A stretch of 37,579 bases of DNA from Dehalococcoidia bacterium. GTDB lineage: Bacteria; Chloroflexota; Dehalococcoidia; Lucifugimonadales; UBA3495. A program made the position numbers and the translations under genes. The DNA lies in assembly GCA_022450395.1 (NCBI GenBank), contig JAKUQE010000029.1, forward strand, positions 1 to 37,579, written 5' to 3'. Under the pieces are notes generated by a model that was given only the letters and a program-made list of their open reading frames with translations, searched no databases and was not told the DNA's origin. Of this stretch, positions 1 through 37,579 are shown one piece after another (positions within the stretch are counted from its first letter, which is position 1; each line of letters begins with the position of its first letter).

Positions 1-243
1 CTATTCCTGGGGCTGTTCGTCCCTCAAGGATTCGATTCCGAGCAGGATGCCAGAGATTTCGTTCAGGAGTTGGGTCTGACGTACCAGTTTGCCACCGACA
101 ATATGGCCCAGATCACTCTGGAATACCGGCTGGTTTATTTCCATACCACTATTTTTATTGACAAGGCAGGAAGGTTAATCCGTTCGGAGATCAGCACCCT
201 AGACGCGGAAAAAATCACCCGAATCGTCCGGGACATGTCTTAA
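1..243 (+). CDS. Thioredoxin-like (TlpA/redoxin) protein, C-terminal part
   Basis: The last 80 residues of a gene that begins before the window. The piece GLTYQFATDN followed by HTTIFIDKAGRL and a C-terminal helix matches the end of the TlpA/redoxin thioredoxin fold. There, the strand before the cis-Pro region leads into a beta-hairpin of the type 'P-T-x-F-x-D-x-x-G-x-I'. The residue in the cis-Pro slot appears as His-Thr-Thr rather than Pro-Thr. The CxxC active site, if present, would lie upstream of the window. The probable role is a membrane-anchored or secreted thiol-disulfide or peroxide reductase. The fold is fairly sure; the substrate is unknown. The stop is at 241-243. Confidence 0.7.
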   Translation, partial: LFLGLFVPQGFDSEQDARDFVQELGLTYQFATDNMAQITLEYRLVYFHTTIFIDKAGRLIRSEISTLDAEKITRIVRDMS

Positions 244-267
244 GATATGGAGCGGTCGAAACGGTCC

Positions 268-328
268 TTCGACAGGCTCAGGACGAACGGGCAATGTGGG
301 TCGCACCGTTCGTGGTGAGCCTGTCGAA
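268..328. repeat. Palindromic repeat, family A (REP-like)
   Basis: Two 23-nt arms (268-290 and 306-328) form an inverted repeat around a 15-nt spacer. The left arm begins TTCGACAGGCTCAGGACGAA and the right arm ends GTGAGCCTGTCGAA; they differ at only a few bases. A single-arm relative is present near 14604-14627. The element lies between the thioredoxin-like gene and the CopD-like gene and would fold into a stable hairpin in RNA. The same sense is seen in dispersed REP-like repeats of many bacterial genomes; mobility is not shown. Confidence 0.75.
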
Positions 329-361
329 CCACCTCTTGCAAAAGCCTGTTTACGTGGAAAT

Positions 362-847
362 ATGAACGTCCTAGATTGGATATTAACAGCCATCCGCTGG
401 TTCCACCTCCTGGCTGCCGTCGCCTGGGTTGGCGGGGGAATGTTCTGGATATTAGTATTGCGGCCCGCCCTAGGGAGGTCCGATGAGACTGGCGGCGCGA
501 CACGCCGGTCGATCGGGGAGGAATTTCGGAACCTGGTCAACACCGCCATCGGGGTACTGTTGGTAACGGGCATAGTGCTTTCGGCGACTCGCCTCACCGA
601 CAACGCCGTGACTACTCCTTACGTGGCGGTGCTGGTGGTTAAGATCGTCCTGGCCCTGTACATGTTCTACGTGGTGCGCTTCCTGCGGCCTCGGGTTTAT
701 CCGGACAGCGCTAATGCCGGCGGTAGCCGCATGGGAAGGGCTAAGGACCGGATGACCAGCACGGGAGCGCTATTGATTTACGGTGTGATAATCTTGGGAC
801 TGTCTGACATTCTCAACGCCCTGTTTGAGAACGCGTTAGTTAACTAG
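362..847 (+). CDS. Small CopD-like integral membrane protein
   Basis: A 161-residue protein with about four hydrophobic segments. The first (about residues 5-30) contains a His followed by AAVAWVGGGMFW. This is the pattern of the CopD/DUF2269-type 'H-x-x-A-x-x-W-x-G-x-x-F' helix, in which the His may bind heme or copper. Later helices cover about 60-80, 88-108 and 135-155. I chose the ATG at 362 rather than an earlier in-frame start at 296. The extra 22 residues would be encoded by the palindromic repeat at 268-328 and carry no protein-like signal. The ribosome-binding site is weak. The function in copper or redox homeostasis is inference from the family. Confidence 0.65.
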   Translation: MNVLDWILTAIRWFHLLAAVAWVGGGMFWILVLRPALGRSDETGGATRRSIGEEFRNLVNTAIGVLLVTGIVLSATRLTDNAVTTPYVAVLVVKIVLALYMFYVVRFLRPRVYPDSANAGGSRMGRAKDRMTSTGALLIYGVIILGLSDILNALFENALVN

Positions 848-887
848 AAAGCCGATATCTGAGGGCTGGAAGCTCGTCGGAGGAGAA

Positions 888-1070
888 TTGAAGAAGGAAT
901 TGATGGACATTCTGGCCTGTCCGGTTTGCAAGAGTGAACTGGAATTGAAGGTGGAAACCGAAGAAGGCGACGAGGTGATCCAGGGATCTCTTATCTGCCA
1001 CAAGTGCGACGAGATCTATCCCATCGACGATGCTATCCCCAACCTCTTGCCGCCGGACATGCGGGACTAG
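888..1070 (+). CDS. Trm112-like zinc-ribbon protein
   Basis: A 60-residue protein starting at TTG with a strong upstream GGAGGAG (879-885). Cysteines 11, 14, 37 and 40 form two CxxC knuckles (CPVC and CHKC). Between and after them come the 'GSLICHKCDEIYPIDDAIPN' strand-turn and a LLPPD tail, which are diagnostic of the Trm112/UPF0434 family. In other organisms Trm112 activates methyltransferases that modify tRNA, rRNA or release factors by binding them as a zinc-containing cofactor protein. The partner here is unknown. The length is normal for the bacterial family. Confidence 0.88.
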   Translation: MKKELMDILACPVCKSELELKVETEEGDEVIQGSLICHKCDEIYPIDDAIPNLLPPDMRD

Positions 1071-1076
1071 ACGGCT

Positions 1077-1144
1077 GCCACAGAGACACAGAGGGCACGG
1101 AGTAAAATTAAAGAAAACCTCCGTGGTCTCTGTGTCTCTGTGGC
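1077..1144. repeat. Palindromic repeat, family B, between convergent genes
   Basis: Two 25-nt arms (1077-1101 and 1120-1144) are inverted copies with two mismatches. The left arm starts GCCACAGAGACACAGAGG and the right arm ends CTCTGTGTCTCTGTGGC. The loop is AT-rich (18 nt). It sits exactly between the Trm112-like gene (ending 1070) and the UGSC gene (ending 1157 on the other strand). A transcript from either side would fold it into a long hairpin, so it may act as a bidirectional stop or mRNA end-protecting structure. There is no clear U-run. Confidence 0.8.
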
Positions 1145-1156
1145 TAATGAGAAGGA

Positions 1157-1699
1157 CTATTGCCCGCCGACCAGCACGCCAACCACCTGGGGAGCCAGTT
1201 CTTCGGCCCGCTGCCGTAGTTGTTCTCTGTTCATATTCTCAATGGGATGCTGGGTGAATATGGTGGGGTAGTCTTCAGACCCCCACATCTTGGCCATCCC
1301 CTTGGCCGTGGGGATGAAACGGTCAGTGCAAATGGTAACCGATGGTATGCCGGCGTTCTCTACGTGGATCCCGTCGTGCACACTGCACGCGCTGCAGGAC
1401 CCTCAATCCCCGATGGCGATCACCACCGCATCGCAAGTTTCCGCCAACTCCCTTATGGCCTCCGGGTCGGCAGGCCTGGAGGCGCTGGGCTTACGGTGCC
1501 AGCGCACGTCCGCGATCTCATAGCGGGTGCGCAGGACCTCGGTCAATTCCTCCAACAAAACGTCGGCATTGCGCTTGCTGTCATCGATGATTCCCAACCT
1601 GATCCCGGCCACGGTAGGTAATCGGGGAGCCCCATCAAAGGGCGCGACGATGGCCTGGGTAGTCGGATCGACTAAAACATACTCGTTCTTCTGAGTCAT
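1157..1699 (-). CDS. UGSC-family selenoprotein (in-frame UGA read as Sec)
   Basis: A 180-residue protein if the TGA at 1403-1405 is decoded as selenocysteine at residue 99. The local sequence is VVIAIGD-U-GSCSACSVHDG. This is the Sec-Gly-Ser-Cys motif that names the UGSC family, described from marine metagenomes as Sec- or Cys-containing. Frame, codon use and similarity continue on both sides of the TGA to a TAA-free end at 1157. I start at the ATG at 1699 because GGAGG lies 5-9 nt upstream. An earlier in-frame TTG would start inside or before that Shine-Dalgarno. A hairpin at 1375-1389 follows the UGA. The biochemical role of UGSC proteins is unknown; a thiol/selenol redox role is inference. 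The gene is transcribed after the 352-residue partner gene (1771-2829). Standard gene callers would split it in two. Confidence 0.88.
1375..1389 (-). promoter_or_regulatory. Candidate SECIS hairpin for the UGSC UGA
   Basis: On the minus-strand mRNA, CGUGCA and UGCACG pair perfectly (6 bp) around the 3-nt loop GUG. The loop is nt 20-22 after the UGA. Bacterial SECIS elements are stem-loops just downstream of the UGA with a G among the first two loop bases, so position and loop fit. An alternative hairpin, CUGCA-GCGCG-UGCAG, ends slightly closer to the UGA and competes with it. The hairpin is seen directly; its SelB-binding role is inferred. Confidence 0.55.
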
Positions 1700-1730
1700 C
1701 AAAACCTCCAAGAGCTATCAGCAATCTAAG

Positions 1731-1768
1731 CCCCCCTTTCATAAAGGGGGGTTGGGGGAATTTCCCCC
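1731..1768. repeat. Double hairpin, G/C-run repeat in the UGSC operon gap
   Basis: A perfect hairpin, CCCCCCTTT-CAT-AAAGGGGGG (1731-1751), is followed by GGGGGAATTTCCCCC (1754-1768). It occupies most of the 71-nt gap between the partner gene (stop at 1771) and the UGSC start codon at 1699. On the transcript it lies about 30 nt before the UGSC ribosome-binding site. It could attenuate or process the mRNA between the two genes. It belongs to the same general class of G/C-run repeats as the elements near 4180, 9630 and 17190. Confidence 0.65.
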
Positions 1769-1770
1769 AT

Positions 1771-2829
1771 CTACTTCACCTCACGCGTTACAGCGGTAGA
1801 CCCCACCTTTGGTCCCCAGCTGGGAATCACCGACGACATGTTGGACTCCTCGCCACCGGCAAAGATCAAAAGGATGTCCTCCGGCTCCGGAATCAAGGAG
1901 ACATAACGCTCTTCGTCTCCCGGCTCCACTTCGCCGGGGAATACCTGGGCCGTTTTCAGATCGGCGACGGACCGGCGGATGCGGGCATATAAGTGGTCCC
2001 TGACCTGTTTCTTAGTCCAGTCCTGCCAGAGGGCAGAATTCCCGGCGACGGTCACCACGATCTCCCCTTGCCGAACCCCGGCGTCCCGGCTACCCACCGA
2101 TCCCGAGGTTGACATGTTGGTTCCCAGAGAGGAGGCCGTGTCGGCGATGGCGTGCAGGATGGCCTCGGGGTGCCCAACCGAACGAACTTGGCGGGGGCTT
2201 TCCGAGGCGAATACGGTGACCGTACTTTGGCCGGGTTTGAAGCCTCGTTCAACGTGTAGCGGGTTCCAGTGGGTTTCGGATTCAGCCTCGGCGATACAGT
2301 AAGTGTACTTGCCGGGATGGCCGATAACACTGCGGTCGAACAGACCGGGGATTGCGGCGCAGGCATTCATTAGGATCAGCCGAATGGCCCGGCCGATGGT
2401 AGCGTTGGCCCGGTTTCCCGGCCCGAAAAGGTTGTTTCGGGAGTTGACGCCGATCTTTTGTGCCACCGGTCCGTTCACTATGACCAGCACCGCGGACCCG
2501 CCCATGCTGGAAGAAGGACCGACTAGGTTGAAAAGCGGGGCCAGCATCGCCTCGGTAGCGGCCAGCACCACCGGCATGTACTCGGGCAAACACCCGGCCA
2601 TCACGGCGTTAGCGGCTACTTTTCCCGCCGTGATCTCCCGGCGACGCTCGGGGATCTCTCCGACTACCTCGCTCGATGCCTTGCCGGCCGCTTCCAAGAA
2701 CTGGGCTACCCGGCCCTGGGTCGGCGGCACCAAGGGCAAACCGTCGCCCCAGCCCAACTCATAGCAGCGCTCAATGGCTTCTAAAGCGTCGTTCCAAACA
2801 ACGGTCGTAGTTTCACCAACGTCTTGCAA
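1771..2829 (-). CDS. Conserved UGSC-associated protein of unknown function
   Basis: A 352-residue protein starting at TTG with GGAGGAG upstream. The N-terminus has the striking LGWGDGLPLVPPT motif (residues about 25-37). The middle carries KVAANAVMAGCLPEYMPVV (about 69-87), then NGPVAQKIGVNSRNNLFGPGNRANATIGRA and GKYTYCIAEAESETHWNPLH. No signal peptide or membrane helix is evident. I recognise this as a conserved family found next to UGSC genes but know of no assigned function. Cys79 in AGCLPEY and the Cys of KYTYCIAE are candidate redox or metal residues. It is the first gene of a two-gene operon with the UGSC selenoprotein, 71 nt apart, so the two probably act in one process. Confidence 0.72.
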   Translation of the reverse strand: MQDVGETTTVVWNDALEAIERCYELGWGDGLPLVPPTQGRVAQFLEAAGKASSEVVGEIPERRREITAGKVAANAVMAGCLPEYMPVVLAATEAMLAPLFNLVGPSSSMGGSAVLVIVNGPVAQKIGVNSRNNLFGPGNRANATIGRAIRLILMNACAAIPGLFDRSVIGHPGKYTYCIAEAESETHWNPLHVERGFKPGQSTVTVFASESPRQVRSVGHPEAILHAIADTASSLGTNMSTSGSVGSRDAGVRQGEIVVTVAGNSALWQDWTKKQVRDHLYARIRRSVADLKTAQVFPGEVEPGDEERYVSLIPEPEDILLIFAGGEESNMSSVIPSWGPKVGSTAVTREVK

Positions 2830-2876
2830 TAGAAATCTCCTCCGGGGAATAGCTGTCAGCGGTCAGTTCACCTGCC

Positions 2877-2968
2877 GGTCATTCCGAGTGCCGATGCAAT
2901 CGGGAATAGGAGTCCAGGGAGGGTTGACCCCGGCCCCAGATTCTTCGTTGCGCTCAGAATGACAACGG
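2877..2968. repeat. Imperfect palindromic repeat, family E
   Basis: Near-inverted ends frame a short unit: TCATTCCGAGTGCCGATGCA near 2879 and TTCGTTGCGCTCAGAATGAC near 2942. In between are GGGAATAGGAGTCCAGG and GGTTGACCCCGG. This is the dispersed 'GTCATTCTGAG...' type of intergenic repeat common in Chloroflexota and other genomes. It lies in the gap between the NHL gene (stop at 3031) and the UGSC partner gene (start at 2829). No ORF is supported here. Confidence 0.55.
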
Positions 2969-3030
2969 CAGAGCTATAACAACGCACAGGTGTGCACCGT
3001 GTTCCTGACAGCTGACGGCCCGCAGCTCGC

Positions 3031-3978
3031 CTACCACTGCCTAGCGTATTTGGAGAAGCTGCGCAACACCTTGGGCGGGTCCATCTTGGAGCCGCGGATG
3101 GTGAAGGACACCTCGGACACGTACACGTCACCCTTGGAATCGACCGCGATGCCATGGGGAGCGATGAACTGGCCGGGACCCTCGCCCTCTTCAGGGCTGC
3201 CGAACATACAAACCCGGTTGCCTTCCAGATCGTAGATGGTTACACGGTGGCCCAGTCCGGGCGCTTCGTCAACTCCGCCCATGCCATTCAATTCACCGAC
3301 GTAGATATGATCCTGCCACAGCACCATCGAGTCGGGGCGGTGGATGTTGTTCCACATGTTTAGGAAGTTGCCCCGGGCGTCGAATATCTGTATGCGGTGG
3401 GCTTCCCGGTCCACCACGTAGACCTTATCGTCGCTGTCCACGGCGATGTTATGCGGGCGGATGAACTGACCGGCGTCGATGCCGGGACTGCCCCAAGAGA
3501 ATTTGTAATCGCCGGACCCAGAGTAGACGTGGATGCGGGAGTTGCCGTACCCGTCGGAGATGTACACGTCCCCGTTGCTGGGCATAATTGCGGCCGAAGT
3601 AGGGCGGTTGAAGGCCTGGCCGCTCCATGCCGGGGCGGGATGGTTCCTCTCGCCGATCTCCATCAGCTTATCGCCCTCGGGACCGAACTTTTGGATGGTG
3701 TGGAGACCGTCGTCGGCGACTAGCAAGGAGTCGTCGTGCGCGATGTACAGCCCGTGGGTGCGGTTCGCGCTGAAGTGACCTTCACCGAAGGTCCGGATAA
3801 AATTACCTTCCTGATCGAACACTATGATGGGGTGTTCGCCACGGGTGAGGACATAAACGTTGTCCCGGGAGTCCACCGCGACTCCGGGGCACTCCTTGAA
3901 GGTCATACCATCGGGTAGCTTCTCCCAATCGGGCACGTGGTTGTAAAGAAATTCACCGGTCCCAAAAACGTCGGCCAT
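3031..3978 (-). CDS. NHL-repeat beta-propeller protein (peptidyl-amidating-lyase-like)
   Basis: A 315-residue protein built of about six NHL repeats. Examples are CPGVAVDSRDNVYVLTRGEH, FIRPHNIAVDSDDKVYVVDR and FIAPHGIAVDSKGDVYVSEV, each pairing a 'G-I/V-A-V-D-x-x-x-x-V-Y-V' core with a following turn. The arrangement resembles the peptidylglycine alpha-hydroxyglycine amidating lyase (PAL) branch of NHL propellers, which coordinate metal through His residues (HGL, HNI, HGI here). No signal peptide is visible, so it would be cytoplasmic. The start ATG at 3978 has GAGGTG upstream. The actual reaction is unknown; related proteins in this phylum are often linked to oxidative catabolic operons, as here with the GMC and thiolase genes on the same strand. 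Confidence 0.78.
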   Translation of the reverse strand: MADVFGTGEFLYNHVPDWEKLPDGMTFKECPGVAVDSRDNVYVLTRGEHPIIVFDQEGNFIRTFGEGHFSANRTHGLYIAHDDSLLVADDGLHTIQKFGPEGDKLMEIGERNHPAPAWSGQAFNRPTSAAIMPSNGDVYISDGYGNSRIHVYSGSGDYKFSWGSPGIDAGQFIRPHNIAVDSDDKVYVVDREAHRIQIFDARGNFLNMWNNIHRPDSMVLWQDHIYVGELNGMGGVDEAPGLGHRVTIYDLEGNRVCMFGSPEEGEGPGQFIAPHGIAVDSKGDVYVSEVSFTIRGSKMDPPKVLRSFSKYARQW

Positions 3979-4129
3979 CAGAAATCACCTCGCTATTTTA
4001 TAAATCATCGTCCGGTAGACTAAGGCCATGAGTGGCGATTCGCCATGCCTGAACACCAGGTTATCCTACGGTTTCGGGTATGGAGTGTCAATGTGAGGGA
4101 GTTGACCACATGTTTTGGAGCTGCTGGGT

Positions 4130-4198
4130 TTCACCCCCATCCGTTTGGTTGCGCTCAGGGCAGGCTCCAACTTTCCCCTGTAAAGGGGAAGGGGCATG
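4130..4198. repeat. Repeat family D, copy 1
   Basis: The stretch contains CCCATCCGTTTGG, TGCGCTCAGGGCAGGCTCCA and TTTCCCCTGTAAAGGGGAA. The last forms a hairpin. The same order (TGCGCTCAGGGCAGGCTCTA then CTTCCCCCGTCGAGGGGGAAGG) recurs at 9590-9650, and the hairpin part recurs twice at 17170-17250. It lies downstream of the GMC gene on its transcript. Confidence 0.65.
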
Positions 4199-4201
4199 TC
4201 G

Positions 4202-5800
4202 CTACTCCAGGATGGACCTTCCCTCTCCTTTCAGGTAGTCGGCGGTACGAAGGGCCAGGGCCTGGATGGTGGGGGTCGGGTTGACGCAGGCGCCGGTGAC
4301 GAAGATGCTGCCGTCGATGATGAACAGGTTTGGCACGTCGTGAGCGCGGCCCCACCGGTCAACCACCGAAGTTGCGGGGTCCTCACCCATCCTGGCGGTG
4401 CCCAACAGGTGCCAGCCGGCGTTGCGGCGCTGGTGGGACCACAGCACCTTCTTGGCCCCTGCGGCGTCCATCACTTCCTTGGCTCTTTCCACGCCGTGAC
4501 CCAGCATCTTGTCGGTATTCTCGCTGATGGTGTATTGGATCTTGGCGGCGGGTATGCCGTTACTGTCGGTCATCTCCGGATCTAGGGTAACCCGGTTGTG
4601 CTCTTCCGGTAGGTCTTCGGTCATGATGATGATACCGGCGATGTGGCCGAACCTTTCCTGGAACTCCCGGTGATGCCCGGCGCCCCAGGGCACCCTCTCG
4701 CCCTGAGAGCCCCCCAAAGCGGCGGTCAGAGGGGCCGACCCCTGGCTGAGGATCTGCATCTCGTAGCCGCGGACGAACTCCCGGCTCAGGTCGGTCTCGT
4801 AAAACTCCTGGCTTAGCATGGAACTGCCCCGGGCGCCTTCATCGGTTCCAAGCCACTCGTCAAAGATGCCGAGGATCACGCCGGTGGGGTGGTGCATCAA
4901 GTTCTTGCCCACCAGTCCGGAGCTGTTGGCCAGACCGTTGGGGAACAACACCGACTTGGAGTTGAGCAACAAACGGGTGGTGCCGATACCGTTGGCGGCC
5001 ATCACCACAACCTTGGCCCGCTGCTCCTGCAGGTTTCCTTCGCGGTCGTAATACAGCGCGCCGGTGGCCTTGCCCGATTGGTCAACCAAGATCTCCCGGA
5101 CCCGGGCGTAAGTGATCAGCCTGGTCCCCTGGTTCACCGCTTTCGGCCAGTAGTTGAGGTCAGCCCCCGCCGAAGACCGCAGGTGGCCGACGGCATCAGG
5201 CTCCCGGCCGTCGTAGGTCACCGAGGAGATGGCGCTGTCCGACGACCACCAGTGCCAGCCCAGCTTGTCGAAACCCTTGGCGATGGCTCTCCCGCTGGCG
5301 CGGATGGACAGGGGCGGGCAGGGCCGCTCCGGCTTGGGGGGATAAGCGGGGTCGCCATTGAGGCCGGATACCCCGGTCATCCGATCGTTAAGGTCGTAAT
5401 ACGGCTCGAGTTCCTCATAGGTAAGCGGCCAGTCGTCGGCTACACCGTCCTGGGTCTTGAGGAGAAAGTCCGACGGGTGAAACCGGGGGATGTGGGAGCC
5501 CCAGTGGATAGTACCCCCGCCGACCCCATTCCACATCAAGGGGGCGATGGGGGTTTCCGACTCGTTGATCGGGTAGTCTTCCGGCAACTTGCGGACGTTG
5601 GGATTAAAGTTAAAATCCGTCTGCAGGTGAAGCTGAGCGTCGGGGTCGGAGGTGGGAAAAGCGTTCTGGGGAAGCCATCCGCCCTGCTCCAGACACACCA
5701 CGTTGATTCCCGCCTGGCTCAGGCTCCAGCAAAAAGCCGCGCTAGACGCCCCAGCCCCAATCACCAGGACGTCGGCGATGTCGTTGTTGTTGATGGGCAT
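4202..5800 (-). CDS. GMC-family FAD oxidoreductase
   Basis: A 532-residue flavoprotein. An N-terminal Rossmann motif, DVLVIGAGASSAAF (about residues 10-23), binds FAD. It is followed by VVCLEQGG and an IHWGSHIPRF segment typical of the GMC flavin-attachment region. The C-terminus has GWHLLGTARMG (catalytic His) and VNPTPTIQALALRTADYL (Asn plus FAD-binding loop), as in glucose-methanol-choline, gluconate and choline dehydrogenases. It would oxidise an alcohol or sugar hydroxyl to a carbonyl; the substrate is unknown. The ATG at 5800 has GAGGAG upstream. It lies 25 nt after the thiolase gene on the same strand, so the two are probably cotranscribed. Confidence 0.92.
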   Translation of the reverse strand: MPINNNDIADVLVIGAGASSAAFCWSLSQAGINVVCLEQGGWLPQNAFPTSDPDAQLHLQTDFNFNPNVRKLPEDYPINESETPIAPLMWNGVGGGTIHWGSHIPRFHPSDFLLKTQDGVADDWPLTYEELEPYYDLNDRMTGVSGLNGDPAYPPKPERPCPPLSIRASGRAIAKGFDKLGWHWWSSDSAISSVTYDGREPDAVGHLRSSAGADLNYWPKAVNQGTRLITYARVREILVDQSGKATGALYYDREGNLQEQRAKVVVMAANGIGTTRLLLNSKSVLFPNGLANSSGLVGKNLMHHPTGVILGIFDEWLGTDEGARGSSMLSQEFYETDLSREFVRGYEMQILSQGSAPLTAALGGSQGERVPWGAGHHREFQERFGHIAGIIIMTEDLPEEHNRVTLDPEMTDSNGIPAAKIQYTISENTDKMLGHGVERAKEVMDAAGAKKVLWSHQRRNAGWHLLGTARMGEDPATSVVDRWGRAHDVPNLFIIDGSIFVTGACVNPTPTIQALALRTADYLKGEGRSILE

Positions 5801-5825
5801 TGATGCTCCTCGGGAGAGCTGTCAG

Positions 5826-7025
5826 CTAGTTCTTTCGCTCGAATACCGCGGCGACGCCTTGTCCTCCGCCCACGCACATGGTTTCCAGGCCGAATTGGGC
5901 GTCGGTGCGTTCCATCTCATGCAGCAGGGTCGTCAGGATGCGGGCGCCGGTGGCGGCGATGGGGTGGCCAAGGGAGATTCCGGATCCGTTGACGTTGAGT
6001 TTGTCGTCGTTGGGCAGTTTCCATTCTCTTAGCACCGACAGGACCTGGGCGGCGAAGGCTTCGTTCAACTCGATGAGGTCCATGTCAGTGAGAGACATGC
6101 CTATCTTTCCCATGACTTTGCTGACCGCGCTGACCGGTCCGATGCCCATGTAGGCCGGATGGCAACCGGTGACGGCCCAGCCTCTCAGGTAGCCCATGGC
6201 CGTCAGCCCCAGCTCTTCCAATTTATCGGCGGCGACGACCAGGCAAACCGAGGCGGCGTCGTTCTGGCTGCTGGCGTTACCGGCGGTCACGGTGCCGTCG
6301 GCCATCACCGGGCGCAGCCGCCCCAAAACCTCCATGGATGTGTCGCTTCTGGGACCCTCGTCTTTATCGAAGGACACTGGGTCGCCACGGCGCTGGGGGA
6401 TGGGAACGGGAACGATCTCGGCGTCGAACTTGCCAGACTCGGAGGCGGCGACGGCCCGTTGGTGGCTGCGCAGGGAATATTCGTCCTGCTCTTCCCGGGA
6501 AACCTCGTACTGCTTGGCCAGGTTCTCGGCAGTCTCGACCATGCCGGAAATGACGCCGAACCGCTCTTCGGGCGAGATCGTCTCCCTGGCTCTGGCCAGC
6601 CGGTCGTGGAAAGTGACCGAGCCGAAGCGGGCGCCCCACCGGGACTCGTTGGAGTAGAACTCGGCGTTGCTCATGCTTTCGACGCCCCCGGCGATGACCA
6701 CGTCGGCGTTCTCCGTTTGGATGAGCATGGCCGCGTTGAGGATGGCCTGAAGCCCGGATGAGCAGCGTCGGTCCAACTGGTATCCGGGCACCTCGATGGG
6801 CAAACCGGCTTTCAGGGAGACCAAGCGGCCGATGGCCGGATTCTCGCCGCTGGGATACCCATGACCCAGAATAACGTCGTCCACCTTCTCGGCGTCCAAA
6901 CCGGCCCGGCTCAACGATTCCTTGATGACGATGCTGCCCAACTCGGCGGCGGAAACATCCCGCATGCCGCCCCCAAAGTTCCCCACAGCGGTCCTGACCG
7001 GTGAAACAATCGCAACTTCACGCAT
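5826..7025 (-). CDS. Acetyl-CoA acetyltransferase (thiolase)
   Basis: A 399-residue protein of normal thiolase length. The acylated nucleophile is Cys88 in RRCSSGLQAI. The second active-site region is NVNGSGISLGHPIAATGAR (His), and the C-terminal Cys lies in MCVGGGQG. A start ATG at 7025 has AGGAG upstream. It cleaves a 3-ketoacyl-CoA to acetyl-CoA plus a shortened acyl-CoA, or condenses two acyl-CoAs. It acts in the cytoplasm in beta-oxidation-type or related degradation. It precedes the GMC oxidoreductase gene (25-nt gap). Substrate chain length cannot be read from the sequence. Confidence 0.95.
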   Translation of the reverse strand: MREVAIVSPVRTAVGNFGGGMRDVSAAELGSIVIKESLSRAGLDAEKVDDVILGHGYPSGENPAIGRLVSLKAGLPIEVPGYQLDRRCSSGLQAILNAAMLIQTENADVVIAGGVESMSNAEFYSNESRWGARFGSVTFHDRLARARETISPEERFGVISGMVETAENLAKQYEVSREEQDEYSLRSHQRAVAASESGKFDAEIVPVPIPQRRGDPVSFDKDEGPRSDTSMEVLGRLRPVMADGTVTAGNASSQNDAASVCLVVAADKLEELGLTAMGYLRGWAVTGCHPAYMGIGPVSAVSKVMGKIGMSLTDMDLIELNEAFAAQVLSVLREWKLPNDDKLNVNGSGISLGHPIAATGARILTTLLHEMERTDAQFGLETMCVGGGQGVAAVFERKN

Positions 7026-7163
7026 GGGTATCTCCTCTTTAACGCAGGTTCGGATAAGGATAAAACACGGTGGCAGCTATGATACAGGGTGGGCGGAGCG
7101 GTGTCGACATTGGGGGCGTGACGTGGGGCCAAAGCGCCCAGCCATCTAACCTGATGCAACCAC

Positions 7164-7442
7164 CTAATAATGCTCCACTTCGGGCCAAGGGTCGTAGAAG
7201 TGGTGGAGCAGGCGGTGCCACTCCTGGTATTCGGGTGAGCCTCGAAATCCATGCGTGCGGTCTTCCAAGGATTCCCAGCTGACCATAAGAATACATCGGT
7301 TGGGCTTATCGAGTCACTTTTGCAACTGGTGGGAGACGTAGCCCTTCATCGACGAGATTAGCGCCTGGGCTAGGGTGAAGGCGGCCTCAAAGTCGTGGCA
7401 CAGGCCGGGCTTTACGTCCAGTATGGCGACTTCCAGCACCAT
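7164..7442 (-). CDS. ABM-domain protein with in-frame UGA at a Cys position (candidate selenoprotein)
   Basis: A 92-residue ORF if the TGA at 7314-7316 (codon 43) is read through. The start ATG at 7442 has AAGGAA upstream. Residues 1-42 (MVLEVAILDVKPG, then ISSMKGYVSHQLQK) and 44-92 (VSWESLEDRTHGFRGSPEYQ, EWHRLLHHFYDPWPEVEHY) together make one full antibiotic-biosynthesis-monooxygenase (ABM, PF03992) protein of normal length, with no indel. From memory, relatives have '...HQLQRCLE...' at this point, so the TGA replaces Cys. It is either a selenocysteine codon or a single nonsense mutation. ABM proteins are small dimeric ferredoxin-like-fold enzymes or heme/quinone-binding proteins. It lies between typA and the thiolase gene on the same strand. 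Confidence 0.7.
7282..7300 (-). promoter_or_regulatory. Possible weak SECIS-like hairpin after the ABM UGA
   Basis: On the minus-strand mRNA, ACC-(G)-AU pairs with AU-GGU around an 8-nt loop GUAUUCUU. The first G of the loop is nt 20 after the UGA. Position and loop G fit a bacterial SECIS, but the stem is short, has a bulge and is AU-rich, far weaker than the hairpins after the other two UGA codons. Alternative pairings exist (AUAAG/CUUAU). This is only suggestive. Confidence 0.25.
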
Positions 7443-7508
7443 CAGAAGTTCCTTTTCATAACAGCGAGACGGATTGGTGGCTCGCCGATGCCCGATTGAG
7501 GCCCGGCT

Positions 7509-9356
7509 CTAAACCGCCCCGGCCCGGTCACGGGCGGAGTTGGCGCGGTGGCGGGAGCGGCCGGATGTGGATAGCACTTTCTTGCGCATGCGGTAGTTTT
7601 GTGGGGTGACTTCCACCAGTTCGTCGGAGGCGATGAAGTCCAGGGCTTCGTCCAAGCTCATCCGGACGGTGGCGTTGAGCCGCCGGGTGATGTCGGCGGT
7701 GGACGAGCGCATGTTGGTCAGGTGCTTTTCTTTGCACACGTTGATGGGGATGTCCCCTTCCCGGCGGTGCGTGCCCACGATCATACCCTCGTACACCGGC
7801 GTGCCGGGGTCGATGAAGGTGTCGCCCCTGCCCTGGGCGTTCAGCAGTCCGTAGGTCACAGCCACGCCGGCCTCCCAGGCCACCAGGACCCCGGTGTTAG
7901 CCGACTTTATCTCCCCCTCCATCCGCCGGTATTCGGTAAAGGCGCTGCTCTGCAGCCCGTTGCCCCGGGTCGTGCGTAGGAAGAAGGATGTGAAGCCGAT
8001 CAGTCCCCTGGTAGGTATCAGGTACTCCAGGTCCACGTTGCCGGCGTCGTCGTACTTCATGTCTACCAGTTGGGCCAAGCGGCCGGAAAGGTATTCGGTC
8101 AGGGCGCCGATGAACTCGTCCTTGGTGGTGATATTTAACCGTTCATAAGGCTCGTGGACCTTTCCATCCACCACCCTGGTCACCGGCTCAGGCTTGGACA
8201 CCTGGAACTCGAAGCCTTCCCGGCGCATGGTTTCCACCAAGATAGACAGATGAAGTTCGCCGCGGCCAGACACCAGGAACACGTCGGTGGTGTCGGTGGT
8301 CTCCACCCGCAGGCTTACGTTGGTCCGAAGCTCGTTCATCAATCGCTCGTAAAGCGTTCGCGACGTGGAATGGGTCCCGTCCTTGCCCATGAAGGGCGAT
8401 GTGTTGACGCCGAAGGTCATCTTGACCGTCGGCTCATCGATGTGGATGGTGGGAAGAGCTTCGGCGCATTCAAGGTCCGTGATGGTGTCGCCGATGGACA
8501 CGTTGTCGACGCCGGTTACGGCGACGATATCCCCAGCTTGGGCCTCCTCTACTTCCGAGCGTCCCAGGCCCCGGAAGACTAACACCCGGTCCAGCTTGTG
8601 GTGGGAGGTCTGACCGTCCCGGCCCAATAAGGTTACCTGGTCGTCCAGGCGGATGGTTCCACGGGATACACGGCCGATGGCGACCTGGCCAAGGTAGTTG
8701 TCATAATCCAGGGCAGCCACCAGCATCTGAAGGGGCGCCTCCGGGTCTCCCGCGGGCGGCGGGATGTATTTCAGTATGGCCTCTAAGAGAGGTTGCATGT
8801 CCTTTGGCTCGTCATTCAGGTCGCTGACGGCGTAGCCGTGGCGGGCCGATGTGTACAGGACGGGAAAGTCCAGTTGCTCGGGCTTGGTGGCCAACTCCAG
8901 GAACAGGTCCTGCACCAATCCGACTACTTCCGCGACCCGGGCCTCGGGACGGTCGGTCTTATTGATAACCACCATTGGGGTGACGTTCTGGCTCAGGGCC
9001 GTCCTCAGGACGTAAGTGGTCTGGGGCATTGGCCCGTCGACGGCGTCAACCAGCAGTAGGCAGCCGTCCGCCATGTTCATGATGCGCTCGACCTCGCCGC
9101 TGAAGTCGGCGTGGCCGGGAGTGTCGATAATGTTGATCTTGACCCCTTTGTAGGTGATGGAGGCGTTCTTGGCCAGGATTGTAATGCCTCTTTCACGCTC
9201 CAGGGGGTTGGTGTCCATGATGAGTTCGCCAACCTGCTGATTGGCGCGAAATACCTGGCTCTGCTTCAACAGGGCGTCGACCAAAGTGGTCTTGCCGTGG
9301 TCCACGTGGGCGATGATTGCCAGGTTGCGTACGCTATTATTGAAGTGGTTTTCCAT
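7509..9356 (-). CDS. typA: TypA/BipA translational GTPase
   Basis: A 615-residue ribosome-binding GTPase. G1 is [10 protein letters not shown], the switch I region has [12 protein letters not shown]3 is DTPGHADF, G4 is NKTD and G5 is TSARHG. EF-G-like domains follow, including a domain V segment with FVSPKPE-like text ([20 protein letters not shown]). The BipA-specific C-terminal domain includes [18 protein letters not shown] and [22 protein letters not shown]. It acts on the 50S subunit in ribosome assembly and stress or cold adaptation. Start ATG at 9356 with GGAG upstream. The length is typical of the family. Confidence 0.97.
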
Positions 9357-9715
9357 GCTGCTCCGGGTCGATGATCCTGCCCCATATTTCCCGGCTTAAC
9401 GGGTTTTAGCCGCGCAAGGCGATATCGGTGGCGAAGTAGTGACCTTTCTATGATAGCATTTCGTTACCGTTAAGGGTGGAGTAATTACTACTCAAAGATG
9501 CGGATTTACGAAACTCGGCTCGACAACCAGGGCAGGATTCGGCAAAAGGCGCGGGAGAACCATGAGTGAAGCGATACCGCACTACCCCCATCCCTTCGAC
9601 TGCGCTCAGGGCAGGCTCTAACCTTCCCCCGTCGAGGGGGAAGGGATTTGGGCTCCACCACGACAGTAAAACAGCGTTAATAGAGACTGGTGATCCCGAT
9701 CGGACGGAGTGAGAA
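9357..9715. other. Intergenic region between divergent typA and cupin genes
   Basis: This 359-nt gap holds a family D repeat near 9588-9652. The rest (about 9357-9580) should hold the typA promoter, but I could not pick -35/-10 boxes with confidence. No ORF with a credible ribosome-binding site or recognisable product was found. Confidence 0.5.
9588..9652. repeat. Repeat family D, copy 2
   Basis: It contains CCATCCCTTCGACTGCGCTC, AGGGCAGGCTCTAACC and a hairpin CTTCCCCCGTCGAGGGGGAAGG. It matches the copy at 4130-4198 over the CGCTCAGGGCAGGCTC block and the G/C-run hairpin. It is intergenic. Confidence 0.7.
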
Positions 9716-9994
9716 ATGAGTGGAGCGATACTGAAAGTTGAAACGGGCCGGGTGCGGGTGACGGAGAGGCGGCTGCTTCCCGGCGAGTCCACCGGGCATC
9801 ACATACATGAATACGACTACGTGGTGGTGCCTTTGACCGGCGGCGAGTTGACCATCGTCGATGCGGCGGGCATTTCCACCAAGTTCCCCACGGAGGCGGG
9901 CGGCGCTTACGCCAGGGAAAAGGGCGTGGAGCACGACGTTTTCAACCTGAGTGACCAAGAGATACGGTTCACCGAGATTGAGCTTCTAGACTAG
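9716..9994 (+). CDS. Small cupin-domain protein
   Basis: A 92-residue single-domain cupin. LPGESTGHHIHEYDYVVVPL (about residues 21-40) carries the cupin motif 1 pattern G-x5-H-x-H-x3-E-like: HHIHEYDY supplies His ligands and an acidic residue. HDVFNLSDQEIRFTEIEL matches motif 2. The start ATG at 9716 has GGAG upstream. It may bind a metal in a small beta-barrel; the reaction is unknown. It converges with the FAD oxidoreductase gene on the other strand. Confidence 0.75.
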   Translation: MSGAILKVETGRVRVTERRLLPGESTGHHIHEYDYVVVPLTGGELTIVDAAGISTKFPTEAGGAYAREKGVEHDVFNLSDQEIRFTEIELLD

Positions 9995-10017
9995 CGGCCG
10001 GAATCGATGTGCCGGGG

Positions 10018-11357
10018 TTACGCCATGAGGGACGCGGCGGCGTGCTCGGCGGCCAGCATGCCCAACCCTAACGAGGCCAACTGACCGTTGCCCGGCAGGT
10101 AGCCTTCCATCCCTGCTCCGGATACTCCGGTGGCCACCCCGCCCCCGGCGTACAGGTTGGGGATGATGGAGCCGTCGGCGCGCAATACTTGGCCGTCCGT
10201 GTTCACTTTGAGTCCGCCCTGAGTGTGGTAGAGGGCAGCTTTCACTCTTATTCCGTAGTACGGAGCCTTGAATGGCTCCGGCGGAGTGCGCCCGAATCGG
10301 TCCGGCCCCACTCCAGCCAACCCATTGTAATCTTCCACTGTTTGCTCCAAACCTTCGGCGTCGATCCCTAACTTTCCGGCCAGATCCCATGAAGTTAGGG
10401 CCTGGCGCAGCAGCCCCGAAGTGAAGAACTCTTCCAAGTAGTGCGGAAGCAACTCGTACAGCCTTTTATCTAGAATCTCGTACGCCTGCTTGTCCGGAAG
10501 TTGGAGTATCCCGTTGCTGAGTCCACCGGGGTATCTGGTCTCGTCGACGAATCGCTTGCCTTGCGGGTCCACCATGATGCCGCCGGCCATTATCACTTCC
10601 GGCGACACCGACCTCATCCCCGGACCGATGTGGGCGGGATAAGGCTGGAAAGACGCCATGTTCTCAACGGCCGCTCCCACCGTTAGGCCCATCTTTATAC
10701 CATCGCCGGTGCTACCGTGGTGGCCGGGAAAGTGTACGTCCGCCACCGCCGGAATGTACTGGGTCAGGAGCTCTTGACTGGCGCCGAAGCCGCCGCTGGC
10801 GAGGATGACCTTAGCCGCCGGGATGACGCCGCTCTCCGTCGCTACTCCGGTGACCGTTCCATCATCTGCTTGTTGGAAATCCAGCACGGAAGTTGAGAAA
10901 CGCACCTGGATATTCGGTTCCCTTTCAACCGCTTCGTACATGAAATCGGTGATCGTTTTGTCTTCTTTCCAGGAGTGGGGCGGCGGGCGCTATGGCCGAA
11001 AACGAACTCGCCGACGCTGAAATCGATGCGGGCTACGTCGGCCAAGAAGTCGGCGACCGGCCCTGAAACTTCGGCCAGGCGTTTGGTCAGGGCAACGTCG
11101 CTTTCGTTGCTGTTTCTGCCGAAGATGTCTATAGCGTACTGCTCCGGGCTATCGTCGATTCCCAGCGCCCGCTGAAACCTGGACCCGGAGGCGCGGATGC
11201 CCCTGGAAGAGAAGGCGGTGCTGCCTCCCGGCTTGTCCGTCTTCTCCAACAGCAGGACAGAGACGCCCTTCCCCGCAGCCACCAGAGCGGCCATCATTCC
11301 GCACCCTCCGGCGCCGACGATCACCATCCTATCTGTATCGGCGTCTGAGCGCGCCAT
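10018..11357 (-). pseudogene. FAD-dependent oxidoreductase (fumarate reductase/KstD type), one-base frameshift
   Basis: Two overlapping frames together encode a complete family member. Residues 1 to about 130 come from the frame starting at 11357, with FAD motif VGAGGCGMMAALVAAGKG and KPGGSTAFSSRG. The rest comes from the frame ending at 10018, with ASGGFGAS, GGIMVDPQGKRFVDE and the C-terminal FAD-site GVSGAGMEGYLPGNGQLASL. The break is at the G run 10977-10980. Adding one base there restores HSARRPHSWKEDKTITDFMY and a 446-residue protein. The full span is 1340 nt, one short of a multiple of three. The family reduces or desaturates C-C bonds next to carbonyls using FAD. It is either a decayed gene or an assembly error at a homopolymer. 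Confidence 0.8.
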
Positions 11358-11387
11358 AATCTAGCCTGCTGCCTACGAACGGGCCGC

Positions 11388-12284
11388 TTAGTCGCCGACC
11401 TGGGCCGTGGCGGGTTGGGAGGCCTCGACTTTATTGACGAACTCAAGGATCTGCGCGGCGTAAAAAGGCGCTTTCATGGAGTATCGGTTGGTGGCCGCGA
11501 TCCCAGCGAAAGTATGGTCGTGCTGACCGATCACGCCCCACTCTTCGTGAGTCCACGCCGATGGCCGAAGCTCGGTATTGGGCATCAAGCGATGGGCGTT
11601 CTCCGCCGCCGACACGTGGTGAACGTCGTCGGGGGTGTTGCCTTCAAGCAGGACGGTGGGGCACGTGACGGATCTCAGCTCCTCTTCGGTCAGGTCACCC
11701 ACCGGGTTGGGACGGGCGAACTCCGCTTGCCAGCGCCGCATCACCGACAGGAATTCCTTAACATCCATGGACATCAACCGGTCCCGGTTGGAGGGGTTGT
11801 CTTTTATCCGCTGGGCGAAGAAATCGGTCTCGGCGACGGCGGCCATCCCACCCTGCTCTGCCGCGTCGATGTATTGGCCGTAATATCCGGGGGACATCAG
11901 CATCCCGCTGTTCGGTCCTCCGCTAACCTCCCAAACGTAGATACCCTTGACCACTTCCGGGTGCCGCACCGCCACCGTTATGGAAGTCCTGGAACCGGCA
12001 GAGCCGCCAATGAGGTAGGCGGGAGCGGCGCCGATCTGCTTCAACAAACCGGCCATCTCTTCGCCCCAAGCATGCTGCTCCGACAACTCGCCGCCGATGA
12101 CGATGTCGGACTTTCCGCAGTTGCGGCGGTCGTGGAGAATTACCCGGCAATGGAGAGACAGCAGGGCGGCGATAGGGCGCAACCCGTTGGTGTCATTGCG
12201 GCCGCCAGGCGTCAGCATGACCGCCGGTCCGGTACCGTATTCCTCGTAGTACAGGTTTGTTCCGTTAACGTTAGCGTATGGCAT
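11388..12284 (-). CDS. Alpha/beta-fold hydrolase
   Basis: A 298-residue protein starting at an ATG with GAGGAG upstream. Early strand text MLTPGGRNDTNGLRPIA replaces the usual HG oxyanion motif. The nucleophile elbow is IGGSAGSRT (Ser95). A DDVHHVSAAENAHRLMPNTEL segment holds the late acid-strand region, and HDHTFAG is a candidate His. CRVILHDRRNCGKSD is the usual strand-turn before helix A. It likely hydrolyses an ester, or a C-C bond in a ring-cleavage product; the substrate is unknown. It lies 30 nt upstream of the FAD oxidoreductase gene on the same strand, so the two probably form an operon. Confidence 0.85.
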   Translation of the reverse strand: MPYANVNGTNLYYEEYGTGPAVMLTPGGRNDTNGLRPIAALLSLHCRVILHDRRNCGKSDIVIGGELSEQHAWGEEMAGLLKQIGAAPAYLIGGSAGSRTSITVAVRHPEVVKGIYVWEVSGGPNSGMLMSPGYYGQYIDAAEQGGMAAVAETDFFAQRIKDNPSNRDRLMSMDVKEFLSVMRRWQAEFARPNPVGDLTEEELRSVTCPTVLLEGNTPDDVHHVSAAENAHRLMPNTELRPSAWTHEEWGVIGQHDHTFAGIAATNRYSMKAPFYAAQILEFVNKVEASQPATAQVGD

Positions 12285-12590
12285 CTGATGCTCCTCTGCG
12301 GTGAATTTTTATTTCTGAATGGATAGCGGTGCGCACACCGTCCGGCCCTGACCTCCTGGATGACGAGGTGATTCCCCCTCATGCTAACTGTCCCCGTTAA
12401 CGGGTAGGTTCGATACCGTTATGCCTTAGAGATGATTCAAAGGGGGAGTGGGGCGCAAGCCACATTATGGCACGATTCGCGGCGAGATTTAAGCCCGGAG
12501 CCAGGCAACATTACACTTCGGGATGGAGAGGCGCGGCCTACTGGCTCCGCCGAAAACCAACCCCTCCCGGACTGTCCAAGATCTTGATAG
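12285..12590. other. Intergenic region, no gene seen
   Basis: A 306-nt gap between the hydrolase start and the PadR stop, both on the minus strand. I see no credible ORF, tRNA or strong hairpin. The hydrolase promoter should lie in the first part of it (about 12300-12450). Confidence 0.5.
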
Positions 12591-13187
12591 CTACGCATCA
12601 GACTTTCCGTGTATTCTATTCACTGCGCTGACGTCAAATTTCCGGCCTTTCTTTGATCTTAAACTCTTGTAATCTTCTATTACTTCGTCGACCCAGGCAA
12701 TCAGCGTTGTAATCAGCATGGTATTTTGCTTTAGGATCGTGCTCGCCGAAAAAGGGATGTAGGGAATCAACTCGGCCAGGTGGCATTTAAACCACGTCTC
12801 CTTCTCCCTAAGTTCATCGCCAAGATTCCGCAGCATCTTCAAACCCTGTCGTTTATCTAACTTTTCCAGATGCCACATAAAGGCGTTAAATTCGATGTTC
12901 CACAAAGAAAAATTCGATGAATAGAACACCATCAATCCATGAAATCTTGACCGTCCATCCGGATTTATGCTGTAGATAGTCTTGGTTGGCTGGTTGCCTT
13001 CTTTTATCGGGTTGCCATCCAGGAACCCCTCGTTGAGCAGCCTCTTGCAGCTCTTGTAGATGGCAGGATCGCTGATCTTCAAGAACGTACCAACCTGCCT
13101 ATCACTGATGTATTGAGTGATCTCGTAGGCGTTCATTGGAGATTCAATCAATATGCCTAGAATTATCAGATCGATCGTAGACATCAT
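12591..13187 (-). CDS. PadR-family transcriptional regulator
   Basis: About 198 residues. The N-terminal winged helix-turn-helix has the family pattern STIDLIILGILIESPMNAYE followed by a recognition helix around ISDPAIYKSCKRLLNEGFL and a wing with TKTIYSINPDGRSRF. The C-terminal half is helical (WHLEKLDKRQGLKMLRNLGD) and would dimerise, as in PadR subfamily 2. I prefer the ATG at 13187 (AAAGGTG upstream) to a GTG at 13199. The gene is clearly AT-richer than its neighbours, which suggests transfer. It is divergent from the Sec-rhodanese gene, with operator-like repeats between them, so it probably represses that gene and itself. Confidence 0.85.
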   Translation of the reverse strand: MMSTIDLIILGILIESPMNAYEITQYISDRQVGTFLKISDPAIYKSCKRLLNEGFLDGNPIKEGNQPTKTIYSINPDGRSRFHGLMVFYSSNFSLWNIEFNAFMWHLEKLDKRQGLKMLRNLGDELREKETWFKCHLAELIPYIPFSASTILKQNTMLITTLIAWVDEVIEDYKSLRSKKGRKFDVSAVNRIHGKSDA

Positions 13188-13206
13188 GATGTCAAACACA
13201 CCTTTA

Positions 13207-13243
13207 TACTATCTTGTGTATTACTATACTGTATAGTACTATC
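13207..13243. promoter_or_regulatory. Operator-like palindrome and 15-bp-spaced direct repeats
   Basis: TACTATAC-T-GTATAGTA (13222-13238) is a perfect 8+1+8 palindrome. TACTAT also occurs as direct repeats at 13207, 13222 and 13237, exactly 15 bp apart. The element lies in the divergent gap between padR and the rhodanese gene, where a promoter must be. PadR dimers bind short AT-rich palindromes, so this is the obvious operator. The site is seen; its use is inferred. Confidence 0.6.
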
Positions 13244-13294
13244 ATGGATAGCATACAACAAGACTATTAATCAATCAGTTCACTGGAGGATACG

Positions 13295-14137
13295 ATGGAA
13301 CCCCTGCCTGTACTAGACCGTGGATACGCTCATCTAGAGCTACTTGCCGAAACTGATTGGCTCGCCGGCCGCCTCGCCGAACCGATGCTTCGTATCGTAG
13401 ACGCGAGACATCCGGATCAATACGCCGCAGGCCACATCCCCGGGGCAGTCAACTTGAACGGCTTTGGCGGGATTCCCAGAGCGGCCAATGGGGACATGGC
13501 CAGCCCCGATGTGTTCGCCAGTTTGGCCGGCGATCTTGGTATCAGCAACGATACGACCGTCGTCGTATACGACGACCCCAGCCAGACGATGGGCATGGTT
13601 GCCTGGACATTCCTCTATTACGGCCATCTTGACGTGCGTATCCTGGACGGCGGCCTGGCAAAGTGGTCTCGCGAAAATCGGCCAGTCTCAACCGAAATCC
13701 CAGACTATCCGCATGCGGTATTTGTTCCCAAACCACAAGAGGCAATCTATTGCTCGCTGGATCAGGCAAGGGTCGCCGTTGGCCAGCCGAAGACGGTCTT
13801 TTGGGACACGCGTAGCCTGGAGGAATTCCAAGGGACCAGGGCCGGGTTTGGGCCACCAATCAGGATGGGGAGGATCCCAGGCGGGGTCCATCTGGAATGG
13901 AGCGAACTGTTTGAAGAGGACGCGAAGACTCTCAAACCAGCAAAGGAGCTGCATGCTCTTCTCGCGTCACATGGCATCGCCCCTGAATATGAGATCGACA
14001 CTTATTGACACGGTGGCGCGCGGGCGGCGCTCGCGACGATAGTGCTCAAGATTCTCGGCTACGAAAACGCGCAGACCTATGCTGGGTCTTACGCCCAGTG
14101 GGCCGGCCAGGAAGATCTTCCGGTGGAGACCGGGTAG
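13295..14137 (+). CDS. Two-domain rhodanese with catalytic Cys codon replaced by UGA (candidate selenoprotein)
   Basis: A 280-residue sulfurtransferase of the SseA/TST type if the TGA at 14006-14008 (codon 238) is read as Sec. Domain 1 has RIVDARHPDQYAAGHIPGA. Domain 2 has FWDTRSLEEFQGTR and RIPGGVHLEW, then EYEIDTY-U-HGGARAALATIV. In the Cys family this is the TYCxGGxRA active-site loop, so UGA sits exactly where the persulfide-forming Cys belongs. The frame continues with KILGYENAQTYAGSYAQW to a TAG at 14135-14137, as in the intact family. Start ATG at 13295 with GGAGG. Rhodaneses pass sulfur to cyanide or thiols via a Cys-persulfide; a Sec form would use a selenenylsulfide. Divergent from padR. 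Confidence 0.85.
14019..14035 (+). promoter_or_regulatory. Candidate SECIS hairpin for the rhodanese UGA
   Basis: CGCGGGC and GCUCGCG pair in a 7-bp stem (one G-U) around the loop GGC. The loop is nt 18-20 after the UGA and begins with GG. Distance, stem and loop G fit bacterial SECIS elements, and the geometry matches the hairpin after the UGSC UGA within 2 nt. The high GC content of this coding stretch means some pairing is expected by chance. Confidence 0.55.
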
Positions 14138-14278
14138 GTTGTTAGATCCAGCCTCGACGTTAAACGAAATCTTAACGAGCGGATTTGCTCCTGATTAATT
14201 GCGGACCGAATCGGCAGGCGCAAGGTATATAATTCATGCCTGTTTGTCCAGAGATTCCTTAAAGAGGTATGAAATTTC

Positions 14279-14578
14279 ATGTTGTACATGATGTCGCTGA
14301 GCCATAGTCCCGACAAATGCCCCGGCGTCGCCATCGAGATCCGCGACCGGGTGGTGCGAATGAATGCCACCATGACCGAGGTGCTACAGAGCCACGGGTG
14401 TACTTTTCAAGGTGGTTGGGTTAGTAAGGGGGCCCATCTGACTTTCATGCTGATCGACGGTCCCAACGCCCACGCCATTGACGACGCGGCGGTTGACCTG
14501 GGCCTGGCGGTGTGGAACACGTCGACGATCTACCCGGTCATCACAATGGACGAAGCAGTTGGCGGCCTGCCCAGTTAA
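14279..14578 (+). CDS. Small conserved protein, ferredoxin-like fold (DUF3303-like)
   Basis: A 99-residue protein. The ATG at 14279 has AGAGGT upstream. The pattern LYMMSLSHSPDKCPG, then HGCTFQGGWVSKGAHLTFML and DGPNAHAIDDAAVDLGLAVW with a late strand YPVITMDEA, is a beta-alpha-beta layout. It is seen in DUF3303-type and muconolactone-isomerase-like ferredoxin folds. Cys14 and Cys41 are notable. It lies 141 nt after the Sec-rhodanese gene on the same strand and may be cotranscribed. I cannot assign a function. Confidence 0.6.
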   Translation: MLYMMSLSHSPDKCPGVAIEIRDRVVRMNATMTEVLQSHGCTFQGGWVSKGAHLTFMLIDGPNAHAIDDAAVDLGLAVWNTSTIYPVITMDEAVGGLPS

Positions 14579-14599
14579 ACCGGGAAGTGTTCACGCCGC

Positions 14600-14680
14600 A
14601 AGGTGGTTCGACAAGCTCACCACGAACGAGGGAGAGCACTACGAGAACGGGGGAGAGCACCACGAACGAGGTAGGGGCAC
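14600..14680. repeat. Repeat family A relatives downstream of the DUF3303-like gene
   Basis: GGTTCGACAAGCTCACCACG followed by AACGAG (about 14604-14630) is a single-arm version of the repeat at 306-328. It is followed by two similar units, GAGAGCACTACGAGAACGGG and GAGAGCACCACGAACGAGG. The region up to 14790 also contains CGGGGTCGCGACAAAGTCGG. No gene is supported here. Confidence 0.5.
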
Positions 14681-14800
14681 CAACGGGTATAAGCCCGATT
14701 CTTCTTCCCGTTTGTCCAGAGCCCCGATTCTATCGGGGTCGCGACAAAGTCGGACCTGCCGAAGGACACCTCAATCAACCGCCGATCGTTTCTAGAAAGC

Positions 14801-17110
14801 TTATTTTCGGGCGGCTTGCATGGCCTGCCAGATTTTCTCCGGCGTGAGCGGGGTATCGATGTGACGTATCCCTAGGCCGGATAGGGCGTCCATCACCGCG
14901 TTGGCCACGGCGACGGGGGCGGCAAGGGTAGGCAATTCGCCGATACCCTTCAGGCCCCAAGGCGTCAGTTCGGAAAGGGTTTCTATCGTGTCCAGGTCCA
15001 TGTCGGGCATGTTGGTCGTTTTGGGCAGGGCGTAGTCCATTAAGCTACCGGTCAGAGGCTGTCCCTCAGGGCTGTACTCCATACCCTCCCACAGCGCCTG
15101 TCCGATACCCTGGGCGATGGCGCCTTGCGCCTGGCCTTCCGCCAGCATCGGGTTGATGATGCGGCCCGAGTCGTGGACACCGATATATTTCAGAATCTTA
15201 ACCGTGCCGTTTTCTTGAGATACTTCGACCACCGCCACGTGGGCGGCGAAGGCGTAAGGGCTCTTCGGCAGGGTGTTGCTGCCGACAAAGTCCAAGGCCG
15301 GTTCCTGTCCCGGCGGCAACTTCTCTTCGTCGTAGGCCGCGGCGGCAACCTCGGCAAAGGGCACTCCTTGATTTGGGTCTTGGCGATTGAAAGCCCGCCC
15401 ATCCTGAATCGTGATATCTTCGGCCGGGCATCCCAGCAGATGAGAGGCGATGGCCAGCAACTTTTTCCGGGCCTCTTCAAGAACCGGATTCAGGGCGCTA
15501 CCCCCCGCGATCAGACCCCGGCTGCCCGAGGTCCCACCACCGTGGGGTAGGATGTCGGTGTCGCTGTGCATGACCCGAACGTCTGCCGGGGTGACACCCA
15601 GCACATCGGCGGTCATCTGGGCGAAGGTGGTTTCCGTCCCCTGGCCATGAGGAGAAACCCCAGTGTGGACGGTGACCCTTCCGGCCGCGTCGATAATCAC
15701 CCTGGCGTGGTCGGTTAGCCGGATCACCCTGGCGCCGGACCCCTTGACCACCGTGGCGATACCAACTCCGATGAAGGGCGCTCCGGCCGGAGTCTCTTCC
15801 CGCGACTTTTCCCGCCAACTCAGGTAATCGGACATCTCCAGCGCCAGGTCAAACGCCCGCTCATAATCACCCGAGTCGTAGGTGATTCCGGTGGGGGTCT
15901 CGTAGGGAAACGCATCCGGTGAGATGAAATTTTTCCGTCGAACATCCGCCGGGTCCAGGTCCAACTCGGCGGCTATCAGGTCTATCGCGCGTTCCATGCA
16001 AAAGGCTGCTTCGGGACCGCCGGCGCCCCGGTAAGGCCCGGTGGACGGCTTGTTGGTGACCACGCCTTTCACTTCTACTGACATCGCCGGAGTTCGGTAG
16101 GGACCGGCGATCCGGTGGGTGGTCAGCACGGGCACGGTGGGAGTCGCCATAAGGCAGTAGGCGCCCAGGTCGGCCACGATCTTGACGTTTACACCCAACA
16201 GTGTGCCGTCGTTTTTCACCGCCGCTTCCACGTCGACGGTGTGCCCCCGTCCATGAAAGGCCAGCATGTTTTCCTGGCGGTCCTCGATCCACTTGACCGG
16301 GCGGCCCAACACCATGGAGATGTGGGGAATAGCGATCTCTTCGGGGAAGAAGCTGGCTTTTTCGCCGAAGCCTCCCCCAACGTCGGGGGCCACCACACGA
16401 ATGCTGCTCTCCGGGCGGTTCAGCACCTCAACGAGACGTTCTCTGATGTCGTGGGGATGCTGGGTGGAGTCCCAGACGGTGAGCAGGTCTTCCGCCGCCT
16501 GGTAATCGGCCACCAACCCCCTGGGTTCCATGGGCGCCGGGGCCAACCGCTGCACGTGGAACCGCTCCCGGACCACCCGGTCTGCCTGTTTGAAGGCCGC
16601 GTCCATGTCTCCCCCGGCATTGACCGACTCCAAAACAACATTGGTGCCCAATTCCGGGTGCACCACGGTCGTGCCCGCCTGCACCGCCTGCATCGGGTCG
16701 ACCACCGCGGTAAGCGGTTCATAGTCGACCAGGACTTGTTCGATCCCTTCCCGAGCGGATTCCGGGGTTTCGGCGACGACGATAGCCACTGCCTGGCCCA
16801 CGTAACACACTTTGTCTTTGGCCAGGACCGGATGGGCCGGCGGTGGCAGAAAGTCGGCGCCCGCGCCGGCGCTGGTCGGCATATTTTCCACCACGCTGGC
16901 CAGATCATCGGCGGTAAAAACCGCGACGACGCCGGGCGATTGGCTGGCCGCCGACGTATCGATGGACCTTATCCGGGCATGAGCGTGGGGGCTGCGCAGC
17001 ACCAGGGCATGAACCATGCCGGGCAGCTTCATATCGTCCACGTAGGAACTGCCTCCGGCTAACAACCGGTGGTCCTCAAACCGCTTCAATGACTGGCCGA
17101 CATAGGTCAT
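14801..17110 (-). CDS. Molybdopterin-binding large subunit, xanthine dehydrogenase family
   Basis: A 769-residue protein. The ATG at 17110 has AAGGAGA upstream; a longer in-frame reading to 17215 runs into repeat DNA. Motifs: RFEDHRLLAGGSSYVDD at the N-terminus; VAPDVGGGFGEKASFFPEE for pterin binding; GPYRGAGGPEAAFCMERAID at the active site; GVSPHGQGTETTFAQM; and the C-terminal LKGIGELPTLAAPVAVANA with the catalytic Glu. The GAGGPE loop differs from the AYRCSFR of form I CO dehydrogenase, so this is a general aldehyde/xanthine-type hydroxylase. It would hydroxylate N-heterocycles or aldehydes using a Mo-cytosine/pterin cofactor. The usual FAD and 2Fe-2S subunit genes are not adjacent, so they must be elsewhere. 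Confidence 0.92.
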   Translation of the reverse strand: MTYVGQSLKRFEDHRLLAGGSSYVDDMKLPGMVHALVLRSPHAHARIRSIDTSAASQSPGVVAVFTADDLASVVENMPTSAGAGADFLPPPAHPVLAKDKVCYVGQAVAIVVAETPESAREGIEQVLVDYEPLTAVVDPMQAVQAGTTVVHPELGTNVVLESVNAGGDMDAAFKQADRVVRERFHVQRLAPAPMEPRGLVADYQAAEDLLTVWDSTQHPHDIRERLVEVLNRPESSIRVVAPDVGGGFGEKASFFPEEIAIPHISMVLGRPVKWIEDRQENMLAFHGRGHTVDVEAAVKNDGTLLGVNVKIVADLGAYCLMATPTVPVLTTHRIAGPYRTPAMSVEVKGVVTNKPSTGPYRGAGGPEAAFCMERAIDLIAAELDLDPADVRRKNFISPDAFPYETPTGITYDSGDYERAFDLALEMSDYLSWREKSREETPAGAPFIGVGIATVVKGSGARVIRLTDHARVIIDAAGRVTVHTGVSPHGQGTETTFAQMTADVLGVTPADVRVMHSDTDILPHGGGTSGSRGLIAGGSALNPVLEEARKKLLAIASHLLGCPAEDITIQDGRAFNRQDPNQGVPFAEVAAAAYDEEKLPPGQEPALDFVGSNTLPKSPYAFAAHVAVVEVSQENGTVKILKYIGVHDSGRIINPMLAEGQAQGAIAQGIGQALWEGMEYSPEGQPLTGSLMDYALPKTTNMPDMDLDTIETLSELTPWGLKGIGELPTLAAPVAVANAVMDALSGLGIRHIDTPLTPEKIWQAMQAARK

Positions 17111-17164
17111 GGCGGGTCTCCTTATATAAGGAATGTTAAGAAGAATATGGGGATGAAGGCTTTG

Positions 17165-17262
17165 GCGCCGCTCCACCCCCTCTCTAACTCTCCCCCGTAA
17201 AGGGGGAGAGAACAATGTCCCTTCCTCCTCGACGGGGGAAGGTTAGGATGGGGGTGCTCGTC
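17165..17262. repeat. Repeat family D hairpins, copies 3 and 4
   Basis: Two tandem G/C-run hairpins: CTCTCCCCCGTAAAGGGGGAGAG (start near 17188) and CCTCCTCGACGGGGGAAGG near 17223. Both have the flanking CTCTAAC or GTTAGGATGGGG text seen in other family D copies. They lie between the molybdenum hydroxylase start and the LLM gene stop. Confidence 0.65.
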
Positions 17263-17308
17263 ACTGCATCAAATCCACTCGAATTTGTTGAAAGTTTAAC
17301 ACCTGGGA

Positions 17309-18358
17309 CTACCGGAATTTGGGCATCACTTCCTTGCCGAACAGCTCCATGGAGCGCATCACTTCGGCGTGGCCCATGCTGCCGAAGGACATGCTGGCCC
17401 CGAAGTAGCCGACTCGGTGGTTAGTCTGCAGATTTTTTATCCGCTGGACGCATTGGTCCGGCGTGACGAAATAGGTGGTCGTCTCCGCCTCCGATTCAAA
17501 GCTGGCCGGAGTTACCGTGCGCGTCCTTCGCCAATGGTCCAGGTCCCAGTTAATCTCGTCCCCTCGGGTGATCGTCCGGCGGTAACCGCCGATGTCGCGG
17601 CACCAGGTCAGGGCGTCCCGCGGGTATTCCCTAGCTTCCTTCTCATCCTCGGCCAAGTGTACGAAGCGGAAGAAGGGGCTTCGGTCAAGATTGTGGGGCT
17701 TGCCGGCGGCGGCGCAACGTTCGGCGTACATGTCGAACAGGGCCAGGTTATCCGCTTCCGGAGTAGAAAAGGTGGTGAGGATGGGCAGGTCCCGGTCCAC
17801 GGCCATGTCGATGCTGGCGGGGGTACGTGACACGGCGAGGAAGACCGGCGGGTGGGGCTGCTGCAATGTCGTTGGAGCGATGGTCAGCTTCTCTATCTGA
17901 TGGTATTTGCCGTTGTAGCTGAATTCGGGAGTGGTCCACAGGCCCAGGATGATGTCCAGCACTTCCTTGGTGCGCTCGTCCCGGGAATCGAATTCTACCT
18001 TGAAGTTGCCGTACTCGTAGTCCGCCGAGCCTCGGCCCACGCCGAACTCCAACCGGCCATGGCTCAGCAGGTCGAGCATCGCCGCCTCTTCCGCCAGGCG
18101 GATCGGGTTGTGGAAGGGCAGAACGCTGACGCCGGTGCCGATGCGGATCTTCTTGGTGCGGGCGGCCATGTAAGAGAGGATGGGCGTCAGAGAGGGGAAG
18201 ATGCCGTACCTGCTGGAGTGATGCTCCGCCACCCAGACCGAATCGAAGCCCAACTCTTCGGCGAACTCGACCTGCTCCAGGGCTTCATCATATATCCGGC
18301 TCTGGGCGCTGGTGTCTTTCTCCAGCCAAGAGGCAAGGATAAACAGGGCAAATTTCAT
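17309..18358 (-). CDS. LLM-class flavin-dependent oxidoreductase
   Basis: A 349-residue luciferase-like monooxygenase (TIM barrel). The N-terminus KFALFILASWLEK, then DSVWVAEHHSSRYGIFPSLT, TGVSVLPFHNPIRLAEEAAM and GRLEFGVGRGSADYEYGNF are the standard family signatures. SFGSMGHAEVMRSMELFGKEV is the C-terminal end. The enzyme uses reduced FMN or F420 to oxygenate or reduce a substrate not identifiable from sequence. ATG at 18358 with AGGAGG upstream. Such genes are heavily expanded in SAR202 Chloroflexota. Confidence 0.92.
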   Translation of the reverse strand: MKFALFILASWLEKDTSAQSRIYDEALEQVEFAEELGFDSVWVAEHHSSRYGIFPSLTPILSYMAARTKKIRIGTGVSVLPFHNPIRLAEEAAMLDLLSHGRLEFGVGRGSADYEYGNFKVEFDSRDERTKEVLDIILGLWTTPEFSYNGKYHQIEKLTIAPTTLQQPHPPVFLAVSRTPASIDMAVDRDLPILTTFSTPEADNLALFDMYAERCAAAGKPHNLDRSPFFRFVHLAEDEKEAREYPRDALTWCRDIGGYRRTITRGDEINWDLDHWRRTRTVTPASFESEAETTTYFVTPDQCVQRIKNLQTNHRVGYFGASMSFGSMGHAEVMRSMELFGKEVMPKFR

Positions 18359-18489
18359 TTGGACCCGGACCTCCTGTTGCCAGTGATTCCAGGACGAGTA
18401 TATAGGACATCGCGCCCCGGCGGAATCGGCAAATCACCGCAACTGCCATTATCGGTTATAGTTGGCCCACAAAAAGATGGAGGTCCCCC

Positions 18490-18960
18490 ATGGAGATAGA
18501 GAACAAGCTGAAAGAGATGGGTCTGGAACTACCCGAGTCCGCCACCCCAGCCGCCCACCGCGCGGCCGCCGTCCGCACCGGAAACCTGGTATTCGTCGGC
18601 GGACATGGGGCACGAATGCCCGACGGCAGCCTGCTTCATCCGGGCAAGCTGGGCCGGGACGTAACCATTGAACAGGGACAGGAAGCAGCGGAGCGGACCA
18701 TGCTAAACTGCCTGGCCGGTTTGAAGTCGGAGATCGGCGACCTGGACAAGGTCACCCGCATCGTCAAGCTGCTGTGCATGGTCAACTCGGCCCCCGGATT
18801 CGGCGGCGAATCCCAAGTAGCCAACGGCGCGACGGCCCTCTTAGGCGCCCTCTACGGCGAACGAGGCCGCCACGCCCGTAGCGCCGTCGGCCTAGAAAAA
18901 GGCGAAGGCCCCAACAGCACTTGTATTGAGATTGAGATGATTGTGGAGGTGGGGGATTAG
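18490..18960 (+). CDS. RidA family (YjgF/YER057c/UK114) protein
   Basis: A 156-residue protein with the RidA layout: AVRTGNLVFVGGHGARMPDG, EQAERTMLNCLAGLKSEIGD-type helix, KVTRIVKLLCMVNSAPGFGG, and the C-terminal strand TCIEIEMIVEV. In RidA the conserved Arg near 'RSAVG' and the terminal Glu-Ile-Glu line the pocket that hydrolyses enamine/imine intermediates. RSAVGLEKGEGPNSTCIEIE is present here. This longer subfamily is also found in catabolic clusters. ATG at 18490 with GGAGG upstream. Confidence 0.9.
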   Translation: MEIENKLKEMGLELPESATPAAHRAAAVRTGNLVFVGGHGARMPDGSLLHPGKLGRDVTIEQGQEAAERTMLNCLAGLKSEIGDLDKVTRIVKLLCMVNSAPGFGGESQVANGATALLGALYGERGRHARSAVGLEKGEGPNSTCIEIEMIVEVGD

Positions 18961-19361
18961 GGGGGATACGACCGGGGTGGCGCCTGGGTATCCGCGTTAC
19001 GACAATCGCAGACGGTGCGGTTGCTGCGGGAAGCGGCCTGCCTCGCGTTTCGCTTGAACCTCGCTCAGGACATAGAGTTTCGCTGTCCGATAGGCGTTTT
19101 CGTTCCGAGTTGCACTAACTTGCTTGCGGATATAGATCACCCAATGACAGGCGCTCCTTTCCAAGCCGCCTAACCTCTCCCTACAATCGGATAATAGTCG
19201 ACCCTAAGGAAGCCCTATGGCCAACAAAGACAACGTCTTAGCCGCTTTAGCGCCTGGTTGCTCTCATTGACCCACCACGCGAAGAATAGACGAAATATGC
19301 TGATGCTGGAAGTTTGATACAATTTCATCGGATAGTGGAATCCTTGTGAGAGGGTGAGTTG
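18961..19361. other. Intergenic region with a possible truncated gene start
   Basis: A 401-nt gap upstream of the proteasome-like module. Most of it holds no supported ORF or strong hairpin. A short reading frame with its own ribosome-binding site lies at 19217-19270 and is listed separately. Confidence 0.5.
19217..19270 (+). pseudogene. Possible 5' remnant of an Mrp/ApbC-like gene
   Basis: An ATG with AAGGAAG upstream opens a 17-codon frame, MANKDNVLAALAPGCSH, that then stops. The first 12 residues resemble the start of Mrp/NBP35-type ATPases or MIP18-domain proteins (M-x-x-K-x-x-V-L-x-A-L). The similarity breaks off at once, which would fit a gene cut short when the downstream accessory module was inserted. 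The call rests on very few residues. Confidence 0.2.
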
Positions 19362-20192
19362 ATGTCGTTAGCAGTGGTGATAAAAGGTCCTGAAGGCATT
19401 GTTCTTGCAGCTGATAGCAGGGTCACGGTGCAGGCTACACCGGTAGGCGGCAGCACAACCACAGCATATTTTGACAACGCGACTAAATTGTTAAGCTTCC
19501 ACGGTAGGTAAGCTAGTATAGGCGCGGTTACATATGGCGCGGCAGTCCTCAATTTGCGGACAGCCAATAGCTTCATCCCACAGTTCGAAGCGGGGCTAAA
19601 GAATGAGCTACTCACAGTGGAGGCGTTCGCCGAAGCATTAGGCAGATTCTTCATGGACCGTTGGCGGGAGGTGGCGGCAGATCACGACTCTGGCCCACCA
19701 ATGCAATTTATTGTTGGTGGATATAATGAGGAAGCACCATATGGCGAAGTCTACGTTATTTCGGTTCCCGACCGACCTAGTCCTGAGCCTCGCAACCCGG
19801 GCGATACCAATTTCGGAATGACTTGGGGAGGTCAGCTCGGCATTGTTAGCCGCTTAATCCACGGCTATGACCCGCAAGTGATTCAAATTATAGGTGAGTC
19901 TCTGGACGTTGGCAGCGAGAAACTTGAGACATTGGCCTCCACGCTAAGGCAGAAAGTAGAGATACCCATCCCTTATGCGCTGCTGCCGCTCCAGGACTGT
20001 GTTAATTTGGCTACGTTTATGATAAGGACTACAATGACGGCTCAAGACCTTTCGGTCACTCTTAGAGGTGTAGGAGGGGGGATTGACGTGGCAACGATCA
20101 GCTCTACCGGAAGTCTACATTACATTCAGCAGAAGAAATTATACGGCGAAAATTCTCATCGAGGTGGCTCCGATGGTCACACCACAAACTGA
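19362..20192 (+). pseudogene. Proteasome-like Ntn hydrolase with a premature TAA
   Basis: A 276-codon frame broken by a TAA at 19509-19511 (codon 50). The N-terminus SLAVVIKGPEGIVLAADSRV matches the start of 20S proteasome subunits. After Met removal Ser1 is in the nucleophile place and Asp17 falls exactly in the LAAD position. NATKLLSF supplies the Lys after a longer loop. After the stop, the frame goes on without an indel: GAVTYGAAVLNLRTANSF, FMDRWREVAADHDSGPPM, FGMTWGGQLGIVSRLIHGYD. TAA is not a Sec codon, so this is a nonsense mutation or sequence error. A downstream start is possible but would lack the active site. Its end overlaps the next gene by 20 nt. It is AT-richer than the surroundings. 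Confidence 0.7.
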
Positions 20193-20751
20193 TTCTACCA
20201 ACATGGAAGTCTGGGGCTCCAACTGGGACGTAGGAGCACACCTTGCCCTGGCTATGCTCGAGAAAATAGCAGTGCCTTCGTTGGACTTCAACGAAATTGT
20301 ACTTGGTCGACAGGAGTTTCCGGACGCAGGTGAGCACACCGAAGGATCCTACCGTGAGACACGCCTTCAGCAAATCACGATGCAGATAAGACCGCTAGAA
20401 GTAGCGGAGCGCTTAAGGGAAATTGGCAATCTGGAGCCTGATTGGGATGGCTACGGCAGTAGCAGAATCAGTCTTGACGCGATCGCCTCAACTGCTACCT
20501 ACATTTGCAGGCTGCAGAACTTAAATTTTAAGATCGAGGACCCGTTTGTTGCCCCATTAGCTGACGGCGGCATAGAAATGGAGTGGGGCCCGGAGCCCGG
20601 CGGGGAACTGATAATAGTGATTCCGCCCTCAGGTGACAGCGTTAGATATCTACAAAGATTGGTGACTAGTGAAGGCCAGCGGGCCGAAAACGCTGGTCTA
20701 GTCGAGAGCGAAAGCCGCTTTCTTGAACTCCTAGTTGCGCTGAACCACTGA
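20173..20751 (+). CDS. Uncharacterised protein with WDGYG motif
   Basis: A 192-residue protein from the ATG at 20173 (GAGGTGG upstream), overlapping the end of the proteasome-like gene by 20 nt. I recognise the segment LEPDWDGYGSSRISLDAIAS (about residues 87-106), then PFVAPLADGGIEMEWGPEPG and ELIIVIPPSGDSVRYL, as a conserved domain of unknown function. It is usually followed by a second small gene, as here. The first 70 residues have no recognisable features. A later start at 20380 (MQIRPLEVAERLREIGNL) would give just the conserved domain. Cytoplasmic; function unknown. Confidence 0.65.
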   Translation: MVTPQTDSTNMEVWGSNWDVGAHLALAMLEKIAVPSLDFNEIVLGRQEFPDAGEHTEGSYRETRLQQITMQIRPLEVAERLREIGNLEPDWDGYGSSRISLDAIASTATYICRLQNLNFKIEDPFVAPLADGGIEMEWGPEPGGELIIVIPPSGDSVRYLQRLVTSEGQRAENAGLVESESRFLELLVALNH

Positions 20752-20784
20752 GCGACTGCTTGCCCTCTCAAGGAGACCCAATTT

Positions 20785-21141
20785 TTGGACCGTGCGGTCC
20801 ATCCCATGCACGTGAAGCGTCATGGGCTCAGCCCCGGCGCATTCTTGAACGCGTCTATTAACGGCCAGCAAACAAAGTGTCTTTCAGTCGATTGGGCGAT
20901 ACTCACCTCCCCAGAGGATATGGCACAAGATTGGATTGGAACTCATCCTAATTGGGGAAAAGTAGCAATCGCCTCGATCACTAATCTCTGTTTCTTGGAC
21001 AACAATCAATATGTTTATCATAGCCCTGAACTGGGTAACTATGCCCACTTTAATCTGTGCGGCGAAAAAGATGATGCAGTCCGGGCCCGCCTCGCAGAAT
21101 GCGCCAACCTGATTCTACGAGACGTCAGGCCAAATACATAG
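20785..21141 (+). CDS. Uncharacterised small protein, partner of the WDGYG protein
   Basis: A 118-residue protein starting at TTG, 9 nt after AAGGAGA; an ATG at 20806 is the alternative. KRHGLSPGAFLNASINGQQT, KCLSVDWAILTSPED and GNYAHFNLCGEKDDAVRARL resemble the small proteins that follow WDGYG-type genes in other bacteria. These share the 'L-S-V-(N/D)-W' core and a late His-Ala-His-like strand. No membrane segment or known catalytic motif is visible. It lies 33 nt after the WDGYG gene, so the three genes form an operon. Function unknown. Confidence 0.6.
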   Translation: MDRAVHPMHVKRHGLSPGAFLNASINGQQTKCLSVDWAILTSPEDMAQDWIGTHPNWGKVAIASITNLCFLDNNQYVYHSPELGNYAHFNLCGEKDDAVRARLAECANLILRDVRPNT

Positions 21142-21354
21142 TCACTTGTAAAACCACCGTGGGATCCACTTCGACTGCTCCTGTACGACAACCACGCGCC
21201 TATCACGTCGCCTAGGACGATGCCTAGTGGTCACGGCGCGTTGGGCTAGTCCATCCGCTAATCCCCACCGCTTCCCTTTGCCTCCCATGTTATGCTGGAT
21301 GTCGTGCCACCAAGCACAACCACCACGCCAACTAATTAACAACCAGGAGAAACC

Positions 21355-22353
21355 ATGCAGTTTGGAATGTTCGGGAGCGCTCAGGCTAAGCGGGGCGGGC
21401 CCAACGATGATAGTGGGGCGGGGTTTCGGGAGTTTGTTGAGAGGAATGTTGAGGCGGAGTCGCTGGGGTATCACAGCACCTTTTTAGTGGAGCATCACTT
21501 CACCGGGTTTGGGCAGGTTTCAGCGTCGCTGAACCTGCTCACCTGGATCGGGTCTCGAACGACCACGTTGCGCTTGGGCACAGCGGTAATGGTGCTGCCT
21601 TGGCACAACCCCGTTCTGCTGGCCGAGCAGATCGCCACCCTGGACCTCTTGTCCGATGGACGGGTCGACGCCGGCATCGGCAAGGGATACCGTCAACGCG
21701 AGTTCGAGGGGTTTGCCATCCCCATGGAAGAGGCGGATGCCCGCTTCGTGGAATGCCTGGACGTAATGATGAAGGCCTGGACATGCGACACCCCATGGTC
21801 GCACAAGGGGACCTACTGGCAGTACGACGACATAATTGTCGAGCCTCCCAGCGTCCAGAAGCCCCACCCCAAGCTTTGGATGGGGGCGGGAAGTCCCCGG
21901 TCCATCAAGCAGGTGGCCGAGTACGGCTTCAACATGCTGCTGGGCCAATTCGACTCTTTTGAAACGATCGTCGAGGAAGTCGCCCTGTTCAAATCGGAAG
22001 TCGAGGCCCGGGGCCGCACCTTCGACCCCATGAGCGTGGCGGTGGCCCGCTCCGTCAACATCGTCGACAACCAGGCGGAGTACGACCAGGCCATCGATGC
22101 CCGCATGGCCGGGCGTCGCCGCACCCAGAACCTGGCCCGGCGGTCTGACTTCGTGGACACCCGGGAAGAGGCCGAGTTCGGGACAATCTACGGCTCGCCC
22201 GACCACGTCAGCGAGAAGATTCAGGACCTGCGCGACGCGGGGATCGAATACATTCTGCTGAACAGTCCGGGGGGGATCTCGACCTTGCGGCGCTTTGCCA
22301 AGGACGTGATGCCCGCCTTTGCCGGCGCGCCAAAGGTGGCCGCCAAGTCCTAA
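21355..22353 (+). CDS. LLM-class flavin-dependent oxidoreductase
   Basis: A 332-residue luciferase-like enzyme, ATG at 21355 with AGGAGA upstream. It is distinct from the one at 17309: SLGYHSTFLVEHHFTGFGQV, GTAVMVLPWHNPVLLAEQIA, DLLSDGRVDAGIGKGYRQRE, then PHPKLWMGAGSPRSIKQVAE. The C-terminal YILLNSPGGISTLRRFAKDV ends a TIM barrel. It would use reduced flavin or F420 in an oxygenase or reductase reaction on an unknown substrate. It is monocistronic or leads into the membrane protein gene 59 nt downstream. Confidence 0.92.
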   Translation: MQFGMFGSAQAKRGGPNDDSGAGFREFVERNVEAESLGYHSTFLVEHHFTGFGQVSASLNLLTWIGSRTTTLRLGTAVMVLPWHNPVLLAEQIATLDLLSDGRVDAGIGKGYRQREFEGFAIPMEEADARFVECLDVMMKAWTCDTPWSHKGTYWQYDDIIVEPPSVQKPHPKLWMGAGSPRSIKQVAEYGFNMLLGQFDSFETIVEEVALFKSEVEARGRTFDPMSVAVARSVNIVDNQAEYDQAIDARMAGRRRTQNLARRSDFVDTREEAEFGTIYGSPDHVSEKIQDLRDAGIEYILLNSPGGISTLRRFAKDVMPAFAGAPKVAAKS

Positions 22354-22412
22354 GCGAGTAGGACCAAGGGCCGGGTGAGGGATGAAGTCGATTCGGTGAA
22401 GGGAACGGCCTT

Positions 22413-22988
22413 TTGACAATTCCGAGCAGTCACTCAGCGGCTTTCTGGCTTGACCTGGCGGTGAAGGCCGCGTTGGTCGGCCTGCTGGCATTCGGGGCCT
22501 TCTCCGGGCTGCAACAGTTCGAGGGCAAAGCCTTCGTCTGGCGGCTGGCCACCTACCCCATCGCCGCCCTGGTCATCCCGGTGATCTGGGCGCTACGTGG
22601 CCGCCGCCCCGGCTATCCCTACCTAGCCGACGTGCTGCTGACCCTCCCATTCCTCGTGGATACTGTCGGAAACGCCTTGGACCTTTACGACACCATCGAG
22701 TGGTGGGACGACGCCAACCACCTGGTCAACTGGGCGCTGCTTGCCGGGGCCATGGGCGCGATCTGCCGTCCCCGCGCCGGGTCTTGGACGATATTGGCCT
22801 TTGTGGTGGGGTTCGGCGCGGTCACCGCCATCCTGTGGGAGATCTCCGAGTACTACGCCTTCATCCGAAACTCACCCGAGCTGGCGACGGCCTACGTGGA
22901 CACCCTAGGCGACCTGTTCCTGGGACTCACCGGCTCATTCCTGGCCGGGCTTGCCTTCGCATTCGCGCCGCGCCGCCGGCGGGTTTGA
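22413..22988 (+). CDS. Multi-pass membrane protein (DUF2238/YjdF-like)
   Basis: 191 residues with about five hydrophobic helices (around residues 12-33, 45-63, 72-88, 100-120, 128-150 and 165-185). The loop TVGNALDLYDTIEWWDDANHLVNW carries conserved Asp and His residues as in DUF2238/YjdF proteins. WEISEYYAFIRNSPELATAY and DTLGDLFLGLTGS follow. It starts at TTG 22413 with AAGGGA upstream. The charged residues in or near helices hint at metal or ion handling; there is no assigned function. Confidence 0.7.
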   Translation: MTIPSSHSAAFWLDLAVKAALVGLLAFGAFSGLQQFEGKAFVWRLATYPIAALVIPVIWALRGRRPGYPYLADVLLTLPFLVDTVGNALDLYDTIEWWDDANHLVNWALLAGAMGAICRPRAGSWTILAFVVGFGAVTAILWEISEYYAFIRNSPELATAYVDTLGDLFLGLTGSFLAGLAFAFAPRRRRV

Positions 22989-23002
22989 TCCCCCTGCCGG
23001 AG

Positions 23003-23590
23003 TTACTTGACCGGGTAGAGCCACCGCCGGGCGAGCCAAGACAGCAACGGCATGGTGCCCCAGGTCATCGCGGTTGACATAATCACCAGGATGATTAGCG
23101 CCACCACGATGGGCGGCACAATCCCTTCAAGAGTCGAGATGAGCAGCGGTATGAGGATCAGGACGAATGGGGCGGCGCCCACCGACGCGACTACCGCCAT
23201 CTTGTACTTGGGTGGCGACACGACAACCGAGTGCCCCGGCAGGGTAAACCAAGTTTCCATGCCGCTGACCGAGTCCACGGATACGTCCTCACGTAGTAAC
23301 GGCTCTAAGCGCCGGCGCCATTCCGCGAACTGTTGCGAGGCTTCCCAGCGCCGAAGATCGGTGTAAGTAGCGAACCGCACCACAATCACGTATTCCGGGT
23401 GAGGATGAGACTCGTCGTCGGGCCGGAACACGGTGGCCCCTTGAAATCCGGCAAACCGGCTGCACTCCTCATTGATCCCGTGCAGCCATTGCTCGTATTC
23501 CTCTTCTTTGCCTGGCTTGATATGCGCCCGGACGACGGTGGTGACCGACCCCCCGGAATTCCCATCTTGTATCGGCGAGACTTCAGACAT
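23003..23590 (-). CDS. ABM-domain protein with C-terminal membrane helices
   Basis: 195 residues. Residues about 14-108 form an ABM domain: SVTTVVRAHIKPGKEEEYEQ, FAGFQGATVFRPDD, YVIVVRFATYTDLRRWEASQ. Two membrane helices follow: VASVGAAPFVLILIPLLIST and IVVALIILVIMSTAM. This fused layout is a known class of ABM proteins; the ABM part faces the cytoplasm by positive-inside reasoning. Start ATG at 23590 with GAGGT. Function unknown. It has no UGA codon, unlike the ABM gene at 7164, and its sequence is only distantly related to that one. Confidence 0.85.
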   Translation of the reverse strand: MSEVSPIQDGNSGGSVTTVVRAHIKPGKEEEYEQWLHGINEECSRFAGFQGATVFRPDDESHPHPEYVIVVRFATYTDLRRWEASQQFAEWRRRLEPLLREDVSVDSVSGMETWFTLPGHSVVVSPPKYKMAVVASVGAAPFVLILIPLLISTLEGIVPPIVVALIILVIMSTAMTWGTMPLLSWLARRWLYPVK

Positions 23591-23903
23591 GGTTATACCT
23601 CGGACCAGTACCCCTAGGAGCGGTACCTTCTTGCAAATTTTCCGGCTTTATCTACGTGCCGTCGCCACGTGGACCACCATGGGTAACGCCAACCCTTCCG
23701 CGGAGACCTAGGACCGCGATTCAGCACTGACGTCGTCGATCGCTAAATCCATCGTCTCGCCGGACGATGGAGTCCCAGTCGGTCTCATGATCGAACCCGA
23801 AACTATCGGGAGGGGGTAAACTCCTCGGGCGGCGTGAATCGGGCCATGCCGCTCTCCCGCGGAACATTCACTTCGCGGAACACGCCCGCGGCACGAATCT
23901 CAT
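23591..23903. other. Intergenic region, no gene seen
   Basis: A 313-nt gap between two minus-strand genes. No ORF with a believable start, no RNA gene, and no strong terminator was found. A near-inverted TCGTCGATCGCTAAATCCATCGTCTCGC-type stretch around 23729-23770 is too weak to call. Confidence 0.45.
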
Positions 23904-24767
23904 TTATTGGGAAGCCGCGCGGTCAATAGGCGCATCCGGCCGGCAGGGGGCCTGCCGGTCTAGACCTGCCCCGAATTCCCCGGGGGTCTCCATGGGGGCA
24001 AAACCGCCGGTAACGCTTCCCTTCAGTCCGGCCCCTCCATAACCCATTACGTTCATGTGGCCGCGCACGATGACGGTTTCATCCGGTTGTATATTCACCG
24101 GCCCGCCGGACCGAGTGAACGGCTGTTCGCCGGAGTGACTGTGGAGAAGCACCCGCCGATAGATAAGTTGTCCGCCGGGCGACACAACTTCCCACCAGTC
24201 AGCATACCGATCGCACCCGGTGTCGGGACTCCGGACCGTGACCGAAAAGCGGTAAGAGCCGGGCTCGCCGCTGACGGATATACCGATCACGTCCGCGTGG
24301 TCCCCCGAAGCAACGGCTGGCGGCGCCGCCTCAACTTGCGGAGTCGGTGCGGGTGAGGTCTTCTCCGGCTGACTAGGCGGTTCCGGCGCCGGGGTGTCTT
24401 GCGCCGCAGGGCTTGCGTCCAGCGCGTGGGTCGGGGTTGCGGTGGGTCCGGCCGCTGGTGGTGGAGACGAGGACTTGGCTCCTTCCGACAGGACTGGTGC
24501 GGCCGTCGATAACTTTAGCGCCTCGGCTTCCGGCGTAGCGACGGCCGGGACTTTTCTGACGGGGCTAGGTGTACCCCCGGATGTTTGTGACAATACGGCC
24601 GGCTGACTACTAAAGACCCTTGGTTCCGATGTGATCGACGGCCATGGCGTTGGCGTAGACGCGGGCATTGACGTAGAGAACGGATCAGGGGCCGAAGCCG
24701 TCCCGCACCCTAGCAGCCCAAGTATGACCACCAATGTGGGTGCGTAGGTGTTGAAAGGCCATGCCAT
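23904..24767 (-). CDS. Lipoprotein with Pro/Thr/Ser-rich stalk
   Basis: 287 residues. A short signal sequence, TLVVILGLLGCGTASA, has the lipobox LLGC with the lipidated Cys21. Residues about 25-150 form a low-complexity Pro, Thr, Ser and Ala stalk with many TPxP repeats, probably extended outside the membrane. The C-terminal 130 residues are a compact domain starting near GDHADVIGISVSGEPGSYRF. It has a Cys pair in TGCDRYADWWEVV and APCRPDAP that could form a disulfide. The domain looks like a beta-sandwich ligand- or surface-exposed module. I do not recognise the family. No neighbours suggest a role. Confidence 0.75.
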   Translation of the reverse strand: MAWPFNTYAPTLVVILGLLGCGTASAPDPFSTSMPASTPTPWPSITSEPRVFSSQPAVLSQTSGGTPSPVRKVPAVATPEAEALKLSTAAPVLSEGAKSSSPPPAAGPTATPTHALDASPAAQDTPAPEPPSQPEKTSPAPTPQVEAAPPAVASGDHADVIGISVSGEPGSYRFSVTVRSPDTGCDRYADWWEVVSPGGQLIYRRVLLHSHSGEQPFTRSGGPVNIQPDETVIVRGHMNVMGYGGAGLKGSVTGGFAPMETPGEFGAGLDRQAPCRPDAPIDRAASQ

Positions 24768-24983
24768 GTCCCAATTCTACCAAACCCGGCGGGCTTAGCG
24801 GGAAGCAAATTCCCTCCCGGCGTCTCGCCCCCTGATGCCATTGACCCGGTGCGGGCAGGGGGACAATGATGGATAATTCATATATTAAGTAGGTTTACGA
24901 ATTGACAGTGACCCCGGCGAAGGCGTTTGCTAGTAGCAAAGGTGTTGACGGGGTATCTCCTTCTAGCTGCTAAGGAGGGTGTT

Positions 24984-25385
24984 TTGGCATCAAGCGCGCA
25001 GCATTCATATCTGACGATACACGGTGGTTCCAGACACGGCGTCGTCGTACACATACGAAAGACCACCACAACCGTGGGCCGTCACCATAGTTCCGACGTA
25101 GTTATTGATAGTCCTTCTATCTCCCGCCGGCATGCAGAAATTACTTATTCCGGCGATGGATACTTCGTCTCGGACATGGGGAGCAAAAACGGTACCTTCG
25201 TGAACCAGGATAATATCGGGAAATCGCAGCATAGCCTCGTAGACGGCGACGAGATTACCTTCGGTCCCGGTGAGATTGCCCTGACCTTTCAGAATTCCAA
25301 TCTCGCGGATGTCGTGCGGCAAGACGCCAAAGTAACCGAGGCGTTGAGGTGGAGCAGACTGGTGGTATACCGGCAGGCCGATTGA
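24984..25385 (+). CDS. FHA-domain protein
   Basis: 133 residues from TTG 24984, chosen because AAGGAGG lies just upstream. The same frame begins earlier (24927) but has no ribosome-binding site there. The FHA fold is clear: TTTVGRHHSSDVVIDSPSIS, then RRHAEI and VSDMGSKNGTFVNQ, with the phosphothreonine-binding GR, S-x-x-H and N residues. It would bind a phosphothreonine partner, perhaps a Ser/Thr kinase substrate, in the cytoplasm. No kinase is seen in the window. A strong terminator follows at 25424-25461. Confidence 0.88.
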   Translation: MASSAQHSYLTIHGGSRHGVVVHIRKTTTTVGRHHSSDVVIDSPSISRRHAEITYSGDGYFVSDMGSKNGTFVNQDNIGKSQHSLVDGDEITFGPGEIALTFQNSNLADVVRQDAKVTEALRWSRLVVYRQAD

Positions 25386-25423
25386 TCCGGCCGTATAAGT
25401 AAGGCAGACAACGGCGATTATGC

Positions 25424-25461
25424 GGCAAAGCCCCCGGCTCAGACCGGGGTTTTTCTTTGCC
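25424..25461 (+). terminator. Rho-independent terminator after the FHA gene
   Basis: CCCCGG-CTCAGA-CCGGGG followed by TTTTT. The hairpin is extended by an outer pair GGCAAAG / CTTTGCC. It begins 39 nt after the FHA stop and is the obvious end of that transcript. Confidence 0.85.
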
Positions 25462-25603
25462 CAAAAGTTTGACTTGTGAGTAGTACTAATTATCTATGAC
25501 GAAACCAGTACATTGAGGGACGAATCTCGTAGAGAAAAATGGCATCATACTTAGTGTAAACACATTGGACACAGATAGGTCCAGACCAATAGGAGTGGAA
25601 CAA

Positions 25604-25750
25604 ATGTCAATCAAAATCAGCAAATTACTTCAAGCCTCAATCATGAAGATAGACCCGGTGCATGCCGACCCGGCGCTGGTACGAGAAGTTGAGCTAGCCA
25701 GAGAAAAGGCTTGGCACGACGCGTATCTGCACGGCGGTATAATCAATTAG
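25604..25750 (+). CDS. 48-residue small protein
   Basis: ATG at 25604 with AGGAGTGG upstream, so translation is well supported despite the short length. The peptide begins MSIKISKLLQASIMKIDPVH and ends AWHDAYLHGGIIN. It has no membrane segment; the middle, PALVREVELAREKAWHDAYL, predicts a helix. It is bounded by terminators on both sides (25424-25461 and 25774-25810), so it is an isolated monocistron. I do not recognise it. It could also be a short leader or toxin-like peptide, but nothing proves either. Confidence 0.55.
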   Translation: MSIKISKLLQASIMKIDPVHADPALVREVELAREKAWHDAYLHGGIIN

Positions 25751-25771
25751 GTCTTAAGAAGCAAAGACCTA
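25748..25771. repeat. Perfect 8-bp inverted repeat at the end of the small gene
   Basis: TAGGTCTT-AAGAAGCA-AAGACCTA starts within the stop codon of the 48-residue gene and lies just before the main terminator. It could be a second hairpin of the terminator or an RNA-processing site. Confidence 0.6.
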
Positions 25772-25773
25772 GG

Positions 25774-25810
25774 TTAAAAACCCCTGGGAGCTTGCTCCAG
25801 GGGTTTTTAA
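25774..25810. terminator. Strong, bidirectional terminator
   Basis: TTAAAAACCCCTGGGAGC-TTG-CTCCAGGGGTTTTTAA pairs over 17-18 bp with one bulged G. It has A/T runs on both flanks, so it can stop transcription from either strand. Confidence 0.92.
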
Positions 25811-26085
25811 CATTCCGCACAAGCCAGCTGGCGGACAACAAAGAAACCCTTCGCTCCGCCACTGATCAACTCTCCTTCGCTCTCCAGGCGCATCTGGCAT
25901 GCCGCCGCAGGCAGGGCGCCAGGTTCGAAGCAGCGCCGATATGACATAATCCTAAGTCGAAATCCCAGTTCAGAAACGGAATCAATCTGAAAACTCCCCC
26001 TTTTCCGAGCCAGCCTGTCCAACCATAGCCCAGGCATTTCGGCAACCATTAAAATTGGGCTACTATCAGTGAGGAGGCCCGATCC

Positions 26086-26942
26086 ATGTTTGAGGAACAC
26101 TACGAGGTGATCGACGGCATTCGGCTCCACTACGTGGACGAAGGCTCCGGTCCGCCCATTCTGTTGGTCCATGGTCAGCCCACGTGGAGCTACCTGTACC
26201 GCAAGATGATCCAGCCGCTGGTGGCCGCCGGATACCGTTGTATCGCGCCCGACCTGATGGGGTTTGGCCTGTCGGATAAGCCCATCGATGAGTCGGCCTA
26301 TACGCTGCGAAGGCACGTCGAGTTGGTCACCGGGCTCGTCGATCATCTCCAGATCCAGGGCGTTACCATCGTGGGCCAGGACTGGGGTGGGCCGATAGGT
26401 CTGCGCTACGCCATCGACCATCAAGATAACGTCAGATCATTGGTGATTTTGAATACCCTGGTAAGAACCACTCCGGTCCCACTACTGTTCACCTTGGTGT
26501 TCCGGAACGGAGGCTTCTCCAGTTTCCTGATCAGAAAACTGGACCTGTTCAGGAAGATAGCCTTCCGGCGCGGCTGGCCGTTCCGGCGGCCCCTGGAAGC
26601 TGGGGTGTTGGAGCAGTACAGAATGCCCCACCCAACGGCGGCCTCGCCCGGGGGATAGCCGCCTTCCCCAAGATGATTCCCGGCAATGATCAGCATCCCA
26701 ACGCCGCATACATCTCGGAGATCGACTCGGTCCTCCGGACCTGGGACGTTCCAGTGCTGGTCATGTTCTCCGACGGGGACATCGCCTTCAAACCAACTGA
26801 AGGGCAACGCATCGCCGACATAGTCCCCAACGGCCGATTTCACTTAGTGCGCAACGCAGGTCACTACCTGCAAGAGGACGCCGGAGAGGAGATCGCCCAG
26901 CGCATGGTGACCTTCCTGAGAGATGAGGCCAAGGTTACCTAA
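26086..26942 (+). pseudogene. Haloalkane-dehalogenase-like hydrolase, one-base frameshift
   Basis: Residues 1 to about 187 in one frame (stop at 26656-26658) and the rest in another frame (to 26942) form a complete 285-residue alpha/beta hydrolase once one base is added at the CCCGGGGG run near 26650. The restored joint is TAAS-RGIAAFPKMIPG. The HGQPTW oxyanion motif (Gln31 where dehalogenases have Asn), the nucleophile Asp99 in VGQDWGG, and late His in AGHYLQEDA match haloalkane dehalogenases, which hydrolyse C-halogen bonds. Start ATG at 26086 with GGAGG. The span (857 nt) is one short of a multiple of three. The cause is either decay or a homopolymer assembly error. Confidence 0.82.
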
Positions 26943-27098
26943 TAACATCCTTGGGCCAAACTTAATCCCATAAGACACTACGCAGGGATAAAACCAGCGG
27001 CCCCAGGACACCTGCCGTTCAAGGCTGCTATAATCTGTGAAGGAAGGTCAGCCGATCCCAGCCACCGCACCGCCTTCCTTCACCATCGGCAACTCCGT

Positions 27099-27173
27099 GG
27101 GGGTGTAGCTCAGCGGGAGAGCACCTGCTTTGCATGCAGGGGGCCAGGGGTTCGATTCCCCTCACCTCCACCA
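27099..27173 (+). tRNA. tRNA-Ala(TGC)
   Basis: A full cloverleaf: acceptor GGGGGTG / CACCTCC (one G-U pair), D-arm with AGCTCAGCGGGAGAGC, anticodon stem CCTGC / GCAGG with loop TTTGCAT (anticodon TGC at 27131-27133), and T-arm AGGGG-TTCGATT-CCCCT. The 3' CCA is encoded (27171-27173). It is a standard alanine tRNA. Confidence 0.98.
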
Positions 27174-27314
27174 TAAATATCGGCAAGTCGTGTAGCCTCC
27201 TCGAACAGCCTCCTCCCCATCGCCGCGTCACCCCATCCAAAGTTCCTCCGCCCGGCGCCCCTGGCAGCATTGCCCCGGATGCAGTTCCCGACGCTCTTGA
27301 CCGGCAGCGGTTGA

Positions 27315-27650
27315 TGGGTTGCCGCGGACCGCCTGCTAGCGCAGACGGCTTTGGATGATGCCACGGCAGCGGAGGTCCAGGATCCCAAGCGGCAGAAACA
27401 GGTGGACAAGGAGTTGGCCAGGGCGCAGCAAGACCTGAATCGGGGAGACTCGGAACAGGCCGGCGACGATTCCGACGACGCCATCAAAAAGTATCAGAGT
27501 GCCTGGCGTCACGCTCAAAAAGCCTTTAAAGAAGCGGCCAGGGAGCCTAGAAAACCCCGGGGCCGCGGGCGGGGAGGAGGCCGGGACCGGGACGACGATG
27601 ACAGTAGCGATGATGACAGTGACGGCGATGGAGGCAGTAACAACATCTAG
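27315..27650 (+). pseudogene. 5'-truncated gene remnant (helical, Asp-rich tail)
   Basis: The reading frame opens right after a stop at 27312-27314 with no proper start. The first possible start codon is a TTG at 27351 with no clear ribosome-binding site. The text VAADRLLAQTALDDATAAEV, then VDKELARAQQDLNRGDSEQA and AIKKYQSAWRHAQKAFKEA, resembles the C-terminal helical repeat seen in secreted Chloroflexota proteins. It is followed by an Arg/Gly stretch and a tail rich in Asp (DRDDDDSSDDDSDGDGG). It lies 140 nt after a tRNA gene, a place where such leftovers are common. It probably is a fragment of a once longer gene, but it could still be expressed from 27351. Confidence 0.45.
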
Positions 27651-27706
27651 GCCCCGAGGAGAGGGCAAATCGCTGAACCTCGGTTAATAACCTGTCCGCA
27701 AGCCAG

Positions 27707-28960
27707 TTATGGGGCAGAAAGGATCGGTAGGGTATCGAGCCGTTTTTGCCCCAATATCGCCTCGGATGATGCGCCGAGCCAATCTTCCAGAACGGTGGCA
27801 TAGACGGTGCGGAAGTCGGTGGTGAAGTTTAGGTTATCGTTATAAAGATAGCCCAAGTCGGGACGTTCTCCGTACAATCCTCCCGCCACCGGCGTCCCCA
27901 AAATGAAGAGGGGGGCGGCGCTGCCGTGGTCGGTGCCGTCGCTGTCGTTGCTCTTGACTCGCCGTCCAAATTCCGACCACGTCATTATCACCACGTTGCG
28001 ATCCTTACCATGGGCCTTCAAGTCTTGATAAAAGGCATATAAAGCCTCCGACACCGTCCTCAGAAGATTGTCGTGATCCTTCGGTTGGTTAGCGTGGGTG
28101 TCGAATCCGCCAATGGTGACGTGCCCCACTCGGATGCCCAAATCCCCGATTATGGCCTCGGATAAAAGTCGGAGGCCCTTGCCCAGCGACGTGCTGGGGT
28201 ATTCAACCGCCGATCTGTAGGCTTTATCGGCTTCTTGCAATGCCTGGGAGCTCTTGTAAGCAGCCTCCACGGTATTGTCTAACAGCACGGCGTAAGGAGT
28301 CTCACGTGGCGAAGCCGAATAGAGTTTAAGGAGAGAATCCGCGCGGATCTGGGCCGCGTCAGGATAGCGAGGGTCGCTATGAAGCTGATATAAAGCCACG
28401 CTCTCCACCACCGGGATGGGAGCGTGAGGGGTTGAGCACTCGGGAGGTAGAATCCTTCCCACCGCCATTCCGCGAAATCCCTGGTCCTGGCTCCGGTCCA
28501 ACGTATCGAAATATCGTCCCAGCCAACCATTGTTCAGGGTGTCGCTTCTGCCTCCGGTTTGCCAGATATGCATCGACTCGAAATGAGAGTAGCTCTGATT
28601 TTGGTAACCCACCCCTTCCACGATGGCCAAGACACCCTCGTCCCAGAGTTCTTTGAGCTTGCTCATAGCTGGGTGAAGACCGACTTCGCTGTTCAAATGA
28701 AGCAGGTCGCCCCCTGGGATGGCCACGTTAGGCCGGTGGTCGTAATAACGGTTGTCGGAGTAGGGCACCAACGTATTTAGCCCGTCGTTTCCGCCAGCCA
28801 TCTGAACCACCACCAAAGTCCGGTCCGGAAAAGCGGCTGATCCCGTAGGTGACTCTAGGATCGAGGAAGCTACGGCGCGGCGAAATACGGAGGGAAGGAA
28901 GGCATACGCCGGTACCAGAGCCACACTGGATTTAAGAAAATTCCGCCTACTTATTAACAT
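27707..28960 (-). CDS. DUF1501 Tat-exported protein
   Basis: 417 residues from the ATG at 28960 (GGAG upstream). The same frame extends to a TTG at 28978 that overlaps the DUF1800 stop. The N-terminus MLISRRNFLKSSVALVPAYA is a twin-arginine signal. DUF1501 hallmarks: VVQMAGGNDGLNTLVPYSDN, GVGYQNQSYSHFESMHIWQT, GGFDTHANQPKDHDNLLRTV and WSEFGRRVKSNDSDGTDHGS, with metal-binding-type residues as in alkaline-phosphatase/sulfatase relatives. It is exported folded with its partner DUF1800 protein. Such pairs are common in Planctomycetota and Chloroflexota; the substrate is unknown. Confidence 0.9.
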   Translation of the reverse strand: MLISRRNFLKSSVALVPAYAFLPSVFRRAVASSILESPTGSAAFPDRTLVVVQMAGGNDGLNTLVPYSDNRYYDHRPNVAIPGGDLLHLNSEVGLHPAMSKLKELWDEGVLAIVEGVGYQNQSYSHFESMHIWQTGGRSDTLNNGWLGRYFDTLDRSQDQGFRGMAVGRILPPECSTPHAPIPVVESVALYQLHSDPRYPDAAQIRADSLLKLYSASPRETPYAVLLDNTVEAAYKSSQALQEADKAYRSAVEYPSTSLGKGLRLLSEAIIGDLGIRVGHVTIGGFDTHANQPKDHDNLLRTVSEALYAFYQDLKAHGKDRNVVIMTWSEFGRRVKSNDSDGTDHGSAAPLFILGTPVAGGLYGERPDLGYLYNDNLNFTTDFRTVYATVLEDWLGASSEAILGQKRLDTLPILSAP

Positions 28961-28974
28961 GGAATCTCCATCGT

Positions 28975-30765
28975 TCAAGCCAACTGGAAATCTGGCGAGG
29001 ACATGACCAGATAAACCAGGCTGCGCAGTTTTTCATCCACGGTGGCGCTGGGATTACCGCTTGCGGATAACCCGTCCAAACCCTGGGCATAATCTAAAAG
29101 TATCTGGCGGTCCTGGGACGGGGCCTGACCATCTAACAGGAGCGATATGAAGTGATTCACGGCCGCCGCGGTGGTATTGAAGCCGTGATCTTGTGCTACT
29201 TGTAAAGGGTCGAATTTGAAGCTGCGGCCCCGGGCGGTGGCTATCTTGTTAGCGAAGTTCAGTCGTTGGAGCAACGTGCTGCTATTGATCCACGCCGCGC
29301 CTCCGGGCCAGCCGGATACGTCGAATGGACTGAAGAGTATCTGCCCCATGCGGTCGGTAAGGGCATTCAGGGGCCGGCCGTCGGTCTCGATGCCCAGCAT
29401 GCGCACGGTCCCAGCGACGAACTCAGCCGGACTTTTAATCTTGGCTCGATACGCCTTAGATGAGTAGAATTCGAGAGAGGTCAGGATCCGCCTCATGACG
29501 GCTTTCACGCTGTAGCGGGTGTCGTTGAAGGTCCAGACCAGGGAAGCCAGCGTGGCTGCGTCCGGTCCGTCATGGACGAAAAACGTGAACAATCTACGGC
29601 AAACAAAATTGGCGGTGGCCGGGTGCTCCATGATAATGTCCACGATGTCGTCGCCGCTGTACTCCCCGGTGCGTCCCAGGAACGTTTTGGTACCGTAGTC
29701 GTGCTGGTTCGCCCGGAATAAGAATTCTTTCTTTTTCAAACCCCATCCGGTGAAGGCCCGTGCTGACTCACGAACGTCGGTCTCGGTATAGGGTCCGATG
29801 CCCATGCTGAACAGCTCCATCAGCTCCCGGGCGAAGTTCTCGTTGGGCGCCTTTTTGTTGTTCACCCTGCTATCAAGCCAGATCAGCATGGCGGAATCCC
29901 GGGAAATGGCTTTCAAGAGCACATCGTACTCGCCCAGCGCTTGCCGTCGAAAAAGCTGGTCCTGGTTGAGCATGTAGGGTCCCTTGCCAACTTTCTTGAA
30001 GGCGCTGGTCAGGAGACCGTGCCAGAAAAGAACCATCTTCTCTTGTAAAGGCCGTTGGGTGTAAATCATCCTCAGCAGAGACCATCGTTGTAGGTCTCTC
30101 AACTTCTCCAGGTCCAGATCTAGGCCGGTAAGCCGCTTCTCCAGAGCGCTATCGTCTACTGTTTCGTACTCGATAAGATACTCAACCGTCGCTTCCTCAC
30201 CCATGGCCAAGAAACGGTCCATCTCCTCTTCATTAGCGCCGAAACCGGCCCGGCGTAAGAGATGGCCCATGCGCATTCGCGGGTCTTCCAGAATCCGGGG
30301 CCGGGAGGTAGGCTCCGGGGTTGGGCTCGACGGAGCCGGTGTCGCGGTGGGGGAAGGCGTTGCCGTAGACTGAGTAGTTGGCGCCGCGGTGGGATCAGGC
30401 GTAAGAGTCGGGGGCGGAGTTGCCGTGACCGCCGGGACCGGCGTTAATGTTGGGGTAGGTGGGCGTGCCGCCGTAGGCAGCGATGTGGGCACGGCATTCG
30501 CCACCGGTGTCGCCACGGGAGGGGCCTTGGCGGCAGGCATCCGAGTTGGCGTAGTTACCGGTGGTATCCTAGCCGCCCGGGTTGGGGTGGGTAGTGGCGC
30601 CGGAACGGGGGTGGCAGTCAGGATTTCGGCGGTAGTACAGGCCTGCTCAAAAATGGCCAGGGCACCGGCTGATAGGCCCAACGCAGCGGCGGTTCGCAGA
30701 AAATCCCGCCTGCTTATCTGAGTCATCGGATGGCCGCCGGTATCCTTTTCTTCAGTGGGCTTCAT
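28975..30765 (-). CDS. DUF1800 Tat-exported protein
   Basis: 596 residues. After a short leader, SRRDFLRTAAALGLSAGALA is a twin-arginine signal ending in a Cys (FEQACTT), so it could be a Tat lipoprotein. Residues about 50-150 are a Pro/Thr/Ala-rich stalk. The DUF1800 domain follows: HLLRRAGFGANEEEMDRFLA, QRPLQEKMVLFWHGLLTSAF, NENFARELMELFSMGIGPYT and GRTGEYSGDDIVDIIMEHPA. It is 14 nt upstream of the DUF1501 gene start, hence an operon. DUF1800/DUF1501 pairs are thought to work at the cell surface; the task is unknown. Start ATG at 30765 lacks a good ribosome-binding site; an ATG at 30726 is the alternative. Confidence 0.9.
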   Translation of the reverse strand: MKPTEEKDTGGHPMTQISRRDFLRTAAALGLSAGALAIFEQACTTAEILTATPVPAPLPTPTRAARIPPVTTPTRMPAAKAPPVATPVANAVPTSLPTAARPPTPTLTPVPAVTATPPPTLTPDPTAAPTTQSTATPSPTATPAPSSPTPEPTSRPRILEDPRMRMGHLLRRAGFGANEEEMDRFLAMGEEATVEYLIEYETVDDSALEKRLTGLDLDLEKLRDLQRWSLLRMIYTQRPLQEKMVLFWHGLLTSAFKKVGKGPYMLNQDQLFRRQALGEYDVLLKAISRDSAMLIWLDSRVNNKKAPNENFARELMELFSMGIGPYTETDVRESARAFTGWGLKKKEFLFRANQHDYGTKTFLGRTGEYSGDDIVDIIMEHPATANFVCRRLFTFFVHDGPDAATLASLVWTFNDTRYSVKAVMRRILTSLEFYSSKAYRAKIKSPAEFVAGTVRMLGIETDGRPLNALTDRMGQILFSPFDVSGWPGGAAWINSSTLLQRLNFANKIATARGRSFKFDPLQVAQDHGFNTTAAAVNHFISLLLDGQAPSQDRQILLDYAQGLDGLSASGNPSATVDEKLRSLVYLVMSSPDFQLA

Positions 30766-31010
30766 CTTGATTAACGCCGGTCCCCCACACTTTATCCTGG
30801 ATTCCCTACCGAAATAATAATGGGCCGATCACCGCGGCGCAATCAAAGATGTTCGCAATCTCAGTGCAGTCTAACCCGGATCTGCCACCCTAGATACCTT
30901 CGTCGCGTCTTATCGCGTCCTAGAACCGGCCCTTTAGATGATCCGCTCACGTCACATTCAGGAACGCTAGATAACTGGTGATGCACCGAATTTATGAACC
31001 GTTTAGAAAG

Positions 31011-31042
31011 CCAAAGGCTCCGGTCTAGACCGGGGCCTTTGG
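31011..31042 (-). terminator. Terminator for the small secreted protein gene
   Basis: CCAAAGGC-T-CCGGTC-TA-GACCGG-G-GCCTTTGG is a nearly perfect 15-bp stem with a 2-nt loop. Read on the minus strand it is followed by CTTTCT. It lies 39 nt after the stop of the 31081-31365 gene. Confidence 0.75.
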
Positions 31043-31080
31043 AAGCTGGGACAATATGCTAACGCGGATGTTGCCCGGGA

Positions 31081-31365
31081 TTATTCGTCGTCTTCAGGGG
31101 CAACGAAAACAGTCTCGTCAGTAAGTAGAACCAACATCAACTGCCCATCACGATCGATCAACTCGAAAGTGGCTTTCAACCCGTTGCTACCCTCGATGGT
31201 GTAGGTAGGCGCCTCGATCGGGGCTATGTAGGGAAGATCATCGTTCGGGTCCACATCGGCGCTGGCGATACCTCCCAGGGGTACTGCGATCAAGGTCGCC
31301 ATTAAGGCCCCGGCTGCTACCAAAGTCAGATTCTTCCAAGTGTTTTTAAGTGTCAGTGTTGCCAT
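31081..31365 (-). CDS. Small secreted protein of unknown function
   Basis: 94 residues. The N-terminus NTWKNLTLVAAGALMATLIA followed by VPLGGIASADV is a Sec signal peptide with a likely cut after ASA (about residue 36). The mature part is acidic, ending APEDDE. Its middle (YTIEGSNGLKATFELIDRDG, then LMLVLLTDETVFV) looks like a small beta-rich domain. I do not recognise it. It is monocistronic with its own terminator. Confidence 0.65.
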   Translation of the reverse strand: MATLTLKNTWKNLTLVAAGALMATLIAVPLGGIASADVDPNDDLPYIAPIEAPTYTIEGSNGLKATFELIDRDGQLMLVLLTDETVFVAPEDDE

Positions 31366-31747
31366 AGTGCTTTCGAAGTATCTCCTGTTTTATTTGCTAG
31401 TAGCTCTTGAGCGGGCTCTCGACCTGGTTCCGGACCCAAGCCTGTCGCTTCTCATCGGCTGCTTATCAAGTAAGATGCGGCAAGAGTCCCAGGAGATTTA
31501 TCTTGGCGCAATTCAGACAGATTTAGCCTCGAAATGCCCCTAATTGGGGCATGACAGCGAACAAAGTGCTGGCGGTTCTTCCTCGCTGGTCCAGGGGTCA
31601 AAACGCCCCAGCCAATCTTGGTTGGGGCGTAAATACTAGGGTTGAGTGGGAGTCCGGAGAGGCTTATGCCGCAATCAGCCTTAGGGTTGTGGATGTAGCG
31701 CGTTGGCCAAGATTTAATGTTAGCCCGGATCGCCTTTTACCGGAAAT
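31366..31747. other. Intergenic region with a terminator
   Basis: A 382-nt gap. It holds the hairpin at 31604-31629 (separate entry) and, in the last 110 nt, the region after the stop of the gene at 31748. A plus-strand ORF through 31551-31904 runs antisense into that gene and is not credible. Otherwise I see nothing. Confidence 0.5.
31604..31629 (-). terminator. Terminator downstream of the 31748-32380 gene
   Basis: CGCCCCAGCC-AATCTT-GGTTGGGGCG pairs over 10 bp with one wobble. On the minus strand it is followed by TTTTG. It lies 119 nt after the stop codon of the minus-strand gene. Confidence 0.7.
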
Positions 31748-32380
31748 TTATTGGGCGCTCTCTCCCGTCGAATCAGCGCTCGTGGCAAAGAGAGGCGCCA
31801 ATTCTAGTAACTCATCCATCGACAAAGTGGGGGAGAAAAGTGCCATGTGCAACCCATCTTGCCACCATGCCACGACCCCCGGCTCACTGATCTTCTCTTT
31901 ATGAATCTCGACAATCTCTGGGTCGTCGCCGATACCGGCATGACCCGCCACGTCCACGAGAGTGAGATTTAGAGGGCCTTCGGCAATTTCTTTCCACCTG
32001 GGTTGTTTCTCCTGCCGGGAGGCAGACAGCCGGGTCCCGTTTGAGAAATAGATTTGGAACTGCTGGAATTTCTCCGGCTCCGTGTCCGGGGAAACCCAGA
32101 TTGCTGTTGGGCTCCAATCACCCTCCAACTGTGGCAATTTCACGTCGAACGCTAATCTCGACCGGGCCTCTGTCATTGAAGCAACCTGCTCCGCAAACGG
32201 GAAAGGATCGGCCTCGATCTTAATGGTTTCCCGTGCGTCCAAGGCCTGAGGCGCGGCAACGGATACAAGGTCGGAACCCGATGGCGAGTAATTCTCGTAA
32301 AACAGCCAAATCGCCAAGGCCATCACACCGACGATGGACAAGGCGGCCAAGCCAAAATTTCGCACGGAAATGCGTGGCAT
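31748..32380 (-). CDS. Single-pass membrane-anchored protein of unknown function
   Basis: 210 residues. One N-terminal membrane helix, FGLAALSIVGVMALAIWLFY, is preceded by PRISVRN, so the rest faces outside. The body carries a PFPFAEQVASMTEARSRLAF segment and QIYFSNGTRLSASRQEKQPR, which resemble DUF4367-type proteins that sense or scaffold at the envelope. Another strand, PGVVAWWQDGLHMALFSPTL, also fits that group. The family match is tentative. The ATG at 32380 is within a weak AAGAG context. Confidence 0.6.
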   Translation of the reverse strand: MPRISVRNFGLAALSIVGVMALAIWLFYENYSPSGSDLVSVAAPQALDARETIKIEADPFPFAEQVASMTEARSRLAFDVKLPQLEGDWSPTAIWVSPDTEPEKFQQFQIYFSNGTRLSASRQEKQPRWKEIAEGPLNLTLVDVAGHAGIGDDPEIVEIHKEKISEPGVVAWWQDGLHMALFSPTLSMDELLELAPLFATSADSTGESAQ

Positions 32381-33057
32381 CTTGTTTACTCTTACAAGTG
32401 GATATTTCTTCCCAATAGTACAGTGAATTCTTACCTACCACGTAATCGGCAACCGCTTCAAACTCATAGGATCGGGGGGAATCTGGGTAGGCATGCGGAT
32501 CACCGTCATTTTCGGTAAGTATACCGGACCAGAGACTACAACCGGCTGGTGCCGAACATCTACTCAGGTTCCACCATTATTCGGTCTTAAAATCGCAGGA
32601 GTCTTTCCTTTCTCGACCCGCGAGGATCGTTGGCATCTAGCAAAGAGGGTCGAAGCAATCGTGGCCCGGAGAGACGTACAAGTCATGAATGCAACCGGCG
32701 CAGGCGGGCTAGCATTAGCGTCGATCAAGGATTGAGGCTAGATCATCCCGGTCTCGTCATGCCAACACCTAGAGCAGAATGGGTGTTGATCCCCTGTTGG
32801 CCGGGCAACCGTAGGTGTGAAACTGGTATAAGCGGTACCGGCGACTGAGTTAGTCACCGGCCCGAGCGGGCCCCACCCGCCCTTTTCAAATTCGCCAACA
32901 CCGGGCATTTTCTCGCAGATGAGCCCCATGTTGGTCACGTTACATGGATGATCGTCCGGCTCTGGTAATAACCAGGTAATGCAGACGGATGTAATGTACA
33001 TAATGTATTCGTTCGTTTCAGTCGGGTAACAATCAGGACGCCGGAGGAGGAGATAAA
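32381..33057. other. Long intergenic region, no clear gene
   Basis: 677 nt between divergent genes. A plus-strand frame at 32493-32735 (80 residues) has a possible start but no recognisable domain or strong ribosome-binding site, so I do not call it. Hairpin-like texts occur near 32843-32865 (CGGCGACT / AGTCACCG) and 32871-32890 (GCGGG-CCCCA-CCCGC then CCTTTT). The latter may be a plus-strand terminator. Confidence 0.4.
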
Positions 33058-33246
33058 ATGTCTAGCAGCAACGTATTCATGACTGCCTTGGTCGCCGCCA
33101 CGGCTGTGGGCGCCGCCGCCGGTCTTTTGTTGGCCCCGAAACCCGGAAAAGTGACCCGGAGATTCGTGGCCATGCGGGCCCATAAGGTGCGGAACAGAAC
33201 CGAAGGATATGTGGGTTCGCTTCGAGAGAAGATGCGCAATTCCTAG
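33058..33246 (+). CDS. YtxH-like small membrane protein
   Basis: 62 residues, ATG at 33058 with an excellent AGGAGGAG site. The N-terminal NVFMTALVAATAVGAAAGLL followed by LAPKPGKVTRR is the YtxH pattern: a Gly/Ala-rich helix ending in 'LLLAPKSG', then a basic amphipathic tail. The family is usually annotated as general stress or gas-vesicle-like; the true role is unknown. A terminator follows at 33315-33340. Confidence 0.75.
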   Translation: MSSSNVFMTALVAATAVGAAAGLLLAPKPGKVTRRFVAMRAHKVRNRTEGYVGSLREKMRNS

Positions 33247-33314
33247 CAGAATCAACACGGTTTCTTTCCTGATGCCGCCTCGGATTTAGAGCCAGGCATC
33301 CCGGTACCACCAAG

Positions 33315-33340
33315 AACGCCGCCTTTTCGGGCGGCGTTTT
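33315..33340 (+). terminator. Rho-independent terminator after the YtxH-like gene
   Basis: AACGCCGCC-TTTTCG-GGCGGCGTT followed by TTG. It is 68 nt after the stop and gives a 9-bp GC-rich stem with a T-run. Confidence 0.85.
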
Positions 33341-33513
33341 GTATTGCCCCCATCAGCACTACCTTTCTTCATCGGGCGATTCCGGCCCTTTGCCACTACC
33401 CAGACTTCCTTGAAACTTTCTTCAAGATTGGGCGTTACAATCTACATTGGATCCGTCCAATAGCGCGTGAAGAACGGGTAAACAGGAAATTTCTAACTAG
33501 AAAGGAGGAACCG

Positions 33514-34062
33514 GTGTTGAAGAAATATTGGATTGGCATATTCGCCGCGGCCGCTTTGTTGATGGGAGCCATCACCTTCGGCGTCGTGGCGGCCCAAGAA
33601 ACCGGCGAGGGAGAGAATACCGCCGAGGCAGAGAATTTGGCTCCCAAGACAATCCTGGGCCGGGTAGCCGCCGTTCTGGGCCTGGATGAAGCAACAGTCG
33701 AAGATGCTTTCCAGCAGGCCCGCAAGGACCAGAAAACTGAGGGCTACAGGGACAAGCTCGACCGGCAAGTGGAAAACGGGCGGATAACTTCCGAGGAAGC
33801 AGAGGAGCAGTTCATTTGGTTCCAGTCACGCCCCGACTCCTTGGCGGGCAGTTTCCGGCAAGGTGGCCGCCAGCGGCCCGGCTTCGGCCACGTCATGTCT
33901 TTCAAGAGCAAACGCTTTGGAATGAGAATGCACCGGGGCGGCCGGTGGGCCGGGCCGGACTTCAGTAGCTCTGGCTGGCATAATCACGATGGTCAAGAGT
34001 CCCTTCAGCAAGAAGTAGCCCCCATCGAGCCGTCATCGGAAACTGATCCAGCTTCCCAATAA
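33514..34062 (+). CDS. Secreted protein, upstream of a two-component system
   Basis: 182 residues starting at GTG 33514 with AAAGGAGG upstream. A Sec signal (YWIGIFAAAALLMGAITFGV, cut near VVAAQ) is followed by an acidic stretch and a helical segment. VAAVLGLDEATVEDAFQQAR and LDRQVENGRITSEEAEEQFI are the short helix-hairpin repeats common in secreted Chloroflexota/Firmicutes proteins of DUF2680-like type. The end is rich in Gly, Arg and His (HRGGRWAGPDFSSSGWHNHD). It could sense or bind metal or envelope stress. It lies 78 nt before the response regulator and probably shares its operon. Confidence 0.7.
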   Translation: MLKKYWIGIFAAAALLMGAITFGVVAAQETGEGENTAEAENLAPKTILGRVAAVLGLDEATVEDAFQQARKDQKTEGYRDKLDRQVENGRITSEEAEEQFIWFQSRPDSLAGSFRQGGRQRPGFGHVMSFKSKRFGMRMHRGGRWAGPDFSSSGWHNHDGQESLQQEVAPIEPSSETDPASQ

Positions 34063-34140
34063 CGGGACCGGAAGGGTAGACTTTTCCTACAATGATGTAG
34101 GGCCAGAATCCGGCCGGGGATTCCGGCCAGGAGTAAACAG

Positions 34141-34830
34141 GTGGCAACTACGGTTTTAATTTTGGAGGACGACCCCCACACGGTGGAGGTCGTCCAACTC
34201 TACCTGCGCCGGGACGGACATACCGTTTTGTCCGCTACCGACGGCATCGCCGGGCTGAGCTTGGCCAGAGAAGCCCAGCCCGACCTTATTGTCTTGGACC
34301 TGATGCTTCCCGGAATAGATGGATTGGAGATCTGCCGGACCCTTCGCCTGGAGTCGGACGTTCCCATCGTCATGCTAACGGCCCGGGCGGATGAAGAGGA
34401 CCGTCTGGCCGGCCTGGATCTAGGGGCCGACGACTATGTTACCAAACCATTTAGCCCCCGGGAGCTGGCCGCCCGTATCCGGGCTGTCTTACGCAGATCC
34501 GCTCGCGACGGGTTGGAAGCCGGCGCCGCCAGATTGGACTACGAATCAATCTCCATGGACATGCGGCAGCGTACGGTACATGTAGGCGAAACCCAGATCC
34601 ACCTCACACCTACTGAGATCCGCTTGCTGGCCTTGCTTATGCGAGAGCCTGGCAGGACGTTTTCCAGGGACCAGATCATTGACCGGGTCTTTGGCTACGA
34701 TTTTGAGGGATTCGATAGGACTGTGGACTCTCACGTCTATAGCTTGCGCCGTAAACTTGAAGCGGCCGCCGGGGACAAAAGGTACATCCACACCATCTAT
34801 GGAGTAGGCTACAGGCTCGGCGATGCGTAA
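34141..34830 (+). CDS. OmpR-type response regulator
   Basis: 229 residues starting at GTG. The receiver has LEDDPHTVEVVQLYLRRDGH, the phospho-acceptor Asp53 in VLDLMLPG, the Thr in MLTARADEEDRLAGLD and the switch Lys in YVTKPF. The C-terminal winged helix ends in REPGRTFSRDQIIDRVFGYD, FDRTVDSHVYSLRRKL and YIHTIYGVGYRLG. It binds DNA when phosphorylated by the adjacent kinase. It overlaps the kinase gene by 8 nt. Confidence 0.97.
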   Translation: MATTVLILEDDPHTVEVVQLYLRRDGHTVLSATDGIAGLSLAREAQPDLIVLDLMLPGIDGLEICRTLRLESDVPIVMLTARADEEDRLAGLDLGADDYVTKPFSPRELAARIRAVLRRSARDGLEAGAARLDYESISMDMRQRTVHVGETQIHLTPTEIRLLALLMREPGRTFSRDQIIDRVFGYDFEGFDRTVDSHVYSLRRKLEAAAGDKRYIHTIYGVGYRLGDA

Positions 34831-36214
34831 GGTTCTATACAGCCTGCAACTTCGCTTGATCATCGGGTTCGCCGCCATCTTGGCTTTGGCCCTGGGCAGC
34901 GTAAGCTACTACGTGGGACAAGCCGCCGAGCGGGAAGCGGAGTCTATGCAGACCAGGCGCAACGAGATCCGCCGGGCCCGAATCGAAAGGTTGGTTTCAC
35001 GGAACTACTCCGTGGAATTCCAATGGGAGAAGATTCAGCCGGCCCTAGAGCAGGCAGGCCGCGTCTCGGGCCGGCGCATCGTGGTCACGAACCAACATGG
35101 CGATATCGTGGGAGATTCCCATAAGGGATTCGGGGTCCCATGGCGGCGCCATGACAAAACAATCATATCGTCGCCCATCGTGGTCGGCGACCAAGAAGTC
35201 GGCTTCTTTGCGTTGGACTCAGAAAACGTGCCCGGGGCCATCCCGGAGCCGCCGATCTCGCGTCTGGCATCCGCCGTCAACCGCTACCTCTTGTGGGCTG
35301 GCCTGGCGTCCGGTGTGGTCGGTGTCCTGATGGTTTCATTGGTGTCCCGGCGATTGCTCTCTCCCATGCAGGCCCTGGGTCATGCGGCCAGGAGATTGGG
35401 TGGCGGCGACCTAACCCAGCGGGTACCAGCTACCGGCCCCACCGAACTCGTGGACCTGGCCGGGTCTTTCAACGCGATGGCGGGGAGTTTGCAGAATGCG
35501 GAGGAACAGCGGCGAAACCTGGTCGCCGACGTGGCCCACGAGCTACGTACACCCCTATCAAACATTCAAGGATATCTGGAGGCGGTCAAGGACGGACTTC
35601 TGGAGCCCAACGAGGAAACCATAGACACGATTTATCAGCAGGCCGTTCACCTGTCCCAACTGGTGGAGGACCTGCGGCTGCTGGCCCAAGTTGAGGGAGG
35701 GAGCCTTGGCTTAAATATTGCGCCTGATTCCTTGCCAGAGGTGCTGCGACGTTCGGTTGAGGCATTTCGGGCCAGGGCCGAAGCAGAAGGGGTAGAACTA
35801 TCCATGTACACACCGGCCGATTTTCCTCTGGTAACCATGGACCGGACCCGCATCGCTCAGGTGGTAGCCAATCTGTTGGAGAACGCTATTCGGCACACCC
35901 CCAGTGGCGGCCGGGTAGAGGTCCGGTTGGACGAAGCAGCCATTGCCAAAGCGACTGTCACCGTATCAGACTCAGGGGAAGGGATACCTGCCCAGGAGTT
36001 GCCCCATCTATTTGAGCGGTTTCACCGGGTAGACCCGTCACGCGCCCGGTCCACCGGTGGCGCCGGGCTCGGTCTAACCATCGCGAAGCAACTGGTCGAG
36101 GCGCACGGTGGGACCATCCACGCCGAAAGCGCCTTGGGCCAAGGCAGCCGGTTCGTATTCGAACTCCCCTTGGGCGATGGGGGGGTTGTGAAAGTGACAG
36201 CCGGGATTCCGTGA
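34823..36214 (+). CDS. Sensor histidine kinase with HAMP domain
   Basis: 463 residues. Two membrane helices (about residues 8-28 and 150-175) bracket an extracytoplasmic region of about 120 residues. Then come a HAMP linker (RRLLSPMQALGHAARRLGGG), the H-box DVAHELRTPLSNIQGYLEAV with His239, the N-box VVANLLENAIRHTPSGG and the G-box motifs SDSGEGIP and TGGAGLGLTIAKQL. It autophosphorylates in response to an unknown signal and passes phosphate to the OmpR-type regulator at 34141. Confidence 0.96.
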   Translation: MRKVLYSLQLRLIIGFAAILALALGSVSYYVGQAAEREAESMQTRRNEIRRARIERLVSRNYSVEFQWEKIQPALEQAGRVSGRRIVVTNQHGDIVGDSHKGFGVPWRRHDKTIISSPIVVGDQEVGFFALDSENVPGAIPEPPISRLASAVNRYLLWAGLASGVVGVLMVSLVSRRLLSPMQALGHAARRLGGGDLTQRVPATGPTELVDLAGSFNAMAGSLQNAEEQRRNLVADVAHELRTPLSNIQGYLEAVKDGLLEPNEETIDTIYQQAVHLSQLVEDLRLLAQVEGGSLGLNIAPDSLPEVLRRSVEAFRARAEAEGVELSMYTPADFPLVTMDRTRIAQVVANLLENAIRHTPSGGRVEVRLDEAAIAKATVTVSDSGEGIPAQELPHLFERFHRVDPSRARSTGGAGLGLTIAKQLVEAHGGTIHAESALGQGSRFVFELPLGDGGVVKVTAGIP

Positions 36215-36372
36215 ATCGAGGACCGGAATCTTGATGGCCTATGTATATCTGGACTTTAAGCACGCCGTTTCTCAGCTAATCGTAAGCCTACGGACCGGGA
36301 ATCGGCGAGACATAACGGGTATACTGAGGCTACTTACCATCAGTGAAACCCAGCGGTGAGAGGAAGATAGGC

Positions 36373-37579
36373 ATGTTATCAATCTGGAACGCCTTCAAGT
36401 CTTTAGCTTTATGGCAAATAGCTGTTCTGGCGGTGGTGCTTTTCGGCGCCGCCGGCGCAACCTACGGGGGATATGTGCGCGGCACTTCCCCAGACCCGGT
36501 GGACCTGGAAGAAAACCAGCAGCTAATCCCGGTGAAATACGGCGACTTGATCAATGAAATCACCACCAACGGGAGCCTGGTATTCCCTAATCGGGAAACG
36601 CTGTCCTTCGGTTCACCTGGAACGGTGATGGAGATATTAGTGGAAGAAGGCTCGCCGGTAACCGCCGGCCAGGTATTAGCCAAGCTAGACGCCACGTCCG
36701 TGGCATCCTTAGCGCAGCAGGTTGCTCAAAGGGAATTGGACCTGAACGATTCTGCGGAGCTCTTGGAAGAAACCAGAGGCATAGACCCTCTTGAGCTAGC
36801 ACAGAAACAAGAAGCAGTGGCCAGCGCCAGGTTTCAATCGAAAGAGGCGATCGATGCGCTGGAGGATGCCAGAGAGCCATATACGGCGCAGGAGATAGAA
36901 ACCCAACGTCAGTTGGTAGCTGATACCCGGCTAGACCTGCAGTCGGCCGAGCGCGCACTGGCCGGCCTGGCTCGGGACCATGCGGTTCAACTGGCCCAGG
37001 CGCGAGAAGCCAAAACTAACGCTGACCTGACCTTCGACGTTAGCCGGCAAGAGTTGTCCGACTTCGCCCGTGACTATACCCAACAAGTTGCCCTTGCCCA
37101 GCAGGTCCAAGCCAACGCTGAGTTGGCCCTGGATACCGCCAGGGAGTCCCTGGACGATCTGCCCCGAATTCATACCGATGACCTTGCCCAAGCACGGCAG
37201 GATCAAGCCGACGCTCAAGTGGCGTTGGACTTGGCACAACGGGGACTGGCCGCATACTCACCTGACTACAACCTGGAATTAGCCGAAGCCGGGGAGGAGG
37301 CGGCGTTGGCCGCCACGGCCTTGGACCAGGCGGAGCAGGCTTTGGTCGACTTCACTAGGGACTACAATACCCAACTAGTCCCGGCTCGGCTGGACGAACT
37401 TGTTGCCCAATCGGCACTAAAGGCGGCGCGAGACGCCCTCGAAGCCTACGAGAAGGCGAACACCCGCCGGCTGGAACAGGACCGCTCCGAGAGAATAGAC
37501 CTCAAGGCGGAGGTCGCTAAGATCAGCGCCAGTATTGACAGTGCCATCAACTCTTCCAATGCGGGGTTAACCGGCCTGG
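36373..37579 (+). CDS. RND/HlyD-type efflux adaptor, N-terminal part
   Basis: At least 402 residues, running off the window. A membrane anchor (ALWQIAVLAVVLFGAAGATY) is followed by a beta-barrel/lipoyl half: VKYGDLINEITTNGSLVFPN, FGSPGTVMEILVEEGSPVTA and GQVLAKLD, the typical start of HlyD/MacA-like adaptors. A very long helical hairpin follows, with five consecutive 32-residue units from about residue 196. These adaptors link an inner-membrane ABC or RND pump to export across the envelope. The ATG at 36373 has AGGAAG upstream. It follows the kinase gene by 158 nt and is probably controlled by that two-component system. The rest of the operon (pump) should lie just beyond the window. Confidence 0.88.
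   Translation, partial: MLSIWNAFKSLALWQIAVLAVVLFGAAGATYGGYVRGTSPDPVDLEENQQLIPVKYGDLINEITTNGSLVFPNRETLSFGSPGTVMEILVEEGSPVTAGQVLAKLDATSVASLAQQVAQRELDLNDSAELLEETRGIDPLELAQKQEAVASARFQSKEAIDALEDAREPYTAQEIETQRQLVADTRLDLQSAERALAGLARDHAVQLAQAREAKTNADLTFDVSRQELSDFARDYTQQVALAQQVQANAELALDTARESLDDLPRIHTDDLAQARQDQADAQVALDLAQRGLAAYSPDYNLELAEAGEEAALAATALDQAEQALVDFTRDYNTQLVPARLDELVAQSALKAARDALEAYEKANTRRLEQDRSERIDLKAEVAKISASIDSAINSSNAGLTGL
36958..37437 (+). repeat. Five tandem 96-nt units (32-residue coiled-coil repeat)
   Basis: Exact 32-residue spacing: units begin LAGLARDH, LSDFARDY, LDDLPRIH, LAAYSPDY and LVDFTRDY. Each ends in an Ala/Leu-rich helix with the pattern LA-x-A at position 12 and AL-x-x-A near position 25. 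A sixth degenerate unit (LEAYEKAN) follows and a 33-residue one (LEDAREPY) precedes. The DNA itself has diverged, so the repeat is old. Confidence 0.85.

Follow-up and report, generated by a model that had tools for sequence, protein, structure and literature searches.

The window analysed here (37,579 nt) is one contig (C212) of a metagenome-assembled genome (MAG) that totals 3.99 Mb in 359 contigs and is 79% complete. On the minus strand it carries a short frame encoding an ABM-domain protein, interrupted by an in-frame UGA and lying between bipA and a thiolase gene, all three on one common strand. The features at this locus are:

7509..9356, minus strand: BipA/TypA GTPase gene, upstream neighbour of the ABM frame (71–79% DNA identity to same-family copies)
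7449..7454, minus strand: AAGGAA, a Shine-Dalgarno-like site 6 nt 5′ of the ABM ATG (read from the sequence)
7164..7442, minus strand: ABM-domain frame, 92 codons plus TAG, with UGA at codon 43 (translation and Pfam)
7314..7316, minus strand: the in-frame UGA, at the site of the subfamily's invariant Cys43 (alignment of the best 80 homologs)
7271..7292, minus strand: best SECIS-like hairpin, AUUCUUA-UGGUCAGC-UGGGAAU, 7 bp including two G-U pairs
5826..7025, minus strand: thiolase gene, downstream neighbour of the ABM frame (typically 74–81% DNA identity to same-family copies)

The ABM frame starts with ATG at 7442-7440 and ends with TAG at 7166-7164, and the only in-frame stop before that TAG is the TGA at codon 43 (7316-7314; HQLQK*LDKPNR), such that 7442-7164 translates to MVLEVAILDVKPGLCHDFEAAFTLAQALISSMKGYVSHQLQK*LDKPNRCILMVSWESLEDRTHGFRGSPEYQEWHRLLHHFYDPWPEVEHY and then a stop. 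The initial annotation had described a 92-residue frame uninterrupted save for this UGA, with the local text HQLQK-U-LDKPNR and a good start preceded by AAGGAA; translation bears out each of these points, AAGGAA lying at 7454-7449, and adds the minus strand, which had gone unstated. With the stop masked as X, residues 1-77 matched the Pfam ABM model (PF03992) at 46.5 bits against a gathering cut-off of 23.1, a match across the domain that places the frame within the ABM family. Beyond UGA43 the frame is open throughout with a host-like GC3, and a structure model with the UGA read through predicts a beta-alpha-beta-beta-alpha-beta fold.

The homolog set used here came from scanning 84,980 species genomes and consists of the best 80 relatives (Gammaproteobacteria, Cyanobacteria, Anaerolineae, Bacteroidetes, and others), which are intact, 92 residues long, and align to the window copy over their whole length, ungapped, at 62–74% identity. 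The normal ABM length and lack of indels claimed earlier are therefore upheld. All 80 encode Cys at codon 43 (TGT in 50, TGC in 30), as the initial annotation had stated, and the UGA thus occupies the position of a conserved homolog Cys, as is looked for in selenoproteins; this is a point in favour of a selenocysteine (Sec) reading. The Cys-containing subfamily, for which PDB 3gz7 is the nearest solved structure (subfamily profile match 7.5e-19), includes members from an Anaerolineae MAG (L009), Endozoicomonas (L008), and Vibrio (L010). The window copy resembles them in length, start, and gapless alignment but differs in having UGA at position 43 and five further changes at conserved columns.

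Closer to the host, we found no close ABM homolog in 197 genomes of its genus, family, and order, where the only other matches were 27–30% identical and carried Ser at the site. A class-level search (393 genomes) returned two ABM homologs, in which residue 43 is Cys and Asp, respectively, and a phylum-level search (400 genomes) returned six closer homologs that are intact, Cys being present in every one (the class member L106 counted). A further homolog from the same phylum (L110, G877:C57:11911-12186) is interrupted by TAG at codon 55, which shows that nonsense loss does occur in the ABM family. None of these sets, the best 80 included, held a second sequence with UGA43, and no ABM homolog was found in the viral contigs searched. 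The check proposed with the initial annotation, for Cys or UGA at this site among homologs, therefore gave Cys in every one of the best 80 and UGA in none. Candidate families are expected to have at least two independent UGA-bearing sequences (PMC2398784), and the ABM gene is represented by one; lone UGA sequences of new families are not accepted by the field, as errors cannot be excluded (PMC2398784, PMC1088965), while one recent study lists three families without UGA homologs (PMC12013277).

The bipA and thiolase genes were matched in copies throughout the host's family without an ABM gene between them, the two lying on separate contigs or, where on the same contig, far apart (e.g., G004). 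Given that the ABM gene has no close counterpart in the relatives searched and that its flanks are not seen side by side there, it was likely acquired horizontally, in a rearranged place between bipA and thiolase.

The host genome encodes tRNA-Sec (66.4 bits), SelB (352.8), and SelA (549.4), each above its curated cut-off, and this gene content indicates that it decodes UGA as Sec, a second expected attribute of a selenoprotein gene and a further point for the Sec reading. Canonical SelD was not found in the 79% complete MAG; it was present with an in-frame UGA in 18 of the 20 genomes searched. We surveyed 1.25 of the 3.99 Mb for stops flanked on both sides by host-like coding signal; no fewer than eight genes in this sample belong to known selenoprotein kinds, and one of these lies within the window. 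UGA falls at the active-site Cys in three rhodaneses, two DUF3179 proteins, a thioredoxin-NHL protein, a peroxiredoxin/deiodinase-like protein, and BtuF; this abundance of host selenoprotein genes, like the UGA-bearing SelD genes, again favours the Sec reading. Pfam confirmed the domains of the window rhodanese, one DUF3179, and the MFS transporter and archaellin discussed below, and the remaining assignments were made by motif reading. Two near-identical rhodaneses on separate contigs could represent a single gene sampled from two strains. FdhA, considered as a host control, has no in-frame UGA here. The host control genes are:

Window 13295-14137, plus strand: rhodanese/mercaptopyruvate sulfurtransferase-like gene, UGA at 14006-14008, hairpin at 14019-14035
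Seven other host genes with in-frame UGA (two DUF3179, thioredoxin-NHL, peroxiredoxin/deiodinase-like, BtuF, and the two near-identical rhodaneses): L197 6676, L283 2105, L250 257, L288 5355, L271 2758, L255 1304, and L260 1891

The window rhodanese, which by sequence belongs to a known selenoprotein kind, has UGA at its catalytic Cys (DTY-U-HGGARA), and the SECIS-like hairpin that follows is significant. With a standard gene caller, this gene would be cut short at 14008. As in bacterial selenoproteins with Sec/Cys pairs, of which this rhodanese is an example, the ABM UGA takes the place of an invariant Cys and the host decodes Sec. The ABM gene lacks both a significant hairpin, which in the rhodanese directly follows the UGA (p 0.002), and paralogs bearing UGA at the matching site, of which the rhodanese has two.

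The best hairpin downstream of UGA43 has an 8-nt loop with G in second position, the loop 28 nt from the UGA, and a folding energy of -7.3 kcal/mol, just short of the -7.5 asked for by the published bSECIS model. While this near-model geometry (7 bp, 8-nt loop, spacing of 28) speaks for the Sec reading, the same energy is equalled by 40% of plain shuffles and by 22 of the 80 Cys homologs. Generic bSECIS scoring was rejected as a discriminator, given that ~40% of shuffles pass and the lineage's SelD SECIS elements barely beat synonymous shuffles. In its place, we used an uninterrupted-hairpin statistic in which the protein is held fixed and the downstream codons are recoded by host usage. By this test, no significant SECIS hairpin lies directly downstream of the ABM UGA (stem p 0.33, 50-nt folding energy p 0.91); the initial annotation had named the hairpin, short and AU-rich, as the weak point.

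Synonymous recoding gave stem p values of 0.002 (window copy), 0.014, and 0.014 for the rhodaneses, 0.028 for thioredoxin-NHL, 0.004 for the peroxiredoxin-like gene, and 0.000 for BtuF, and thus p ≤0.03 in six of eight host selenoprotein genes. The two DUF3179 genes scored 0.51 and 0.18, with better folding energies (p 0.057 and 0.113). Among 18 SelD genes of relatives, re-anchored by motif, 12 had stem p <0.1 and the maximum was 0.27. Two interrupted host genes in which the UGA is apparently at a non-Cys site, a response regulator and an archaellin, have hairpin scores resembling that of the ABM gene. Because the test is imperfectly sensitive, with some known SECIS elements scoring poorly, the result lowers the Sec reading rather than excluding it.

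The host-control survey also yielded a second candidate:

G000:C4:2125-3423, minus strand: MFS transporter (L196/L291), UGA at L196 2685, context GYFV-U-GYSMSFVNAHFV

Exactly one in-frame UGA occurs in all 36 MFS homologs from same-order genomes (38–72% identity), at the identical codon in each of the 30 that were read, and distant homologs (30–35% identity) have Cys at the site in 15 of 15. In those 30 sequences, TTC and GTG, the codons of the hairpin's 3′ arm and loop, never vary, while all four synonyms occur at a Val codon slightly further downstream. Of the stem pairs, the five inner ones are retained in 29–30 of the 30 sequences, A-U being replaced once by G-C in a compensatory change, and the outermost one (A-U) is kept in only 10. 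MFS is unnamed in the two selenoprotein family lists consulted, no paper in the collection searched names an MFS selenoprotein, and no NCBIfam model scored above cut-off for the transporter. On these comparative data, the MFS transporter is a strong candidate for a new selenoprotein family, and its evidence is far stronger than that of the ABM gene. Furthermore, the lineage Sec families that can be checked, SelD and this transporter, retain UGA across many genomes, which counts against Sec at the ABM site.

We then considered constraint on the ABM protein, taking as conserved those columns ≥97% conserved among the other homologs of the best-80 set. The window copy departs at six such columns (C43*, I28L, E45D, Y50C, H62R, and F86W), with four of the five non-C43 departures lying after the UGA, whereas 61 of the 80 best homologs show no departure and the maximum among them is three. 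The six intact and more divergent phylum homologs retain all five non-C43 residues, although they also helped define the core column set and are favoured by the comparison; the TAG-bearing copy L110 is broken at three core columns. The pattern in the window copy looks like relaxed constraint, and its excess of changes weighs against the Sec reading, though the changes near UGA43 might conceivably be adaptation around a new Sec. Codon usage also drops after UGA43 (one-sided p 0.015), in a test that was chosen post hoc and is weak.

How readily a stop might strike this Cys by chance was gauged from the homologs, each of which offers a mean of 45.9 stop-creating single-base changes, 8.1 of them to TGA and one at C43, so that a random nonsense change lands on C43 about 1 time in 46. 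A UGA on the invariant Cys by coincidence is notable, not overwhelming. Interrupted genes are otherwise present in the 1.25 Mb sample, with sites read by eye: TAA or TAG interrupts three genes (L252 12801, L284 9117, and L261 12178) whose apparent products are a methyltransferase, a hydrolase, and a protein with coiled coils, and TGA interrupts the response regulator (L263, apparently at Gly) and the archaellin (L195, apparently at Trp). This last gene (L195 6690, G000:C3) is an archaellin-like gene (PF01917) in a bacterial MAG. Within the window, 2.6 kb from the ABM frame, a FAD_binding_2 gene is split over two overlapping frames:

10842-11357 and 10018-10941 (10018-11357 overall), minus strand: FAD_binding_2 halves, profile split at ~10842-11000

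The split could be either a frameshift or an assembly indel. Nonsense or indel changes, or errors, thus exist in the host assembly, and interrupted genes may, by rough extrapolation, number in the tens genome-wide. About 1 in 46 of them would fall on such a Cys. One chance case per genome is unremarkable, and is just what a scan for UGA oddities selects for. Like the nonsense-interrupted MAG genes and L110, the ABM frame has a single stop, is otherwise open, and lacks a recoding signal; unlike them, its stop is a UGA on an invariant Cys.

We consider it most probable (roughly 0.83) that UGA43 is an ordinary stop, arising from a nonsense mutation or base error at the Cys codon of a decaying, acquired ABM gene. 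A gene for a small cytoplasmic ABM-domain protein, probably acquired horizontally, would have been set between bipA and the thiolase gene, and its conserved Cys codon (TGY) would have become TGA. Translation would then terminate at UGA43, leaving at most a 42-residue N-terminal fragment that ends after the second beta strand. The change itself may have arisen in the organism, as a nonsense mutation in a gene undergoing decay, or only in the assembly, as a base error; the extra conserved-site changes favour real decay. Beyond the UGA and the homolog Cys, this reading rests on the observations that no SECIS hairpin reaches significance, that the copy is a singleton in its family, and that changes at conserved sites are in excess. 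Set against it are the placement of the UGA exactly on the invariant Cys, the open frame with a Shine-Dalgarno-like site, a Sec-rich host, and the two DUF3179 selenoproteins of known type that likewise fail the strict hairpin test.

It is unlikely that the ABM gene is instead a functional selenoprotein, in which SelB and Sec-tRNA decode UGA43 as Sec replacing the subfamily Cys, and similarly doubtful that the weak hairpin 28 nt downstream serves as its SECIS. In the structure model, residue 43 directly follows strand 35-42 and residue 50 lies within strand 49-56, near its start, an arrangement consistent with the Sec reading in that the newly gained Cys50, where the following strand begins, could act as a redox partner of Sec43. 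ABM is not among the 87 prokaryotic selenoprotein families of PMC9312934 nor in a 2026 review (PMC13188914), in agreement with the earlier statement that no ABM selenoprotein had been described. There is a small chance that this is the first ABM-family selenoprotein, one that arose when a single lineage recently exchanged Cys for Sec, with a minimal SECIS and the newly gained Cys50 as partner. The earlier proposal of a new family keeps the invariant Cys, the host machinery, and the absence of ABM from published lists; its step to a selenoprotein is not supported, given the insignificant hairpin, the failure to find a second UGA-bearing homolog, and the five extra changes.

Very improbable is a suppressor tRNA reading UGA43 as Cys or Trp, or a 42-residue fragment functional in itself: nothing specific favours either beyond an N-terminal part strongly host-biased in codons, within the 1.25 Mb surveyed tRNA-Sec alone has a UCA anticodon and tRNA-Cys reads GCA, host genes do end at UGA in the usual way (as at L195 11659, which precedes a second acyl-CoA dehydrogenase), and a fragment missing strands 3 and 4 would be unlikely to form the ABM fold. 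Genome-wide reassignment of UGA was rejected, as other genes end in UGA and in-frame cases are few.

As it stands, the case shows that a UGA replacing an invariant Cys, even where the host decodes Sec, is insufficient for a selenoprotein call. Host-matched controls, namely SECIS significance under synonymous recoding and UGA conservation in relatives, separate probable cases from improbable ones; they also brought to light the stronger MFS transporter candidate in this host genome. Were the Sec reading of the ABM gene true, it would bring a new fold class into the selenoproteome and represent a Cys-to-Sec change caught in progress.
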